Below are positions 1 to 64,000 of a stretch of 64,000 nt of DNA, one piece after another. The translations under genes and the position numbers were made by a program. Position 1 is the first letter of the stretch, and each line of letters opens with the position of its first letter. Under the pieces are notes generated by a model. It did no database searches, was not told the origin of the DNA, and saw nothing but the letters and a program-made list of their open reading frames with translations. This stretch comes from Verrucomicrobiota bacterium. GTDB lineage: Bacteria; Verrucomicrobiota; Verrucomicrobiia; Verrucomicrobiales; V1-33. The stretch is from positions 62,001 to 126,000 of the forward strand of contig QQNF01000002.1 of assembly GCA_003402705.1 (NCBI GenBank), read 5' to 3'.

Positions 1-266
1 GCGGTGGTGTCGAGGGAAGTCCAGACCTCGGATTTAGGGGTCCGAGGGGGGAGCGGGCCGGAGGTTGGGACGGGGATGCCGGAGCGGTTGGTGGAGGCGA
101 GGCCTTTGGCGATGGCGTCTGGGGAGATATCGGTGATGAAGACGAGATCCATGCCCGGGGTGCGAGCGACCTGCCATGCGACGCCGAGCCCCATGGCACC
201 GCATCCGACAACACCGACCCGGATATTCTTACCGGATTTTTCGAAGGCCCTGAGCTGATTGATCAA
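1..266 (-). CDS. homoserine-dehydrogenase-like NAD(P) oxidoreductase (N-terminal part)
   Basis: Only the first 88 or so codons are present; the gene runs off the left edge. The translation has a Rossmann start (RVGVVGCGAMGLGVA), then a TPGMDLVFITDI stretch, the pattern of the COG4091 predicted homoserine dehydrogenases that carry a C-terminal SAF domain. Family members bind NAD(P) in the cytoplasm; the true substrate is uncertain. No ATG or GTG lies upstream of the Rossmann motif in this frame, so a TTG at 264-266 is the most plausible start, 22 residues before the glycine-rich loop. The start has no clear ribosome binding site. The domain assignment is secure; the exact product is inferred. 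Confidence 0.72.
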   Translation of the reverse strand, partial: MINQLRAFEKSGKNIRVGVVGCGAMGLGVAWQVARTPGMDLVFITDISPDAIAKGLASTNRSGIPVPTSGPLPPRTPKSEVWTSLDTT

Positions 267-370
267 GCGAGTGGAAAGCTGGAGGTTGGAGGGTGCTGAG
301 CAGCCGGGAGCGGCGGGCCAGCGAGGGAAGCGGGGCGGCTACACTGAATCCGGGGCGCGTGCAAGTGCGA

Positions 371-403
371 GCCTCCCGGGGAGGAGATTCGATCCCGGGA
401 GGC
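371..403 (-). terminator. hairpin downstream of the DUF1080 gene
   Basis: A perfect 10-bp stem, GCCTCCCGGG at 371-380 and CCCGGGAGGC at 394-403, lies 34 bases past the stop of the minus-strand DUF1080 gene. No T-tract follows on the minus strand, so it may be a Rho-assisted or RNA-stabilising hairpin rather than a classical intrinsic terminator. Confidence 0.45.
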
Positions 404-437
404 GGAGGGTGTGGTGAGCTGCGGCGGGGTGCCGGGA

Positions 438-1400
438 TTACTTTTTCTCGACGAGCCAGATGTTGCGGTAACGGATGGGGTTGCCGTGGTTCTGGAGGTG
501 GAGCGGGCCGGGGTCCTTGCCGTCGCCGAGCGGGGCGGCGGTGGTGGCGTGAGGGAGTTCGACGTTGTCGTGGATGACGGTGCCGTTGTGTTTGACGGTG
601 GTGCGGGCGTTGGCGGTTTTTTTACCGGAGGCGTCGAAGGTGGCGGCGGTGAAGTCGATGTCGTAGGCCTGCCAGACGAGTGGGGGGAGGCACATGTTGA
701 GGTCCGGGGCTTTGATGCTGTAGATGCCGCCGCATTCATTGTTTTCGCCTTCGAGGCCGAAGGAATCGAGGACCTGGACCTCGAAGCGGCTCTGGTTGTA
801 GAAGCCGGAGTTGCCGCGGTCCTGGCCGCGGGCTTTTGGTTTGTAGGGCAGCATGAATTCGAGGTGGATGTGGTAGCTGCCGAATTTCTGTTTGGAGTCC
901 TGGCCTTCTTTGAGGAGTTTTTCGTCGGTCATGCCGCTGCCGTTCCATGCGTCGGTGTTGGAGCCGTCGAAGAGGATGACGGCGTCGGCGGGTGGTTTGG
1001 CACCCATGGTGGGGCTGGAGCGGGTGATTTTTTCGAGGGAATCGCTGCCGAGGGTGACCTTGCCGTCTTTGGCGGTGCCTTCGAGGGAGCCGAGGGAGAT
1101 TCTGATAGCGCTTTTGCCGTTACCGGCGGTGCCTTTGACGCGGGAGGCTTTGTTGCCGTCCCAGCCAGCGCCGGGGAGGCCGCCTGGGTAGAGGATGGCG
1201 AGGAATTTGCCATCGCCTTCAGCGACGAGCTGGAGCCCGTGTTTTTTGCCGGCGATGGTGCCAGCGTACTCGCCCTGAATGGCGAAGTCGGCGTCGGCTT
1301 TAGCGGCTTCGGCTGGGTCGATGAAGAGCCCCTTGGGTTCCTCGGCGTGGATGGGGAGGAGGGAGAGGAGGAGGGAGGAGAAGAGCAGGGATTTTTTCAT
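438..1400 (-). CDS. secreted DUF1080 (3-keto-disaccharide hydrolase family) protein
   Basis: The 320-residue product starts with a signal peptide (MKKSLLFSSLLLSLLPIHA). Residues of about 20-120 form a module whose identity I do not recognise. From about residue 130 the typical DUF1080 fold follows: VILFDGSNTDAWNG, FGSYHIHLEFMLPY, RGNSGFY, FEVQVLDSFG and a final PIRYRNIWL. DUF1080 is a concanavalin-like beta-sandwich; some members hydrolyse 3-keto-glycosides, so a role in extracellular sugar breakdown is likely but inferred. The MKK start was chosen over an ATG 14 codons upstream because it gives an intact signal peptide and an ATGA overlap (1397-1400) with the upstream NUDIX gene, which implies translational coupling. 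Confidence 0.9.
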   Translation of the reverse strand: MKKSLLFSSLLLSLLPIHAEEPKGLFIDPAEAAKADADFAIQGEYAGTIAGKKHGLQLVAEGDGKFLAILYPGGLPGAGWDGNKASRVKGTAGNGKSAIRISLGSLEGTAKDGKVTLGSDSLEKITRSSPTMGAKPPADAVILFDGSNTDAWNGSGMTDEKLLKEGQDSKQKFGSYHIHLEFMLPYKPKARGQDRGNSGFYNQSRFEVQVLDSFGLEGENNECGGIYSIKAPDLNMCLPPLVWQAYDIDFTAATFDASGKKTANARTTVKHNGTVIHDNVELPHATTAAPLGDGKDPGPLHLQNHGNPIRYRNIWLVEKK

Positions 1401-2011
1401 GGGATGATGAGGTGGAGGTGGTCGAGACAGATCTGGCTCCATGATTCGAGCTGGTCGCGGCGGGCGGCTAGGGAATCGAGGGAGAGGAAAGAGAGGTCGG
1501 TGATGGGGGCTTCGTTGGCGGCGACGTCTGGGGAGGTTAGGTTGAAGAGGTGGACGATGCCGATGTGGACCTTGCCGACGTCATTGGAGTCGTCGTTGAT
1601 GAGGGCGACGATGTTCTGGGAGAAGGGCGAGTTGATGACGAGTTCCTCGTTCATTTCGCGTTCGACGCCTGTCATGTAGGTATCTTTTTCGAGGGAGGCC
1701 TGGGCGGCGTCTTCGGCGTTGATGTGGCCGCCGATGCCGAGGGATCCTTTGGCGGCGAGGCGTTTTTCGCCGCCTTTGGCGCCCCTGACGTAGTGGAGGA
1801 GGTGGCCGTTGTGGTGGAAGAGGGCGTAGGGGATGATCTGCTTGTGGGAGGGATCGTCTTCTGCGGCGTCTCTGGCGAGGAAGTGGTTATTGGCCGGGTT
1901 GAGGAAGGCTGGGAGGTAGCGGTCGACGTCGGTGGAGAGCCCGTTGAAGGCACCGAGATCGTCGAAGAGACGGCGGGGGATCACGAGGACGCGTTCGTCA
2001 GGCCAGCGCAT
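1397..2011 (-). CDS. NUDIX-type predicted phosphoesterase (COG4112-like)
   Basis: This 204-residue cytoplasmic protein contains a NUDIX-like box, GGHIN followed after a spacer by GVEREMNEEL, where REMNEEL matches the REx2EE metal-binding core. The N-terminal WPDERVLVIPRRLFDDLGAFNG and the YLPAFLNP and FLARDAAEDDP stretches resemble COG4112 predicted phosphoesterases of the MutT superfamily. The substrate is unknown. The ATG at 2011 begins MRWPDERV, where similarity to the family begins; an ATG 27 codons further upstream would add only Pro/Ser/Arg-rich sequence. It overlaps the DUF1080 gene by four bases. About 155 bp without a gene separate it from the TPR gene upstream. Confidence 0.82.
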   Translation of the reverse strand: MRWPDERVLVIPRRLFDDLGAFNGLSTDVDRYLPAFLNPANNHFLARDAAEDDPSHKQIIPYALFHHNGHLLHYVRGAKGGEKRLAAKGSLGIGGHINAEDAAQASLEKDTYMTGVEREMNEELVINSPFSQNIVALINDDSNDVGKVHIGIVHLFNLTSPDVAANEAPITDLSFLSLDSLAARRDQLESWSQICLDHLHLIIP

Positions 2012-2166
2012 GGGAGAGGGAAGGGGGAAGCGGGAAGGGTTCGGGAGAGGTCTACAGGATTGGACCGATGGAGCGTGTCGAGGGGACCGCAAGAGACAGC
2101 GGGTGCCGCGGGCGCGGGGCGGGTGGGGTGCGGAGTGTCCCTGTTGGGAGGGGGCGGGCGGGGAGG

Positions 2167-2523
2167 TCAGTCGCGTTTGATGCGACCGCCGAGGGAGAGG
2201 ATGCGGGCGTTGCCTTTGGCGGCTTCAGCTTCGGCGATGTTGCCCATTTTGACGTAAACCTGGGAGAGGGCGGTCCATGCGAGGAGGTCGTTGGGTCGGA
2301 GGTCGGTGGCCATCATGGCGGCACCGAGAGCGCCTTTGAGGTCGCTGGAGCGCATGAGGACCATGCCGAGGCCGTGCCATGCGTCGAAGCAGGCCGGGTC
2401 GAGGGCGGCGGCGTCGCGGAAGAGAGCGGCGGCACCGTCGAGGTCGCCGGTGGCGACGCAGCCGCTGGCGTCGTCGAGGAGGTCGGCGAGAGGAGAGGGG
2501 TGGTCCGTGGAGGGAGTGGACAC
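2167..2523 (-). CDS. small TPR-repeat protein
   Basis: The 118-residue product is almost entirely tetratricopeptide helices: ASGCVATGDLDGAAALFRDA, ACFDAWHGLGMVLMRSSDLKGAL and NDLLAWTALSQVYVKMGNIAEAEAA, three consecutive TPR units with the usual W/L/G/Y/A/P spacing. It has no signal peptide, so it is probably a cytoplasmic protein-interaction module. I chose a GTG start at 2523 because it lies eight bases after the stop of the upstream PpiD-like gene and precedes all TPR units; no upstream ATG fits. The tight spacing and shared strand suggest co-transcription with the chaperone gene. Confidence 0.75.
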   Translation of the reverse strand: MSTPSTDHPSPLADLLDDASGCVATGDLDGAAALFRDAAALDPACFDAWHGLGMVLMRSSDLKGALGAAMMATDLRPNDLLAWTALSQVYVKMGNIAEAEAAKGNARILSLGGRIKRD

Positions 2524-2531
2524 GATGGGGT

Positions 2532-4268
2532 TCAGCGGACTTCGACGGCGGCGTCGCGTCTGGAGGAGAACCATGCCTGGAAGACCGGGCTGGGTGGGGA
2601 GAAGGGGGAACCGTTGTCGCCGGAGGTGAGGTTTTTGGCGAGGTTCTTTTTGTCCTCTTCCATTTTGGGGTCTTTGGGGAGTTCCTTTTTGGCGACGTGG
2701 ATGAGGAGGAGGCCTTCGGGGACTTCCTGAGGCTCGGAGGTTTCGCCGGCGTTGAGTTCGTTGCACTTGGCGAGGACGACCTTCTGGTTGGCTAGGCCGG
2801 TGGGTGGCTTGGTGCCGGAGAAGGCGGGGATTTCGCCGGCGGTGAGGCCAGCGGCGGTGGTTGCTTCGGCGAACGATTTGCCGGCTTTGACGGCTTCGTC
2901 GATGGCGGTGCGGGCCTTGGTGGCGGCGTCTTTGAGGGCGGCGGCGACCTTGGTTTCCTTGAGTTTGGCGGTGATTTTTTCCTTTACCTGGTCGAGCGGG
3001 AGGATGCCGGCCTTGGTGATGGAGGCGATTTCGAAGAGACACCAGCCGTCGGCGGTCTGGACAGGGTCAGCGGGGCCGGGTTCTGCGGTGAACATGGCTT
3101 CGAGCGCGGGGGCCTGGGCTTTGAGGGCTTCCGGAGGAGCGGCCTTGGTGAAATCGGCTTGAGTGGCTTCGAAGCCGGCGCCTTTGGCGGCTTCTTCGAA
3201 GGGTTTGGGGCCACGGTCGTCGGCGAAGAGAGCGGTGGCGAGGGCGTCGACCTTGGAGACCCATGATTTCTCGGCGGCGAGGTGGGTTTCCATGGCCTTG
3301 GTGTGGTCGTCGAGGGCCTTGGTGTAGGTTTCCTGGAGTTTTTTGAATTCCTCTTCCTTGGCCTTTTTCTGTGCTTCGTCGGTGATTTTGGAGAGGTCTT
3401 CCTGGACTGGGGCGACGGGAGCGGTGGGTGGTTTTGGCTTGGCGCTGAAGACGAATTTCACCGAGCGTTTTTCGTCGGAGAGGACGACGGCGTCAGGGGT
3501 GGGGGCGGGTTCGCCTTCTTTGGGAGCGGCTTCGGACTTGGCATTTTCTGCGTCGTAGAACGTCTTGATTTCCTCGTCGGTGACGGCTTGCTCGGCGAAT
3601 TTGGTTTTTTCGGCGAGGGCGGTGAAGGCGGTGGTTTTGACGTGCTGACTGGCGTAATAGTCATCGACTTCGGCGGGGGAGGGAGCGAAGGAGCCGCCGA
3701 CGAGTTTGCTGAGTTTCTGGAAGATGATGATGTCGTGCGCGAGCGTGAAGAGCTTCTGTTCGGTGGTGGTTTTGTCACCGAGGTTGCCGTTGGAGAGGAA
3801 GGCGTCGTATTTGGAGCTGTCGAAGCGGCCGTTGGATTTGAAGGCACCGAGTTCCTGGACCATGCGGGAGACGTCTTCGCGGTCTGCGGCGATGCCGAGG
3901 CGTTTGGCCTCTTCGCGCATGACCATGACGTTGTAGGAGAAGTCGAGGTCGTCGCCGGAGTTGCGGTTGGTGCTGGTGTAGCGGTTGGAGATGGAGCTGA
4001 GGGTATTGAGGAATTTCAGGGCTGGGTCGGAGAAGCGAGCCATGTAGTCGTTGCCCTCGATCATGCGACCGAGGCGGTCGGCGACGCCACCCATTTCGTC
4101 GATGGCCTTTTTCTCGCCTGCGGTGAAGTCCCGGCCGTAAATGTTGCCGATGCGGGTGCCGGATCCCATCCTCTGATTGGGGTTATAGAGGAAGGTGAAG
4201 GAAACGATGACCACGGCTGCGATGACGGACATCAGGACGTAGTGGTGCTTGCGGAGGGTCTCGAGCAT
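2532..4268 (-). CDS. PpiD/SurA-like membrane-anchored peptidyl-prolyl isomerase (SurA_N_3 type)
   Basis: The product has 578 residues. It begins MLETLRKHHYVLMSVIAAVVIVSFTFLYN: a short cytoplasmic tail and one membrane anchor, as in PpiD. A SurA-type chaperone region follows (about 40-240; DREDVSRMVQELGAFKSNGRFDSSKYDAFL is characteristic), then a Lys/Glu-rich helical region and two stretches resembling degenerate parvulin domains (for example DPVQTADGWCLFEIASITKAGILPL). The domain probably faces the periplasm and assists folding of exported proteins, which fits a genome rich in exported proteins. The ATG at 4268 is the only one that gives this topology. The gene lies 169 bp downstream of the adk stop. 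Confidence 0.82.
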   Translation of the reverse strand: MLETLRKHHYVLMSVIAAVVIVSFTFLYNPNQRMGSGTRIGNIYGRDFTAGEKKAIDEMGGVADRLGRMIEGNDYMARFSDPALKFLNTLSSISNRYTSTNRNSGDDLDFSYNVMVMREEAKRLGIAADREDVSRMVQELGAFKSNGRFDSSKYDAFLSNGNLGDKTTTEQKLFTLAHDIIIFQKLSKLVGGSFAPSPAEVDDYYASQHVKTTAFTALAEKTKFAEQAVTDEEIKTFYDAENAKSEAAPKEGEPAPTPDAVVLSDEKRSVKFVFSAKPKPPTAPVAPVQEDLSKITDEAQKKAKEEEFKKLQETYTKALDDHTKAMETHLAAEKSWVSKVDALATALFADDRGPKPFEEAAKGAGFEATQADFTKAAPPEALKAQAPALEAMFTAEPGPADPVQTADGWCLFEIASITKAGILPLDQVKEKITAKLKETKVAAALKDAATKARTAIDEAVKAGKSFAEATTAAGLTAGEIPAFSGTKPPTGLANQKVVLAKCNELNAGETSEPQEVPEGLLLIHVAKKELPKDPKMEEDKKNLAKNLTSGDNGSPFSPPSPVFQAWFSSRRDAAVEVR

Positions 4269-4437
4269 GGCTGTGCGGGTCGGGAAAGCGGTTGGCGGGT
4301 GTAAGGGGCGTGGAGGCCCCAGAAGGGTTGCGAACGTATGGGGGCGGGGGGAGCCGGGCAACTGGATTTTGGGAGCCGGTTGAAAACCCGGATCCGCTGC
4401 CAATCGGGGGATTTAAACAGGCTCCTGGGAGGTCGGG

Positions 4438-5070
4438 TCAGTGGACTTCCTCGGCGGAGGTCTTGAATTCGGAGAGGGAGATGATGCGGCTGAGGATGGT
4501 GTGGAAGACGATGGCCGGGTGCTGGGTGGCGTCGATGTCTGTGATGCGCTCGCGCGGGTAGAAGTCGAGCATGGGTTTGGATTCTGCTTCGTAGGTGCGG
4601 ATGCGGCGTTCGATGGTTTCGTCGCGGGCGTCGTCGAAGCGGTTTTCCTTGAGGGCGCGTTTGCGGATACGGCGGTGGAGTTCCTGGCGGTCTGGGCAGG
4701 AGAGGTGGAAGACGTGGAGGACGTCGATGAAAGGGGCCATGAGGCGGGCCTGTTCGACGTTTCTGGGGATGCCGTCGAGGACGAGGAAGTCGATGTCTGG
4801 TTTGAAGCTGTGGCTTTCGGCGCGGGAGTCGATGTTGGCTTTCCAGAGTTGGACGGTGAGTTCGTCGGGGACGAGTTCGCCGCGCATGGAGTACTCGACG
4901 AATTTCTGGCCGAGAGGGGTACGGGTGTCGAGGGCTCGGAAGACTTCACCGCAGACGAAGTGGATGAAGCGGGGGATGCGGCCGAGGATGGCACCCTGGG
5001 TGCCTTTGCCGCTGCCGGGGGCACCGAACATGAGGATGGTTTTGAAGCGCGCGTCTTTGTGGTTGCTCAT
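4438..5070 (-). CDS. adk: adenylate kinase family nucleoside monophosphate kinase
   Basis: The 210-residue protein has the P-loop GAPGSGKGTQ at about residues 16-25, the NMP-binding GELVPDELT segment and the LVLDGIPRNVEQA motif (usually DGFPR in adenylate kinase; Phe is Ile here). It has RRIRTYEAESKPMLDFY in the C-terminal part, which corresponds to the RxxxYxxxT/S region. A short-LID architecture fits the length. The reaction is ATP + AMP to 2 ADP; the Phe-to-Ile change and modest divergence leave room for a related NMP kinase. The ATG at 5070 (MSNHKDARFK) places the P-loop at the normal distance from the start. rdgB starts divergently 90 bp away. Confidence 0.82.
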   Translation of the reverse strand: MSNHKDARFKTILMFGAPGSGKGTQGAILGRIPRFIHFVCGEVFRALDTRTPLGQKFVEYSMRGELVPDELTVQLWKANIDSRAESHSFKPDIDFLVLDGIPRNVEQARLMAPFIDVLHVFHLSCPDRQELHRRIRKRALKENRFDDARDETIERRIRTYEAESKPMLDFYPRERITDIDATQHPAIVFHTILSRIISLSEFKTSAEEVH

Positions 5071-5159
5071 GAGGTGACGGGAGGCAGAGGAATGGGTGCC
5101 GCGGAGGCGGGGCGACTGTCCTAAAGCCTCCGGGGCGGAAGGAAACCACAAATTTTGCC

Positions 5160-5768
5160 ATGCCGGAACAACCTCGATGCATTGTCATTGCCACGCATAA
5201 CCGACATAAGACCGGGGAGTTCCGGGAGCTTTTGGGGAGCGGGTGGGAGGTGGAGGATCTGAAGGATCATCCTGGGTTGGGGTCGCCTGAGGAGACGGGG
5301 GAGACCTTTGAGGAGAACGCGGCGATCAAGGCGCTGGCGGCGGCGGCGGAGCTTGGGCCGGAGGTGCTGGTGGTGGCGGATGATTCCGGGTTGGAGGTGG
5401 ATGCGCTGGGTGGGCGGCCGGGGGTGTATTCGGCGCGGTATGCGGGTGAGGGGGCGGGGGACGGGGAGAATCTGGCGAAGGTGCTAGGGGAGCTGGCGGC
5501 GGCCGGGGTGAGCGGGGAGGCGCGGCGGGCGAGGTTCCGGTGTGTGCTGGTGGTGGCGCGGGGGCGGGAGGTGCTGGGGGTTTTTGATGGGGCGGTGGAG
5601 GGGATGCTGGCGGAGGAGGCGCGTGGGAGTGGAGGATTTGGTTATGATCCGGCGTTTGTGCCGGAGGGTGAGACGGGGACGTTCGGGGAGTTGCCGGCGG
5701 CGGTGAAGCACGGGATGAGTCATCGGTCGCGGGCGGTGGGGAAGCTGGTGGCGTGGCTGGGGAGTTGA
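5160..5768 (+). CDS. rdgB: XTP/dITP pyrophosphatase (RdgB/HAM1 family)
   Basis: The 202-residue protein carries the complete HAM1 signature set: N-terminal THNRHKTGEFRELL, TFEENAAIKA, ADDSGLEVDALGGRPGVYSARYAG, GFGYDPAFVPEG and KHGMSHRSRAV at the end. It hydrolyses non-canonical purine triphosphates (ITP, XTP, dITP) to monophosphates in the cytoplasm, keeping them out of DNA and RNA. The length is normal. The ATG at 5160 leaves a short MPEQPRCIV leader before the core. Base 5444 onwards inside the gene contains four closely spaced G-runs on the coding strand. The gene is divergent from adk. Confidence 0.95.
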   Translation: MPEQPRCIVIATHNRHKTGEFRELLGSGWEVEDLKDHPGLGSPEETGETFEENAAIKALAAAAELGPEVLVVADDSGLEVDALGGRPGVYSARYAGEGAGDGENLAKVLGELAAAGVSGEARRARFRCVLVVARGREVLGVFDGAVEGMLAEEARGSGGFGYDPAFVPEGETGTFGELPAAVKHGMSHRSRAVGKLVAWLGS

Positions 5769-5822
5769 GGGGGAGATGGGAGGGTTTGATTTTTGAGGCG
5801 GACTTTGGTTTCTGCCGTCAGC

Positions 5823-5877
5823 GGGCTTGGAATGATGAGGCGGCACGCCAATTGGCAGCCGCCCACTTCCAAGACCG
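5823..5877. repeat. REP-like compound hairpin
   Basis: Nested inverted repeats lie 55 bases after rdgB. The outer arms are CTTGGAA (5826-5832) and TTCCAAG (5867-5873), extended by CGG/CCG. The middle arms are GGCGGC (5839-5844) and GCCGCC (5858-5863). The centre is the perfect palindrome GCCAATTGGC (5847-5856). A further palindrome GCAGCGCTGC follows at 5901-5910. The structure could terminate rdgB or be a dispersed extragenic repeat; only one copy is seen in this window. It sits at the left edge of the compositional island. Confidence 0.6.
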
Positions 5878-6027
5878 CCGGATGGAAAGGCCTGAGCGCC
5901 GCAGCGCTGCGCGATGCCGCCCTCGCCGACAGCGACCTGCGCCTCACTGAGGTGATTCCGCGCAAGAGTTGTCTTTGCGCCTTCCTTTCCGATTGGCGAA
6001 GGGTGAGTGTTGGCAACTCTGCTTTCC

Positions 6028-6852
6028 ATGAAATCATTTCTTCACGTCTTCGCGCTGTTTCTGTTTACCGGTATTGTGCGAAGTCACGAGTCGGCGGCAC
6101 CCGCCTCGAAAGGCTCTGGCATAAAAGTGCTGGCGTATGCCAACACGGGTTACTACCGCCACCCGGACATTCCGGCGTTGAACCGCTGGCTGGTGCTGCT
6201 GGGTCATGAGAACGGCTTTGAGGTGGATGTCACCGAGCATTGGAAAGACCTGCAGCCGGAGGTGCTGGCGCGTTACGACGTGCTAGTGCTGAACAATGCC
6301 AACGAACTCGACAAGGTGCTGCCGGAGGCGCAGCGCAAGGCGGTGGAGGTCTGGTTTGCCACCGGCAAAAAGGGCATCGTGGGATTGCACGCGGCGCTGG
6401 TGCATCAAAAGAACTGGCCTTGGCTGAACGCGCTCGGCGGCTGCGATTTCAACAGCGACTCCGACTTCGCTAGAGCAAAGGTTATCGTGGAGCCTGCGGC
6501 GAAGGAACATCCTGCGGTGAAGGGGCAGCCAGCGGAGTTCTGGATCGAGGCGGATTGGACGAATCACGACCGCTCCGTGACCGGGCTGCCGGGCTTTCAC
6601 GTGCTCCTGCGCGTGGATGAGAGCACGTACACGCCGGTGCGCGACTATTTCCAAACCCGCGGCGGCAAGCCGATGGGCGCGGACCATCCCATCGCTTGGA
6701 CAAACGAGCCTGCGAGTGGCGGACGCTTCTTCTACACCGAGTTCGGCCATGATCTGCGCTCGCTCAGCACGCCGTTTGCGCGGAGGCATGTGCTAGAAGG
6801 GATCAAGTGGGCCGCCGCGGCCGGAAAGTCCGAGAGCAAGCTCGCGAAGTGA
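6028..6852 (+). CDS. secreted ThuA-domain protein
   Basis: The 274-residue protein has a signal peptide (MKSFLHVFALFLFTGIVRS) and one ThuA domain: IKVLAYANTGYYRHPDIPALNRW, YDVLVLNNAN, KKGIVGLHAAL, WNAL-type LNALGGCDFN and a final GGRFFYTEFGHDL. ThuA is a class-I glutamine-amidotransferase-like fold linked to trehalose and other sugar metabolism; the activity is unproven. The start was moved to ATG 6028 because the upstream ATG adds seven residues ahead of the signal peptide. Its codons end in C about as often as in G, unlike neighbouring native plus-strand genes. It stands next to the remnant of a PSCyt1/DUF1553 gene, a common ThuA partner in PVC bacteria. Confidence 0.88.
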   Translation: MKSFLHVFALFLFTGIVRSHESAAPASKGSGIKVLAYANTGYYRHPDIPALNRWLVLLGHENGFEVDVTEHWKDLQPEVLARYDVLVLNNANELDKVLPEAQRKAVEVWFATGKKGIVGLHAALVHQKNWPWLNALGGCDFNSDSDFARAKVIVEPAAKEHPAVKGQPAEFWIEADWTNHDRSVTGLPGFHVLLRVDESTYTPVRDYFQTRGGKPMGADHPIAWTNEPASGGRFFYTEFGHDLRSLSTPFARRHVLEGIKWAAAAGKSESKLAK

Positions 6853-6888
6853 GCGTTCGCTGCGGCTTGAAACAAGCCGAGTTGCTTT

Positions 6889-7231
6889 TCAACAGGCATA
6901 GATGCTGCGGCGATAGCTGAAGGGTTCGTCGGTGATGTTCACAGGCCGCGTCGTCATAGCGCACCGCCTTGATGAGCAGCGATTCCTCAGGCTTCCCCGG
7001 CACAATCGCCGCGCCCGAGTCCCCGCCCGTCATCCAACCCGCCCGCGTGTCCAGCGTCAGCCCGCCCTTGCTTTGGCCCTTCTCCGACGAGTGGCAGTCG
7101 TAGCAGTGGTCTACGAGCAACGGCCGGATGTTCGCCTCGAAGAAGGCGATGCCCGCGCGATCGTCGGCGGCGAGGGACAGGTCATGCGCGGCGAAGAGGG
7201 TGAAGGCGAAAGCGAGACGTTAGAATGGCAT
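6889..7231 (-). pseudogene. decayed PSCyt1-DUF1549-DUF1553 gene remnant
   Basis: Reading the minus strand, an ATG at 7231 is followed after three codons (M-P-F) by TAA, and then by a signal-like LAFAFTLFAAHDLSLAADD and a Planctomycete cytochrome segment: IRPLLVDHCYDCHSSEKG, LTLDTRAGWMTGGDSGAAIVPG and SLLIKAVRYDD. Heme motif CYDCH is intact. Immediately after, the frame shifts and the sequence reads TRPVNITDEPFSYRRSIYAC then a stop, which matches the DUF1553 region that normally lies several hundred residues later. The remnant therefore has a nonsense codon, a frameshift and a large internal deletion. It is convergent with the ThuA gene, 36 bp away. Confidence 0.8.
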
Positions 7232-7346
7232 CGAGGTGTGTTTGCCGGAGGGGTGGGAATCTCACGGGGAAGAGTTTCCGGCGAGCCCGCCCTGTTGTCA
7301 GGCTCACGCCGTTGCGTCAACTATGGCGCACACCACCGGCCCAGCC

Positions 7347-7487
7347 ATGAAATCCAGATCACGAACATCAATCATCCCAACCACGTACACCCCGCTGCTT
7401 GTCGACTTGAAGGCTCGTGTACGGGCGACGTGGGTGAGGGTGGTGAACCTCAGTTTGGTGCACACAGCGTCCAGCGCCTCAATTTGA
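7347..7487 (+). pseudogene. possible N-terminal remnant of a DUF1016 gene
   Basis: A short frame beginning MKSRSRTSIIPTTYTPLLVD and continuing LKARVRATWVRV resembles the DUF1016 N-terminal domain start (family pattern: YxxLLxxLKxRIRxAQ...). The likeness ends about 30 residues in and the frame stops at 7487, six bases before the intact DUF1016 gene. It may be the leftover start of an older copy displaced by, or recombined with, the present gene. The match is short, so this is tentative. Confidence 0.35.
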
Positions 7488-7493
7488 AACAAA

Positions 7494-8570
7494 ATGAAAC
7501 CCAAGCGCCCAACGAAGCCGAGAACCAGAGCCCTTCAGCCTGCGGCTCCGCGCTTTGAGGGGCTGCTGCGTGACCTGCGCGAGTTTATCGCAGAGAGTCG
7601 GCGGCAGGTGTTGCGGGCGGTGGATGTGGTGCAGGTGCGGACGTGCTGGGGTGTGGGGCGGCACATTGTCGAGTTCGAGCAGGGCGGCGCGGTGCGGGCA
7701 GAGTATGGGGCGAAGCTGCTGCCGCGGCTGGCGGAGAAGCTGACGGAGGAGTTCGGGCGCGGATTCGACGCGTCGAATCTGCGCTACATGCGGCTGTTCT
7801 ACCACGCCTTCCCAAATTGTGACGCACTGCGTCACGAATTGAGCTGGACGCACTACCGCACGCTGCTGCGCGTGGAGGACGAGGCGGCGCGGGAGTGGTA
7901 TGTGAAGGAGGCGGTGACGCAGAACTGGAGTTCGCGGGCGCTGGAGCGGCAGGTGTCGCGGCTCTACTATGAGCGGCTGCTCTCCAGTAAGGACCGGAAG
8001 GCGGTGCGCGCGGAGGCGGAGGAGAAAATCGCGGAGCTGCCGCCGGTGCCGCGTGAGTTTGTGCGCGACCCGGTGCTGCTGGAGTTCCTCGGTCTGCCGG
8101 AGACGGGCCGGCTGCTAGAGTCGGACTTGGAGCAGGGGTTGATTGACCATTTGCAGTCGTTCCTCCTCGAACTTGGCAAGGGCTTCGCGTTCGTCGCGCG
8201 GCAGATGCGGGTGAGCACGGAGACGAAGGATTTCTACATTGACCTCGTGTTCTACAACTACCTGCTGAAGTGCTTCGTTATCTTCGACCTGAAGCCGCGA
8301 GAACTCACGCATGGCGACATCGGGCAGATGGACATGTATGTGCGGATGTTCGATGAGCAGCAGCGCGGTGCGGGCGACGGCCCGACGGTGGGCATCATTC
8401 TGTGCGCTGCAAAGGATGCTTCCATCGTGCGTTACTCCGTTCTGCACGAAAACGAGAAGCTCTTCGCGACTCGCTACAAGCTGGTGCTTCCGACGGAGGA
8501 GCAGTTGCGGCTCGAGTTGATTCGCGAGCAGCGTCTGCTGGAGGAACAGGCGGTGCAGAAAGGCAAATAG
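7494..8570 (+). CDS. DUF1016 / PDDEXK nuclease-domain protein (YhcG family)
   Basis: The 358-residue protein has the two-part DUF1016 architecture. The N-terminal helical domain (about 20-170) includes VGRHIVEFEQGG, YGAKLLPRLAEKL, FGRGFDASNLRYMRLFY and LSWTHYRTLLRVED. The C-terminal PDDEXK nuclease-like domain (about 195-345) includes GLIDHLQSFLLELGKGFAFVARQ, TKDFYIDLVFYN and VIFDLKPRELTHGDIGQMDMY, where D-x(n)-D-L-K supplies the metal-binding residues; Glu of the family ExK is Asp here. These proteins are often associated with mobile or defence-related loci, but their DNA target is not established. The frame is intact, the only apparently functional gene besides thuA in the compositional island. 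Confidence 0.9.
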   Translation: MKPKRPTKPRTRALQPAAPRFEGLLRDLREFIAESRRQVLRAVDVVQVRTCWGVGRHIVEFEQGGAVRAEYGAKLLPRLAEKLTEEFGRGFDASNLRYMRLFYHAFPNCDALRHELSWTHYRTLLRVEDEAAREWYVKEAVTQNWSSRALERQVSRLYYERLLSSKDRKAVRAEAEEKIAELPPVPREFVRDPVLLEFLGLPETGRLLESDLEQGLIDHLQSFLLELGKGFAFVARQMRVSTETKDFYIDLVFYNYLLKCFVIFDLKPRELTHGDIGQMDMYVRMFDEQQRGAGDGPTVGIILCAAKDASIVRYSVLHENEKLFATRYKLVLPTEEQLRLELIREQRLLEEQAVQKGK

Positions 8571-8638
8571 GCAAGGCTATCCACCCGTGCGCGAACTTTC
8601 CCTGTGAGAATCCCGCCTCCGCGGCAAACTTTCGGGAG

Positions 8639-8782
8639 ATGCAGCCTGATGACGAGATTGATTCGATTCTTGACGCGATGGCGCGTGGCGATTCGGGGGC
8701 GTTCATGCGGAATGTGGAGGTGCATGGGTTGATGCTGCGGAGCTATATTGGAGCGCAGGTATTCAATGCGGCCCCTGGATGA
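8639..8782 (+). pseudogene. truncated ECF sigma-factor-like gene
   Basis: A 47-codon frame reads DDEIDSILDAMARGDSGAF, MRNVEVHGLMLRSYIGAQVFN, then stops. The AxxRGDxxAFxxxxxxHxxMLRSYIxAQ pattern matches the start of region 2 of PVC ECF sigma factors. The rest of region 2 and all of region 4 are missing. The sequence is G-rich like the native genes and unlike the upstream DUF1016 gene, so it may mark the right edge of the inserted island. It could also be a very small protein of unknown role; the Shine-Dalgarno-like GGGAG abuts the ATG too closely to be convincing. Confidence 0.45.
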
Positions 8783-8871
8783 CTGAGGGTGGGCAAAGTC
8801 AGTTGGAGATCGGCGCAATCCGGTGCGGGTTTGCGGAGTGCGAGGTTCTCGTGTGGGGAGTTGAGGGCAAG

Positions 8872-8904
8872 AAAAACCCCGGAGACCATGGGGGTGCTCC
8901 GGGG
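8872..8904 (-). terminator. Rho-independent terminator of the 1404-residue fusion gene
   Basis: An 8-bp perfect stem, CCCCGGAG at 8877-8884 with CTCCGGGG at 8897-8904, is followed on the minus strand by five T residues (AAAAA at 8872-8876 on the plus strand). It lies 45 bases downstream of the minus-strand stop at 8950. Confidence 0.8.
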
Positions 8905-8949
8905 CATGAGTTGGTGCTGGGTGGTGCCGTGGTGGTGCCGGGACCTTGG

Positions 8950-11900
8950 TTATTCCAGCGGGTGTTCCTTGAGGAGGTCGCTGACGTTGTAGAGGGTGGG
9001 GCGGGGGCCGATGGCGTCGCGGATTTTTTTGACTTCGTCGGAGCTGACGGGCGGGGCCAGATTGCCGAAGCTGTTGCGGACGAAGGTGAGGACGGCGGCG
9101 ACTTCGTCGTCTTTGAGGAGACCGCCGAAGGGAGTCATGGGGACGGTGCCGTCGTATTTTTTGCCATTGAGTTCGAGAGGGCCCATGAGGCCGAAGAGGG
9201 TGGCCTTGATGAGACGGTCTGGGTTGCCGGCGACCCATGGACTTTTCGCCAGGGAAGGGAAGGCTGGGTCGAGGCCCTGGCCGTTGGGCTGGTGGCAGGT
9301 GGCGCAGTGGGCGTCGCGGAAGTAGACCTCCTGGCCGGCGAGGTATTGTTTTTTGTGTTCGTCGCTGAGGTGAGCGGGAGCTGGGAGGACCGGGTGTTCT
9401 GCGACGATGAGTTCGGCCAAGCCGGCGAGGCGGTCGCTGGCGGTGCGGGCGGCGTGGGAGCTCCATTCGTCGAGCGGGAGGGCGGAGGCGGTGGCGACGA
9501 TTTTGCGGGCTGAGGGGATATCGGTGAGCCATGAGGCGGCGACGATGGCTTCGAGGCGGACGCGGCCGTGTTCATCGGCGGCGGCTTTTTCGAGGAGGGC
9601 GGCGTGGTCCTGGATGCGGTGCCAGTTGTAGCGGAGGACGCGGACGGCAGCGGCGCGGGCGTGATAGTCTTTGGCGTTGAGGAGCTGGCGGAGGAGGGTT
9701 TCGTCGGCCTGATTGAGGCCCCATGTGACCCAGAGGGCTTCGACGAGGTGGTGTTCGTAGGCTGGGTCAGCTTTGTCGAGACTGGCGGTCCATTTGGCGA
9801 TGGCTGGGCGGACCTCGTCGAGCGGGCGGCTGCGGAGTTCGCGGCGGCTGCGGTAGCGGGTGCGGTATTCCGGGAGTTTGAGGTTATCGAGGAGAGCGAT
9901 GATGGGAGCGCCGTCGATTTCTGCAGGTTTGAGGAGCGGGCGGGAAGGGTAGGTGATGCGGTAGATGCGGCCGTGGACGTGGTCGCGGAGCGGGTCGCGG
10001 GCGTTGTGCTGCATGTGACCGATGAGGACATTGTGCCAGTCGATCAGGTAGAGCGAGCCATCTGGGGCGAACTCGAGGTCGACGGGGCGGAAGTTGCCGT
10101 CGTTGGACTGGAGGAGGTTGTGGCGGAATTCGGTTTTCCAGCCGGTGCCTTCGTCATTGATGGAGTGCTGTTTGATGCCGAGGAAGCCGATGGCGTTGCA
10201 GAGGAGGATGTCGCCCTGGACATTGTCAGGGAAGTGTCTGGAGGAGACGAATTCGAGGCCTGAGGTGGGGCGGACGGCCTGGCCTTTGGGGATGAGGTCT
10301 GGAGCGGAAGGGGTTTTGCTGCCGAAGGTGGGTTTGACGGAGACTGGGAGCATCCAGTTCATGGTTGGGCCCGAGGTGTGGAGGAGGAAGTCCTGGCCCC
10401 ATCTGTCGAAGGCGACGCCCCATGGGTTAGGGATGCCCATCTGGACGGTGCGTTCGAGCATGCCGCGCTGAGGGGAGTAGCGGAAGAAGCCGCCGTCGAC
10501 GCAGCGGACTGGGCCGTAGGGGGTTTCGACGTTGGAGTGGAGGAAGACGCCCTCGCACATCATGAAAGCGCCGGAGGGGTCTGCGGAGAAGGCGCTGATG
10601 GCGTGGTGGGTGTCGTGGGTATCGAAGCCGCCGAGGATGATTTCTGTGGAGTCGGCTTTGTCATCGCCGTTGGTGTCGCGGATGAGGACGAGGTTAGGTT
10701 CCTGGGCGACGTAGACGCCTTCCGGGGCGAATTCGATGCCGATGGGCATGTGGATGTGGTCGATGAAGACGGTTTCCTTGTCTGCTTTGCCGTCGCCGTC
10801 GGTGTCCTCGTAGATGAGGATTTTGTCGTTCGGCATGGCGTCGCCCGGGCGGTAGTGAGGGTAGGTGGGCATGACGCCGACCCAGAGCCTGCCGCGGTCG
10901 TCGAAGGCGATCTGCATGGGGTTGGCGAGGTTCGGGAATTCCTTTTCGGAGGCGAAGAGCTCGACCTTGTAGCCCTCGGGGACGGTGAGGGATTTGACGG
11001 CGTCGTCGCCGTATTTGTAGTCGACGGAGCCGTTTTTGCCGCTGGACTGGTAGTTGGAGGGGACGGGCGGGAGCGGGTGGGTTTTGGAGTCGTCGACGGC
11101 GAGGGAGCGGGAGGTGCCTGAGGCGACGGAGTGGATGAGGTTGTCGCGGAGGGACATCATTTCGCGCGTTTTTTTGACCTCGTCTGGGTAGTTCTGAGGG
11201 CCGAAGGGATTGTAGCGCTGACCGTGGGTGTGGACGCCGTTGAGGATGTGATAGTCATTCTGCCAGAACCAGTCCTTCTGTTTGACGGCTTCGTGGACGA
11301 GGGAGGGGTCGGGTTTGGTGTCCCACGGTTTGCTGCCGAAGAGGCCGTCGGCGATCCATTTGGCGAGTTGCTGGTAGCCGGCGTCGGTGGGGATGAATCC
11401 GTTGGCGGTGAAGCCTGAGGGGCCGCGGAAGGGGGCGAAGTGATTGGTGCTGGCTGCGAAGATATCGATGAAGGTGAGGCCGTTTTTCAATGCGACGCGT
11501 CCGACGGCGGCGGCGTAGAGGGCGAGGTTTTCGTTTTCGGCTTTACCGTTCGGGAGGTCGCGTTTGGAGCTGAGGTCTTCGTAGGCGAGCGGGGAGACGA
11601 GGACGAGGCGGGGGGCGGATTTTCCGTTGTAGGCCTTGCTGAGGGTGTGCTGGGCGAAGGCGTCGAGTTCGGCTTCGAAGTTGGCGACTTTGGCCGGGCC
11701 GTCGAAGGATTCGTTGTAGCCGAAGAAGGCGACGATGGTATCGGCCTTGAGGTGTGCTAGCCATTCGTCGGGCATGGGGAAGAAGCCCTTGCCGTGGTGG
11801 GTTTTTTTGTCAGGGTGGAATTTGTCAGCGCCGGGGAAGGCCCATTGGGTTTCGCGTGCGGGGTGGGGGCGGAAGCCGGGGGTGTCGCCGACGTGGCCCA

Positions 11901-13164
11901 TGTTGCGGACGAAGAGCTGCTGGTCCGGGTAGCGGAGGTGGAGTTCGGTTTCGAGGCGGCTGTAGTAGACATCGCGTTCGGCGAGACCGTTGCCGAGGAA
12001 GACGACGTGTTCGCCTTTCTGGGGTGGGGCGACGGTTTGCGGGCGTTTTTCGGTGGCGGTGGCGGGGACCGGCATGAGGGCGTGGGACGCGTTGGCCGGG
12101 GCGTTGTTCATGCCGGCCGGGTTGGCGGCGGCGGCGGGTTTGGGGGCGTCCTTTTTCTTTGGAGTGGGGCGGCCGGTGGGTGGGCTTTTGCCGAGGACGT
12201 AGTCGTCTGGTTTGAGGTTCCGGTTTTTGTAGAAGTCCTTCTGGCCGATGCCTGCGAAGGGCGTGGGTTCGAAGGGATCGACGACGGCGGCGTCGGCTTT
12301 GTCCGGGACGGGGAGGCCGGTGAGGTGGAGGGAGACGTTGACGAAGAGACGGCGGAGGTCTTCGTCGGCGAAGTCCTGGGAGGCTCCGAGGGTGGTGCAG
12401 AAGGCGTTGCCTTTGGCGGTGCCGTTGGGAGCGGTGTACTCGCGGAGCCACGCGAGGGGCATCATGGGGTTGTTTTTGGGGCCGTCGATGGGTTTCGAGG
12501 CTGGGTCGAGGGAAGCGGTGACGGCTCCGCGGAGGAGGATGGTGGCGGCTTTCTGGTCGAGGTTGGCGATGCCGTAGACATCGGTGGGGCCGAAGATTTC
12601 GCCGACGCCTTTGAGGACGGCGTGGGAGGCGTTGGGGGATTCGACGACGCCGAGGGTGCCCTGACTGCCGTGAGCGCCGTGGTGATTGACCCAGCGTTCG
12701 CCGAGGATTTTGAGGCCGAAGTCGCTCCACTTGAAGTCGCCGGTCTGGGCGTTGCCGAGGAAGGCGTGGGTGGCGGTGCGGAAGCCGATGACGGGTTTAC
12801 CGGCGTTGAGGAATTCGGCGAAGTTGGTGATCTGGTCTGGGGGGAGCTGGCGGAAGCGGGTGCCGATGATCATGAGATCGGCGCTGTCGAGGGCTTCGGT
12901 GCCGGGGATATTGGTCTGGCAGTTGGGGTCGATGAAGCCGCCGTCGGGGTTGGTGGAGAAGAGGACGGTGCAGTCGAAGCCGTGTTTCTGGCTGAGGATC
13001 TTGGCGAGCATCGGGCAGGATTCCTCGCTGCGGTATTCTTCATCGCCGGCGACGAGGACGATTTTTTTGCCGTTCGGGGTGCCTTTGGGGGGGAGGTGGA
13101 GCCGGTCGGCGGCGGAGACGAGGCCGGTGAGGGCGGTCAGGGTGAGGATGATGGCGTGGCGCAT
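8950..13164 (-). CDS. giant ThuA / SGNH-like / PVC-type heme-binding dehydrogenase / cytochrome c fusion
   Basis: The secreted 1404-residue protein has at least four modules. After a signal peptide (MRHAIILTLTALTGLVSA), a ThuA-like domain spans about 30-290 (KIVLVAGDEEYRSEESCPML). An Ala/Pro/Lys-rich linker follows (325-383). An SGNH-like module occupies about 384-620, but its block I reads FLGNGLAER instead of GDS(L) and block III reads FGYNES, so the catalytic serine is absent. A TIGR02604-type beta-propeller dehydrogenase domain covers about 725-1090 (GYKVELFASEKEFPNLANPMQIAFDDRGRLWV in outline, and IYEDTDGDGKAD). HEAT-like helices precede a C-terminal cytochrome c with CATCH at 1277-1281 and a likely distal Met in VPMTPFG. 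Such proteins are thought to oxidise sugars in the periplasm; substrate unknown. A terminator follows at 8872-8904. Confidence 0.92.
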   Translation of the reverse strand: MRHAIILTLTALTGLVSAADRLHLPPKGTPNGKKIVLVAGDEEYRSEESCPMLAKILSQKHGFDCTVLFSTNPDGGFIDPNCQTNIPGTEALDSADLMIIGTRFRQLPPDQITNFAEFLNAGKPVIGFRTATHAFLGNAQTGDFKWSDFGLKILGERWVNHHGAHGSQGTLGVVESPNASHAVLKGVGEIFGPTDVYGIANLDQKAATILLRGAVTASLDPASKPIDGPKNNPMMPLAWLREYTAPNGTAKGNAFCTTLGASQDFADEDLRRLFVNVSLHLTGLPVPDKADAAVVDPFEPTPFAGIGQKDFYKNRNLKPDDYVLGKSPPTGRPTPKKKDAPKPAAAANPAGMNNAPANASHALMPVPATATEKRPQTVAPPQKGEHVVFLGNGLAERDVYYSRLETELHLRYPDQQLFVRNMGHVGDTPGFRPHPARETQWAFPGADKFHPDKKTHHGKGFFPMPDEWLAHLKADTIVAFFGYNESFDGPAKVANFEAELDAFAQHTLSKAYNGKSAPRLVLVSPLAYEDLSSKRDLPNGKAENENLALYAAAVGRVALKNGLTFIDIFAASTNHFAPFRGPSGFTANGFIPTDAGYQQLAKWIADGLFGSKPWDTKPDPSLVHEAVKQKDWFWQNDYHILNGVHTHGQRYNPFGPQNYPDEVKKTREMMSLRDNLIHSVASGTSRSLAVDDSKTHPLPPVPSNYQSSGKNGSVDYKYGDDAVKSLTVPEGYKVELFASEKEFPNLANPMQIAFDDRGRLWVGVMPTYPHYRPGDAMPNDKILIYEDTDGDGKADKETVFIDHIHMPIGIEFAPEGVYVAQEPNLVLIRDTNGDDKADSTEIILGGFDTHDTHHAISAFSADPSGAFMMCEGVFLHSNVETPYGPVRCVDGGFFRYSPQRGMLERTVQMGIPNPWGVAFDRWGQDFLLHTSGPTMNWMLPVSVKPTFGSKTPSAPDLIPKGQAVRPTSGLEFVSSRHFPDNVQGDILLCNAIGFLGIKQHSINDEGTGWKTEFRHNLLQSNDGNFRPVDLEFAPDGSLYLIDWHNVLIGHMQHNARDPLRDHVHGRIYRITYPSRPLLKPAEIDGAPIIALLDNLKLPEYRTRYRSRRELRSRPLDEVRPAIAKWTASLDKADPAYEHHLVEALWVTWGLNQADETLLRQLLNAKDYHARAAAVRVLRYNWHRIQDHAALLEKAAADEHGRVRLEAIVAASWLTDIPSARKIVATASALPLDEWSSHAARTASDRLAGLAELIVAEHPVLPAPAHLSDEHKKQYLAGQEVYFRDAHCATCHQPNGQGLDPAFPSLAKSPWVAGNPDRLIKATLFGLMGPLELNGKKYDGTVPMTPFGGLLKDDEVAAVLTFVRNSFGNLAPPVSSDEVKKIRDAIGPRPTLYNVSDLLKEHPLE

Positions 13165-13318
13165 GTTGATGAAATGGGATTGGGAAGGATGATTCCGGGA
13201 ATGCCGGGACGTGCCCGAGAATACTGAGTCCCGGTGCGAAAGCTATCATCGGGCGGGGTGCAAGGGCCGACTGGGGAGGTCGGGGGGCGCGAAGACGGGG
13301 GAGGGAAATAGTATATGG

Positions 13319-13343
13319 TGAATAGTGAATAGTGAATAGTGAA
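13319..13343. repeat. 7-bp tandem repeat TGAATAG
   Basis: Three exact copies of TGAATAG (13319-13325, 13326-13332, 13333-13339) are followed by a partial TGAA. It sits in an AT-rich patch of an otherwise G-rich intergenic region. Such short arrays can vary in copy number by slippage; no function is evident. Confidence 0.85.
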
Positions 13344-13428
13344 AGGGGGCGCGTTGGGATGGGGGCGTGTGGGGAGAACGCCGAGCTGGGGCTCAGCGCT
13401 CCCAGGGGCTTGTACCGAGTGGGCAAAG

Positions 13429-13460
13429 GGAAGGGCGGCACCTTGCGGGGCCGCCCTTCC
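13429..13460 (-). terminator. hairpin downstream of ilvC
   Basis: A perfect 11-bp stem, GGAAGGGCGGC (13429-13439) and GCCGCCCTTCC (13450-13460), lies 44 bases past the ilvC stop. On the minus strand the stem is followed by CTTTGCCC, so the T-tract is weak. It is the most likely end of the ilvH-ilvC transcript. Confidence 0.7.
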
Positions 13461-13504
13461 GGGAGTGAGTTAGTGAGTTGGAGGGCTGGGGTGGCCCCTG
13501 GGGG

Positions 13505-14530
13505 TCACTTGTAGCTGGCTTGGGCGCCTTTGACGTCGCGTTTTTTGACCCAGGGCATGAGGGAGCGGAGTTTTTCGCCGGTTTTTTCGATCGGGTGTTT
13601 CTCGCCGTCCTTGAGGAGCTTGTTGTAGGTTTTGTAGCCGCCTTCGTATTCTTTGATCCAGCCTTTGGCGAATTTGCCGGACTGGATGTCCTTGAGGGCT
13701 GCTTTCATGCGCTTTTTGACGGAAGCGTCGATGATTTTGGGACCGACGGAGACGTCGCCCCATTTAGCGGTTTCCGAGATGGAGAAGCGCATGCCTGCGA
13801 TGCCGGCCTCGTTCATGAGGTCGACGATGAGTTTGAGTTCGTGGAGGCACTCGAAGTAGGCCATTTCGGGGCTGTAGCCTGCTTCGACGAGGACTTCGAA
13901 GCCGGCCTGGACGAGAGCGGAAGCGCCGCCGCAGAGAACGGCTTGTTCGCCGAAGAGGTCGGTTTCGGTTTCTTCCTTGAAGTCTGTTTCGATGACACCG
14001 GCGCGGGTGCCGCCGACGCCTTTGGCCCATGCGAGGGCGATTTTCCTGGCTTCCTTGCCGCCCTGGTGGACGGCGATGAGGGCGGGGACGCCTTTGCCTT
14101 CGGTGAACTGACGGCGGACGATGTGGCCCGGGCCTTTGGGGGCGCACATGATCACGTTGACGTTAGCCGGTGGAACGATGGTCTTGAAGTGGATGGCGAA
14201 GCCGTGGCTGAAGAGGAGCGTCTTGCCTTTGGTGAGGTTAGGCTCGATGTCTTTTTCGTAGACGGCTGGGATTTTGGTGTCGGGGACGCCGACGAAGATG
14301 ACGTCGGCTCTTTTGACGGCTTCGGCGGTGTCGACGACTTCGAAGCCGTATTCTTTGGCGACGGGGATGGACTTGCTGCCTTTGTAGAGACCGATGATGA
14401 CGTGGACGCCGCTTTCCTTGAGGTTGAGGGCGTGGGCGTGGCCTTGGGAACCGAAGCCGATGACGGCGCAGGTTTTGCCTTTGAACACGCCGAGGTCGGC
14501 GTCTTTGTCCGTGTAAACTTTAGCTGGCAT
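13505..14530 (-). CDS. ilvC: ketol-acid reductoisomerase (NADP+)
   Basis: The 341-residue protein matches class I KARI in length and motifs: [19 protein letters not shown] at about 20-38 for NAD(P)H binding, then [49 protein letters not shown] and the C-terminal Mg-binding [12 protein letters not shown] and [19 protein letters not shown]. It converts acetolactate or acetohydroxybutyrate to the dihydroxy acid, the second common step of branched-chain amino acid synthesis. ilvH, the regulatory subunit of the preceding enzyme, starts 39 bases upstream of this start on the same strand, so the two are likely co-transcribed. Trp is coded after CCC in LMPWVKK, unlike the CCA usual in neighbouring minus-strand genes. 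Confidence 0.97.
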
Positions 14531-14569
14531 GATGGGGGTGGGGGTCGTTGGGTAGTTGGGAGTGTGTTG

Positions 14570-15073
14570 TCAGGAAACGAGTTCTTCGGGGGCGTCGTCG
14601 ACGCGGGGGAGGGCGATGCGGCCTGTGCGGGTGAGGTCGAGGATGCCGAAGTTGTCCATGAGGGCGATGAACTTGGTGATTTTGGCGTTGTCGCCGGTGA
14701 GTTCGATGGTGACGACGCTGCGGCCGACGTCGATGATTTTGGCGCGGAAGATCTGGCAGAGTTCGATGACTTCGGCGCGGGATTCGCGATCGACCCTGAC
14801 CTGGAGGAGGACGAGTTCGCGATCGACGTAGTCGCCTTCACGGAAGTCGATGACCTGGATGACGTCGATGAGTTTATCGAGTTGTTTGATGATCTGATTG
14901 AGGACGTTTTCCTTTTCGCGGACGACGATGGTCATGCGGCTGACCTTGGCGTCGTGGCTTGGGCCGACGTTGAGGGTGTGGATATTGTAGCCGCGTCCAC
15001 TGAACATGCCTGCCACGCGGGCGAGGACGCCGAATTTGTTTTCGACGAGAACGGAGATAGTGTGGAGAGTCAT
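14570..15073 (-). CDS. ilvH: acetolactate synthase small (regulatory) subunit
   Basis: The 167-residue protein begins MTLHTISVLVENKFGVLARVAGMFSGRGYNIHTLNVGPSHD in outline, the classic N-terminal ACT domain of IlvH/IlvN with the valine-binding N-x-x-GVLxRxxxxFxxRGxNI pattern. A second ACT-like half follows (ELVLLQVRVDRESRAEVIELCQIF...). It binds the catalytic acetolactate synthase subunit and confers valine feedback inhibition; the catalytic subunit gene is not in this window. The gene precedes ilvC by 39 bases on the same strand. The start ATG at 15073 gives the normal family length. Confidence 0.96.
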   Translation of the reverse strand: MTLHTISVLVENKFGVLARVAGMFSGRGYNIHTLNVGPSHDAKVSRMTIVVREKENVLNQIIKQLDKLIDVIQVIDFREGDYVDRELVLLQVRVDRESRAEVIELCQIFRAKIIDVGRSVVTIELTGDNAKITKFIALMDNFGILDLTRTGRIALPRVDDAPEELVS

Positions 15074-15191
15074 AAGGAGACGAGACCAGTGGCTGCCTGG
15101 CAGACCGGAAAAAGAGCGGCGAGTCTCAATCCGACCGGGCGGCGGGTCAAAGGGAATTTACGGGGCCTTGGCTGGTGGGTTCGGCGGGGAG

Positions 15192-16625
15192 TCAGCGGGG
15201 CAGGGGAGAGTTAGGGAACTGCTGATTGAAGAGGGTTTTGAAGGTATTTTCCCCGGTGACGGGGGCGTTTTCGTTGACGAGGGCGGGGAGGATGCTGGAC
15301 CACCATGAGTCGTAGGCGGCGGCGAGTTCCTTGACGACGTCTGGGTGGGAGGAGGCGACGTTGGATTGTTCGCCTGGGTCTGCGGAGAGGTCGAAGAGTT
15401 GCCAGCCGGGTGTTTTTGGGGCGGTGCTGACGATTTTCCAGCGGGAGTTGCGGATGGCGCAGTTGTGGAATTTGGAGTCGGCGGCTTTACCGCGGGGCCA
15501 GCGGCCGACGTGGGTGACGAGGGTACGGTCGGGCCATGGGGCGGCGGGGTTTTCGAGGAGCGGGACGAGCGAGCGGCCTTCGATTTGTTTTTGGGCGGCA
15601 GGGGAGAGTGGGGCGGCGGCGATGGCGGCGAGGGTGGGGAAGACGTCGAGGTGTGCGGCTGGTGCGGAGATGTCGGCGGGGGAGATGGTGCCGGGCCAGC
15701 GCCAGAAGGAGGCGGCGCGGACACCGCCCTGCCATGGGGAGCCCTTGGTGCCGCGGAGACCGCCGGAGTGGGTGGGGATGCCGGCGGTGCCGCCGTTGTC
15801 GTTCATGAAGAGGACGAGGGTATTGCGTTCGAGACTGCGGTCGGCGAGCCACTGGAGGAGACGGCCGGTGTTGTCGTCGATGTTGGCGATCATGCCGAAG
15901 AATTTGGCGGCTTGCGGGGGGACCTTGTCCTTGTAGCGAGCCTCGTCTTCGGGGCGGACGTGGAGCGGGCCGTGTGGGGCGTTGGTGGCGATGTGGGCGA
16001 AGAAGGGTTGGGAGGGAGGGATGGATTCCATCCACTGCATGGCGGTGGAGAAGAAGACATCGGTGCAGTAGCCGGAGGTTTTTTCGAAGGTGCCGTTGTG
16101 GAGGATGAAGGGGCTGAAGTAGGAATTGCCGGGGGCGTCGCCGCAGGAGCCGGGGTAGGATTGGCCGATGCCGCCGGCTCCGTGGAAGAAGGATTCGGAG
16201 TAGCCGCGTTTGGCGGGCCAGTAGTCGGGTTGGTCGCCGAGGTGCCATTTGCCGAAGATGCCTGTGGCGTAGCCTGCGGCTTTGAGGGAGTCGGCGAGCG
16301 TGACGGCGGATGGGGCGAGGCGTTCGCGTTCCTCGATGGTGTGGGTGATTCCGTTGCGGAATTCGTGGCGGCCGGTGAGGAGGGCGGAGCGGGTGGGGGC
16401 GCAGGTGGGGCTGACCTGGAAGTCGGTGAAGCGGGCGCCTTCGCGGTGGAGACGGTCGAGGTTAGGAGTTTTGAGGATGGGATTGCCGTGGCAGGAGAGG
16501 TCGGCCCAGCCCTGATCGTCGGTGATGATGAGGATGATGTTGGGGCGGCGGCCGGCGAGCGGGGTGGCTGCGGAGAGGGAGGCTGGGGCAGCGAGGAAGA
16601 GGACGAGGGAGAGGAGGCGCAGCAT
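15192..16625 (-). CDS. exported sulfatase (arylsulfatase A family)
   Basis: The 477-residue protein has a signal peptide (MLRLLSLVLFLAAPASLSA) and then PNIILIITDDQGWADLSCHG, with metal-binding Asp36-Asp37. The catalytic motif CAPTRSALLTGR has Cys75 in C-x-P-x-R, the site converted to formylglycine. Further motifs are GIFGKWHLG, PFFAHIATNAPHGPL, VLFMNDNGGT and SPWQGGVRAASFWRWPG. It probably removes sulfate esters from polysaccharides in the periplasm or outside the cell. It needs a formylglycine-generating enzyme, which is not in this window. The start at 16625 was chosen for the signal peptide; an earlier ATG would add 35 residues encoded within the 3' end of the HtrA-like gene. Confidence 0.95.
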   Translation of the reverse strand: MLRLLSLVLFLAAPASLSAATPLAGRRPNIILIITDDQGWADLSCHGNPILKTPNLDRLHREGARFTDFQVSPTCAPTRSALLTGRHEFRNGITHTIEERERLAPSAVTLADSLKAAGYATGIFGKWHLGDQPDYWPAKRGYSESFFHGAGGIGQSYPGSCGDAPGNSYFSPFILHNGTFEKTSGYCTDVFFSTAMQWMESIPPSQPFFAHIATNAPHGPLHVRPEDEARYKDKVPPQAAKFFGMIANIDDNTGRLLQWLADRSLERNTLVLFMNDNGGTAGIPTHSGGLRGTKGSPWQGGVRAASFWRWPGTISPADISAPAAHLDVFPTLAAIAAAPLSPAAQKQIEGRSLVPLLENPAAPWPDRTLVTHVGRWPRGKAADSKFHNCAIRNSRWKIVSTAPKTPGWQLFDLSADPGEQSNVASSHPDVVKELAAAYDSWWSSILPALVNENAPVTGENTFKTLFNQQFPNSPLPR

Positions 16626-16687
16626 GCCTTTAGAGTAGGCGGCAGGCGTGGGGGGGCGGGGGGCCGCAAACGCGGCATGGGGAAGGG

Positions 16688-17018
16688 TCAGGGGGGCGTG
16701 GTGGTGGCGGTGGGGAGGAAGGGGAGCCATGCGTCGCGCTCGCGGGGGCGGCCGACGACGAGGAACCCGCCGGAGGGTGCGAGTTGGGCCATGAGATTGT
16801 GGAATGATTCTGGGGAGGTGATGGGTTGGACGTTGCGATGGGAGCTGTCGCTGACGTGGAGGATGGCGTCGCCCTTGTGGATGGAGGAGGCTAGAGGTGA
16901 GGCTGGGTCGACGGAATCGACGTGGACGCCGATGAGTTCTTCGAGGCCGAGGAGATTGCGTTCGTAGCGGCGGAGGGGGCGGACGGAGAGGCCGAGGACG
17001 GAGAGGGGTTCGCCGGGG
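16688..17018 (-). pseudogene. out-of-frame second PDZ domain of the HtrA-like protease
   Basis: Downstream of base 17018 the PDZ2 domain is continuous in the frame one base away from the protease. It reads PGEPLSVLGLSVRPLRRYER, LGLEELIGVHVDSVDPASPL, ASSIHKGDAILHVSDSS, ITSPESFHNLMAQLAPSGGF and LVVGRP, ending at TGA 16688-16690. This is a well-formed HtrA PDZ domain. Adding one C to the four-C run at 17015-17018 (on the coding strand) restores one frame from 18168 to 16688. The break may be a sequencing or assembly error in a homopolymer, a real mutation, or recoding. Confidence 0.85.
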
Positions 17019-18168
17019 AGTCTTTGGGGAGGGCCTTGTCGAAGTCGGCGACGGGGAGGGAGGTTTTGATGATTTCGGTGCCGCGTCTGACGGTCATGGT
17101 GATGGTGCTGCCGACTGGGTGATTGCGGACGGCGCGGCGGTATTCGCCTGTGGAGGTGACGCGGAGATTGTCGAGGGCCTCGATGATGTCGTCTTTGCGG
17201 AGGCCAGCGGATTCTGCTGGTGAGAGGCGAGCGACGCCGCGGACGATGACGGCTTCGGGTTCTGCGCCGTGCTGGTAGTAGTTTTCGGGCCAGTCGTCGA
17301 CGGTGAGGCCGAGGTAGGTGCGTGGGCGGGATTTGTGGAGGAGCCGGTCGAGGGCGTCTGCGAGGTCGTTGGAGGGGATGGCGAGGCCGTAGCCTTCAGC
17401 GGAGGCGTCGTCGTCTGGTCCCATGAGTTTGCGGGTGACCATGCCGATGATGTCGCCGGAGAGACTGACGAGCGGGCCGCCGGAGTTGCCGGGGTTGATG
17501 GTGCAGGTGGTCTGGAGGTAGGTGGTGTAGGTGTCGCTGAGGCGGCGGTCGCGTTTACTGATGATGCCGTGGGTGACGGTTTCGCTGAGATTGAAGGGAC
17601 TGCCGAGGGCGAGGACCATGTGGCCGGCGCGGACCTTGTCGGAGTCGGCGAGGCGGAGGGGAGAGAAGACCTCGTTAGGGGAGGCTGGGGTGACTTTGAG
17701 GAGGGCGAAGTCGAGTTGGTCGTCCTTGTCGATGAGGGTAGCGGAGCGAGGGGATTCCTCGCCGTGGAGGGTGACTTTGAGGGAATCGAGCCCGCCTTCG
17801 ATGACGTGCCAGTTGGTGATGATGTGGCCTTCTGGGGTGACGATGGCTCCTGAGCCGACGCCTGGTTCGCGGGATTCTGCGGATTCGGAGACTGGGGGTT
17901 GGCCTGGGCGGAGCGTGCGTTCGGTGACGGGGATGGAGCGCTCGACGTGGATGCTGACGACGCCTGGGAGGACGGCCTGGACGACGGAGGCGAGTTCGTC
18001 GTTGAGGGCTGAGGCGACGGGGATGCGGTTGAGGTCGATGCGGGGCGGGGAGGAGGCGGCGTCTGGGGGAGGGTTGAGAGGGATCGAGCGGCCGCGCCAT
18101 GCGTAGCCGGCGGTGGCGGCGGCGAGGACCGCGGCGGCGGAGATCCACGGGCGTGCGGAGGGCGGCAT
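16891..18168 (-). CDS. HtrA/DegP-like serine protease, frameshifted before PDZ2
   Basis: The N-terminus has a hydrophobic anchor or signal (AAAVLAAATAGYAW). The trypsin-like domain has a complete triad: His121 in NWHVIEGG, Asp153 in LDFALLKV and Ser229 in NPGNSGGPLV. PDZ1 covers about 285-370 (LGLTVDDWPENYY, RLSPAESAGLRKDDIIEALD). After Ser384 the reading frame leaves the family pattern and becomes Ser/Pro/Ala-rich, while PDZ2 continues in another frame down to 16688. The full product would have about 494 residues. It is a periplasmic quality-control protease by family. The gene starts ten bases after the stop of the upstream secreted-protein gene, and the sulfatase starts 62 bases after the restored stop. 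Confidence 0.88.
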   Translation of the reverse strand: MPPSARPWISAAAVLAAATAGYAWRGRSIPLNPPPDAASSPPRIDLNRIPVASALNDELASVVQAVLPGVVSIHVERSIPVTERTLRPGQPPVSESAESREPGVGSGAIVTPEGHIITNWHVIEGGLDSLKVTLHGEESPRSATLIDKDDQLDFALLKVTPASPNEVFSPLRLADSDKVRAGHMVLALGSPFNLSETVTHGIISKRDRRLSDTYTTYLQTTCTINPGNSGGPLVSLSGDIIGMVTRKLMGPDDDASAEGYGLAIPSNDLADALDRLLHKSRPRTYLGLTVDDWPENYYQHGAEPEAVIVRGVARLSPAESAGLRKDDIIEALDNLRVTSTGEYRRAVRNHPVGSTITMTVRRGTEIIKTSLPVADFDKALPKDSPANPSPSSASPSAPSAATNAISSASKNSSASTSIPSTQPHL

Positions 18169-18178
18169 GGCTGGGGAG

Positions 18179-18679
18179 TCAGGGAGCGGGTGGGAGTTTT
18201 TCGATGCGGAGCCGGTTCATTTTGCTGGAGAAGCTGACATCGAGAGTGACGCCTTTGCCTGGTTTGAGGCTGGCGATCCATGCGATGTGGGCTGGGTCTG
18301 GGGTCCATTTACCGGAGGCATCGCGGGCGCCGCGGGCACCGATTTCGACGACGAGGGCGACGAGGGCCTCGGGTTGTGGGGCGGTGCTGGAGGGAGCGGG
18401 GACGGCCTTGGTGATTTTGATTTTGAAGGCTGAGGTCCGGTCGTTGATGGTTTCGACGATCCCGGAGACGGAGCCTGCGAAGCCTGCGGTTTCTGCGGGC
18501 ATGGAGCTGGCGGGCGCGGGAGGCGGGGGTGCTGCTGTGGGCGCGGGTGCTGCTGGGGGGGCAGGGGCGTCGGCGGGAGGGTTGGCAGCTGGGGTGTCGG
18601 CTGGAGGGTTGGCAGCGGAGGCGGAGCTGTGGAGGGCTGCGAGGGCTGGAGCCAGACGGAACAGGAGGCCGAGATTCAT
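18179..18679 (-). CDS. secreted Pro/Ala-rich protein of unknown function
   Basis: The 166-residue product begins MNLGLLFRLAPALAALHSSASA, a plausible signal peptide. Residues of about 24-62 are a Pro/Ala-rich low-complexity linker. The C-terminal 100 residues (GSVSGIVETINDRTSAFKIKITKAV, GKWTPDPAHIAWIASLKPGKGVTLDVSFSSKMNRLRIEKL, each in part) look like a small beta-rich domain; I do not recognise the family. It ends ten bases before the HtrA-like gene start, so the two are probably one transcript and the protein may act in the periplasm with the protease. Confidence 0.75.
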   Translation of the reverse strand: MNLGLLFRLAPALAALHSSASAANPPADTPAANPPADAPAPPAAPAPTAAPPPPAPASSMPAETAGFAGSVSGIVETINDRTSAFKIKITKAVPAPSSTAPQPEALVALVVEIGARGARDASGKWTPDPAHIAWIASLKPGKGVTLDVSFSSKMNRLRIEKLPPAP

Positions 18680-18771
18680 GGCGGGGTGGTCATTCCGGAG
18701 AGAGGTGAGGTGGACAGAGCGCGAGGGGAGCAGGGAGTGCGGAAGACATTCCGCCGCGAGCGCGTAGGGGG

Positions 18772-19536
18772 TTATCCTCTGGCGACGGTGAGGACGGCGA
18801 CGGTTTGGGCGGCGCCTTTGTGTTTGAGGATGGCGGCGCAGGCGTTGGCGGTGGAGCCTGTGGTGAGGACATCGTCGATGAGGAGGATGGGTCTGCCGGT
18901 GGTGTGGCGGGCGGCGCGCCAGCGGAGGTCGAAGGCGGATTTGAGATTGAGGAGACGGTCTTCGCGGCGGAGGGCGGCCTGGGTGGAGGTGTAGCGGAGG
19001 CGGCGGAGGGCGTTGACGACGGGGAGGCCGGAGAGGGAGCTGAGGGAGTTGGCGAGTTCAGCGGACTGGTTGAATTCGCGTTCGCGGAGGCGGCGAGGGT
19101 GAAGGGGGACGGGGACGAGGATCCAGTCCTTGCGGGCGGCGATGCGAGGGTCGTTGAGGGCGTTGAGGAGGAGAGAGGCTAGGGGGAGGCGGAGGGCGAT
19201 GCGGCGGCCGTACTTGAAGTGGTGGATGGCGGCGCGGATGGGGCCGCGGCTCATGAAGGCGGCGACGGCGAAGGCGTAGTGCTGGGGTTGGCCCATGCAG
19301 TTGGGGCAGGTGAAGTCGTCGGCGATGGCGCCGGTGAATGGTTCGCAGCAGATGGCGCAGAACGGGCTGGTGATGGGGGAGAGGGAAGCGGAGCAGTCAT
19401 GGCAGAAGCGGGATTGAGCGAGGTTGGCGTCGAGCGGGGAGTCGCAGGCGGCGCAGTGGGCAGGCCAGACGAGATTGAGGGCGGCCATGTGCCATGGGGA
19501 CCAGAGGCCGGGGGCTGACAGGAGGCGGGAGGACAT
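18772..19536 (-). CDS. comF: ComF-family phosphoribosyltransferase-like protein
   Basis: The 254-residue protein has the ComF layout: an N-terminal zinc-ribbon region (CAACDSPLD, RFCHDC, CAICCEPF, CPNC) and a C-terminal type I phosphoribosyltransferase domain with the PRPP-binding motif ILLIDDVLTTGST. YTSTQAALRREDRLLNLKSAF is the typical ComF segment RxTxxQxxLxxxxRxxNxxxAF. In naturally competent bacteria ComF is a cytoplasmic factor for single-stranded DNA uptake; elsewhere its role is unclear. It starts one base after the stop of the ferredoxin gene (TGA, C, ATG), indicating tight coupling. A second ATG 16 codons in is an alternative start. Confidence 0.93.
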   Translation of the reverse strand: MSSRLLSAPGLWSPWHMAALNLVWPAHCAACDSPLDANLAQSRFCHDCSASLSPITSPFCAICCEPFTGAIADDFTCPNCMGQPQHYAFAVAAFMSRGPIRAAIHHFKYGRRIALRLPLASLLLNALNDPRIAARKDWILVPVPLHPRRLREREFNQSAELANSLSSLSGLPVVNALRRLRYTSTQAALRREDRLLNLKSAFDLRWRAARHTTGRPILLIDDVLTTGSTANACAAILKHKGAAQTVAVLTVARG

Positions 19537-19537
19537 G

Positions 19538-19915
19538 TCAGGGAGGGTTGGGAGGCGGGAGCGGGTGATTAGCGAAGAGGTACTCTGCGACGGGGGTGCC
19601 GCCGATGAGGTGTTCTGTGAGGATGCGTTCGAGGACGGCTGGGGAGCAGCTATGGTACCATGTGCCGTCGGGGTAAACGACGGCGATGGGGCCGTGGGTG
19701 CAGATGCGGAGGCAGTTGGCCTTGGTGCGGTAGACGGAGGGTGCGGGGCCGCCGGAGAGGCCGAGTTCGGCGAGACGGCGTTTGAGGAAGTCCCATGAGG
19801 CGAGACTGTCGTCGCGGGAGCAGCATTTGGCTTCTGACTGATCGGCGCAGAGGAAGAGGTGTCGGCGGCAGGATGGGATGCCGAGGGAGGCGGCGATGGA
19901 GGCTGGGTCCTGCAT
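19538..19915 (-). CDS. thioredoxin-like [2Fe-2S] ferredoxin (COG3411 type)
   Basis: The 125-residue protein has the cysteine set of thioredoxin-fold ferredoxins: Cys23 in HLFLCADQ, Cys31/Cys32 in AKCCS, and Cys68 and Cys72 in [12 protein letters not shown], followed by [11 protein letters not shown]. These residues bind a [2Fe-2S] cluster; the redox partner is unknown. It has no signal peptide and should be cytoplasmic. The ATG at 19915 was chosen because it lies 17 bases after the pseudopilin stop and gives a normal family length; the longer in-frame extension upstream overlaps the pseudopilin gene. It is sandwiched between the pseudopilin gene and comF. Confidence 0.88.
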
Positions 19916-19932
19916 GGCGGCGCGGGCGGGTG

Positions 19933-20511
19933 TTATTTGCGTTTCATGTTGCTGAAGATGACCTCTTTTTCGATGCGTTCGCCGCCTGGCATGAGTTTGG
20001 CCTGACCGTCGCCGTGGAAGTCCGAGCGTTCGACGGCCCATGGCTGGCCTGGGTAGCGGTAGGGTTCGTACTCGCCGGCGGGGATCTGATCGGGGATGTA
20101 GCTGGGGTCTTTGAGGCCAGCGGTGATGCCCATTTGTTCCTGGGCTTCGCCTTTTTTCTCTTTTTTCTTCATGCGGAGTTCTGCGGGGCAGAACCATGAA
20201 TTGACGTCCATGCCGTAGGGTTTCATGGTTTCCATCCACCAATCCCAGAGTTGGTCTTCGGAGACCTCGACATTGTCATCGTCGGTGCCGGGCTCCTGAG
20301 GCCACTCGTGTTTATCTACGATGTGGTTATTGAGGGCGGTGCCGAGGTTTCTGAGCCGCTGCATGCAGGCGAGGGAATCGGCGCGGGTGATCCATTTGGA
20401 GTAGCTGGCCCATGCGACGAGGGTGAGGATCATGACCAGAACCATTACCAGCATGATCTCAATGAGAGTGAGGGCGCGGCGGTAACGGGGTGCGGATGGC
20501 TTTGGGGTCAT
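19933..20511 (-). CDS. type II secretion / type IV pilus-like pseudopilin
   Basis: The 192-residue protein has a prepilin N-terminus: [22 protein letters not shown]. Cleavage would occur before LTLIE, with Ala in place of the usual Gly at -1, and the key Glu5 present. The membrane helix continues to about residue 35. The head domain contains [49 protein letters not shown] and ends in an uncommon basic KRK tail. It fits the prepilin-like proteins abundant in Verrucomicrobiota, which often occur outside a complete secretion operon. It is the first gene of a probable operon with the ferredoxin and comF genes. Confidence 0.85.
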
Positions 20512-20596
20512 GCAGTCGGGCTGGCTTGGACAGGGAGGGTGAATATATGCTGCCGGGGGATCCGGTAAAGGAGCATTAGAGGCGGCGGGGGCCTTG

Positions 20597-20637
20597 TGAA
20601 AAGGAAAGCCGCCGTCGGGTGGACCCGGCGGCGGCTG
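20597..20637 (-). terminator. Rho-independent terminator after the discoidin-like lipoprotein gene
   Basis: A 13-bp stem with one mismatch pairs GCCGCCGTCGGGT (20608-20620) with ACCCGGCGGCGGC (20623-20635). On the minus strand it is followed by CTTTCCTTTTC. It lies 26 bases downstream of the lipoprotein stop at 20661 and ends the run of genes from 23742 to 20661. Confidence 0.85.
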
Positions 20638-20660
20638 AGAGGGGATGGGCAGGTGGCGGA

Positions 20661-21581
20661 TTACTTGCCGTAGACTTCTGCTTCGATGTACTGGTTCATG
20701 TCATCGATGTTGCGGCCATTGGACCAGAAGCGGACGTAGCGGGCTTTGATGCCTTTGACTGGCATGGCGCGGCCGTTGTTGGTTTCGACCCATGACTGGT
20801 CCTGGCCGACGCCGAATTCGGCGGAGTTGTCGAAGTCGTTGTTGAAGACGGTGGTGGCGTTTTTCATTTCGGGGTCGTCGGAGACTTGGACGATGACGTC
20901 CTTGTAGATGACGGCCTGTTTGTGGAAGTGCCAGAGCCAGACGAGCCAGATTTCCTTGGATTCGCCGAGGTCGATCTGGACCCAGTGTTTACCGGGCATG
21001 AGGTCGGCGAAGAAGCCGTCGTCGCCTTCCTTGTCGCCATCGGTGATGAGTTTGAGGGATTCGGCGTCGCCGGAGGGGAGCGGGGCTGGGTCGCTGGAGG
21101 TGACTGGTTTGCCCTTGGAGAGAAGGACGACGCCTTCTGGGGTCTGGACTTCGAGGGTTGGTTTGCCGCTCTTGTCGAGGTTGGGGGGAGGGTTGCTGTC
21201 CGGGAGCGGGGTGCCTGCGAAGAGCGGTTTAGGCATCACCGGTTTGATGGTGATGGCTGGGCCGGATGGGGCTGGTGAGGGCGCTGGGGCCGGGGTGGCT
21301 TCCGGGGCAGGCGCTGGAGTTGGAGTTGGCGCTGGCGCGGGAGTTGGAGTTGGCGCGGGAGTTGGAGTTGGGTCTGGAGCCTTGGGAGTTGGAGCCGGGG
21401 CAACTGCCGGTGTGGCTGGTGCCGTGGTCGTGCCGTAGATTGAGGGAGAGGCGGTTGCGCCGCCGGAGGAGGCGGAGGAGAGCGGGGCGAGGCCTGGGGC
21501 GGATTTGTCGCAGGCGGCGAGGGTGGCGAGAGCGACCGCGGAGAGGGCGGTGGCTGCGCGGGAAAGCGTCGATTTTTTCAT
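20661..21581 (-). CDS. lipoprotein with Pro-Thr-Ala linker and F5/8-type C (discoidin-like) domain
   Basis: The 306-residue protein has a lipobox (ATLAAC) after an MKKSTLSRAATALSAVALATL signal, so Cys24 is probably lipidated. Residues of about 55-105 are PTPAP repeats, likely a wall-spanning or surface linker. The C-terminal 150 residues (LKLITDGDKEGDDGFF, GKHWVQIDLGESKEIWLVWLWHF, VIVQVSDDPEMKNATTVFNN, ARYVRFWSNGRNI, each in part) match discoidin domains, which bind carbohydrate. It probably anchors or recognises polysaccharide at the cell surface. The start lies 30 bases after the stop of the Gfo/Idh oxidoreductase gene, suggesting one transcript. Confidence 0.87.
   Translation of the reverse strand: MKKSTLSRAATALSAVALATLAACDKSAPGLAPLSSASSGGATASPSIYGTTTAPATPAVAPAPTPKAPDPTPTPAPTPTPAPAPTPTPAPAPEATPAPAPSPAPSGPAITIKPVMPKPLFAGTPLPDSNPPPNLDKSGKPTLEVQTPEGVVLLSKGKPVTSSDPAPLPSGDAESLKLITDGDKEGDDGFFADLMPGKHWVQIDLGESKEIWLVWLWHFHKQAVIYKDVIVQVSDDPEMKNATTVFNNDFDNSAEFGVGQDQSWVETNNGRAMPVKGIKARYVRFWSNGRNIDDMNQYIEAEVYGK
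21313..21375. repeat. in-gene tandem repeat encoding PTPAP linker
   Basis: About three imperfect 18-bp units of the type GCGGGAGTTGGAGTTGGC run through this stretch on the plus strand. They encode the Thr/Pro/Ala linker of the lipoprotein. The near-identity of the units suggests recent slippage or recombination. Confidence 0.75.
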
Positions 21582-21611
21582 GGGTGGGAAGCGTGATGAA
21601 GCGGCCTTGGG

Positions 21612-23087
21612 TCAGGCGACTGTGAAGTCCTCGGGTTTGAAGTCGATGCGTTTGGCCTGGGAGACGGCATCATTGATGGCGAGGACGGCGCGGCAGCATT
21701 TGTAGGCTTCTTCGACGGGGCAAGCGAGGTCGGTTTGGGGGCCGGCGGCGCGGACCACGTCGAAGAAGTTTTCGAGGTGGTGCTGGTGTGGAGGTTTTTC
21801 GTCGAGTTCCTTGGGGAGGGCCGGGAGTTCGTAGGGATCGGCGGGGATGGAGACGCGGACGTCCTGAACGCCTTCTTTTTCGAGCCACGGGTCTGGACGG
21901 TTCCAGAGTTTGGGGCGTTCCCAGAACTTGTTGTAGACGGTGGCTGGGGGTTTGCGGAGGAAGCCTTGTTTGGCGAGGGTTTCCCATGCACCGACCTTGT
22001 CTTCGGTGGTGTCTTTTTCGCGGTAGACCTGATTGTAGACGGGCTGTTCCGAGATGACGATGGTGCCTTCGACGCCCATGATTTTCTCGTAGTAATTCTG
22101 GGAGCCGTTGGTGGTGAGGACTTGGTAGACGACGCGGACGAGGCCGAATTCCGGGGTATCGTAGTCGTAGATGAGGATGGCGTTATCGAGGTGTTCGTAG
22201 CTGAACTTGGTGCCGTCCGGGAGGTCGCGGTTTTTGTAGTAGTCGAGGCCGCCGGCGGCGGTGAGGGACTTCGGGGTGGTGCCGAGGATCCAGTTGAAGA
22301 TATCGATCTGGTGGGCGCCGAGGTCGGAGATGGGGCCGCCGCCGTATTTTTTGAACCAGCGCCAGTTGGCGAATTCGAAGAGATTGGCGTAGCCGGCCTT
22401 TTTGAATTTTTCGACTTCGGCGGCACCGACCTTGGGGAGGAGCGGGTTTTTGACCGAGCGGTTCCACTGACCGTAGAGGTGGGTGACCTGGCCGAGGAGG
22501 CGTTTTTCGCGGAGCAGCTGGTCGCGCATGAAGCGGTAGCGCGGGTTGCTGCGGCGCTGGTGGCCGATCTGGAGGAGCTTGCCGGTCTGGCGTTGGGCTT
22601 TGACCATGTCGGCGGCAGCCTCGATGGAATTGGACATCATTTTCTCGCAGTAGACGTGTTTGCCTGCTTCGAGGGCCTGGCGGGAGTAGGAGGCGTGGAG
22701 CCAGTCTGGGGTGGCGATGAGGACGGCGTCGACCTCTTTGACCTTGGCGAGCATTTCGGACATTTCGGCGAAGTCCTGAGTGCCGATCTTGCCTGCGGGG
22801 TCGATGGAGCGTTTGGCGGAGATGCGTTTCTGGTCCCAGAGGTCGCAGACGGCGGCGAAGCGGACGCCGGGGATGCGGACGGTGGAGGCGGTGAGAGCGG
22901 CCATGCCCTGCTGGCCGCAGCCGACGAGGGCGATATTGATGGCGGCGGAGTCTTCCTTGCCTGCGGCGCGAGCGGCGATGCGGCTGTAGCTGAGGGCGGA
23001 AGCTGTGATGGTGGAATTCCGGAGGAATTTGCGGCGTGTGAGGTCGCTTTGGAGACGGCTGGTCGCTGGTGTGGCGTTGGTGTTCAT
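21612..23087 (-). CDS. Tat-exported Gfo/Idh/MocA-family oxidoreductase
   Basis: The 491-residue protein has a twin-arginine signal (TRRKFLRNSTITASALSYS) and a Rossmann domain beginning INIALVGCGQQGMAAL. The Gfo/Idh motif EAGKHVYCEKMMSNS contains the E-K pair used in cofactor binding, and GGGPISDLGAHQIDIFNWILG is the usual catalytic-region motif. It probably binds NAD(P) and oxidises a sugar or polyol in the periplasm, a layout very common in PVC bacteria. Tat export implies folding with cofactor first. The ATG at 23087 was preferred to one 14 codons upstream because it gives a compact n-region for the Tat signal. It sits between the DoxX and lipoprotein genes on one strand. Confidence 0.93.
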   Translation of the reverse strand: MNTNATPATSRLQSDLTRRKFLRNSTITASALSYSRIAARAAGKEDSAAINIALVGCGQQGMAALTASTVRIPGVRFAAVCDLWDQKRISAKRSIDPAGKIGTQDFAEMSEMLAKVKEVDAVLIATPDWLHASYSRQALEAGKHVYCEKMMSNSIEAAADMVKAQRQTGKLLQIGHQRRSNPRYRFMRDQLLREKRLLGQVTHLYGQWNRSVKNPLLPKVGAAEVEKFKKAGYANLFEFANWRWFKKYGGGPISDLGAHQIDIFNWILGTTPKSLTAAGGLDYYKNRDLPDGTKFSYEHLDNAILIYDYDTPEFGLVRVVYQVLTTNGSQNYYEKIMGVEGTIVISEQPVYNQVYREKDTTEDKVGAWETLAKQGFLRKPPATVYNKFWERPKLWNRPDPWLEKEGVQDVRVSIPADPYELPALPKELDEKPPHQHHLENFFDVVRAAGPQTDLACPVEEAYKCCRAVLAINDAVSQAKRIDFKPEDFTVA

Positions 23088-23172
23088 GGGCACAGGTGCG
23101 GGCGTTGGGTGGATTGACGGGTGTGGCAATGACCCGACGCGGCGCGCGGAGCCGCGGACGGAGAGTGTGGGA

Positions 23173-23742
23173 TTAGAAGCGGGTGAGGGCGAAGCGGTTG
23201 TACTTCACGAGGGCGAGAGCGATGACGTAGTACATGGTGTACTGGACGAGCATGCTGGCGGTTGGGTTGTCGGGGAGAGTCATCTGGCCGAGAGCGAGGG
23301 AGAGCCAGATGAAGCCGCCTGCGAAGAGGGCGAGGCGGTTGAGGAAGCCGATGATGATGGCGAGGCCGACGCCGATCATGGCGTAGGGGAGGCCTTCGGC
23401 GAAGAGGAAGAACATCCATGAGAGGGCATTGGAGCCCTTGACGGTGAAGACGGCTGGGTTGTTGAAGCCGCCGAATTCGTAGACTGGTTTGGCGACGGAC
23501 ATCCAGCGGCCGGACTTGGTGACTTCCTTGGTGACCGGATCTTTTTCGTCGTGCCAGTAGGCAGTGGAGTAGGTGTAGGGGGGAGCGGGGCTCTTGAATT
23601 TTTCAGCGCCTGCGAGGACGAGCATGAGACCGAGGGTGACCCGCAGGAGGAGGTAGGCGAACGCACCGCCGGAGCAGCATGAGCCGGAGACGGCTGGGGC
23701 GGGCGAGGAGGGCGGATTAGCTGGAGAGGAAGGCTGAGCCAT
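23173..23742 (-). CDS. DoxX-like membrane protein
   Basis: The 189-residue protein has a Ser/Pro-rich start and then about four hydrophobic segments: FAYLLLRVTLGLMLVLAGAEKF, ALSWMFFLFAEGLPYAMIGVGLAIIIGF, FAGGFIWLSLALGQ and LVQYTMYYVIALALV. LLLRVTLGLMLVLAGAEKF is the typical DoxX/thiosulfate-quinone oxidoreductase-related helix. Family members sit in the inner membrane and are tied to redox reactions; substrate unknown. A soluble loop of about 45 residues lies between helices 1 and 2. Two adjacent Cys residues (GSCCSGG) near the N-terminus are unusual. The Gfo/Idh gene follows after 85 bp. Confidence 0.8.
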   Translation of the reverse strand: MAQPSSPANPPSSPAPAVSGSCCSGGAFAYLLLRVTLGLMLVLAGAEKFKSPAPPYTYSTAYWHDEKDPVTKEVTKSGRWMSVAKPVYEFGGFNNPAVFTVKGSNALSWMFFLFAEGLPYAMIGVGLAIIIGFLNRLALFAGGFIWLSLALGQMTLPDNPTASMLVQYTMYYVIALALVKYNRFALTRF

Positions 23743-23846
23743 GACGGGCTGGGAAATCGGGGTTGGATGCGGTCAGGGAGGAAAGCAGACGGGCACAGTG
23801 GGGACCGTTTTTCAGAATTCCAGAGGAAAGATGAGATGAGGGTGGG

Positions 23847-25091
23847 TCAGCGGCGCTGGAGTCTGAGGAACATGAAGAGGCCGAGGCCGCCGAAGGCGAC
23901 GTTGGGGAGCCAGACCCAGAGGTAGGGGAGCCTTGCGGCGTTGTCTTTCCAGAGTTCGCCGAGCATGATGAGGGTGAAGTAGGAGATGCCGACGACGAGA
24001 CTGAGGACGAAGCCTGAGGAAGTTTCGCGGCGCTGGGCGGTGATGCCGAAGGGGATGCCGACGAGGGCGAGGACGAAGCAGGCGAGGGAGAAGCTGAGGC
24101 GTTTGTGGAATTCGGTGAGGATTTCGGTGGAGGAAGGGAGGGCGTGGCCGTGGAAGGAGGCTTCGAGGGCTGGGCGGTTGCGGATGCCGGACCAGAGTTC
24201 GGACATTTTGAGGCCGTCGACGCGGATGCGTTCCGAGCGTTCGAGGAGGCGGCTGAGGGGGACGGAGACTGGGGAGCTGCGGGATTCGAATTCGGCGACA
24301 TCGGGGACGAGACGGGAGGCTTCGTCGATGCGTGTTTCGCGTGCTTCGATTTCTGCTGGGGAGAGACGGGCGCGGTCTTCGTCGGTGATGGGGGCGGGCC
24401 AGCGGCGGTTGACGACGAAGGCGTTTTCCATGGACATTTCGAGGGCGCGTTTGGAGCGGAGGCCGGAGTCGTCGATTTCGGCGCGGCGTGCGATGGTGAC
24501 GCTGCCTGGGCGGGAGCGAGCGATGTCGGCTTTTTCGCCGGCGAGGGAGAAGAGCTGGACATTTTCGAGGGAGTGGCCGTTGCGTTTCTGGGCGAAGACG
24601 AGGTAGCCGGGGATGGCGGTGACGGGGGTATCCGGGGTGAAGAGACTGGAGGGGTCTTCGAGGGCGGCCTGCTGGGTGAGTTTGCGGCTTTCGGTGTAGG
24701 CGTGTGGGGCGACGGTGGTATTGATCCAGAGGCAGAAGGCGGAGAGGGCGGTGGCGGCGGCGAAGACGGGGAGGCAGATGCGGCGGAGGCTGAGGCCGGC
24801 CATGCGCATGGAGATGAGTTCGTTGTCAGCGGAGAGACGTCCGAAGGTGAGGAGGACGGCGGTGAGGACGCCCCATGGGACGGTGTAGCTGAGGGACCAA
24901 GGGAAGGCGTAGCCGATGAATTTGAGGACGGCGGAAGGGGTGAGGACCCCGCTGACGAGGAGGTCGAGGAGTTTTTTGAAGATCTGGCCGAGGACGAGGA
25001 TGACGCTGAGGACCGCCACGGCGAAGAGGGTGGAGAAGATGACCTGGCGGCTGAGATAGCGGTCGAGGATGCGCATGCCTTGGGGGTTCAT
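23847..25091 (-). CDS. LptF/LptG-family lipopolysaccharide export permease
   Basis: The 414-residue protein starts MNPQGMRILDRYLSRQVIFS, followed by hydrophobic helices in the LptF/G pattern: ILDRYL near the start, an N-terminal three-helix bundle with SADNELISMRMAGLSLRRI, a periplasmic beta-jellyroll region (about 130-300) and a C-terminal helix bundle (FSLACFVLALVGIPFGI, FVLSLVVGISYFTLIMLG, PNVAFGGLGLFMFLRL). It moves lipopolysaccharide out of the inner membrane with LptB and a partner permease. Only one permease gene is present here. The start may also be MRILDRYL five codons later. A gene-free 127-bp gap separates it from the divergent MFS gene. Confidence 0.9.
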   Translation of the reverse strand: MNPQGMRILDRYLSRQVIFSTLFAVAVLSVILVLGQIFKKLLDLLVSGVLTPSAVLKFIGYAFPWSLSYTVPWGVLTAVLLTFGRLSADNELISMRMAGLSLRRICLPVFAAATALSAFCLWINTTVAPHAYTESRKLTQQAALEDPSSLFTPDTPVTAIPGYLVFAQKRNGHSLENVQLFSLAGEKADIARSRPGSVTIARRAEIDDSGLRSKRALEMSMENAFVVNRRWPAPITDEDRARLSPAEIEARETRIDEASRLVPDVAEFESRSSPVSVPLSRLLERSERIRVDGLKMSELWSGIRNRPALEASFHGHALPSSTEILTEFHKRLSFSLACFVLALVGIPFGITAQRRETSSGFVLSLVVGISYFTLIMLGELWKDNAARLPYLWVWLPNVAFGGLGLFMFLRLQRR

Positions 25092-25218
25092 CGGGCTCTG
25101 GGGGAGGGTTGTCAAATCCGAAGGGGTGGCTGGGGTGTGGGTGCGGTGTAAACTCTTCTTGTGCGGCGGTTGTGAGCTTCCATGGTCGGGGGCGCTGAGT
25201 TGAGCGCCAGTTTTTCCC

Positions 25219-26454
25219 ATGAGTTCCGACCGGTCCAAACACACTGCGCACCTGCTGATCTTTCTGACGGTTCTGATCGACCTGATCGGGTTTGGCATCC
25301 TGATTCCGATTCTGCAGCCGTTTGCGGCGAAGTTTGGGGCGAGTGACATGCAGGCGATGTGGCTGATGGGGATTTACAGCCTGATGCAGTTTTTCTTTTC
25401 GCCGGTGCTGGGGCGGTGGTCTGACCGGATTGGGAGGCGGCCGGTGATCATTGCGAGTCTGGTGGGGAGCATGCTGGGTTATCTGATCATTGCGCAGGCG
25501 GAGAATCCTGTGCTGAGCATGAATGGGAAGCTGAGTCTGGTGCTGTTGTTTGCGGCGCGGGTGGTGACGGGGATCTGCGGGGCGAGTTTTTCGACGGCGC
25601 AGGCGTATCTGGCGGATATCACGGCACCGGAGAAGCGGGCTGGGGTGATGGGGATGATCGGGGCGGCGTTCGGGCTGGGGTTTGTGCTGGGGCCGGTGAT
25701 TGGGGGATTGACGAGTGACACGAGGTTCGGGCCGTCGCTGCCGTTTTACATTGCTGCGGCGATGAGTTTTCTGAATGCGTTGTTCTGCTGGAAGAGTTTG
25801 CCGGAGACCCTGCCGCCTGAGAAGCGCGGGGAGGTTAGGGCGAAGGTGTCGATTCTGGGGACGATGAAGCGGATGGGAGACACGCATTTTCCGGCGGTGC
25901 TGGTGAGCAATTTTCTGGTGATCATGGCGTTTTCGGTGATGACGGCGACGTTTGTGATCTGGGCGGGGAAGGAACTGGGGTACAGCCAGCGGCAGATTGG
26001 GTTGCTGTTCGGGTTCATCGGGATGATTGCGATCGTGATTCAGGGCGGGCTGATCCGGCGGATAGCGAAGAACGGGAACGAGGCGAAGCTGGCGTTAGGG
26101 GGTGCGGTGGCGATGGTGGTGAGTCTGGCGCTGCTGCCGTGGGGTGCGGCGCTGCCGGTGTTGCTAGGGGTGATGGCACTGATGTCGGTGGGGAACAGCC
26201 TGACGACGCCGACGCTGAACACGCTGGCGTCGCGGTGCGGGACGGTGCAGACCCAGGGGGAGACGATGGGGGCGATGTCCGGGGCTGGGAGCCTCGGGCG
26301 GTTTTTCGGGCCGTTTATCGGCGGGTGGGTGATGCAGATTGCGCCGGGGCGTTATGAGTGTGCGTTCTGGCTGGCGGCGGTGTTCATGGCGGCGGCGGTG
26401 GTGGCGATTCTGAGGATCCGGCCGGTGGTGGTGGCGGGAGCAGACGGGAAGTGA
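25219..26454 (+). CDS. MFS transporter (TetA/multidrug efflux-like)
   Basis: The 411-residue protein has twelve predicted membrane segments and MFS motifs: DLIGFGILIPILQPF in helix 1, GRWSDRIGRRPVII in the helix 2-3 loop (motif A, GxxxDxxGRR) and GAAFGLGFVLGPVIGG in helix 5 (motif C, typical of drug:H+ antiporters). TetA-class features (LIDLIGFGIxxP, ARxxxGxxxA) are strong, but the substrate is not deducible. The start ATG at 25219 follows a plausible leader; the gene is divergent from the LptF/LptG gene and may have its own promoter in the 127-bp gap. Confidence 0.93.
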   Translation: MSSDRSKHTAHLLIFLTVLIDLIGFGILIPILQPFAAKFGASDMQAMWLMGIYSLMQFFFSPVLGRWSDRIGRRPVIIASLVGSMLGYLIIAQAENPVLSMNGKLSLVLLFAARVVTGICGASFSTAQAYLADITAPEKRAGVMGMIGAAFGLGFVLGPVIGGLTSDTRFGPSLPFYIAAAMSFLNALFCWKSLPETLPPEKRGEVRAKVSILGTMKRMGDTHFPAVLVSNFLVIMAFSVMTATFVIWAGKELGYSQRQIGLLFGFIGMIAIVIQGGLIRRIAKNGNEAKLALGGAVAMVVSLALLPWGAALPVLLGVMALMSVGNSLTTPTLNTLASRCGTVQTQGETMGAMSGAGSLGRFFGPFIGGWVMQIAPGRYECAFWLAAVFMAAAVVAILRIRPVVVAGADGK

Positions 26455-26485
26455 CAAATGCTGCGGGGGGCGGCATGTTGGGGGG

Positions 26486-27262
26486 ATGAAATCGGCGACG
26501 GAGCAGAGCGGTCACGGGAGCGATGTGTTGTCGCCGTGGGATTTGTTCATGCTGGGGATTTCGCTGCTGGTGCTGGCGTCGCTGGCGTTGGAGATGCTGC
26601 TGCCGATGGAGGCGGACGCGCTGCGGCTGCTGAACCGGATCGACACGGTGATGTGCGGGTTTTTCCTGGCGGATTTCGGGGTGCGGCTGGTGCGTGCGAA
26701 GGACCGGTGGGCGTATATGAGGTGGGGGTGGCTGGATTTGTTATCGAGCGTGCCGTGGCAGGAAGTGTTTGCGTGGGGGAGACTGTACCGGGTTGTGAGG
26801 GTGGTGCGGGCGGTTAGGTCGGTACGTCACATTGTGCTGGTGCTGCGGCGGCGGCGGGCGCAGAGCATGTTTCTGGGGGCGTTTCTGGTGGGGCTGGTGC
26901 TGATCGAGGTGAGCAGTTTTGCGATCTGGCACTTTGAGAAGGGAGCGCCGGGGGCGAATATTACGGATCCGCAGCGGGCGTTCTGGTGGGCGCTGGTGAC
27001 GATTACAACGGTGGGTTACGGGGATGTTTACCCTGTGACAACAGGCGGGCGCGTGGTGGCGGCGTTTCTGATGTTTGGGGGGATCGGGTTGTTTTCGTCA
27101 TTTGCGGCGCTGCTGTCGTCGTGGCTGACGAGTCAGGAAGTGGAGCGCGAGGAGGAGGATCACCTGCGATTGCTGCGGGGGGAGTTGCGGGAGATGAGGG
27201 GGGAGATCACTCTGCTGCGCGAGGAACTGCAGCGGGAGCGCGCAGGGCGGCGGCGGGAATGA
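26486..27262 (+). CDS. voltage-gated potassium channel-like protein
   Basis: The 258-residue protein has six membrane segments. S4 is positively charged with Arg about every third position (RLYRVVRVVRAVRSVRHIV), the pore loop contains the selectivity filter TVGYGD, and S6 ends in GGIGLFSSFAALLSSWL. After it comes a charged coiled coil (EEDHLRLLRGELREMRGEIT...). It should conduct K+ across the inner membrane in response to voltage. The coding end overlaps the minus-strand epimerase gene by 56 bases (27207-27262), so the coil region is read from both strands. It lies 31 bases downstream of the MFS stop and may be co-transcribed with it. Confidence 0.93.
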   Translation: MKSATEQSGHGSDVLSPWDLFMLGISLLVLASLALEMLLPMEADALRLLNRIDTVMCGFFLADFGVRLVRAKDRWAYMRWGWLDLLSSVPWQEVFAWGRLYRVVRVVRAVRSVRHIVLVLRRRRAQSMFLGAFLVGLVLIEVSSFAIWHFEKGAPGANITDPQRAFWWALVTITTVGYGDVYPVTTGGRVVAAFLMFGGIGLFSSFAALLSSWLTSQEVEREEEDHLRLLRGELREMRGEITLLREELQRERAGRRRE

Positions 27263-28190
27263 GGCGTTCGAGGGCTTCGTCGAGGGAGGGCAGGGTGAAG
27301 CGGAAGCCGGAGTCGAGGAGACGGCGCGGAATGGCGCGGCGGCCGAGGAGGAGCGGTTCGGCGTCCATGCCGGCGAGCCATGCGGCGGCTTTGGCGATGG
27401 GTGCGGGGGCTCGGGGGCACCATGGGCGGGAGTGGGTGCGGCGGAGGGCGGCCATGAAGTCGGCGTTGCGGGCCGGGTTGGGGGAGGAGGCGACGACGGG
27501 GCCGTGGAGGGAAGCGTCCTGGAGGGCGAAGAGGACGGATTTGACGGCGTCGTCGGCGTGGATCCAGCTGAGCCATTGGTTGCCTGAGCCGGCGGCTGCG
27601 CCGAGGCCTGCGCGGACGAGGGGGGCGAGGGCGCGGCAGATGCCGCCGCGTTCTGAGAGGATGAAGCCGAAGCGGAGGGCGACGCGGCGGATGTCGGGCA
27701 TGGGTGCGGTGAAGGTTTCGGATTCCCATGTGCTGCAGACGTTGGCGCAGAAGCCGGAGCCGGGGAGGGATTGTTCGGTGCAGTCGGCGTCGCCGGTATT
27801 GCCGAACCATGCGACCGAGCTGGCCTGGATCCATGTTAGAGGCGGAGCGGAGGCGCGTCGGACGGCTTCGGCGAGGGCGCGGACGCAGTTGAGGCGGGAC
27901 TGGAGGATGGCGGCGCGATTGGATCTGGTGAAGCGGCACTGAGTGCTGCGGCCGGCGAGATTGATGACGGCGGTGGCACCGTCGAGGGCGCCGACCCATG
28001 AGTCGAAGGTGAGACCGTCCCAGCGGATGGGGCGGACGCCGTGGGGGAGTTTCGGGTTGGGCTGGCGGGTGAGGACGGAGACGTCCCAGCCGGCGGCGGA
28101 GAGGGCGGGGATGAGGAGGCGGCCGAGAAATCCAGTGCCGCCGGCGATCACGACGCGGGGTCGTGTTTCGGTGAGATGTGCTGTATTCAT
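27207..28190 (-). CDS. TIGR01777-family NAD-dependent epimerase
   Basis: The 327-residue protein starts with a Rossmann motif (VVIAGGTGFLGRLLIPAL), followed by NLAGRS, SRLNCVRALAEAV, the family's QASSVAWFGNTGD in place of the SDR catalytic serine region, and ALRFGFILSERGGICRALAPLVRAGLG. The C-terminal DUF1731-like segment carries PAPIAKAAAWLAGM and RRLLDSGFRFTLPSLDEAL. It is probably a cytoplasmic SDR-type enzyme; substrate unknown. Its start lies 19 bases downstream of the GbsR-type regulator's stop, so it is likely under the regulator's palindromic operator. The 3' end overlaps the K+ channel gene antisense by 56 bases. Confidence 0.92.
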   Translation of the reverse strand: MNTAHLTETRPRVVIAGGTGFLGRLLIPALSAAGWDVSVLTRQPNPKLPHGVRPIRWDGLTFDSWVGALDGATAVINLAGRSTQCRFTRSNRAAILQSRLNCVRALAEAVRRASAPPLTWIQASSVAWFGNTGDADCTEQSLPGSGFCANVCSTWESETFTAPMPDIRRVALRFGFILSERGGICRALAPLVRAGLGAAAGSGNQWLSWIHADDAVKSVLFALQDASLHGPVVASSPNPARNADFMAALRRTHSRPWCPRAPAPIAKAAAWLAGMDAEPLLLGRRAIPRRLLDSGFRFTLPSLDEALERLIPAAALRAPAAVPRAAE

Positions 28191-28209
28191 GGGAAAGGGG
28201 ATGGGATTG

Positions 28210-28746
28210 TCAGTCGCTGCCGAGACCGAGGAGGGCGAAGACCTTGTCGCCGAGTTTCATGGCTTTCTGGAGGCGGGAGGCGGGCATGCGGCTCATTTTA
28301 TCGAACCATGAGGCGCTGAGTTCGAAGAAGCCCTTGAGGTCTTCGAGGCGCTGGCGGGTGTAGGCGTCGGCGGCGTCGTTGGCGTCGGCGTGGGCGATGC
28401 AGTCGTGGAGGAGGGAGACGGTGGGGTCGACCTCGCGTTTTTTGCGTTCGGCGGCGATGACGCGGAACATTTCGAAGACATCCTTGAGGGTTTCGAAGTG
28501 GTCGCGTCGGTCGCCGGGGAGGTGGACGACTTTGACGACGCCCCAGTTCTGGAGTTCGCGGAGACTGTTGCTGACGTTGGAGCGGGCGACCCCGAGGGCG
28601 TCGCAGATGTCTTCGGCGTGACGTGGGGCTTCGCTGAGATAGAGGAAGGCGTGGATCTGGGCCATGGTGCGGTTGATGCCCCAGCGGGCACCCATTTCGC
28701 CCCAGTGGAGGATGAACTTCTGGGCGGTGGGCGTGAGTGAGTTCAT
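28210..28746 (-). CDS. GbsR/MarR-family transcriptional regulator
   Basis: The 178-residue protein has a winged-helix domain: GEMGARWGINRTMAQIHAFLYLSEAP, EDICDALGVARSNVSNSLRELQNWGVVKVVHLPGDRRDHFET (recognition helix at SNVSNSLREL, wing at VVHLPGDRRD). The GbsR subfamily signature is MGxxWGxxRxxAQI. The C-terminal half is helical and may dimerise. It is likely a repressor of its own operon with the epimerase gene. The start at 28746 was chosen because the family core begins at MNSLTPTAQKFI; an upstream ATG at 28791 would run through the palindromic operator. The nearest neighbour upstream is priA, divergent. Confidence 0.9.
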   Translation of the reverse strand: MNSLTPTAQKFILHWGEMGARWGINRTMAQIHAFLYLSEAPRHAEDICDALGVARSNVSNSLRELQNWGVVKVVHLPGDRRDHFETLKDVFEMFRVIAAERKKREVDPTVSLLHDCIAHADANDAADAYTRQRLEDLKGFFELSASWFDKMSRMPASRLQKAMKLGDKVFALLGLGSD

Positions 28747-28753
28747 GGCTGAA

Positions 28754-28773
28754 ATTTCTGTCGCGACAGAAAT
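28754..28773. promoter_or_regulatory. perfect 20-bp palindrome: probable GbsR-type operator
   Basis: ATTTCTGTCG (28754-28763) is followed by its exact reverse complement CGACAGAAAT (28764-28773). It lies eight bases before the regulator's ATG at 28746 and overlaps a possible -10 element. A dimeric winged-helix regulator binding here would block its own transcription. No second copy was seen in this window. Confidence 0.75.
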
Positions 28774-28796
28774 AGCAGGCACATAAGACATTGCAA
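28769..28796 (-). promoter_or_regulatory. possible promoter of the GbsR-epimerase operon
   Basis: On the minus strand TTGCAA (28791-28796) and TATTTC (28769-28774) are separated by 16 bases. The -35 match is good and the -10 match weak. The -10 lies inside the palindrome, which is the arrangement expected for autoregulation. Confidence 0.4.
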
Positions 28797-28866
28797 GGGA
28801 TAAAGGTGGGGAGGGGAGGGAAGGCTTGGCTGGACAATGGGGAGGAGATGGTGTGGTGGTGGTGGG

Positions 28867-31146
28867 ATGAAGGGGGAAGAAGACGAGTTGCTGCCGATGG
28901 AGGGGGCTGGGGGACGGCCGGAGAGCGGGCCGGTGGCGACGGTATTGCTGGATGGGCCGGGGGATCTGCAGTTTGACTATCTGGTGCCTGAGGGGCTAGT
29001 GGAGGGATTGGGGCCGGGGAGTCGGGTATTGTGTCCATTGCAGCAGCGGCGGCAGCCGGGGACGGTGCTGGCGGTGCATGAGGAAGCGCCGGAGGCTGGG
29101 AGGCGGTTGAAGGCATTGATTTCGCGGTACGACGAGCGACCGGCGCTGTCTGGGGATCTGCTGCGGCTGGCGCGGTGGGTGTCGGGGTATTACTGTGCGC
29201 CGCTGGAGACGGTGGTTAGGGCGATGCTGCCGGGGTCGGTGCGGACGGACCGGCATGCGGTGAAGACGAGGCGGATGGTGGAGATGGTGAGGGTGCCGGG
29301 GGAGGAGGAGATGGCGGTGATGACGCGGCGGGCACCGCGGCAGGCGGAGGCGGTGAAGGCGTTAGGAGAGGCAGGAGGTCGGGGGCCGGCGGCGGAGCAT
29401 GGGGCGGCGGTGGTGAAGGCGCTGGTGGCGGCGGGGTGGGTGAGTGTTAGTGAGGAGGAAGTCGAGCGGGATCCGCATGGCGGGGATACCTTTGTGGCGA
29501 CGCAGCCGCTGGAGTTGAATGAGGGGCAGCGGGAGTCGCTGGAGGCGATTCTTGAGGCGGTGGCGAAGCCGGGGGACGCGAAGCCTGTGCTGCTGCATGG
29601 GGTGACGGGGAGCGGGAAGACGGAGGTGTATCTGCAGGCGGCGCAGGCGGTGCTGGATGCGGGGAAGTCGGTGCTGGTGCTGGTGCCGGAGATTTCGCTG
29701 ACGCCTCAGACGGTTGACCGGTTCAAGTCGCGGTTTGCGACGATGACCGAGCGGATTGCGGTGCTGCACAGTCACATGAGTCAGGGTGAACGGTTTGACG
29801 AGTGGCAGAAGATCCGGCGGGGCCGGGCGAGGATTGTGATCGGGGCGCGGAGTGCGGTGTTTGCGCCCCTGACGGATCTTGGGTTGATCCTGGTGGATGA
29901 GGAGCATGAGAATTCGTACAAGCAGGAGAGTCCGCCGCGGTATCAGGCGCGGGATGTGGCGGTGGTGAGGGCGGCGCAGACGCCTTGTGCGATTGTGCTA
30001 GGAAGTGCGACGCCGGCGTTGGAATCGTGGTATAATGCGCAGCGTGGGAAGTACCGGCTGCTGACGATGGGCGAGCGGGCGGACAGTGCCGGGTTGCCAT
30101 TGATCCGGGTCATCGATATGAGGTTAGAGAAGCGGCGGGTGGGGCCGAAGGGGACCCCTCCGATCATCAGCGAGCGGTTGCGGGTGGCGATGGATCAGCG
30201 GCTGCAGCGGGCGGAGCAGACGATATTGTTCATCAACCGGCGTGGGTTTGCGGCGAGCGTGCAGTGCCTGGCGTGCGGGCACGTGGTGAAGTGCGCGCAT
30301 TGTTCGGTGCCGATGACCTTGCATCATGAGAGCCAGCGGCTGGTGTGTCATGTGTGCGGGTTTCAGAAGCTGCCGCCGAAGAAGTGTCCGGAGTGTGCGG
30401 ATCCGGGGATCCTGCTGGCGGGTTACGGGACCGAGAGGGTGCATCACACCCTGACGACGGTGTTTCCGAAGGCGCGGACGGCGCGGGTGGATACGGATGC
30501 GATGCAGCAGAAGCACACCCTTCGGGACACGCTGCAGCAGTTCAAGACGGGGAAGATCGACATTCTGGTGGGGACGCAGATGATTGCGAAGGGTCTGCAT
30601 TTTCCTAACGTTACACTGGTGGGGGTGCTGAATGCGGATCTGACGCTGCACACGCCGGATTTCCGGGCGGCGGAGCGGACGTTTTCGCTGCTGACGCAGG
30701 TGGCGGGGCGGGCGGGTCGGGGGTCGCTGCGTGGGGAGGTGATTGTGCAGACGTACAGTCCGCATCTGCCGGCGATTCTGCATGCGCGGCACCATGATTT
30801 CACTGGGTTCAGCGAGCAGGAGCTGGAGATGCGGAAAGTGTTCAGTTATCCGCCGTACACGCATGCGGCGCTGCTAACGTGCAAGTCGCCGAACCAGCGG
30901 ATGGCGGAGTTCACGCTGGAGACCCTGCACCGGCGGATTGTGGAGAATGCGCCGGAGGGGTTAGTGGTGGGGGATCCTGCGCCGAGTCCGCTGGAGAAGT
31001 CGCATGACCAGTACCGGTTTCAGATACTGCTGCGGGCACCGCGGACGAGCCTGATCACGCGGCATGTGCAGCCGATTCTGAAGGGGACGACGTTTCCGCA
31101 GGAAGTGGTGGCGGTGTTTGATGTTGACCCGGTGTCGCTGAGCTGA
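28867..31146 (+). CDS. priA: primosomal protein N' (replication restart helicase PriA)
   Basis: The 759-residue protein has the PriA order: a 3'-DNA-binding/wing region (VATVLLDGPGDLQFDYLVPEGL...), the helicase core with Walker A GVTGSGKTE and Walker B DEEH, and a zinc-binding segment with eight Cys (CLACGHVVKCAHC, CHVCGF, CPEC). Motifs VPEISLTPQ, LGSATPALESW, FINRRGFAA and TQMIAKGLHFPNV follow. It restarts stalled replication forks in the cytoplasm. The ATG at 28867 was chosen as the first Met upstream of the domain that gives a usual length; ATGs at 28837 and 28897 are possible. It is divergent from the GbsR-type regulator gene. Confidence 0.96.
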   Translation: MKGEEDELLPMEGAGGRPESGPVATVLLDGPGDLQFDYLVPEGLVEGLGPGSRVLCPLQQRRQPGTVLAVHEEAPEAGRRLKALISRYDERPALSGDLLRLARWVSGYYCAPLETVVRAMLPGSVRTDRHAVKTRRMVEMVRVPGEEEMAVMTRRAPRQAEAVKALGEAGGRGPAAEHGAAVVKALVAAGWVSVSEEEVERDPHGGDTFVATQPLELNEGQRESLEAILEAVAKPGDAKPVLLHGVTGSGKTEVYLQAAQAVLDAGKSVLVLVPEISLTPQTVDRFKSRFATMTERIAVLHSHMSQGERFDEWQKIRRGRARIVIGARSAVFAPLTDLGLILVDEEHENSYKQESPPRYQARDVAVVRAAQTPCAIVLGSATPALESWYNAQRGKYRLLTMGERADSAGLPLIRVIDMRLEKRRVGPKGTPPIISERLRVAMDQRLQRAEQTILFINRRGFAASVQCLACGHVVKCAHCSVPMTLHHESQRLVCHVCGFQKLPPKKCPECADPGILLAGYGTERVHHTLTTVFPKARTARVDTDAMQQKHTLRDTLQQFKTGKIDILVGTQMIAKGLHFPNVTLVGVLNADLTLHTPDFRAAERTFSLLTQVAGRAGRGSLRGEVIVQTYSPHLPAILHARHHDFTGFSEQELEMRKVFSYPPYTHAALLTCKSPNQRMAEFTLETLHRRIVENAPEGLVVGDPAPSPLEKSHDQYRFQILLRAPRTSLITRHVQPILKGTTFPQEVVAVFDVDPVSLS

Positions 31147-31157
31147 GAAGATCTGGT

Positions 31158-31604
31158 ATGAAGAGACTGCTGCTGATGATGAGTGTGGTGCTGGCGGGTT
31201 GCAAGGTGGTGGCGCCGGGGCCGAGTTCGCCGTTTGTGGCGGTGGAGGGAGTGGAGGCGGAGCGGTATGTGAGGGCGGGATGGGCGCACTGGAAGCGTTG
31301 CGACGTGCTGCTGGATGTGGCGGCGCAGCGAAGGCTGCATCTGGAGGCGACGGGGGCGCCAATGCTATATGATCCACCGGCGCTGCCGGGATGGGGTGAG
31401 CCGCGGGTATTCCGGGAGCGGTCGAGTGGGGTGGTGTTCGGGTTATTCGGGGCGTACGGCGGCTGGCTGGAGGTGGTTTTTGCGGGTGACAGTCCGCCGC
31501 GGGTGGTGCGGGCGTGGTTTACGGATGGTGAGCGGCGGGTGCGGTTTGGGGATGCGGAGGCGCTTTACAGGCATTCGTGCGGCGAGTGGGCGGCGATGCG
31601 GTGA
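31158..31604 (+). CDS. small lipoprotein of unknown function
   Basis: The 148-residue product begins MKRLLLMMSVVLAGCK, a typical lipoprotein signal with lipobox VLAGC. The remainder includes AERYVRAGWAHWKRCDVLLDV and VFGLFGAYGGWLEVVFAGDSPPRVVRAWF. I do not recognise a domain. It starts 11 bases after priA, so it may be expressed with it, and ends 93 bases before the large fusion gene. It could be part of the outer or inner membrane, depending on sorting. Confidence 0.75.
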   Translation: MKRLLLMMSVVLAGCKVVAPGPSSPFVAVEGVEAERYVRAGWAHWKRCDVLLDVAAQRRLHLEATGAPMLYDPPALPGWGEPRVFRERSSGVVFGLFGAYGGWLEVVFAGDSPPRVVRAWFTDGERRVRFGDAEALYRHSCGEWAAMR

Positions 31605-31697
31605 ATGAGGGGGTGTGGGGTATTGCCGGGAATCCGTGGATTTTTTCCGGTGCAGAAGTGGGAAGGATCTGGCGTATGGAGGGCCTGCCTAAATCCC

Positions 31698-34600
31698 ATG
31701 AAGATCCCCCGCCTGTTTTTATTTGTTGTTTTGAGTCTGCCGGTGCTGCGAGCGGAGCCGCCGCCTGCGCCTGGGAAGAATGCGGTGTCGTTGTTTGACG
31801 GGAAGACGCTGGATGGCTGGGAGGGGAATCCGAAGTTGTGGAAGGTGGCGGACGGGGCGATTGCGGGCGGTTCGCTGACGGAGCAGGTGGAGCACAATGA
31901 TTTTCTGGCGACGAAGAAGCGGTATGGGAATTTTGTGCTGAGGGCGAAGTTGCGGCTGCGGGGGACGGGATTTGTGAACAGCGGGATTCAGATGAGGAGC
32001 ACGCGGGTGGCGAATTCGACGGAGATGCGTGGGTATCAGTGTGATTACGGGGATCCGACGTGGTGGGGATGTGTGTATGATGAGAGTCGGAGGAATCGGG
32101 TGATGGCGCAGAGCGACATGAAGGCGCTGGATCCGGTGATCCGGCGGAATGACTGGAATGATTATGTGATTCGGGCGGACGGGGCGCGGGTGACGACGTG
32201 GATCAATGGGGTGATGGGGGTGGATTATGTTGAGGCGGATCCGGCGATTGAGCGCGAGGGGTTGATTGGGATTCAGGTGCACGGGGGCGGGAAGGCGCTT
32301 ATTGAGGCGAAGGAGATCACGATTGAGGAATTGCCGGCGACGGTGCAGCCGAAGGGAGCGCCGGATCCGAAGCCTGCGGCGAAGCCATCGCCGGTGACGC
32401 CGGAGGAGCAGAAGGCGTCGTTCACGTTGCCTCCGGGGTTTGAGATGGAGCTGGTGGTGAGTGAGGATGAGGAGAAGGGGCACGGGAAGTTCATTGCGGC
32501 GTATTTTGACGCGAAGGGGAGGTTGTGGACGATGACGGCGCTGGAGTATCCGGTGGATGCGAATGAGAATCCTGCGGCGGCGGATGCGCTGTATGCGAGC
32601 AAGGCGAAGGACAAGATTCTGGTGTATGACATTGTGGACCGCGGGACGAACGGGGGTGCGCCGAAGTTTGCGAAGGAGCCGACGGTGTTTGCGGAGGGGC
32701 TGGCGATTCCGCTAGGGATTCTGCCTTACAAGGACGGGTGTTATGTGCAGCACGGGCATGACATTGCGCTGCTGCGGGACACGGACGGGGATGGCAAGGC
32801 GGACAAGCGGGAGGTGGTGCTGACGGGGTTCGGGGTGCAGGATTCGCATTTGTTTCCGCACCAGTTCACGCGTGCGCCGGGCGGGTGGATCTGGCTGGCG
32901 CAGGGGGCGTTCAATTCCGGTAAAGTGCACGGGCCTGACAAGGAAGTGCAATTTGACCAGACGCGGATGGCGCGGTTCCGGCCGGATGGGTCGGAGTTTG
33001 AGATCACGAGCAATGGGCCGTGCAACATCTGGGGCCTCGTGATGAACGGCGAGGGGGAGACCTTCATCCAAGAGGCGAATGATTTTGGTTATCCGGTGAT
33101 GCCGTTTCACGATTACGGAAATTATCCCGGGTGCTCGAACGGGCAGTGGAAGAGTTATGCGCCGGAGTTCCCGAGCAGTGCGGATTTCCGGATGGGCGGG
33201 ACGGGACTGAGCGGGCTGGCGCTGACGGATGCGCGCGGGGCGTATCCTGCGGAATGGAGTGATGTGATGCTGGTGGCGAATCCGATCATCCGGAAGATTC
33301 AGGCGATCAAGATGCACCGGAGCAAGGAGACGGGGACGGGATGGAAGCTGGAATGGCTGCCGGATTTCGTGCAGACGAGCGACGAGTGGTTCCGGCCGGT
33401 GGCGATGACGATGGGGCCGGACGGTTGTGTGTACATTGTGGACTGGTATAACAAGATCATCAGCCACAATGAAGTGCCGCGGAATCATCCGGAGCGGGAC
33501 AAGAAGCGGGGTCGGATCTGGCGAGTGAAGCACAAGGATCAGAAGTGTTTTCCGGTGCCGGATTTCACGAAGCTGGCGGAGAAGGAGCTGGTCGGGAAGC
33601 TGGGTGGAGCGTCGCTGGCGCAGAGCCATCTGGCGTGGCAGACGCTGGCGGATAAGGGCAAGCTTGAGGAGGGGACGATTGCGGAGCTGAAGAAGAGCGC
33701 GGCTGGTGCATCGCCACGGTTCCATGGTGGCGCGTCAGGGGCCTCGGTGGCGGAACCGGTGACGGGCGAGCCGGTAGCCTATCCTTTTGCGCACGCGGTG
33801 CAGGCGCACTGGGTGCTGCAGGAGATTGGGAATGGCGGCGATCTGCCGGTGGAGGCATTGAAATCGTCGAGCAGCGCGCTGCGGCGCGAAGCGGTGGCGA
33901 GCAATCTGATTGCGGCGGTGGGGCATAAGAATGATGCGGACCCTGTGGTGCGGCAGGCGCGGATTCAGACCATGGGTCTGGCCATTTCGGCGAGTGGGGC
34001 CAAGGCGATGCCGGAGGTGATGGCGGCGCTGCTGGAAGCTGCGCCGGTGGCGCTTTCCGAGCCGGTGGCTCCGTCCTCACAGAGTGGGAAGCCTATCAAG
34101 GTGGGCGAGGCTTATGTGAACGAATATGAACGCTATCTGGTGCGCCTGTTTCTGGAGCGTGCCCCGCAGGCAGTTGCTGCGTATCTTGATTCCGCAGAGG
34201 CGGCGAAACTGTCAGCGGATCAACTGATGCTGGCGGCGCTTTCGCTGCCGGCGAAGGAATCGGCTCCGCGGGTGGCGAAGCAGATGGCGGGATTGGGTCG
34301 AGCGCCGAGCGATGAGGAATTGCTGCGATTGGCGGAAGCGCCGGATGCGCCGGAGGTGAAGGCGGCGCTGGCGGTGCTGGTGACGAAGCCGGAGTCGCTG
34401 CGGTCGTTGCTGAAGCAGCGGGCGAGGTTTGATGCGCGGGTGCTGGCACCGCTGGTGGAGGGGAAGGCGAAGGAACTGCTGAAGACGGACACGGCGATGG
34501 GATTGCAGGTGATCAGCGCGTTCAAGCTGGCGGGATTGGAGCCGGATCTGGCGGCGCTGGCGGGGACGCCGGGCGGGGCGACGGTGGGGGTGCTGCGGGC

Positions 34601-35972
34601 GCTGCGGGAATTGGGGAGCAAGCGGGCGGACGTGTTTCTGGGGCAGGTGAAGTCGGGGGATGCGGCGGTGCGTGAGGAAGCGCTGGCGGGGCTTGCGGCG
34701 GTTCCGGAGAAGCTGCTGGTGTTGTGGCCGGATTTGTCGGCGGTGCAGCGGGGTCGGGCGCTGGATGCGATGAGTAATTTCAAGGAAGGAGCGGCGGCGG
34801 TGGTGGCGGCGGTGAACGGGAGTGTGATTCCGAAGGATGAGCTGGACGGACCGGTGCTGGAGAAGCTGGCGGCGGTGTTAGGTGAGAATGACGGGGCGTT
34901 GAAGGCACTGATGGAGAAGATGGGGAGTGCGTTCCGGCCGGTGCTGGCGCTGGACGGGAATAACGAATCGTTTGTGAAGGAAGGGATCACGCTGGAGGGG
35001 GCGTTTACGGTGGAGACGTGGGTGCGGCTGGCTCCGGGGATCGGGAATGACGACAGCATTCTGGGTGCGGCGGGCGAGGCGGACTTCAACTTCTTCGGGA
35101 GTGCCTTCCGGGTGTGGACGAAGGGAGGGAATGATGTGATTGTGGCGAAGAAGCCGAGTGTTCCTGACATGTGGACGCATGTGGCGGTGACGCGGGACGC
35201 GGCTGGTGCGATGCGGATTTACATCAATGGCGAGCTGGACCAGGCGGAAGGGAAGCCGGATGCGGCGGTGTTCAAGAATCTGCAGATCGGGCGGAGCAAT
35301 GTGGTTGCGGGGACGGGGGCGATGCTGGCGGAGTACCGGGTGTGGAATGTGTGCCGGACGGCGCAGGAGATTCGGGCGCATTTTGACAGGACGTTTGGCG
35401 GGGAGAAGCCGGCGGGACTGGTGAAGCAACTGACGGGTGAGCAGTGGGGGGAATTGAATGGTGGTGCGAAGGTGGCGCGGACGACTGATTTTCCGCAGGT
35501 GATGAGCGGGGACGAGGCGAAGGTGATGGATGCGAAGTATGTGAAGTATCATGCGCTGGCGACGAAGGCTGGGGATAAGGAAGCGGGGAAGGCGCTGGCG
35601 ACGGTGTGCATGGGGTGTCACACGATCAACGGGACGGGCGGGCAGATCGGGCCTAACTTGAGCGGGGCCGGGGCGATGGGGGTGGACGGCGTGCTGCGGA
35701 ATCTACTGACGCCGAATGCGGCGATGGAGCCTGGGTACCGGGTTTACCGGGTGGAGCTGGCGGATGGGTCGCTGAAGGAAGGGTTTCTGGTGAGTGAGGA
35801 CGAAAAGGCGATTGTGTTCCGCGCGGTGGGATTGCCGGATGAACGGATTGCGCGGGATCAGATCCGCGGCGGAAAGTATCTGAAGCGGTCGCTGATGCCG
35901 GAGGGTTTGCTGGAGGCGTTCAGCGAGAAGGAGGTCAGCGATCTGTTTGCTTATCTCATGTCACTCAAGTAA
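31698..35972 (+). CDS. DUF1080 / PVC-type heme-binding dehydrogenase / LamG / cytochrome fusion
   Basis: The secreted 1424-residue protein begins MKIPRLFLFVVLSLPVLRAE. A DUF1080 beta-sandwich spans about 25-215 (VSLFDGKTLDGWEGNP, RGTGFVNSGIQMRST). After a Pro/Ala linker, the TIGR02604 dehydrogenase propeller covers about 250-620 (LPPGFEMELVVSEDEEKG, LLRDTDGDGKAD, YIVDWYNKII). Helical HEAT-like repeats follow, then a LamG/concanavalin domain (about 1080-1210; FTVETWVRLAPG, WTHVAVTRDAAGAMRIYINGE in part). The C-terminal heme domain has CMGCH at 1304-1308. It probably couples carbohydrate binding, oxidation and electron transfer in the periplasm; the pathway is inferred. The start was set at the signal peptide, 31 codons after an earlier in-frame ATG. 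Confidence 0.92.
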   Translation: MKIPRLFLFVVLSLPVLRAEPPPAPGKNAVSLFDGKTLDGWEGNPKLWKVADGAIAGGSLTEQVEHNDFLATKKRYGNFVLRAKLRLRGTGFVNSGIQMRSTRVANSTEMRGYQCDYGDPTWWGCVYDESRRNRVMAQSDMKALDPVIRRNDWNDYVIRADGARVTTWINGVMGVDYVEADPAIEREGLIGIQVHGGGKALIEAKEITIEELPATVQPKGAPDPKPAAKPSPVTPEEQKASFTLPPGFEMELVVSEDEEKGHGKFIAAYFDAKGRLWTMTALEYPVDANENPAAADALYASKAKDKILVYDIVDRGTNGGAPKFAKEPTVFAEGLAIPLGILPYKDGCYVQHGHDIALLRDTDGDGKADKREVVLTGFGVQDSHLFPHQFTRAPGGWIWLAQGAFNSGKVHGPDKEVQFDQTRMARFRPDGSEFEITSNGPCNIWGLVMNGEGETFIQEANDFGYPVMPFHDYGNYPGCSNGQWKSYAPEFPSSADFRMGGTGLSGLALTDARGAYPAEWSDVMLVANPIIRKIQAIKMHRSKETGTGWKLEWLPDFVQTSDEWFRPVAMTMGPDGCVYIVDWYNKIISHNEVPRNHPERDKKRGRIWRVKHKDQKCFPVPDFTKLAEKELVGKLGGASLAQSHLAWQTLADKGKLEEGTIAELKKSAAGASPRFHGGASGASVAEPVTGEPVAYPFAHAVQAHWVLQEIGNGGDLPVEALKSSSSALRREAVASNLIAAVGHKNDADPVVRQARIQTMGLAISASGAKAMPEVMAALLEAAPVALSEPVAPSSQSGKPIKVGEAYVNEYERYLVRLFLERAPQAVAAYLDSAEAAKLSADQLMLAALSLPAKESAPRVAKQMAGLGRAPSDEELLRLAEAPDAPEVKAALAVLVTKPESLRSLLKQRARFDARVLAPLVEGKAKELLKTDTAMGLQVISAFKLAGLEPDLAALAGTPGGATVGVLRALRELGSKRADVFLGQVKSGDAAVREEALAGLAAVPEKLLVLWPDLSAVQRGRALDAMSNFKEGAAAVVAAVNGSVIPKDELDGPVLEKLAAVLGENDGALKALMEKMGSAFRPVLALDGNNESFVKEGITLEGAFTVETWVRLAPGIGNDDSILGAAGEADFNFFGSAFRVWTKGGNDVIVAKKPSVPDMWTHVAVTRDAAGAMRIYINGELDQAEGKPDAAVFKNLQIGRSNVVAGTGAMLAEYRVWNVCRTAQEIRAHFDRTFGGEKPAGLVKQLTGEQWGELNGGAKVARTTDFPQVMSGDEAKVMDAKYVKYHALATKAGDKEAGKALATVCMGCHTINGTGGQIGPNLSGAGAMGVDGVLRNLLTPNAAMEPGYRVYRVELADGSLKEGFLVSEDEKAIVFRAVGLPDERIARDQIRGGKYLKRSLMPEGLLEAFSEKEVSDLFAYLMSLK

Positions 35973-35991
35973 CCAAAAACCCTGACATTTT

Positions 35992-36726
35992 ATGAAGACA
36001 CTGATATTCGCCTGTTTCGCTGCTGTTTCTGTTATTAACGCGGAGACTGGACCGGAGGCTGGGAAGCAAGTGGCGCAGGCGCTGGAGGTGAAGGATGAGA
36101 AGGGGAGCAAGGAGAAGCTGCGTTACTGGCTGGCGCTGCCGCCGGCTGAGGAGAAGAAGCCTGAGGCGGGGTGGCCGCTGATGATTTTTCTGCACGGGGC
36201 TGGGGAGCGTGGTGACAACCTTGAGCAGGTGAAGCAGCACGGGCCGCCGAAGCTGGTTGGGAAGGAGAAGGCGCTGAATTCGTTCATCGTGGCGTCGCCG
36301 CAGTGTCCGACGGGTCGGTGGTGGGATGTGAAGGAGATCAAGCAGCTAGTGGATCACCTGAGCGAGAGTCAGCCGGTGGATCGGAGCCGGATTGTGATGA
36401 CTGGGTTGAGCATGGGTGGGTTCGGGACGTGGGGATTTCTGGCGGAGTACCCGGATGTGCTGGCGGCGGCGGTGCCGATTTGCGGTGGTGGGAAGCCGGA
36501 GACGGCGGTGCGGTTCAAGGATGTGCCGCTGCATTGCTATCATGGGGCGAAGGACAACGTGGTGCCGCAGTCGAAGAGTGATGAGATGATCGAGGCGCTG
36601 AAGAAGGCGGGCGGGAAGCCGCAGTACACGATTTTCCCGGAGGCGGGGCATGATTCGTGGACGGACGCGTATGCGACGGGTGGGTTGTACAAGTGGCTGC
36701 TGGAGCAGCGGCGTGCGGCGAAGTGA
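35992..36726 (+). CDS. secreted alpha/beta hydrolase (esterase/prolyl oligopeptidase-like)
   Basis: The 244-residue protein has a signal peptide (MKTLIFACFAAVSVINA) and an alpha/beta hydrolase fold: GWPLMIFLHGAGERGDNLEQV (oxyanion region HGAGERG), MTGLSMGGFGTWGFL with nucleophile Ser in G-L-S-M-G-G, HGAKDNVVPQ for the acid and GHDSW for the catalytic His. The family includes esterases acting on plant cell-wall polysaccharides (feruloyl or acetyl esterases), so a carbohydrate-linked role fits the upstream fusion gene 19 bases away. The substrate is not determined. The gene ends 78 bp before murG. Confidence 0.92.
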   Translation: MKTLIFACFAAVSVINAETGPEAGKQVAQALEVKDEKGSKEKLRYWLALPPAEEKKPEAGWPLMIFLHGAGERGDNLEQVKQHGPPKLVGKEKALNSFIVASPQCPTGRWWDVKEIKQLVDHLSESQPVDRSRIVMTGLSMGGFGTWGFLAEYPDVLAAAVPICGGGKPETAVRFKDVPLHCYHGAKDNVVPQSKSDEMIEALKKAGGKPQYTIFPEAGHDSWTDAYATGGLYKWLLEQRRAAK

Positions 36727-36804
36727 GGGGATGGGAGTGAGGAGGGTGAATCCCGGGTTGCATGGAGGCGGGTCCGCGGAAGTCTGCGGGCCTGACTTTT
36801 GAGC

Positions 36805-37920
36805 ATGAGTGCAGCGAACCAGACCAGACCATTTCGAGTTGTCATTGCGTGCGGCGGCACGGGTGGCCACCTGTTTCCGGGCATTGCGGTGGCGCAGGAA
36901 GCGCGGCGGCGGGGTTGGGAGACCTTGCTGCTGATTTCGAGCAAGCAGATTGATGCGCTGGCGGTGCAGGGGCATGACGATCTGCGGTTTGAGAAGGTGC
37001 CTGCGGTGGCGATGCCGAGTCCGTTGTCGCCGGCGATGGTGAAGTTTCTGTGGCGGTTCTGGAAGACGCGGCGGCAGTGCCTTGAGCTGATCCGGGGGTT
37101 CGGGGCGGATGCTGTGCTGGGGATGGGTGGGTTCACGTCGTTGCCGCCGGCGATGGCGGGCCGGAAGCTGGGATTGCGGACGTTTGTGCATGAATCGAAT
37201 GCGGTGCCTGGGAAGGCGAACCGGATGACGGCGCGGTTTTGCGACACGGTGCTGCTGGGACTGGAGGCGTGTGCGCGGCATTTTCCGAAGGCGCGGGTGC
37301 GGGTGACGGGGACGCCGCTGCGGAGTTCGCTGTGTGATCCGGTGGATGCTAAGGAGGCGCGGGCGACGTTCGGGCTGCGGGATGATCGGCAGACGATTCT
37401 GATCATGGGCGGGAGCCAGGGGGCGCGCGGGGTGAACAAGGCGGTGGTGGCGGCGCTGCCGGGGCTGGCGGCGGTGGCGGATCGGGTGCAGGTGCTGCAC
37501 ATTACGGGGCCGGGGGATGCGGAGACGATCGCGCCGGAGTACGCGAAGTTTCCGGGGCTGACGGCGCATGTGGCACCGTTCTGCCAGCGGATGGATCTGG
37601 CGTATGCGGTCGCGGATGTGGCGGTATCGCGGTCAGGGGCGAGCAGCCTGACGGAATTGAGTGCGTTCGGGGTGCCGACGATACTGGTGCCGTATCCGTT
37701 TGCGGCGGACGATCACCAGAGGCGGAACGCGGATGTGTTTACGAAGGAGGGTGCGGCGATTGCGGTGGAGGAAGCGGAGATTGGCGAGGGGAAGCTGGGC
37801 GGGTTGCTGCTGGAGCTGCTGGGGGATGCGGAGAGGCGGGCGGGATTGGCGGCGGCGATGAGGCGGCTGGCACCGCGGGATGCGGCGGCGCGGGTTTGCG
37901 ATGCGATTGGGGAGAAGTGA
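36805..37920 (+). CDS. murG: UDP-GlcNAc:undecaprenyl-PP-MurNAc-pentapeptide transferase
   Basis: The 371-residue protein has GT28 hallmarks: N-terminal ACGGTGGHLFPGIAVAQEARRRGW with glycine-rich loop 1, DAVLGMGGFTSLPPAMAGR, FVHESNAVPGKANRM, and in the C-terminal half TILIMGGSQGARGVNKAV, SRSGASSLTELSAFGVPTILVPYPFAADDHQRRNA, which binds UDP-GlcNAc. It makes lipid II on the cytoplasmic side of the inner membrane. Its presence indicates peptidoglycan synthesis. The ATG at 36805 is preferred; a TTG two codons upstream also fits the frame. No other mur/fts genes lie next to it, an unusual separation from a dcw cluster. Confidence 0.96.
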   Translation: MSAANQTRPFRVVIACGGTGGHLFPGIAVAQEARRRGWETLLLISSKQIDALAVQGHDDLRFEKVPAVAMPSPLSPAMVKFLWRFWKTRRQCLELIRGFGADAVLGMGGFTSLPPAMAGRKLGLRTFVHESNAVPGKANRMTARFCDTVLLGLEACARHFPKARVRVTGTPLRSSLCDPVDAKEARATFGLRDDRQTILIMGGSQGARGVNKAVVAALPGLAAVADRVQVLHITGPGDAETIAPEYAKFPGLTAHVAPFCQRMDLAYAVADVAVSRSGASSLTELSAFGVPTILVPYPFAADDHQRRNADVFTKEGAAIAVEEAEIGEGKLGGLLLELLGDAERRAGLAAAMRRLAPRDAAARVCDAIGEK

Positions 37921-37936
37921 GGGGTTGGGCTGAGGA

Positions 37937-38809
37937 TCAGACGTCGCAGAGTTGGACGGCGGCGCTGAGGGAGGCGATGGGGTCTGGGCCTTTGGGGATG
38001 AATTCCTGGCCGACGAAGCCCTTGTAGCCGCTTTCGGCGATGGCGCGCATGATGGGCGGGTAGTTGATTTCCTGGTTGTCGTCGAGTTCGTGGCGGCCGG
38101 GATTGCCTGCGGTGTGGATGTGGCCGACGAAGGGGGCGCATTCCTTGTATCTGCGGATCACGTCGCCGTCCATGATCTGGACGTGGTAGATGTCGAAGAG
38201 CATTTTCATGCGTTCGGATGAGATTTCGCGGCAGACGTCGAGGGCGTAGTCGATGTGGTCGCACCAGTAGTCGGGGTGGCCCTTCATTTGTTCGTCGACG
38301 CGGGAGTTGAGCATTTCGAGGCAGAGCGTGACCTTTTTTTCTTCGGCGTAGGGGACGATTTTTTTGAGGCCGTCGATCATGTTGCGGCGGGCGGCGTCGT
38401 GGGGGAGGTTGCGGCGGAAGCCTGAGAAGGTAATGACGCTGGGGATGCCGTGGGCGGCGGAGGCGTCGATGCTTTTTCTGAGGGCGGCGATGCATTCGTC
38501 GTGTTCTTCGGGGTGGGCGAAGCCCTTGGCGAAGCCGTGGCTGCCGGCGATGGCGCAGGTGAGCCCGTGTTTTTTGAGGGTATCCCAGTGTTCGGGGCCG
38601 ACGAGTTCGACGGAGGCGACGCCCATGGAGGCGGCGGCGGCGGCGAGGGTGTCGACGGACATGGGGTTGAAGCACCAGTGGACGACGGACTGGCGGGTCC
38701 GGCCTTTGGAGATTTTGTAGGGAGCGGCGGTAGCGGAGCCGAGGCTGGAGACGGCGGCGGGGAGGGCGGCGGCGGAGGAGAGGAAGCGGCGGCGGCGGGT
38801 CATGCGCAT
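37937..38809 (-). CDS. Tat-exported hydroxypyruvate isomerase-like / sugar phosphate isomerase family TIM barrel
   Basis: The 290-residue protein has a twin-arginine signal (MTRRRRFLSSAAALPAAVSS) and a Hyi/IolE-type TIM barrel: VVHWCFNPMSVDTLAAAAASMGVASVELV in outline, ITFSGFRRN, EEKKVTLCLEMLNSRVD, MLFDIYHVQIMDGDVIRR, GHIHTAGNPGRHELDDNQEINYP and FVGQEFIPKG. Metal ligands are expected at Glu in LEMLN, Asp in FDIYH, His in HIHTAG and Glu in GQEF. It may isomerise a keto-sugar or aldose in the periplasm. ATGs at 38809 and 38803 are both possible starts. It converges on murG, leaving only 16 bp between the stops. Confidence 0.92.
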   Translation of the reverse strand: MRMTRRRRFLSSAAALPAAVSSLGSATAAPYKISKGRTRQSVVHWCFNPMSVDTLAAAAASMGVASVELVGPEHWDTLKKHGLTCAIAGSHGFAKGFAHPEEHDECIAALRKSIDASAAHGIPSVITFSGFRRNLPHDAARRNMIDGLKKIVPYAEEKKVTLCLEMLNSRVDEQMKGHPDYWCDHIDYALDVCREISSERMKMLFDIYHVQIMDGDVIRRYKECAPFVGHIHTAGNPGRHELDDNQEINYPPIMRAIAESGYKGFVGQEFIPKGPDPIASLSAAVQLCDV

Positions 38810-39015
38810 GGATGGGGTGGGGAGGGGAGGGGTGTCAAGCTTTTGGGGAAGGCGTGGAGGAGGGTTTGGGGGGGTGCGTGGCGGTGCGTATTTGAAAAAA
38901 TGATTGCTTATTGAGACAAAGGCGGCTTCCTCTGCCGCTTCCGTCCCGGCGGGCAGGCCATGGTGCATTCCTTTGCTGTCGTGTTCGCCGTATCAATCCC
39001 TCCCAAACCGTCAGT

Positions 39016-39963
39016 ATGATCGAAGTCAAAAACCTGACCAAGCATTTCGGCCCCAAAGTGGCGGTCGACAATCTCTCCCTTTCTGTGCGGAAGGGGGAAG
39101 TACTCGGATTTCTCGGGCCGAATGGTGCCGGGAAGTCGACGACGATGCGCATGATCACCGGATTTCTTCCGCCGACGTCTGGCGGGGTGACGGTGGGCGG
39201 CGATGACATGCTGGAAGCGCCGAATCGGGCGAAGGCGCGGATCGGGTATCTTCCGGAGAGTGCGCCGCTGTATCTGGACATGACGGTCGAGGGTTTCCTT
39301 GGGTTCACGGCTGAGCTGCGGGGCAAGTCCGGGAGTGAGAAGAAGGAGGCGGTGGATCGGGCGATTGAGACGTGCTTTCTGCAGAAAGTGCGGCGTCAGG
39401 CGATTGACACGCTTTCGAAGGGTTATCGGCACCGGACGTGTCTGGCGCAGGCGATCATTCACGATCCCGAGGTGCTGATTCTGGATGAGCCGACGGATGG
39501 TCTGGATCCGAACCAGAAGGATGTGGTGCGGAATCTGATCCGCGAGATGGGGAAGACGAAGGCGATTATTTTTTCGACGCACATTCTTGAGGAAGTCGAA
39601 GCGTGCTGCAGCCGAGCGATCATCATTGATCAGGGCCGGATTGTGGCTGACGGGACCCCGCAGGATCTGCGGCGTCGGGCGAGCCGGGCGGGTGCGGTGC
39701 ATGTGGTGGCGAGCGGGCTGAGTGGCGGGGCGATCGAGAAGGAACTGGGCGGGTTGCGTCATGCGGCGCGGGTGGAAGGCAGTGCGCTGGCGGAGAGCTT
39801 CAGCGGGATTGTCTGGCCGAAGCAGAATACTGGTGCCGGAGTGCTGGCGGCGGAGATCTACCAGCTGGCGGGCGCGAAGAACCTCGTGCTTTCCGAGCTG
39901 CACGAAGACCAGGGCCGCCTGGACGACATGTTCCGCGAACTGACGAGTGGCAACAAGTCCTGA
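39016..39963 (+). CDS. ABC transporter ATP-binding protein (GldA-like)
   Basis: The 315-residue ATPase begins MIEVKNLTKHFGPKVAVDNL, with Walker A GPNGAGKSTT, signature LSKGYRHRTCLAQA (LSKGY in place of LSGGQ, common in GldA-type proteins), Walker B VLILDEPTDGLDP and a switch His in FSTHILEEVEACC. A C-terminal extension of about 90 residues follows. It powers the transporter built by the next genes. It is the first gene of a four-gene operon: permease 44 bases later, GldG-like protein 28, DUF4340 protein nine. An AT-rich 206-bp divergent region separates it from the isomerase gene and probably holds the promoter. Confidence 0.94.
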   Translation: MIEVKNLTKHFGPKVAVDNLSLSVRKGEVLGFLGPNGAGKSTTMRMITGFLPPTSGGVTVGGDDMLEAPNRAKARIGYLPESAPLYLDMTVEGFLGFTAELRGKSGSEKKEAVDRAIETCFLQKVRRQAIDTLSKGYRHRTCLAQAIIHDPEVLILDEPTDGLDPNQKDVVRNLIREMGKTKAIIFSTHILEEVEACCSRAIIIDQGRIVADGTPQDLRRRASRAGAVHVVASGLSGGAIEKELGGLRHAARVEGSALAESFSGIVWPKQNTGAGVLAAEIYQLAGAKNLVLSELHEDQGRLDDMFRELTSGNKS

Positions 39964-40007
39964 GACATTACTAACTTTTTCAACCTGAACCGGAGCGAAT
40001 TTATCCC

Positions 40008-40754
40008 ATGCGCAACGTCTGGATTGTCTTCAAACGCGAGCTGATCAGTTATTTCACCACGCCACTGGCGTACGTGCTGATCATCATCTTCTGTTTTCTG
40101 AGCCTGAGCCTGTGTCTGTTCTTCGGTGGATTCATCGAGCGGGGCGACGCATCGCTGAGCAGCTTTTTCTATTTCCACCCGTGGATCTATATGATTTTCG
40201 GGCCTGCGATCGGGATGCGACTGTGGTCTGAGGAGCACCGGATGGGCACGACGGAGCTGCTGCTGACGATGCCGATTTCGCCATGGGAGGCAATTCTGGG
40301 CAAGTTTCTGGCGGCCTTCACGGTGCTGGCGGTGACGCTGCTGTCGACGATTGGGATGGTATTCACGGTGCTGAGCCTCGGGGAGCCTGACGTCGGGGTG
40401 ATTTTCAGTGGATACCTTGGGAGTTTCCTTGTGGGTGCCTCGTCGATTGCGATCACGTGTGCGGTGTCTGCGCTGACGCGGAATCAGATCACGTGCCTGC
40501 TGGTGTCGGTGACGATCTGTCTGGTGCTGACGCTGGTTGGATTCCCGCCGATTTCGGATCTGCTGAGGAGTTCGTCGTTCCTCGGGATCAAGCTAGGATT
40601 TCTGGCGGACATCTGCAATGGAGTGAGTCTATTCTGGCATTCCACTGAGATGGCCCGCGGCCTGATGCGGATTCAGTCGCTGATCTACTTCATCAGTCTG
40701 ATTGGCTTCTGCCTGTTCCTCACCAGCGTGATCATCCGCTCGAAGCGCGCCTGA
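40008..40754 (+). CDS. ABC-2 type permease (GldF-like)
   Basis: The 248-residue protein has six hydrophobic segments: ISYFTTPLAYVLIIIFCFLS, YMIFGPAIGMRLWSEEHRMGTTELLLTMPIS, FTVLAVTLLSTIGMVFTVLSL, YLGSFLVGASSIAITCAV, ITCLLVSVTICLVL and LIYFISLIGFCLFLTS (in part). RMGTTELLLTMPISPWE is the ABC-2 coupling-helix motif. It forms the membrane channel for the ATPase encoded upstream. The substrate is unknown; in Bacteroidetes the GldA/F/G complex is needed for gliding and exopolysaccharide-related functions, but no other gliding genes are in this window. Confidence 0.92.
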   Translation: MRNVWIVFKRELISYFTTPLAYVLIIIFCFLSLSLCLFFGGFIERGDASLSSFFYFHPWIYMIFGPAIGMRLWSEEHRMGTTELLLTMPISPWEAILGKFLAAFTVLAVTLLSTIGMVFTVLSLGEPDVGVIFSGYLGSFLVGASSIAITCAVSALTRNQITCLLVSVTICLVLTLVGFPPISDLLRSSSFLGIKLGFLADICNGVSLFWHSTEMARGLMRIQSLIYFISLIGFCLFLTSVIIRSKRA

Positions 40755-40782
40755 ACCGCTAAACCTGCTTTAAAGAAAAACC

Positions 40783-43059
40783 ATGAGCACTCCTGAACAA
40801 ACCAGTGCCCCGAAGAATCGTGGCTGGCTGCTGACTGCGGTCGGCACGCTCGTCGTCCTAGCCATCACTGTGGTGGTCAACATCATTGCGTCGCTCAGTT
40901 CGAGCCGCGTTGATTGGACGGAATACGAAGTGCACACCCTGACGGAAGGGACGAAGAACATTGTCGGTCGGGTCGATACGGACACGACGCTGAAGTTTTT
41001 TGTGTCGCCGAAGGATCAGCTGCCGCCGAACCTGCGGCCGCTGGTTGACCAGACGGACAGCTGGCTGGCGCGGTACCGTGAGTTGAATCCGAAGTTTGTG
41101 AAGATCGAGAAGCAGGAAGTCGAGCCTGCGACGGACGAGGAAGAAGCGGCGAAGGCTGCGGGGATTGAGCCGCGGGGCGGCCGGTTCTACTTCGGGGTCG
41201 CGGTGACGAGCTTGGACAAGTCAGCGTTGATTGACTGGGTACCGGATCTGTTGTCGAGCGACGGGAAGGAAGACGACAAGATCGAGTACAATTTGTCGCG
41301 TGCGATCAGCGAGGTGAACCGGAGCAAGCAGAAGACGCTGGGATTGCTGACGCCGCTGCAGATCACGGGGAATCCGTTTGGTGGTGCGCAGCCGTGGGCG
41401 ATTTATCAGGCTTTGAAGTCGCAGTATGACGTGAAGACGATCGAGGCGACGGCGTCGACGATTGATCCGACGCTGGATGTGGTGGTGCTGATTCACCCGG
41501 CGGGGATTTCCGACGAGACGCAGTTTGCGGTGGAGCAGTACCTGCTGAACGGCGGTCGGGTGGTGGCGTTCCTTGATTCGTCGAGCCTTGCGGCGGCGGC
41601 GACGAGCCGTCCGCAGCCGGGGATGCCGCCAGGCATGGCACCTGGGGCGGTTGAGCCGGCTTCCAATATCAGCAAGCTGCTGGGGGCGTGGGGTTATTCG
41701 CTGGATACGACGAACATTGTGGCGGATCCTGCTTATGGGATGAACATGCAGGGGACGAGTTTCCCTGTGGTGATGGAGCTGGGGCCGGACGCGGTGGGCG
41801 ACAAGAACGATGACGTGGTGAAGTCGCTGACGAATTTCTTCTTTATTTACTCTGGAGCGTTCAGCGGGTCGCCTGCGAGTGGGCTGACGGAGACGGTGTT
41901 TCTGAAGACATCGGACAAGCACTCGATGGTGCCGGTCTCGTATGCGAATCAGAATCCGGGGTCGCCGGAGAGCATTCGTCAGATGCAGGAACTGGCGTAT
42001 AAGCTGAAGCCGGAAGGCAAGCAGCGGCTGCTGGCATTGCGTTTGAAGGGGATGTTCAAGACGGCGTTTCCTGAAGGGAAGCCAGCGCCGGCGCCGAAGC
42101 CTGATCCTGGGGCGCAGCCCGGAGGATTTCCTGGTGGGTTGCCGGGAGGATTTCCTGGTGGATTGCCGGGCGGGCCACAAGGGGCCCAGGGTGAGAGTGG
42201 TCCTGCGGCGCCAGCGGCTCCAGCTGCGCCCGCGCCTGAAGCGACGGCGCCTGCAGCGCCTGCTGGTGGGGCGACGGCGGTGACGCCTGCGATTGAGATC
42301 AAGCCTGACCAGACGGCGGTGAAGAATCCTGCGACGCCTCCAGGGGCGACGGCGACGACTCCGGTGATTGAGGTGCCGGCGACGGCGACGGCAGCTGGTA
42401 CGGCTCCGGCGGCTGGGACGGTACCCGCTGCCACGGGACCGGCGCCATTGCCTGTGACTCCTGATCCGGCGACTGCGCCGGGAGCGCCTGCGGTACCGGC
42501 GGCTCCGGGTGCGCCTGCGGCACCGCCTGCGGATGCGCCTTTGAAGGAATCGAAGAAGGAAGGTGTGGTGTATCTGGTGGCTGACTCGGACATTCTTTTT
42601 GACCAAGTGGGTCCGGTGTTCAATTCGCACGACTTTGCGCTGGCGATGAACATGATAGACCAGGCCGCTGGGGATCCTGATTTGATGCAGGTGCGTGGTC
42701 GCGGGTCTGCGATTCGGCCGTTTTCGGCGCTGAAGAAGATTTCTGACGACGCGAACTCGAAGATTCAGAAGGACGTTGAGCAGATGCAGGGCGAGCTGAC
42801 GAAGATTCAGGAGGAGATCAATTCCAAGAAGAGCGGCAAGGAACGGAATGCGGCGATCTTCAAGGGGATGGACGAGTTCAAGCAGCAGCAGATTGCGTTG
42901 AACAAGAAGATCTATCAGAAGCAGAAGGAAGCCCGGAAGGAGTATGATAGTGTGATTCTCGGGATCAAGCGTCGGAACCTGCTGATACCGCCGCTGATCT
43001 GGCTGGCGATTGGCCTGACCGTCTTCGTTGTCCGCAAATCCCGCACTGCAGCTCATTGA
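40783..43059 (+). CDS. GldG-family ABC transporter auxiliary protein
   Basis: The 758-residue protein has an N-terminal membrane helix (GWLLTAVGTLVVLAITVVVNIIASL), a large periplasmic region with the GldG-type sequence LTEGTKNIVGRVDTDTTLKFFVSPKDQLP in outline, GRFYFGVAVTS, LDVVVLIHPAGISDETQFAVEQYLLNGGRVVAFLDSS, and a C-terminal coiled coil and helix (LLIPPLIWLAIGLTVFVV). Between about 430 and 590 a Pro/Ala/Gly low-complexity linker contains PGGFPGGLPGG repeats. It is the usual companion of this type of ABC exporter and probably senses or gates transport on the periplasmic side. Confidence 0.9.
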   Translation: MSTPEQTSAPKNRGWLLTAVGTLVVLAITVVVNIIASLSSSRVDWTEYEVHTLTEGTKNIVGRVDTDTTLKFFVSPKDQLPPNLRPLVDQTDSWLARYRELNPKFVKIEKQEVEPATDEEEAAKAAGIEPRGGRFYFGVAVTSLDKSALIDWVPDLLSSDGKEDDKIEYNLSRAISEVNRSKQKTLGLLTPLQITGNPFGGAQPWAIYQALKSQYDVKTIEATASTIDPTLDVVVLIHPAGISDETQFAVEQYLLNGGRVVAFLDSSSLAAAATSRPQPGMPPGMAPGAVEPASNISKLLGAWGYSLDTTNIVADPAYGMNMQGTSFPVVMELGPDAVGDKNDDVVKSLTNFFFIYSGAFSGSPASGLTETVFLKTSDKHSMVPVSYANQNPGSPESIRQMQELAYKLKPEGKQRLLALRLKGMFKTAFPEGKPAPAPKPDPGAQPGGFPGGLPGGFPGGLPGGPQGAQGESGPAAPAAPAAPAPEATAPAAPAGGATAVTPAIEIKPDQTAVKNPATPPGATATTPVIEVPATATAAGTAPAAGTVPAATGPAPLPVTPDPATAPGAPAVPAAPGAPAAPPADAPLKESKKEGVVYLVADSDILFDQVGPVFNSHDFALAMNMIDQAAGDPDLMQVRGRGSAIRPFSALKKISDDANSKIQKDVEQMQGELTKIQEEINSKKSGKERNAAIFKGMDEFKQQQIALNKKIYQKQKEARKEYDSVILGIKRRNLLIPPLIWLAIGLTVFVVRKSRTAAH
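42121..42168. repeat. 24-bp tandem duplication in the GldG-like gene
   Basis: GGAGGATTTCCTGGTGGGTT-GCCG (42121-42144) is followed by a copy that differs by one base (42145-42168). Each unit encodes GGFPGGLP. The repeat expands the Gly/Pro linker and marks the place where linker length may vary between strains. Confidence 0.9.
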
Positions 43060-43068
43060 TTCAACGCC

Positions 43069-44550
43069 ATGAAGAGCAAGCAACTCATCATTCTAGTCGC
43101 CATTCTTGCAGCCGCCGGCATCGCGGCTGCGCTGAAGATGCGCAGTCGTGACGCCGCGATCGGGGGCAAGCCGCAGGAAGTGGGCAGCCGCATCCTGAAG
43201 GGCTTCGAGCCGGAAGGGGTGGCTGGGATCACGATTTCGGACGGTAAGGATTCCGTCGAGGTCGCGTTCAAGGACGGCAAGTGGGTGCTCCCGTCGCGGG
43301 ACGGGTTCCCTGCGAGCCTGACGGCGGTCAATGAACTGCGGGACGCGGCGCACCAGTTGAAGGTGCTGTCGGTGCAGAACGTGGGCGCGAGCCAGCTGGG
43401 GCGGTTGCAGCTGCGTGAGCCTGCGAGCGATGTGCCGGAAGCGGAGCGCAGCAAGATGGTGTCGTTCCGCGACAGTGCGGGCAAGGACACGATCACGTTC
43501 TTTGCCGGGAAGACGTCGGAGCCGAAGAGCGATGGCGGCATGAATTTCAATGCCGGGCCGCGGCCGCAGTTTGTGCGGGTGAAGGGGACGGACGGCATTG
43601 TCTATCAGGCGGTGCAGGGTTTTGCCTCGCTGAATGCGACGGTGAAGTCGTGGCTCGACAAGGAGAGCTTCTTCAAGGTTGAGAAGCTGAAGTCGATTGC
43701 GGTGACGGGGCCGACGCCTGAGGAATCTTGGAAAGTGTTCCGCGAGGCTGAGGGTGGCGAGTTGAAGCTGGATGCGGCGAAGGATGGGGAAGAGTTTGAT
43801 GCGACGAAGGCGGCTGGTCCCGGCGGGGCGTTTGCGTATGCGGCGTTCGAGGATCTTGCGCCTGCGGCGGACAAGGAGAAGGCGGCGCTCGACAAGCCGA
43901 CGCACACGGCGGTGATCGAGACGTTTGATGGGATCACTTACACTGTCAAAGTCGGGGCGAAGGCTGCGGCGGCCGCTGCGGCGGATGCGGCTGCGGCGGA
44001 GAACTACTATCTGAGCTTCAGTGCGGATGGGAAGCTCGCGGAGCAGCGGACGCCGCCTGCGCCGGACAAGGACGGCAAGCCGACGGAGACCGAGGAGCAG
44101 AAGAAGGCGGCTGACGAAGCGTTTGCGAAGGACCTGCAGAAGAAGAAGGAGAAGCTGGCGGCCGAGCAGGCGCACAAGGACAGGATCTTTGTGGTGACCA
44201 AGTACACGCTGGATGGCGTGATGAAGAAGCGGGCTGATTTCCTGAAGGAGAAGGCGACGCCGGCGGCGCCGGGAGCGGTTCCGGGAGGTATTCCGGGAGC
44301 TGCGCCTGCGGCTCCTGCGGTGTCGGTTCCGGCGGGGCAGCCTGGCAAGATTGAAGCGGTGACTCCGCCGGTTTCGGTGGAGATTCCTGCGGCGAAGCCT
44401 GAGGAGAAGAAGGCGGAGGAAGTGAAGCCTGCGGAAGTGAAGCCCGAGGTTCCGGCGGCGGAAGTCAAGCCAGTGGAAGCACCGGCGGCGGAGGTGAAGC
44501 CTGCGGAAGCTCCGGCGGCGGCTGCCGAGGCACCTGCGGCGAAGCCGTGA
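43069..44550 (+). CDS. DUF4340-domain membrane protein
   Basis: The 493-residue protein starts with one membrane anchor (QLIILVAILAAAGIAAAL) and has the DUF4340 pattern: ILKGFEPEGVAGITISDGKDSVEVAFKDGKWVL in outline, FPASLTAVNELRDAAHQLKVL, GRLQLREP, TITFFAGKTSEPKSDGGMNFN, FFKVEKLKSIAVTGP and a long helical region. The last 130 residues form an Ala/Pro/Lys-rich low-complexity tail with PAAEVKP-type repeats. The domain is routinely encoded after GldG-like proteins, so it is likely the fourth subunit of this transporter. It starts nine bases after the GldG-like stop and a strong terminator follows 30 bases after its own stop. Confidence 0.9.
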   Translation: MKSKQLIILVAILAAAGIAAALKMRSRDAAIGGKPQEVGSRILKGFEPEGVAGITISDGKDSVEVAFKDGKWVLPSRDGFPASLTAVNELRDAAHQLKVLSVQNVGASQLGRLQLREPASDVPEAERSKMVSFRDSAGKDTITFFAGKTSEPKSDGGMNFNAGPRPQFVRVKGTDGIVYQAVQGFASLNATVKSWLDKESFFKVEKLKSIAVTGPTPEESWKVFREAEGGELKLDAAKDGEEFDATKAAGPGGAFAYAAFEDLAPAADKEKAALDKPTHTAVIETFDGITYTVKVGAKAAAAAAADAAAAENYYLSFSADGKLAEQRTPPAPDKDGKPTETEEQKKAADEAFAKDLQKKKEKLAAEQAHKDRIFVVTKYTLDGVMKKRADFLKEKATPAAPGAVPGGIPGAAPAAPAVSVPAGQPGKIEAVTPPVSVEIPAAKPEEKKAEEVKPAEVKPEVPAAEVKPVEAPAAEVKPAEAPAAAAEAPAAKP

Positions 44551-44580
44551 GGTGAGAAGGGTCTTGAGATCAACGCAAGC

Positions 44581-44614
44581 ACCGCCGGGAGGAATTCCGG
44601 CGGCGTTTTGTTTT
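44581..44614 (+). terminator. Rho-independent terminator of the Gld-like ABC operon
   Basis: CCGCCGGGA and TTCCGGCGG pair with a loop of about four bases and one bulge, followed by TTTTGTTTTTT on the plus strand. It lies 30 bases after the DUF4340 stop and is the clearest intrinsic terminator in the window. Confidence 0.9.
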
Positions 44615-44677
44615 TTGGGGGAATTGTGGGGGTTTGTGTGGTGTTGCGCGGGAGGGGGAATCGGGGGATGGTGGGTG

Positions 44678-45727
44678 ATGGCAGGCACGTCATTGAAGTT
44701 TGGGCGAGGGGTCGCAGCGATTGCTGCGGTGGTGGTGGTGATTGGGGCGGGAGTGGTCGGGGCGGAGGATAGAGAGGCGCTGGCGGCGGAGGTGCGGGGG
44801 TTGGGGTGGATTGTGTTTTCGGCGCGGACGTCGGGCGGGGATTGGGATTTGCATGTCATGCGGCCGGATGGGTCTGGGGTGAGGAACCTGACGAAGACGC
44901 CGGGGTCGAATGAGGCGTATCCGTTGTTTTCGCGGGATGGGCGGCGGCTGTTGTTCCGGCGGTTGGGTCGCGGGGAGACGATCAGCGGGAATGATTACGG
45001 GGTGCAGGGGGTGCCGGTGGTGGCGAACAGTGACGGGAGCAGTGAGAAGGTGCTAGGGGGCGAGGGGGAGCTGCCGTGGGCGAGCTGGAGTCCTGACGGG
45101 AAGGAGTTTGCGTGTCTGGCGCTGAAGGGCGTTACGTTTGTGGATGCGGCGACGGGGAAGGTGACGCGGGTGTTGAAGCGGAGCGGGTTCTTTCAGCAAC
45201 TGACGTGGTCGCCGGATGGCGAGTGGCTGAGCGGGGTATCGAATGCGTTCGGGAGCGGGTGGAGTGTGGCGCGGATGCATGTGAAGACGGGGGATGTGAA
45301 TGGGGTGAGCCTGACGGACAACTGCACGCCGGACTGGTTTCCGGATGGTGGACGGATGATTTTCTCGAACCGTCATGCGTCGGATGTGGCGTTAGGGAAG
45401 ACGGGATGGACGCAATTGTGGATGGCGGGGGCGGACGGCAAGAATGCGCGGCTGGTGTATGCCGAGGACGGGCGGCACATTTACGGGGGGCATGTGTCGC
45501 CGGACGGCAAGTATGTGGTGTTCACTGGCAATCCTCAGGAGGACGGGGATCCAGCGAACGGGGGTGCGCCGATGGGGCTGATGCGGGTGGCGGATGCGCC
45601 GATCATTGGAGGGGACAGTGCGTTGCTGAGGAAGGAACATCCGGGAGCGAAGCGGGGCCCGGTGCTGGTGCTGCCTAAGGGCTGGGAACCGTGCTGGACG
45701 TATCACGAGATTGCTTTCACGAAATGA
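44678..45727 (+). CDS. exported TolB-like WD40/PD40 repeat protein
   Basis: The 349-residue protein has an N-terminal hydrophobic signal (VAAIAAVVVVIGAGVVGAE) and a beta-propeller made of TolB/PD40 repeats: GDWDLHVMRPDGSGVRNLT, SNEAYPLFSRDGRRLLFRR, WASWSPDGKEFAC, QLTWSPDGEWLSG, DWFPDGGRMIFSN, GGHVSPDGKYVVFTG (each in part). It is likely periplasmic and may bind other exported proteins or a ligand; no catalytic residues are seen. The ATG at 44678 was chosen for the signal sequence, downstream of the operon terminator. The last base triplet overlaps the next start (ATGA, 45724-45727), showing translational coupling with the lipoprotein gene. Confidence 0.88.
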   Translation: MAGTSLKFGRGVAAIAAVVVVIGAGVVGAEDREALAAEVRGLGWIVFSARTSGGDWDLHVMRPDGSGVRNLTKTPGSNEAYPLFSRDGRRLLFRRLGRGETISGNDYGVQGVPVVANSDGSSEKVLGGEGELPWASWSPDGKEFACLALKGVTFVDAATGKVTRVLKRSGFFQQLTWSPDGEWLSGVSNAFGSGWSVARMHVKTGDVNGVSLTDNCTPDWFPDGGRMIFSNRHASDVALGKTGWTQLWMAGADGKNARLVYAEDGRHIYGGHVSPDGKYVVFTGNPQEDGDPANGGAPMGLMRVADAPIIGGDSALLRKEHPGAKRGPVLVLPKGWEPCWTYHEIAFTK

Positions 45728-46179
45728 AGACGCGGTATTTTCTGTTATTGGCGATGATTGGAATGGTCGCGTGCGGCAAGAAGCCGGTCGTGCCTGATCC
45801 GCAGTTAGGGTCGCGCGGGACGGTGGAGGTGACGGCGAAGCTGCTGGAGGTGCCTGAAGGAGCGATCATTCAGCGCGATCTTTACGATTATGCGACGGTG
45901 TTGAAGTATGAGGTGACGGAGGTGCATCGCGGAGACGTTCAGCGCGGGGCGGTGATTCATGTGGGGCATTACAATCCATGGAAGCCTCGGGCGGAGGCGG
46001 CGGACCGGAAGGTGAAGGATGTGGGCGGAACGCTGCGGAGATTCCGGGCGGACGAGCGGCACCGGATGGCGCTGGAACCGGGGATGGACGAGCATTACCT
46101 CGGCGGGATCGTGGACAAGTATTTCGGGAAACGGGATGGCGATGTGTTCTGGGCGGTCTGGACGAATCCGGCGGAGTGA
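45724..46179 (+). CDS. lipoprotein of unknown function
   Basis: The 151-residue product begins MKTRYFLLLAMIGMVACGKK with a lipobox at VAC. The rest includes GTVEVTAKLLEVPEGAIIQRD, LYDYATVLKYEVTEVHRGDV, GAVIHVGHYNPWKPRAEAAD and GDVFWAVWTNPAE. The YEVTEVHRGD segment resembles small OB-like or secreted domains, but I cannot name the family. The start overlaps the TolB-like gene's stop by four bases, so the two proteins probably act together in the envelope. A perfect 14-bp hairpin follows about 195 bases downstream. Confidence 0.8.
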   Translation: MKTRYFLLLAMIGMVACGKKPVVPDPQLGSRGTVEVTAKLLEVPEGAIIQRDLYDYATVLKYEVTEVHRGDVQRGAVIHVGHYNPWKPRAEAADRKVKDVGGTLRRFRADERHRMALEPGMDEHYLGGIVDKYFGKRDGDVFWAVWTNPAE

Positions 46180-46302
46180 GGGAGGGGGATTTGAGATTGG
46201 TGAAGAGGTGACGGGATGGGGGATGGGGGATGGGTGGAGGAGAGGGATGGCCGGATTTTGGGGTGTGTGGGAGGGATTGGTTGGGTGCGAAGATAGGACA
46301 TT

Positions 46303-46329
46303 ATTGACCTGATTGACCTGATTGACGGG
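46303..46329. repeat. 9-bp tandem repeat ATTGACCTG
   Basis: Two exact copies of ATTGACCTG (46303-46311, 46312-46320) are followed by the variant ATTGACGGG (46321-46329). It lies in the 264-bp space between convergent genes. No function is evident. Confidence 0.8.
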
Positions 46330-46373
46330 GTGATCTGAGGTGGCGGGCGAAGGGGGTGTGGGGTGGGAAAGGG

Positions 46374-46405
46374 ACAGGGAGAAGGTCTGGCGACCTTCTC
46401 CCTGT
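46374..46405. terminator. strong bidirectional hairpin between convergent genes
   Basis: ACAGGGAGAAGGTC (46374-46387) pairs perfectly with GACCTTCTCCCTGT (46392-46405) around a four-base loop TGGC. It lies between the plus-strand lipoprotein gene and the minus-strand repeat-protein gene and could end transcription from both sides. No T-tract follows on either strand. Confidence 0.75.
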
Positions 46406-46443
46406 GTGGTGGGGTGAGAGGGGTTGTGAGGGTTAGGAGGGGA

Positions 46444-49400
46444 TCAGGGGGTGAAGGGGATGTTCACTTTGAGGCGGGCGAATTTGGTGGAGTCGCCGGG
46501 GAGGATGGGGATGGCGACGGTGATGTCATCTGGGCTGGCGCCGTTGTCGGTGACGGTGACTGGTGGGCCGGCGGTGGTGGTGGTGGGGATGGGGATGGAG
46601 GAAGTCCATGAGGTTGGGCTGGGGCCTGATTCGACGGAGAGGGCGTAGGATTTGGCGGCTTCGGTGCGTTGGAAGGCGAGGTTGAAGGAGGAGCCGGTGA
46701 GGGTGGTGGTGATGGTGCCGGTGGAGGACGGCGAAGTGGGGTTGGATCCGAGGACGAATTCGAGTCCGTTGGCGAGGCCGTCGCTGTCGGCGTCGATGTC
46801 TGGGGCGCGGTTAGGGCCGGTGAGGGATGGCCATGAGGCGAGCCATGCGAGGTATGGGTCGGCTGGGGCGACGAGGGCGATGTTGTTGGAGGAGATGCCG
46901 TCGTTGTAGTCGTAGACGAGGGAGTAGCCTGCGGGGATGCCTGTGGTGGTGGCGAAGGATCCGGTGCGGGTTCCGTAGGAAGCGAGGATGATGACGGGTG
47001 GAGCGGATCCGGTGACGGAGACGCTGAGGGTGGCGTTGGTGATGTTGAGGACGCCGGAGGTGACGATTTTGTCGTTGATGGCTGGGGTGGAGGCGTTGAC
47101 CTGGATTTCGAGGATACCGCCGGTGGTGAGGTTGGCGCTGGCTGCGGATAGGGTGCCGATGGAGTCGCCTGGGGCGATTCTAGCGGCGGCGGCGGTGGCG
47201 GTGATGGCTGCGGTGGAGGAGAGATTGCCGGCGAGGGTGGCTCCTGCGGCGACGGTGATGGGGGAGGTGAAGGAGTTATTGATGACGAGCCTGCCGCCGT
47301 TGAGGAGGGTGGAGCCGGTGTAGGTGGCGGGGCCGTTGAGGACCTGGGTGGAGGCGCCGGTTTTGGTGAGGGCGAAGAAGCCCGGGCTGCCATTGGAGAG
47401 ACGGCCGCCGTAGATGTGGGTATTGGCGGCGTTGGTGTCTGTGAGGGTGAGCCGGACGGTGCTGGTGTTGCCGGTATTGCTGGCGATGTCGGAGGTGAAG
47501 GGGAGGGCTTCGGTGGCTTCGCCGCCGCGGAGGCCGCGGATGGTTTCGGCGGTGTTGCCCATGCTGAGGCGTGTGCCTGGGGAGAAGATGGCGAGGGCGT
47601 TATCGGGGATGACTTGGCCGGTGAAGCCGATCTGGAGTTCGCCGCTGACGAGGTAGAGGTCGCCGACCCATGCATTGGAAGTGCTCTGGATGCGGATGCG
47701 TGGCGTGCCGTTGTTGCTGCCGTCGGGGTTGGTGCCGGCGCGGACGCGGACATTGCCCTGGCCGGTGATGGCGGGTTGGAAGTTCCAGAGACGGCCGGCG
47801 CCGCCGGTTAGATGGGAGATGTTTTCGAGGAAGAGGTCGCGGCGGTTGAGGTTGACGGTGCCGTTGACGGAGGGGGCGCCGGTGGTGGCGGTGCTGCCGT
47901 TGGAGAGACCTGTGTAGCGGACGATGGCTTCGGAGGTGGAGCCCGGGGGCAGGGTGCCGAGGGTGAGGGCGGTGGTGAGGACGACCTGATCGCCGGCGGC
48001 GGCGCGAGGGACCTCGAGGATGGTGGGATCGGTGGTGGAGTTGAGGTTGCCGAGGACGAGCGGGAGGTTGGCGGCGAGGGCGGTGCGGGAGCTGAAGGCG
48101 AGATTTCCTTTTTCGACGACGAATGGAGTGGTGCCGGTGACGATGGCGGTGGACTGGGTGTAGTCGTTAGGATTTCCGATGGTGAGAGTGCCGGAGCCTT
48201 TCTTGAGGATGGGGGTATTGGCGAGCGTACCGGGACCGGAGAGGAGGTAGCCGACGGCAGAGGGGAAGTCGAACGTGGCGGAGCTAGGGGCGACGGCGAG
48301 GCCTGCGGCGATGGAGATGGTGGTGGAGGGCGTGAGGTTCAGAGGGCCGAAGGGGGCGACGAGGCCGGAGCCGTCGTTGCCTGGGGCGAGGGTGGCATTG
48401 ACGAGGGCTGAGGCGGCTGGGGAGCTATCGATGGCGGTTTTGACATTGGCGGCGGTGGAGATGAAGAGCCCGTTGGCGTCGATGCCGAGACTGACGGTGA
48501 TGGCCGAGCCTGAGACGCCGACGGAGAGTGGAGAGTTAGAGGACGGAGGGGTGAGGTATTCGATGGTGATGGCGGTGCCGGCGTCGCCAGTGGAGCGGGC
48601 GGTGAAGACGAGGTCGTCGTTGGTGGAGGGGAGGTTAGTGATCAGGCTGGGTCTGACGTTTTCGCCGAAAGTGACGATGTCGAGATCGTAGAAGGCGTCG
48701 GGGTTCGGGCCATTCAGCCAGTTGAGGGCGGTGTTGTCCCAGAGATTGTTCTGGTTGCCGGACCAGAGGAGGGGTGCGGCGGCGAAGTTGAGATTGACTT
48801 TGCCCGGCTGGGAGAAGTCGAAGCCTGTGCCGGGTCGGGCGGTGGAGAGATTGCCGGAGAGGGCGAGGTTGGTGGCGTCGCCGGTGAGCGAGCCGTCGTA
48901 GGTTAGGATGGTATTGAGGCCGGGTTTGAGATTGGAGGCGACGATGGTGGTAAGGCCGATGAGGGAGAGATTTCCGGCGGTGTGGAGGTTGCCGGTGGTG
49001 GCACCGTCGAAGAGGAGACGTGCACCGGAGGTGGAGCCGAGGGAGACATTGCCTGCGAAGGAAGGTTTGCCGGAGAAGGTGGCGGGGTCATCGACGACGA
49101 GACTGCCTCCGACGGATCCGGAGGGGATATTGAGGGTGCCGCGGGAGGCGATGAGTTTGCCGGTGAAGGCGGATTTGGGGCCGGTGAGGCTGACGGTGCC
49201 GTTGGCGAGCGTGTTGCTGGCGAAGTTGATTTCGAGGTCGCTGGAACCGGAGAGGGGGCCGGAGATGGTGCCGGAGGCGTTGCTGTAGGCGACGATGCGG
49301 GCGTTGCCGGTGACGGTGACCGGGCCGGTGGCGGTGGTGTTGTTCTCGAAGCGGATGGCACCGAGGTTGCCGGCGGTTTCGGTGGGGCCTCTGCCTTCGA

Positions 49401-50787
49401 TGTCGAAGGCGTTGGGGAAGGAAGCGCTGGAGAGGCTGAGCCATGCCTGACCGCCGATGGTGGAGACTGGGTCGGCTTTGACGGAGACCTTGCCGGTGCC
49501 GAAGGCGGAGGCGTTCTGGGCGTTGATGCGGCCGCCGTTGATGGTGGTGCCGCCGGAGTAGGTGTTGGCCTGATTGAAGGCGGAGAGGGCTCCGGGGCCG
49601 TTTTTGATGAGCGTTAGCGGGGTGGCGGCGTTGAAGTCGGCGACGGGGACGCTGATGGACTGGGTGGCCTGGACATTGAAGGACGTGTCCCAGTCGAGCG
49701 TGAGCGTGCCTGAGGAGGAAGTGAGGGTGCCGCCGCCGGAGGCTGGCTGGAAGACGAAGGCGTTGACGGTGGTGCCGTTGACGACGGCGATGCTGCCGGA
49801 GGCGACATTGAGGCGGTTGCCGGCGGGGATGAAGACATCGCGGTCACCGGCGTAGGAGGCGATGGTGGTGGTGCCTGGGGCGTTGAAGTTGAGGGCGGTG
49901 CCGTCGGCGTTGAGGAAGCGCGTGCCGTTCCAGTTAGGGGTGGTGAGGGTGAGGCTGCCGCGGGCGTTGTTGATGGTGCCGGTGAAGTTGGATCCGTCTC
50001 CGGAGAGAGTGAGGGTGCCACCGTCGGTGTGGACGAGCGTGCCTGCGCCGAGGATGGGGCCGGAGGCTCTGCCGGTGGTGACGCTGCCCCATGTGCGGTA
50101 GATGCCGGTCTGGCCGGCGTCGATGCGGATGGGGTAGGGGAAGTTGATGTTGAGGTTGGGGTCGATGACGCCGCCGCCGTTGAGGATGACGGTATTGGAG
50201 AGCGGGCCGAGATTGGAGTTGGCGCGGACGACGCCTGAGGTGACGGTGATATTGCCTGTGAAGGAGCTGGTGCCGGTGAGGGCGAGGAAACTGTTGCTGC
50301 CGTCGCCGGAGTCGCTGGTGCTGCCGTGGGCGGCGAGGGTGAGCGGGCCAGTGCCGGTGATGGCGGAGGTCCAGAGGAGCTGGTTGCCGGTGAGGATGCC
50401 GAGGGCGGAGGTGTTGAACTGGGAGCCGCCGGTGATGTCGATGGAGCCTCCGGCGAGGGTGACGGCACCGGCTTCCTCGAGGAGGATGGAAGGTGTGGCG
50501 ATGGTGCCGGAGAGATTGACGGTTTTGGCGGTGATCCCGTCTGTGCCTGCGGAGAAGACAGCGCTTTCGCCGGCGAGCCAGCCTTGAGGCGCGACGTCGC
50601 CATCTGGGGAGGGAGACCAGTTGGAGGTGGAGTCCCATGGGCCGCCGGTGTTGCCGGAGCCGGGGGTCGGGCCATTGGTGTCCCAGAATAATGTGCCTGC
50701 GGTGGCGGCGGGGAGGTGGAGGGCGGCGGAGGCGAGGATGGTGCCGAGGAAACGGTTGGGGAGAGAGAGGAGCAGGTTTTTTTTCAT
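46444..50787 (-). CDS. autotransporter-associated beta-strand repeat surface protein
   Basis: The 1447-residue protein has a signal peptide (MKKNLLLSLPNRFLGTILASAALHLPAATA) and then passenger-like beta-helix sequence. Autotransporter-associated repeats of the kind LIKNGPGALSAFNQANTYSGGTTINGGRINAQN, GTLTLSGDGSNFTGTI, LTKTGASTQVLNGPATYTGSTLLNGGRLVIN recur (in part). No C-terminal autotransporter barrel is present. The C-terminus has an Asp-rich segment DIDADSDGLANGLEFVLGSNP, the dockerin/EF-hand-like type common in Verrucomicrobiota exported proteins. The product is probably secreted or surface-bound. The start ATG at 50787 follows an AT-rich upstream region, a likely promoter. Confidence 0.9.
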   Translation of the reverse strand: MKKNLLLSLPNRFLGTILASAALHLPAATAGTLFWDTNGPTPGSGNTGGPWDSTSNWSPSPDGDVAPQGWLAGESAVFSAGTDGITAKTVNLSGTIATPSILLEEAGAVTLAGGSIDITGGSQFNTSALGILTGNQLLWTSAITGTGPLTLAAHGSTSDSGDGSNSFLALTGTSSFTGNITVTSGVVRANSNLGPLSNTVILNGGGVIDPNLNINFPYPIRIDAGQTGIYRTWGSVTTGRASGPILGAGTLVHTDGGTLTLSGDGSNFTGTINNARGSLTLTTPNWNGTRFLNADGTALNFNAPGTTTIASYAGDRDVFIPAGNRLNVASGSIAVVNGTTVNAFVFQPASGGGTLTSSSGTLTLDWDTSFNVQATQSISVPVADFNAATPLTLIKNGPGALSAFNQANTYSGGTTINGGRINAQNASAFGTGKVSVKADPVSTIGGQAWLSLSSASFPNAFDIEGRGPTETAGNLGAIRFENNTTATGPVTVTGNARIVAYSNASGTISGPLSGSSDLEINFASNTLANGTVSLTGPKSAFTGKLIASRGTLNIPSGSVGGSLVVDDPATFSGKPSFAGNVSLGSTSGARLLFDGATTGNLHTAGNLSLIGLTTIVASNLKPGLNTILTYDGSLTGDATNLALSGNLSTARPGTGFDFSQPGKVNLNFAAAPLLWSGNQNNLWDNTALNWLNGPNPDAFYDLDIVTFGENVRPSLITNLPSTNDDLVFTARSTGDAGTAITIEYLTPPSSNSPLSVGVSGSAITVSLGIDANGLFISTAANVKTAIDSSPAASALVNATLAPGNDGSGLVAPFGPLNLTPSTTISIAAGLAVAPSSATFDFPSAVGYLLSGPGTLANTPILKKGSGTLTIGNPNDYTQSTAIVTGTTPFVVEKGNLAFSSRTALAANLPLVLGNLNSTTDPTILEVPRAAAGDQVVLTTALTLGTLPPGSTSEAIVRYTGLSNGSTATTGAPSVNGTVNLNRRDLFLENISHLTGGAGRLWNFQPAITGQGNVRVRAGTNPDGSNNGTPRIRIQSTSNAWVGDLYLVSGELQIGFTGQVIPDNALAIFSPGTRLSMGNTAETIRGLRGGEATEALPFTSDIASNTGNTSTVRLTLTDTNAANTHIYGGRLSNGSPGFFALTKTGASTQVLNGPATYTGSTLLNGGRLVINNSFTSPITVAAGATLAGNLSSTAAITATAAAARIAPGDSIGTLSAASANLTTGGILEIQVNASTPAINDKIVTSGVLNITNATLSVSVTGSAPPVIILASYGTRTGSFATTTGIPAGYSLVYDYNDGISSNNIALVAPADPYLAWLASWPSLTGPNRAPDIDADSDGLANGLEFVLGSNPTSPSSTGTITTTLTGSSFNLAFQRTEAAKSYALSVESGPSPTSWTSSIPIPTTTTAGPPVTVTDNGASPDDITVAIPILPGDSTKFARLKVNIPFTP

Positions 50788-51014
50788 GGCAGCGAAGGGT
50801 TGGCTGGAGGGTTAGCAAGAAGAGTGCCTAGCGCGGGGTTTGGCGTTAAATTTCTGAATACTACCAGGAATGTGGATTTGCCAGATACTGAATCATGTAT
50901 GGCGCGCTGAGAGGTGGGTGCCCGGGTTGGGCAAGGGAATGGGGGAGGGAAATACGGGAAAGGGGGGAGGAATTCGTGGGTGGCGGGGATGGGGGAGAGG
51001 TGATACGGTGGGGG

Positions 51015-51497
51015 ATGAAGCAGCGACTGAGAGCGAGATTGAGTGTGGTGTTGATGATGGTGATGGGTGTGTCGGGATGTCGGCAGGTGATGCCTGATGA
51101 TGCGGAGACCTCGCCGGTGGGGCCGTCGGTGTTGAGTGATCGGGAGGTGGCGGCGGCGTTGGGTGGGCGGGTGGATTTCGGGCGGCATGTGAAGCCTGTG
51201 CTGGAGGTGAATTGTCTGCCGTGTCATGATGGGAAGGAGATGCCGCGGTTTCTGGATTTGCGGACGCGTGCGACGGCGATGACGGCGGGGCCGTATGGAC
51301 CGCGGATCATTCCGGGGAATCCCGGGGGGAGCCTGATGATCCGGAATCTGAGTGTGATGCATGCGCCGGTGAAGGCGATGCCGCCGGTGGGGAACCGATT
51401 GACTGGGGAGGAGAAGCGGATTCTGGAGCGGTGGATTGCGCAGGGTGCGGAGTGGCCGGAGGGGGAAGCGGGGCGGTTGAGGAAGCCGAGGGGTTAG
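51015..51497 (+). CDS. c-type cytochrome lipoprotein (PSCyt1-like)
   Basis: The 160-residue protein has a lipoprotein signal (VVLMMVMGVSGC) and a single heme site, CLPCH at residues 67-71, in VKPVLEVNCLPCHDGKEMPRFLDLRTRATAM (in part). The later GNPGGSLMIRNLSVMHAPVKAMPPVGNRLTGEE and RWIAQGAEWPEG match the PSCyt1 domain of planctomycetal cytochromes. It probably carries electrons at the membrane. The start was placed at MKQRLRA because it gives the lipobox at the proper distance. Its last four bases overlap the convergent PSCyt1-WD40 gene. Confidence 0.9.
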   Translation: MKQRLRARLSVVLMMVMGVSGCRQVMPDDAETSPVGPSVLSDREVAAALGGRVDFGRHVKPVLEVNCLPCHDGKEMPRFLDLRTRATAMTAGPYGPRIIPGNPGGSLMIRNLSVMHAPVKAMPPVGNRLTGEEKRILERWIAQGAEWPEGEAGRLRKPRG

Positions 51498-52933
51498 GGT
51501 TTTGTGGTGGCGCGGAGGTGGACGGGCGCGTTGAAGCGGCGTTGTTTTTCGTCGTGGGACCAGATGGAGAGAGTGCCGAGGAAATCGCTAGAGACGATGG
51601 ATTTGCCGTCGTGGAGGAAGACGGCGGCGGTGGGGAGGGCGGGGAGGTCCTTCTGGGTGGCGAGTGGCTGGGCGGCGGCTTTGAAGAGACGGATGGAGCG
51701 GTCGCGGCCGGAGGTGACGAGGTTGCCGTCGGGGGCGAAGTCGACGCTGAGGACGCCTGGGGATTTGAGGAGGAAGGTTTTGCGGCCTTTGGATTCCCTT
51801 GTGCCTTCGTGAGGGGAGAAGGATTTGGCGGCCCAGCCTTCCGAGGTGTCCCAGAGGATGAGTTTGCCGTCGTCGCTGGCGCTGGCGAGGACGAGACTGT
51901 CGGGACGCCATGAGAGGGAAGTGATGCGGGCCTGGTGTTCGGCTAGGGTGAAGAGGATGGTGCCGGTGAGCGGGTCCCAGAGGTGGAGACCGCCGTTGCG
52001 GTCGCCGGTGGCGAGTTTGGAGCCATCGGGGCTGAAGGCGGCGGCGGTGACCCAGTCGGTGTGTTTGCGGATGGTGTGGCGGAGCTGGCCGTTGGCTGAG
52101 GAGAAGATGCGGACGGACTTGTCTGAGCCGCCGCAGACGATGAGGGAGAGGTCAGGGCTGAGGTCGGCGGCGAGGATGGCGTCGGAGGAATTGGAGTCGA
52201 TGGTGGCGACGCGGGAACCGTTGCGGATATTGAAGAGGACGGCGTGGCCTGAGTGGGCGGCGCGGCCGCCGGCGGCGAGGAGGAGCGAGCCGTCGCGGGA
52301 GAAGCGGAGGACGTTAGGCTGCCGTTCCGGGAAGGGGAGGAAGCCAGAGAGGGAGAGCGTGGAGGTGTTGTAGATGGCGATGCCTGAGGGAGCGGAGACG
52401 GCGACGATGGGGGCGCGCGGGCTAGCGGCCAGGGCGAGGACCGGTGCGGGGGCGGAGAGGACGGCGGCGTCCGGGGGAGGCAGGAGGGATTCGGGGAGCG
52501 GGGGCGGGCCGGAATGGGAGGCTGGGGTGGGGGCGGCGGCCATGGCGAGGGCGGCGTCGCGGGGTTTGGCGGCGGGAGCGCCTTTGGATTCGGGGGCACC
52601 GGAGGCGATCCAGTTTTTGAGGAGATCGAGGGTGGCGTCTGGGAGCTTTGGTTTTTTGGGTGGCATCTCCGGTTCTTCGAGGTGGGCGGAGACGCGATAG
52701 AGGAGACTGGAGTCGGGGCTGCCGGGTTTGACGGCGGGGCCGCTGCTGCCGCCTTTGATGGTGGTGGCGTAGGACGTGAGGTCGAGGTCGGCCTTGAGTT
52801 TGTCAGGGTTGTGGCAGCCGTTGCAGTGGTCGCGGAAGACCGGGAGGATGTCGTCCTGGTATGAGGGCGGGTCGGCGGCGAGGGCTGGGGAAGCGAGGGC
52901 CGCGGCGAGGAGAGAGAGGCGACGCGCGGACAT
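51494..52933 (-). CDS. PSCyt1 cytochrome / WD40 beta-propeller protein
   Basis: The 479-residue exported protein starts MSARRLSLLAAALASPALAAD. The PSCyt1 heme motif CNGCH is at residues 37-41, followed by DLDLTSYATTIKGGSSGPAVKPG and LLYRVSAHLEEPEMPPKK (in part). The rest is a WD40 propeller: VLRFSRDGSLLLAAGGRA, ILAADLSPDLSLIVCGGSDKSVRIFS, WVTAAAFSPDGSKLATGDRNGGLHLWDP, ARITSLSWRPDSLVLASASDDGKLILWD, VLSVDFAPDGNLVTSGRDRSIRLF (each in part). It is the last gene of the DUF1501 operon, with only three bases after the DUF1549/DUF1553 stop. The pair probably forms one electron-transfer complex in the periplasm. Confidence 0.92.
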   Translation of the reverse strand: MSARRLSLLAAALASPALAADPPSYQDDILPVFRDHCNGCHNPDKLKADLDLTSYATTIKGGSSGPAVKPGSPDSSLLYRVSAHLEEPEMPPKKPKLPDATLDLLKNWIASGAPESKGAPAAKPRDAALAMAAAPTPASHSGPPPLPESLLPPPDAAVLSAPAPVLALAASPRAPIVAVSAPSGIAIYNTSTLSLSGFLPFPERQPNVLRFSRDGSLLLAAGGRAAHSGHAVLFNIRNGSRVATIDSNSSDAILAADLSPDLSLIVCGGSDKSVRIFSSANGQLRHTIRKHTDWVTAAAFSPDGSKLATGDRNGGLHLWDPLTGTILFTLAEHQARITSLSWRPDSLVLASASDDGKLILWDTSEGWAAKSFSPHEGTRESKGRKTFLLKSPGVLSVDFAPDGNLVTSGRDRSIRLFKAAAQPLATQKDLPALPTAAVFLHDGKSIVSSDFLGTLSIWSHDEKQRRFNAPVHLRATTKP

Positions 52934-52936
52934 GGG

Positions 52937-55411
52937 TCAGTGGTTGAAGGTGAATTCGGTGGAATTGAGGAGGGCCCAGAAGACATCGCTGAGGAAGTTC
53001 CGGGCGGCCTTGGGGTTGGCGGGGTCGAGGGAGCGGGCGCGATCCATGAAGCGTGAGAGTTCGTAGCCGGTGGGTTCGCGGGAGAGGGCGCGGCGGAAGA
53101 GAGCGGTGATGGCTTCCTCGTTAGGCGTGCTGGTTTCGATAAGACGGTTGAGGACTGGGCTGCGGAGGAGAGCGGAGTCGGTGGTGGAGCCGTTGATGAG
53201 GTGGAGGGCCTGAGTGAGGGTGGGTTCGGTGCGGACCTCGCAGGCGCAGACGGTCTCGCGGCGGGAGGCTCCGAAGGTTTTGAGGAAGTAGTCGCGATCT
53301 GCGCCGCCGTCGAAGATGCCGGTGGCGCGGGTGCCAGCGGGTTGGCCGGAGAAGGCGGCGGGGACCTCGGTGACAGCGGCGATGGAGTCTGCGAGGACCT
53401 CGGCCTGGAGCCTGCGGACGAAGGCGTGTGAGAAGCAGCGGTCGTCGGCGGCGTTGGCTGGGACGGTGGAGCTGGAGAGTTGATAGGTGCGGCTGGAGGT
53501 GATGTCCTTGAGGAGGGCGCGGATATTGAAGCCGGACTGGATGAGACGGTCGCCGAGGGCGGCGAGGAGGGCTTCGTTGCTGGGCGGGTTGGAGATGCGG
53601 CCGTCGTCGACTGGTTCGATGATGCCGCGGCCGAAGCAGTGGGCCCATGCGCGGTTGGCGAGGGTGCGGGCGAAGGGTTTGTTGTCAGGGCTGGTGAGCC
53701 AGTCGGCGAGGAGGAGACGCGGGTCGCGGTTTTCGAGGGAGGGTTCGGGGCCGCCGAGGAAGCGTGGTTCGACCTTGCGGCCGTCGACCGGGTGTTCGGC
53801 GGAGTGGCGGTCGGGTTGGGCGAAGATGAAGACTTCTGTGGGGGCAGCGCCGCGTTTCTGGGAGACCCCGGAGAAGAAGGCGGAGAAGCCGTAGTAGTCG
53901 TCCATGGTCCAGCGGTCGAACGGGTGGTTGTGGCACTGGGCGCATTGGATGCGGGTGCCGAGGAAGAGCTGGGCGGTGTCTTCGGCGCGTTCCATGGGTT
54001 TGCGCGGGTTGCCGAAGGCGGTGGTGTAGAAGTTGGCGGCCGGGTTGGAGAGATTGCTGCCGTCGGCGCGGACGAGGTCGTGGACGATTTCGTTGAACGG
54101 GCGGTTGGCGGCGATCTGGGCTTTGAGCCAGAGGTAGTATTTGTGGGCGGCGCGGCGGGGGCGGCCGGATTCGAGGTTATTGTTATTGTTGGCGCGGATC
54201 TGGAGGATTTCCGCCCATTTCATGGTCCAGAGGTCAGTGAACTCCGGGGAGTCGAGGAGACGGGAGACGAGGGCGGAGCGTTTGTCAGGATTGGGGTCTG
54301 TGGAGAAGGCGGCGAGTTCATCCGGGGAGGGCGGGAGCCCGGTGAGGTCGAGGCGGGCTCTGCGGAGGAAGGCGGCGTCGGAGGCGGGGAGGGAGGGAGG
54401 GATCTGGAGCTGGCGGAGACGTGAGAAAACGGCGTCGTCGATGAAGTTGAGCGGGGTGACGGCGTCGGGCCATGTGAAGGCGTTGGATTCGGGGAGGACG
54501 ATGATTTCGGCTCCGGCGGTGAATTTGTCGAAGCGGCCGAAGACCCATGCGCCGCCGCTGGCGGAGGCGGTGACGGTGCCTTCTTTGGAGATGGAGGCGG
54601 TGCCGTCGTTATTGGATAGGAAGAGGGCGAGGGAGGTGACATCGCGGACGGAGCCGTCCGAGTAGTCGGCCATGACGATGGTGCGGTGGGAGGGCGGGGA
54701 GGAGGCGGAGGCTTTGAGTGTGAGTTGAGGCGGGAGCATGCGGATGCCGGTGACTGCGGGGGAGTCGGGAGGGTCGTCGGGGGCACCGGCGGCGATCCAA
54801 TTGAAGATGGAGCGGTAGAGTGGGCTGTCCGGTTTGAAGCATTCGCCGCCGGTGTGGGTGACGGCTGCGGTGGCTTTTTCGAGGAGGAGGGATTGGGCTG
54901 GGGAGGCGAGGTCGAGACGGCGGCCGACGTATTCCTGGGTGAGACGGAAGTAGTCGCCGGCGGGGTCGTAGCCGAAGAGGGAGAGCCGGAAGCCGTCCTG
55001 GCCGCGGCCAGCGCCGTGGCAGGAACCGGAGTTGCATCCGGCGCGCATGAAGGCTGGTTCGACGTCGAGGCGGAAAGAGACTGGGCGAGGGGAAGGGGCG
55101 TTGCGGATTTCGACAGGGATAGTTAGGGATTCCGAGCCGACGGAGATGGTGAGGGAGGAAGAGCCGGGGGCGAGGGCGACGAGGGAGGTGCCGTCGATGC
55201 GAATTTCCGGGCCGGCGGAGAGAGCGGCGGAGGTGGTGACATCGGTGGCGGGGGCGTCCTTCGCGGGTGATTGCTGGACGACGATGGATTGGCGGGCGCC
55301 GGGGCCGTCGAGGATGATTGTGTCAGGGAAGACCGAGAGGCTGGCGGCGACGGGTGCGGCGGCGGCGAGGGAGGCCATGAAGGCCAGAAGAGTTAGATGG
55401 GAAGACTTCAT
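52937..55411 (-). CDS. DUF1549/DUF1553 PSD-type protein with Ig-like domain and atypical heme-like motif
   Basis: The 824-residue protein has a signal peptide (MKSSHLTLLAFMASLAAAAPVAA) and an Ig/BACON-like N-terminal domain (about 30-120). AGCNSGSCHGAGRGQDGFRLSLFGYDP is the typical start of these proteins; it reads C-x4-C-H, not CxxCH, so covalent heme attachment is uncertain. DUF1549 follows (FLRRARLDLTGLPPSPDELAAF, WAEILQIRANNNN), then CAQCHNHPFDRWTMDDYYGFSAFFSG and DUF1553 (DWLTSPDNKPFARTLANRAWAHCFGRGIIEPVDDGRISNPPSNEALL, in part; ITSSRTYQLSS). Function unproven; linked to extracellular polymer degradation. Its start overlaps the PPC gene stop by four bases (ATGA). Confidence 0.93.
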   Translation of the reverse strand: MKSSHLTLLAFMASLAAAAPVAASLSVFPDTIILDGPGARQSIVVQQSPAKDAPATDVTTSAALSAGPEIRIDGTSLVALAPGSSSLTISVGSESLTIPVEIRNAPSPRPVSFRLDVEPAFMRAGCNSGSCHGAGRGQDGFRLSLFGYDPAGDYFRLTQEYVGRRLDLASPAQSLLLEKATAAVTHTGGECFKPDSPLYRSIFNWIAAGAPDDPPDSPAVTGIRMLPPQLTLKASASSPPSHRTIVMADYSDGSVRDVTSLALFLSNNDGTASISKEGTVTASASGGAWVFGRFDKFTAGAEIIVLPESNAFTWPDAVTPLNFIDDAVFSRLRQLQIPPSLPASDAAFLRRARLDLTGLPPSPDELAAFSTDPNPDKRSALVSRLLDSPEFTDLWTMKWAEILQIRANNNNNLESGRPRRAAHKYYLWLKAQIAANRPFNEIVHDLVRADGSNLSNPAANFYTTAFGNPRKPMERAEDTAQLFLGTRIQCAQCHNHPFDRWTMDDYYGFSAFFSGVSQKRGAAPTEVFIFAQPDRHSAEHPVDGRKVEPRFLGGPEPSLENRDPRLLLADWLTSPDNKPFARTLANRAWAHCFGRGIIEPVDDGRISNPPSNEALLAALGDRLIQSGFNIRALLKDITSSRTYQLSSSTVPANAADDRCFSHAFVRRLQAEVLADSIAAVTEVPAAFSGQPAGTRATGIFDGGADRDYFLKTFGASRRETVCACEVRTEPTLTQALHLINGSTTDSALLRSPVLNRLIETSTPNEEAITALFRRALSREPTGYELSRFMDRARSLDPANPKAARNFLSDVFWALLNSTEFTFNH

Positions 55412-57909
55412 GGGGTGGAGGCGGCGCGTGCTGGGTCGATGCGGAGGGAGCCGTAGCCGGCGATCTGTTTGAGAGAGCGGCCGTCGAGTTGTGAGGAGAG
55501 TTCGCAGGCGAGACCGGAGAAGGAGCCGACGAGGGCGTCCGGGGCGGCGGAGATGGAGAAGGAGACGGTGCCGGAATCCGAGATGGAGACCGGGGACGTC
55601 AGGGAGATGCCGCGGGGGAGACGGATGAGAGAGGCGGAGGTGGGGGCGGGGAGACCGCGGAGTTTTTCGATGGTGCCGGAGAGGGTTGTGGAGCGGCCTT
55701 GTTCGATGCGGGTGCGGGCGAATTTGATGCGGAGCCACGGGTCGCTGATTTCGAGCGGGAAGAAGGTGGAAGCGGCCCACATTCTGCCGGCTCCGGAGCG
55801 GTTATCGCCCTCGCGGTTGCGGGCGGTGAGGGCGACGCGGTGATGGCCTGGGGCGGCGTCGCTGCGGGCGCTGAGACGGAACGTGGTGCGGGAGACGCCT
55901 GGGTTGATGGAGAGCCCCTGCTGGCCGATGACCCCGCGGGGAGGTTGTTCGAGGAGGATGTCGATGGGCTGGTTGAAGCCGTCGAGGCGGGTGACGGAGA
56001 CGTCGAGGTCGAGTTCACCGTCTCTGGCTAGGGCGGCGGGGGGAGTTGAGACCTCGATGGAGAAAGGGAGCGGGTCGGCGACGGCGAGGGAGAGGGCGGA
56101 TTGGAGGAATTGGGTGAGGGCGTCGTTGCCCTGGAGGACGAGCGGGATGGACTGACGGAAGGCGGCGTCGGGCGGGGTGGGGAGACCGCGTGGGGCGGCG
56201 AGGAGCCGGATGCTAGCGGCAGAGACGGTGGCGTCGGCGTCTGCGGAGAACATGACGGGGACGCGGCGGGAGGAAGCGGGGAAGGGATCGGCGAGCATGT
56301 GGACCCCGGGAGGGAGGTTTTCGGCGCGGAGTTCCCATTCGCCCTGCGGGTCGGTGCCGGGGGCGGGGCTGGTGGTGATCATGGCGAGGAACCGGTTGCC
56401 GCGGGCGACGGAGACTGTGCTGCGGGAGGTTCGGGACTGATTGTCAGGGAAGGCGAGACTGGTGAGGAGGGCGTCGGCTGGGGCGGTGCATTCGACGCGG
56501 TAGACGAAGTCCGGGCCGCCCATGCTGCGGGAGTCGGAGATGGTGAGGATGTAGTCGCCGTCGGCGGGGGCCTTCCATGCGAGGGCGGGGTCGAGTTTTT
56601 CGCGGATGGTGCCGGAGTCGATGAGGCCGAGGAGGTCGTCGGTGGAGTCGTCGCTGCGTTCGGAGCCCTTGCTGTTGGCTGGGGCGATGGAGAGCCGGAG
56701 ATCGGCGGGTGAGCCGAGGGCCTGGGAGAAGGCGCGGACATTGAGACGCAGGTTCTTTTTGGCGGAGAAGCGGAACGAGTCCGAGTCGCCTTTGGATTGG
56801 AGGATGCCGTTGACGGCGAAGGGCGGGAGAGAGGTGTCGGGGACTGGGTTGGCGGCGTCCGGGGAGTTGTTGGGCTCGGATTCGAGGACCGAGGGACCGG
56901 GGAGGACGCGGAGAAAGTTAGGGGAAGGCGTGTGAGGGTCGGCGAGCCACGGAAACGTTCCGGATTCGGCGGGAAGAGTCAGGGAGGCGCTGGCGGGGGT
57001 GCCATCGGGGAGACCGATGAGGGAGACCTCGAGTGGGGTGCCGGGATTGCCGCCGGGAGGGTAGATGGCGGTGGGGCGGCGGGCGTTAGAGAGGTGGAGC
57101 CGGTAGGGGACGCGGCGGGAGCTGTCGGGTGGGAGGGCGGCTGCGACGGTGATGGTGTAGGCGCCGTCGGCGGGGGCGGTGAAGGAGAGGAAGGGGTCAG
57201 TTAGGAGGAAGGGAGTGGGGCCGGACGAGACGAGGGGTTTGCCGTCCGGGGAGGTGATGGCGAGCGAGGCTTCGAAGCCGTCGTCGCGGTCCTGGGGGTT
57301 GAGGCGGGCGGCTTCGAGTTCAGCGGTGAAGGTAGTGCCTTTGGTCAGGGTGACGCGGAAGCAGTCGGATTCCATGCCCGAGGAGAGCAGGGCGAGCTGA
57401 CCGTTGAGTGTGGTGGGGAGAGTGAACGGTTCGGCGCGGTCTGGGGAGCCGTTAGAGTCGGCCTGGGCGTCGCGGGGTTCCGCTTCCGGGGATTCGGGGA
57501 GACGGCCGACGGAGAAGAGGCGGAGGTCGGAGAGGCCGGCTGCGGTGAGGATGCGGAGCCCGTGGATGCCGTTAGGGCAATCGGGTGCGATTTCGAGTGT
57601 GGCGGAGGCGGTGGAGTTCGGTTCGGCGCGGCTGCGGCCGCGGGAGTCGGTGGGAGGGGCGGATGGGGAGATGGCGGTGCAGCGGATTTTGTCGGTGGAG
57701 ACGACGAGGATGGAGCGGGGGTTGATGAGCTGCTGACCGGTGATTTCGAGGGTGACGGAGGTGCCGGCCTGAGCGCCGCGGGGCCAGAGAGAGGCGAAGC
57801 CGGGGGTGCCGGGGAAGACGGGGGCGGCGTGGAGGGAGGTTGCGAGTGAGGAAACGGTAGCGATGAGAGCGGGCAGCGCGAGACGATGCCCATGGGAGGA
57901 GCGGGGCAT
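55408..57909 (-). CDS. exported PPC-domain (peptidase pre-C) protein
   Basis: The 833-residue protein has a signal peptide (LALPALIATVSSLATSLHA). It contains an IPT/TIG-like start (PRGAQAGTSVTLEITGQQLIN) and repeated PPC domains: LNGQLALLSSGMESDCFRVTLTKGTTFTAELEA and GILQSKGDSDSFRFSAKKNLRLNVRAFSQALG (in part), with DGAYTITVA/DGDYILTISD endings. No catalytic domain is visible, so it is probably a binding or structural partner of the DUF1549/DUF1553 protein. It follows the DUF1501 gene after 19 bases and overlaps the next gene by four. This gene set is a recurring PVC operon. Confidence 0.88.
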   Translation of the reverse strand: MPRSSHGHRLALPALIATVSSLATSLHAAPVFPGTPGFASLWPRGAQAGTSVTLEITGQQLINPRSILVVSTDKIRCTAISPSAPPTDSRGRSRAEPNSTASATLEIAPDCPNGIHGLRILTAAGLSDLRLFSVGRLPESPEAEPRDAQADSNGSPDRAEPFTLPTTLNGQLALLSSGMESDCFRVTLTKGTTFTAELEAARLNPQDRDDGFEASLAITSPDGKPLVSSGPTPFLLTDPFLSFTAPADGAYTITVAAALPPDSSRRVPYRLHLSNARRPTAIYPPGGNPGTPLEVSLIGLPDGTPASASLTLPAESGTFPWLADPHTPSPNFLRVLPGPSVLESEPNNSPDAANPVPDTSLPPFAVNGILQSKGDSDSFRFSAKKNLRLNVRAFSQALGSPADLRLSIAPANSKGSERSDDSTDDLLGLIDSGTIREKLDPALAWKAPADGDYILTISDSRSMGGPDFVYRVECTAPADALLTSLAFPDNQSRTSRSTVSVARGNRFLAMITTSPAPGTDPQGEWELRAENLPPGVHMLADPFPASSRRVPVMFSADADATVSAASIRLLAAPRGLPTPPDAAFRQSIPLVLQGNDALTQFLQSALSLAVADPLPFSIEVSTPPAALARDGELDLDVSVTRLDGFNQPIDILLEQPPRGVIGQQGLSINPGVSRTTFRLSARSDAAPGHHRVALTARNREGDNRSGAGRMWAASTFFPLEISDPWLRIKFARTRIEQGRSTTLSGTIEKLRGLPAPTSASLIRLPRGISLTSPVSISDSGTVSFSISAAPDALVGSFSGLACELSSQLDGRSLKQIAGYGSLRIDPARAASTP

Positions 57910-57928
57910 GGCGATGGGTGTTAGGGTG

Positions 57929-59257
57929 TCATGCGATGATGTCGCGGATGAGCCTGCCGCCGTCGATGATTTCGATAGGGCGGTTGCCTGGGGCCATGAG
58001 TTCCTTGTCGGCGACGATGCCGAGCTGGTGGTAGACGGTGGTCATGACGTCTTCGACGGTGACTGGGTTGAGATCGGGTTCGGAGGCGGTGGCGTCGGTG
58101 CTGCCGAAGATGTGGCCTTTGGTGATACCGCCGCCTGCGAGCATGGTGGAGAAGACGCGGGCGAAGTGGTCGCGGCCTGCGGAGCTGTTGATTTTGGGGG
58201 TGCGGCCGAATTCGGAGGTGACGAGGACGAGAGTGCTGTCGAGGAGCCCTTGTTCGTCGAGGTCCGAGATGAGAGCGGCGAGGGCTTTATCGAGGGGCGG
58301 GAGTTGTTTTTTGATACTGTCGGCGATGCCGGAGTGGTGGTCCCAGCCGTCGTAGGAGACGGTGACGAAGCGGACGCCGGCGGCGACGAGACGACGAGCG
58401 AGGAGGAGGCGCATGCCAGCGGTGGATTTGCCGTATCGGTCGATGGAGGCGGGGGATTCGGCGGAGAGGTTGAAGGCTTCGCGTGCTTCCGGGGCGCTGA
58501 TGAGCGTGTAGGCCTGCTGGTAGAATTCGTCCATGGCGCCGAGGGCGTCGGCGTTGGTTTCGAGTGAGCGGAAGTGGTCTTCGACGGCGGAGCGCATGTC
58601 TTTGCGGGCGTCGAGACGGGCGGTGTCGATGCCTTCGGGGAGGGAGAGGTCGCGGACCTTGAAGCGGTTGCCTTCGGGGTCGCTGCCGACGCCGAAGGCG
58701 GCGTACTTGGCGCTGAGGTAGCCTGTGCCTGCGAATTCGCGGGAGTCTGGGACGGAGACGTAGGCTGGGAGATTGTTACGGGGGCCGAATTCGTGGGAGA
58801 CGACGCTGCCGATGCTAGGGTGTTTGAGGGCAGGGCTCATGCGGTAGCCCGTGAACATGGTGTAGGAGGCGCGGCCGTGGTCGGCCTCGCGGCCGGAGAG
58901 ACTGCGGACGACGGTGATTTTGTCGGCGACCTTAGCCATGCTGGCGAGGGATTCGCTGAAGACGACGCCGGGGAGGGCGGTTTTGACGACGCCGAGCGGG
59001 CCGCGGTATTCGAGCGGGGCTTCTGGTTTGGGGTCCCAGCTTTCCTGAGCGGACATGCCGCCGCCGAGGGTGATGTGGATGACGCTCTTGGCTTTGCCTT
59101 CGCGGCTTTGGTAGTGTTTCTGGTCGGCGCGGGCGGAGAGGCGGAAGAAGTCGGCGAGCGAGAGACCGGCGGCGGAGAGGGCGCCGATCTGGAGGAGGCT
59201 GCGGCGCTGAAGGAGGCGGGCGTTGCGGTAGCCTTGGCAGGATTGGGGAGAGTGCAT
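57929..59257 (-). CDS. DUF1501-family exported protein
   Basis: The 442-residue protein has a Tat-like N-terminus (LLQRRSLLQIGALSAAGLSLADFFRLSARA) and the DUF1501 pattern: KAKSVIHITLGGGMSAQESWDPKPEAP in outline, GVVFSESLASMAKVADKITVVRSLSGREADHG, SIGSVVSHEFGPRNNLPAYVSVPD, FVTVSYDGWDHHSGI, LVLVTSEFGRTPKINSSAGRDHFARVFSTMLAGGGI. The SDGWDHH and EFGRTP motifs place it in the alkaline-phosphatase/sulfatase-like superfamily. Enzymatic activity is unproven. It is the first gene of the DUF1501/PPC/DUF1549-DUF1553/PSCyt1-WD40 operon. Confidence 0.94.
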   Translation of the reverse strand: MHSPQSCQGYRNARLLQRRSLLQIGALSAAGLSLADFFRLSARADQKHYQSREGKAKSVIHITLGGGMSAQESWDPKPEAPLEYRGPLGVVKTALPGVVFSESLASMAKVADKITVVRSLSGREADHGRASYTMFTGYRMSPALKHPSIGSVVSHEFGPRNNLPAYVSVPDSREFAGTGYLSAKYAAFGVGSDPEGNRFKVRDLSLPEGIDTARLDARKDMRSAVEDHFRSLETNADALGAMDEFYQQAYTLISAPEAREAFNLSAESPASIDRYGKSTAGMRLLLARRLVAAGVRFVTVSYDGWDHHSGIADSIKKQLPPLDKALAALISDLDEQGLLDSTLVLVTSEFGRTPKINSSAGRDHFARVFSTMLAGGGITKGHIFGSTDATASEPDLNPVTVEDVMTTVYHQLGIVADKELMAPGNRPIEIIDGGRLIRDIIA

Positions 59258-59332
59258 GGGCGGAACGAGGATTCCGCTTACATTAAGACTGGCTCAGGAA
59301 GCGTCCGGGACGTGATCGCGGAGGGGGAGGCG

Positions 59333-60718
59333 TTACTTGACGGCCTCGAGTTGGGGTTGTTTCCATGAGCCGTTGAGGGCGTCGACTTTGGGCCAGTAGA
59401 GGCGGAGGGAGATCCAGAACGGTCCGGAGGGAGAGGGGAGCCAGTTGGATGCGCGGTCCGGGCCTGGGGATTCGTGCTGGATGTGGAGAGTGATGCCGCC
59501 GTCGGGGTCGGATTTGAGGTTAGGCAGCATGGGGGAGTTGATGAGGTAGCGGTTGAGGGGATTGGCGTAGAGGAGACTGGCGGGGAGCTGGTACATGGTG
59601 GCGGACCAGAAGGCGTGGACGGGCGGGGATTGGCCTGGGGCGAAGCGGAGCGTGTAGCGGTATTTGGAACCGTCGAGTGGTTGGCCTGCGGAGTCGAGTC
59701 GGTTGGCTGGGTAGATGGCTTCGGCGGGGGAGTTGCCCCAGAGCCCGACCGCGGCGGCGAGGAAGCGGTAGGAGTAATTGTTTTTGAGGTGATCGCGGGA
59801 GCCGAAGATGGCGGCGGAGGTGATTTTTCCGGCGGCGAAATCGGTGGTTAGGGAGGAGAAGTCTTTCCATGCGTCGGCCATGCCGTCTTTCATGGCCTGC
59901 TGGATGGCTGGGTCGGCTTTGGATGGGTCGAAGGGGCCATCGGCTCCAAGGCCGAGGGAGGCGAAGCGTGCGCGGAGGTCTTTTTCGGAGGGATGGACCG
60001 GGCAGAAGTGGTCGAGGATGAAGTCGAGGAGGGAGAAGAACTGGAGGGAGGATTTCTGGTCGTCGGGGCTGAGGGGAGAGGGGAAGGAGAGTTCGGGGGC
60101 CGGGCCAGGAGCGCAGAGGTCGAGATAGGCGCAGAGTGGTTCGACCTTATAGGCGGCCTGGATGCGGCGGACGTTATCGATGTCTTCCGGGTTGAGGAGT
60201 TGGGTACGGAAGATGGCGATGCCGAGGTTGGTTTCGCAGCGGAAGACCTTGGTGATGCCGGGTGGGGTTTTGCCGTTCCATGAGGGACCGGCGAGGAGGA
60301 ATCGGCCGCCGGAGTTGCCGGTGGTGCGGCTGCCGGCGTAGTCGAAGTTGTGGGTGTAGGCGTCGATGAACTGGATGGAGAAGTAGCGGTTTTTGTCGAT
60401 GGGCGGGATGGAGAAGACGAGTGGTTCGCGGCGGAGGTCGAAGCCGACCATGGAGTAGGGCGTGTCGGAGTTGGGGGTTTGGATGGTGGTGTCTTCGGGG
60501 GTGAAGACCCGGCCGACGCTGCCGAGGTGGTTGAGGGAGTTCTTGTATTCCGGGCTTTGTTTGTTGATGGCGTAGGCGTGGAGGACGCGGTAGCCGTCGA
60601 CGATGGGGAAGCCGTAGGTGGTGGCTTCTTTGGCGATGGCGCGGACTTCGTCGGGGGTGAGGGCAAGGGCGTTGGAGGCTAGGGAGAGGCAGATGAAGGC
60701 GGAAAGGAGGCGGAGCAT
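59333..60718 (-). CDS. exported DUF1254/DUF1214-domain protein
   Basis: The 461-residue protein has a signal peptide (MLRLLSAFICLSLASNALA). The DUF1254 domain covers about 25-150 (EATTYGFPIVDGYRVL, HLGSVGRVFTPEDTTIQTPNSDTPYSMVGFDLRREPLVFSIPPID, each in part) and the DUF1214 domain the C-terminal third (YRYTLRFAPGQSPPVHAFWSATMYQLPASLLYANPLNRYLINS, in part; SPSGPFWISLRLYWPK). The pair of domains is widespread but poorly characterised and is often periplasmic. It is 70 bases downstream of the acyltransferase gene and may be co-transcribed with it. Confidence 0.93.
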   Translation of the reverse strand: MLRLLSAFICLSLASNALALTPDEVRAIAKEATTYGFPIVDGYRVLHAYAINKQSPEYKNSLNHLGSVGRVFTPEDTTIQTPNSDTPYSMVGFDLRREPLVFSIPPIDKNRYFSIQFIDAYTHNFDYAGSRTTGNSGGRFLLAGPSWNGKTPPGITKVFRCETNLGIAIFRTQLLNPEDIDNVRRIQAAYKVEPLCAYLDLCAPGPAPELSFPSPLSPDDQKSSLQFFSLLDFILDHFCPVHPSEKDLRARFASLGLGADGPFDPSKADPAIQQAMKDGMADAWKDFSSLTTDFAAGKITSAAIFGSRDHLKNNYSYRFLAAAVGLWGNSPAEAIYPANRLDSAGQPLDGSKYRYTLRFAPGQSPPVHAFWSATMYQLPASLLYANPLNRYLINSPMLPNLKSDPDGGITLHIQHESPGPDRASNWLPSPSGPFWISLRLYWPKVDALNGSWKQPQLEAVK

Positions 60719-60788
60719 GGTGGGAGCGGAGTTGGAATTCAGGGCTAACGGCGGAGACGGGGAGCGTCTAGCAGGGATTGGGTGTGGA

Positions 60789-62393
60789 TCAGGGATGGGG
60801 GGCTGGAGTGGGGCGGGATTTTCTGGAGTTGAGGAGGGCGCCGATCCATGAGTAGCGGACGAGGAGGTGATAGGTTGCGAGGAGGATGATGAACACGGAG
60901 GAGCAGACGATGAGGAATTTTGGAGCGGGCGGCAGTGGCCAGTCGCGGACGAGGAGTTGGGCGGCGAGGACGAGTGGGAGGTGAGCGAGGTACATCCAGT
61001 ATGAGGCGTCGGAGAGGTAGCGGACCCATGGGCGTTGGCTGGAGGCGAAGTGGTGGAAGAGACCGATCATGGCGGAGCACATGGTCCATGCGTAGGTGAC
61101 CTGGAGGAGGACGGCGGCGGGGCGTGAGGGGGCGGTGAAGGTAGCGTGGAGGCCTGCGGGGAGGATGATGAAGAGGGCGAGGGGCAGGGAGATTTTCCAG
61201 AGGCGGCCGATGCCTTGGGTGGAGGCGCGGCTGTCGAACCAGAGAGCGCCGAAGGCGAAGAAGACTGCGTAGTAGGCGAGGAGGTGGAGAGGAGGCAGGA
61301 GGCTGGTGGAGGTGTCAGGGCCGAAGGAAGGGAAGTCGCGGCCCATGAACCATGCGGGGATGGCGGTGAGTGGGATGAGCCAGAGGAGGGGCATTGGAGA
61401 GTCGAGGGCGGGCCGTGGTTTCTGGAGCCAGCGGATGCGGTTGGCGATGCGGGTCCAGACGGCGAAGCCGGCGAACATCCAGCAGAGGAACCAGAGGAAC
61501 CAGAGGTGGTGGAGGAGCGGGTATAAGCGGAGGAATTGGGAGATGGCGGCGAGGGGTGATGGTGGAGCGATGGGGGGAGCGCCGAGCATGGCGCGGATGG
61601 CGTTGCGGCCATCGCGGACGGCGGCTGGGTTGAGGGAGACCTTGAGGAGATTGGCGATGAATTCTGTGGTGGGTGGGTCTGCGGTGGTGGCGTTGAGGGC
61701 GGATTCGCCGCGGAGGTTGGTGGCGAGCGGGTCGGCGTGGGCGTCGAGGAGGAGACGTGCGATTTCGGGGTGGCCGAAGAAGGCGGCGGCGTGGAGGGCG
61801 GTGGCACCGTCGCGGTTGGGGTGGCGCGGGTCTGCGCCTTGAGCGAGGAGGAAGCGAACGGTTTCGGGATGGCCTTGGATGGCGGCGAAGCTGAGTGGTG
61901 TGATGCCGGAGACGGGGTCCTGGGCGTTTGGGTCTGCGCCGGCTTTGATGAGGGATGTGACGAGGGGGGAGTTTCCGTCGGAGCTGGCGGACCAGAGATT
62001 GGGAGCGGCGTTGGCGGCGACCGATAGTGGGAGGGCGGCGGCGGATCGGGCGGCGGTTGCGGCGATCCAATTGGTGAGGGGAATGAAGGTGATGAGGCCG
62101 AGGAGGAGGGGGAGGAGGACGCGCTGGAAGCGGTGGGCGAGGAGGGCGCGGAGGCCTTTCTGCCGCCAGAGCATGGCGGTGAAGAAGCCGCTGAGGAGAA
62201 AGAAGAGAGGCATGCGGAAGCCGTGGATGGCTTCGAAGAACAGGTGGAATGCGGGGCTGGAGCGGGAGTCCTGGACGGTCCATGGGGTGCCTGCGAAGGA
62301 GAGGGCGGCGTGGAGAGCGATGCCGAGGAGCATGGCGAAGGCTCGGAGGGCATCGAGGTCGTGGCGGCGGGTGGGGAGAGGAGGCGGGGTCAT
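60789..62393 (-). CDS. acyltransferase-3 membrane protein with inserted ankyrin repeats
   Basis: The 534-residue protein begins with an acyltransferase-3 core: RRHDLDALRAFAMLLGIALHAALSF contains the catalytic-type His28, and GFRMPLFFLLSGFFTAMLWRQKG and FQRVLLPLLLGLITFIPLT form the next helices. At about 132-255 come ankyrin repeats (SPLVTSLIKAGADPN, GITPLSFAAIQGHPETVRFLLAQGADPR, GATALHAAAFFGHPEIARLLLDAHADP; each in part). The membrane core then resumes (LYPLLHHLWFLWFLCWMFAGF to the end). Members of the family acylate surface sugars. The start at 62393 (MTPPPLPTRRHD) was chosen at the family start. The soluble insertion between membrane helices is unusual. Confidence 0.92.
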   Translation of the reverse strand: MTPPPLPTRRHDLDALRAFAMLLGIALHAALSFAGTPWTVQDSRSSPAFHLFFEAIHGFRMPLFFLLSGFFTAMLWRQKGLRALLAHRFQRVLLPLLLGLITFIPLTNWIAATAARSAAALPLSVAANAAPNLWSASSDGNSPLVTSLIKAGADPNAQDPVSGITPLSFAAIQGHPETVRFLLAQGADPRHPNRDGATALHAAAFFGHPEIARLLLDAHADPLATNLRGESALNATTADPPTTEFIANLLKVSLNPAAVRDGRNAIRAMLGAPPIAPPSPLAAISQFLRLYPLLHHLWFLWFLCWMFAGFAVWTRIANRIRWLQKPRPALDSPMPLLWLIPLTAIPAWFMGRDFPSFGPDTSTSLLPPLHLLAYYAVFFAFGALWFDSRASTQGIGRLWKISLPLALFIILPAGLHATFTAPSRPAAVLLQVTYAWTMCSAMIGLFHHFASSQRPWVRYLSDASYWMYLAHLPLVLAAQLLVRDWPLPPAPKFLIVCSSVFIILLATYHLLVRYSWIGALLNSRKSRPTPAPHP

Positions 62394-62556
62394 GGGAGCG
62401 GTAGCGCTGGGGCGGTGTTTAGCAGAAAGGAGTCCGCATCGTCGAGGGAAACGGGGATGCGTCGCCGGGATTGGGGGATGGCGATTGAACGAAGGTGCAG
62501 GTGGGGGAGGTGGTTGCGCGGATTGACAGGGGAGGGGGAGATGCGGATGGTGCGCG

Positions 62557-62778
62557 ATGAGATTCACGAATGCGCTGATGCTGGCTGCCGCGGTGGCGGG
62601 ACTTTTTTCGTCGTGTGTGGCGGGACGGGTGGACCGTGTGGAGGATCGGGTGGATCGGCGCGAGGACCGGGTGGACCGGCGGCATTACAACGGGCCAGCG
62701 GACCGGGTGGAGGATTACTACGACAAGCGTGAGAATGTGAATGACAAGCTGCGCGGGCGGCGGGCGATTCTGTACTGA
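62557..62778 (+). CDS. small charged lipoprotein
   Basis: The 73-residue protein begins MRFTNALMLAAAVAGLFSSC, a signal peptide with a possible lipobox (LFSSC). The remainder is highly charged with VDRVEDRVDRREDRVDRR repeats and Tyr/Asp-rich sequence (YYDKRENVNDKLRGRR). It may lie in the envelope and bind nucleic acid, phosphate or other charged surfaces; this is speculation. It is well separated from neighbours: 163 bases after the divergent acyltransferase start and 119 before the next start. Confidence 0.75.
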   Translation: MRFTNALMLAAAVAGLFSSCVAGRVDRVEDRVDRREDRVDRRHYNGPADRVEDYYDKRENVNDKLRGRRAILY

Positions 62779-62897
62779 GCGGGTGGTGGTGCAGATAACG
62801 TTTGGCAGGTGGGGGAATTCTCATTAGAAGGGGAGGGCTGCTGTCGGTTTGTGCCGGATGGCTGCTCCTGAGAGCTAACATTTTCCAACTGAAGAAT

Positions 62898-63722
62898 ATG
62901 AGAATCCAACTGTTTCCGAGATTAGTAGCGGCGGTGACTGCTGTGGTGGTGGTGAAGGCGGCGGCTGCGGATCCGCTGTCGAATGCGGCGGCGGTGGTTC
63001 CGGAGGCTGATCTGGCGCAGCAGTTGGCGAATCCTGTGGCGAGTCTGATTTCGGTGCCTTTTCAGGCGAACTGGGATTTCGGGATTGGGGTGAATGATGC
63101 GACGCGGTTCACGCTGAACATTCAGCCGGTGATTCCGATGAGTTTGAATGATGACTGGAATCTGATTGTGCGGACGATCCTGCCGGTGATTGACGCGGAG
63201 TCGCCTGCGCCGGGGGTGGCGAGTGCGTCTGGGTTGGGGGATACGGTGCAGAGTTTTTTCTTTTCGCCGAAGGCACCGGTGGGCGGGTGGATTCTGGCGG
63301 GCGGGCCGGTGGCGTTGTGGCCGACGGCGACGGATGCGCAGTTAGGGGGAGAGAAGTGGGGGTTGGGGCCGACGGGGCTGGCGTTGAAGCAGGACGGGCC
63401 GTGGACGTACGGGGTTCTGGTGAACCATTTGTGGTCGGTGGCTGGGGACGGGAGCCGGCCGGATGTGAATGCGAGTTTTGTGCAGCCGTTCTGTTCCTAC
63501 ATTACGAAGACGAAGACGACGTTCACGGTGAATTCGGAGTCGACGTATGACTGGAGCCGGAGCCAGTGGAACATGCCGGTGAATTTTGTGGTGTCGCAGT
63601 TGTTCAAGATCGGGAAGCAGCCGATGCAGGCATTTGTGGGGGGGCGGTACTATCTGGATGGACCGAGTGGCGGGCCTGAGTGGGGGATCCGGGCTGGATT
63701 GGTGCTGTTGTTTCCGAAATGA
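62898..63722 (+). CDS. outer-membrane transporter-like beta-barrel protein
   Basis: The 274-residue protein has a signal peptide (MRIQLFPRLVAAVTAVVVVKAAAA). Its sequence has the regular alternation of an outer-membrane beta barrel and the motif set PVASLISVPFQANWDFGIG, FTLNIQPVIPMSLNDDWNLIVRTILPVID, LGDTVQSFFFSPKAP, GGPVALWPTATDAQLGGEKWGLGPTGLAL (each in part) and a C-terminal LVLLFPK. It resembles a widespread family called transporters without known substrate. The start was set at MRIQLF for the signal peptide. It lies 39 bases upstream of the OprB-like gene, so a shared role in uptake is possible. Confidence 0.85.
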   Translation: MRIQLFPRLVAAVTAVVVVKAAAADPLSNAAAVVPEADLAQQLANPVASLISVPFQANWDFGIGVNDATRFTLNIQPVIPMSLNDDWNLIVRTILPVIDAESPAPGVASASGLGDTVQSFFFSPKAPVGGWILAGGPVALWPTATDAQLGGEKWGLGPTGLALKQDGPWTYGVLVNHLWSVAGDGSRPDVNASFVQPFCSYITKTKTTFTVNSESTYDWSRSQWNMPVNFVVSQLFKIGKQPMQAFVGGRYYLDGPSGGPEWGIRAGLVLLFPK

Positions 63723-63761
63723 GGGGTTTGTGAGTTAGAATACTGGTGGAAGGTGAGCTTT

Positions 63762-64000
63762 ATGAAATCGATCTCGTGTGTTTGTGCGTTTGGGTTTACT
63801 GGCATGGTGGCGGCGCTGGCTGGCGGGCAACCGGTGGTGGGGCCGCGTGTTGAAGTGGGAGGTGAGGCAGGGGCAGGGACTGGGTATGGCGGGTCGCTGA
63901 TGGAGCGGGAGAGACTGCTGGGATCGATGTGGGGGCGGCGGGACTGGATGGCGGAGCACGGGGTGACGGTGGAGCGGACGGGGGTCTATACGCTGCAGGG
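63762..64000 (+). CDS. OprB-like carbohydrate porin (N-terminal part)
   Basis: The first 79 codons are present; the gene runs off the right edge. It begins MKSISCVCAFGFTGMVAALA, a signal peptide, and reaches LLGSMWGRRDWMAEHGVTVERT, the typical OprB start (G-x-W-GxRDxLAxxGV). OprB porins admit sugars through the outer membrane, which suits the polysaccharide-degrading genes nearby. It follows the transporter-like gene after 39 bases on the same strand. Confidence 0.75.
   Translation, partial: MKSISCVCAFGFTGMVAALAGGQPVVGPRVEVGGEAGAGTGYGGSLMERERLLGSMWGRRDWMAEHGVTVERTGVYTLQ

Follow-up and report, generated by a model that had tools for sequence, protein, structure and literature searches.

A single-base frameshift displaces the second PDZ domain of an HtrA-type protease gene in one draft genome of an uncultured pond bacterium

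Introduction

The window, the 64,000-nucleotide stretch of DNA analysed here, comes from an uncultured bacterium from a pond and contains an HtrA-type serine protease gene whose reading frame is lost between the first and the second PDZ domain. This locus raises the question of whether the split reflects a protease form with a single PDZ domain, a recoding event that produces two forms, a recent mutation or an error in the consensus sequence. An HtrA gene with a frameshift is an ordinary event in an already known protease family, and its overall importance is little. If the mutation is real, the loss of PDZ2, the second PDZ domain, would have been caught at its very start.

Results and Discussion

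Domain organization of the protease gene

The open reading frame as it stands encodes 425 amino acids (Table 1). Its N-terminal segment, ISAAAVLAAATAGYAW, appears hydrophobic from its composition. The following domain matched Pfam Trypsin_2 (2.5e-26) and contained the triad motifs TNWHVI, LDFALL and GNSGGP, as found in a trypsin-like protease with a His-Asp-Ser triad; H121, D153 and S229 were invariant across the homologue alignment. At least one C-terminal PDZ domain was present, as residues 306-371 (PDZ1) matched Pfam PDZ_2 (3.7e-11). These motifs and matches agreed with an earlier note on this DNA, which had placed the triad and PDZ1 in one frame up to codon 384. The TIGR02037 score was 229 bits for the window protein and 249.8 bits for an intact relative; neither reached the cut-off of 416.2, indicating that the HtrA protein described here is a divergent member. 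The gene is a standard two-PDZ HtrA of the Do/DegP-DegQ type, encoding a putative envelope serine protease, with the frame shifted at codon 384. Compared with the Do/DegP-DegQ family (TIGR02037; PDB 6z05 and 3pv2), the protease triad and PDZ1 were the same and PDZ2 followed in the same order in the intact relatives, whereas the PDZ2 of the window genome was out of frame.

Table 1. Features of the HtrA locus in the window.
Feature	Coordinates	Strand	Remarks
HtrA-type protease ORF as it stands	16891..18168	-	hydrophobic N-terminal segment, protease domain, PDZ1 and 41-residue out-of-frame tail
CCCC run, point of frame loss	17015..17018	-	five C in both same-genus relatives
PDZ2 coding stretch, displaced frame	16688..17014	-	ancestral stop TGA at 16690-16688
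New tail of truncated product with premature TAG (16893-16891)	16891..17016	-	Ser/Pro/Ala-rich, 41 residues, low-complexity

From position 17014, the displaced frame reads GEPLSVLGLSVRPLRRYERN...PTATTTPP, a stretch of 108 residues that runs to the ancestral stop. Its identity to the C-terminus of the proteins from the intact relatives was 95-96%, and there the same region is the second PDZ_2/PDZ match within one protein; on its own, the displaced stretch matched Pfam PDZ_2 weakly (7.8e-4). The AlphaFold model of the displaced C-terminal domain, for which the input comprised three near-identical sequences only, showed a pLDDT of 54.5, too low a quality for a structure search. The earlier note had located PDZ2 in another frame after the C run, and the homology to the intact relatives substantiated this. 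It had also offered the 330-base open frame as evidence for PDZ2. This frame does run to 16688, but its openness is uninformative, as the third frame is also stop-free over 131 codons and an antisense open reading frame of 540 codons overlaps the stretch. Owing to its strongly C-rich composition, the coding strand has several open frames, and long open reading frames at this locus are thus no evidence of genes. Accordingly, PDZ2 is taken as genuine because of its homology and not because of the openness of its frame. The antisense frame lies at 15345-16967 on the plus strand and extends across the neighbouring sulfatase gene and the end of HtrA.

The first frame past the C run had been called low-complexity, and the new tail has precisely this character (Table 1). 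Its premature TAG hinges on a CTC to CTA change that is synonymous in the PDZ2 frame and private to the window genome. Since the stop of the tail comes from such a change, the tail is a by-product.

Comparison with homologous proteins

We compared the gene with its orthologues in two metagenome-assembled genomes of the same genus, also from ponds (JAIXPK010000424.1 and JAIXVE010000359.1, titled Verrucomicrobiaceae bacterium). The proteins were 97-98% identical to both over the first 384 residues, and the flanks were syntenic with both at approximately 95% nucleotide identity. In both relatives, HtrA occupied one uninterrupted frame (493 and 492 codons, respectively), with PDZ2 in the same reading frame as the protease domain; in the window gene, PDZ2 lay in the other frame after 17015. 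The difference was one base, as CCCCC was present in both relatives where the window has CCCC. The sequence and its alignment to the relatives confirmed the coordinates previously given for the four-C run. In six more same-genus or same-family homologues (L016-L021), a single frame likewise covered the protease domain, PDZ1 and a C-terminus resembling PDZ2 (6/6). A scan of genome contigs revealed no close relatives beyond the same two same-genus genomes, and its remaining matches were distant. As neither same-genus relative and none of the six other homologues compared was split, we consider the split to be private to the window genome. The earlier suggestion that one missing base explains everything holds relative to both close relatives; the two leading explanations discussed below differ in whether the cell itself or just the consensus lacks that base. 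The locus is a worked example of how a comparison of relatives separates a one-genome frameshift from recoding.

The earlier note had also raised the possibility that recoding makes both forms. A long and a short protein could then both arise at CUCCCCGG, either by programmed frameshifting or by transcriptional slippage. A PDZ2 frame that is retained and still looks selected would suit such a mechanism. However, the two same-genus relatives and all six same-family homologues need no shift to encode the long form, so there is no conserved recoding, and a direct reading of the zero-frame site, GAC UCC CCG, does not give an X XXY YYZ heptamer. RNA folding downstream of the site was not notably better than that of shuffled sequences (z-scores of 0.83 and -0.62). 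With no conservation, no recognised slippery heptamer and no notable RNA structure, programmed recoding was rejected, and recoding at the HtrA C run is considered very unlikely.

A single-PDZ form might instead be established and selected as such in this lineage. In another family of the order, the best matches were indeed natural single-PDZ HtrA proteins of about 390-420 amino acids. These proteins end just past PDZ1, without a second PDZ domain in another frame, whereas in the window gene a near-unchanged PDZ2 persists, the new tail is low-complexity and selection on PDZ2 shows no visible relaxation. The comparison of relatives suggested earlier spoke against a fixed short form too, as a single frame includes PDZ2 in both same-genus relatives and in the six other same-family homologues, and we regard an established short form as extremely improbable. 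Single-PDZ members such as DegS, AlgW, HhoA and the Helicobacter pylori HtrA without PDZ2 (PDB 5y28, which was among the best structure-sequence matches) likewise combine a protease domain with one PDZ domain. In the window product, in contrast, the one-PDZ state arises by frameshift and is accompanied by 41 unrelated residues. A single-PDZ HtrA annotation at this locus should not be counted as a new protease form.

Selection on the displaced frame and assembly quality

The codon changes found only in the window genome were mostly synonymous in the PDZ2 frame (six synonymous versus one non-synonymous, with the last codons excluded). Two further window-only non-synonymous codons were located at the extreme C-terminus, where TTPP replaces the TDSP of the relatives; this could hint at a slight relaxation, which is too little to count. 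In comparison with G003, pN and pS were 0.007 and 0.106 upstream of the shift (from codon 60) and similar downstream of it (0.013 and 0.112, last codons excluded). These similar values on either side and the mostly synonymous changes indicated that selection acted on the PDZ2 frame up to the very recent past, or continues to do so. The frameshift is therefore either very recent or a consensus error.

As a check for an assembly rich in errors throughout, a sample of approximately 98 kb of the window genome (G000) was aligned to the two same-genus relatives. Apart from the HtrA shift, this sample contained no single-base frame-changing gap that was flanked on each side by substitutions biased towards third codon positions. 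The remaining flagged frame-changing gaps were intergenic or at gene ends, such as that at 2529, which has a PpiD/SurA-like gene on one side and a TPR-like gene on the other (both named by motif only); the idea of a generally indel-ridden assembly was rejected on these grounds. The stretch G000:C4:20001-40000 (L067) was left out of the census, being without a match in the relatives. Nothing in either same-genus genome matched this 20 kb stretch, whereas the other stretches tested matched at approximately 90-96%; contamination or lineage-specific DNA is possible.

An error in the consensus or assembly, with an intact gene and a normal two-PDZ HtrA in the cell, is a serious contender, to which we assign somewhat less than an even chance. 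The shift sits in a C run, the PDZ2 frame is still under purifying selection, HtrA is unbroken in the relatives, and the genome is a fragmented 4.08 Mb draft of 128 contigs that is estimated to be 75% complete. On the other hand, four or five C residues make a short run, and such errors are rare in this assembly, as no second confirmed internal single-base coding indel was found in the approximately 98 kb. A local consensus error thereby becomes less likely, although its probability is not nil.

A possible recent mutation and its expected product

We consider it slightly more likely that the mutation is real and recent than that the consensus is in error. In this preferred reading, which we hold at just about an even chance, one C was very recently lost by slippage in the population sampled, and the run of five contracted to four in the window genome only. 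The simplest cause of the shift would be slippage within this short run, be it a cellular event or an artefact of the data. Against a real mutation, the retained downstream selection is equally expected from a consensus error, and homopolymers attract polymerase slippage and sequencing error alike.

If the mutation is real, the product would consist of the protease domain, PDZ1 and the unrelated tail. In DegP, it is PDZ1-PDZ2' contacts that link trimers into cages (PMC11642142). Since cages need these contacts, the truncated product would probably be trimeric and would not form DegP-type cages. The expected outcome would be a trimer, either active or mis-regulated, that builds no cages, comparable to the solved HtrA structure without PDZ2 (5y28). 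More trypsin-like protease homologues were found in the window genome (C2, C15 and C16), and these might compensate for the truncated HtrA. A lineage-specific switch resembling phase variation is exceedingly unlikely; with such a switch, the C run would slip back and forth, and the population would alternate between an HtrA that has both PDZ domains and builds cages and a trimer with one PDZ domain.

Neighbouring genes

The genes on either side of HtrA were named from sequence motifs only. Directly downstream, an arylsulfatase-like gene (15192-16730, minus strand) contains PNIILIITDDQGWAD and CAPTRSALLTG; its true start is probably near 16625, past the ancestral HtrA stop. Upstream, a ComF-like phosphoribosyltransferase gene (18772-19536, minus strand) has the same orientation as HtrA. 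We also found short GC-rich coding repeats of the GGCGCTGGAGTTGG type at 21290-21440, the copy number of which differs between the window and both relatives.
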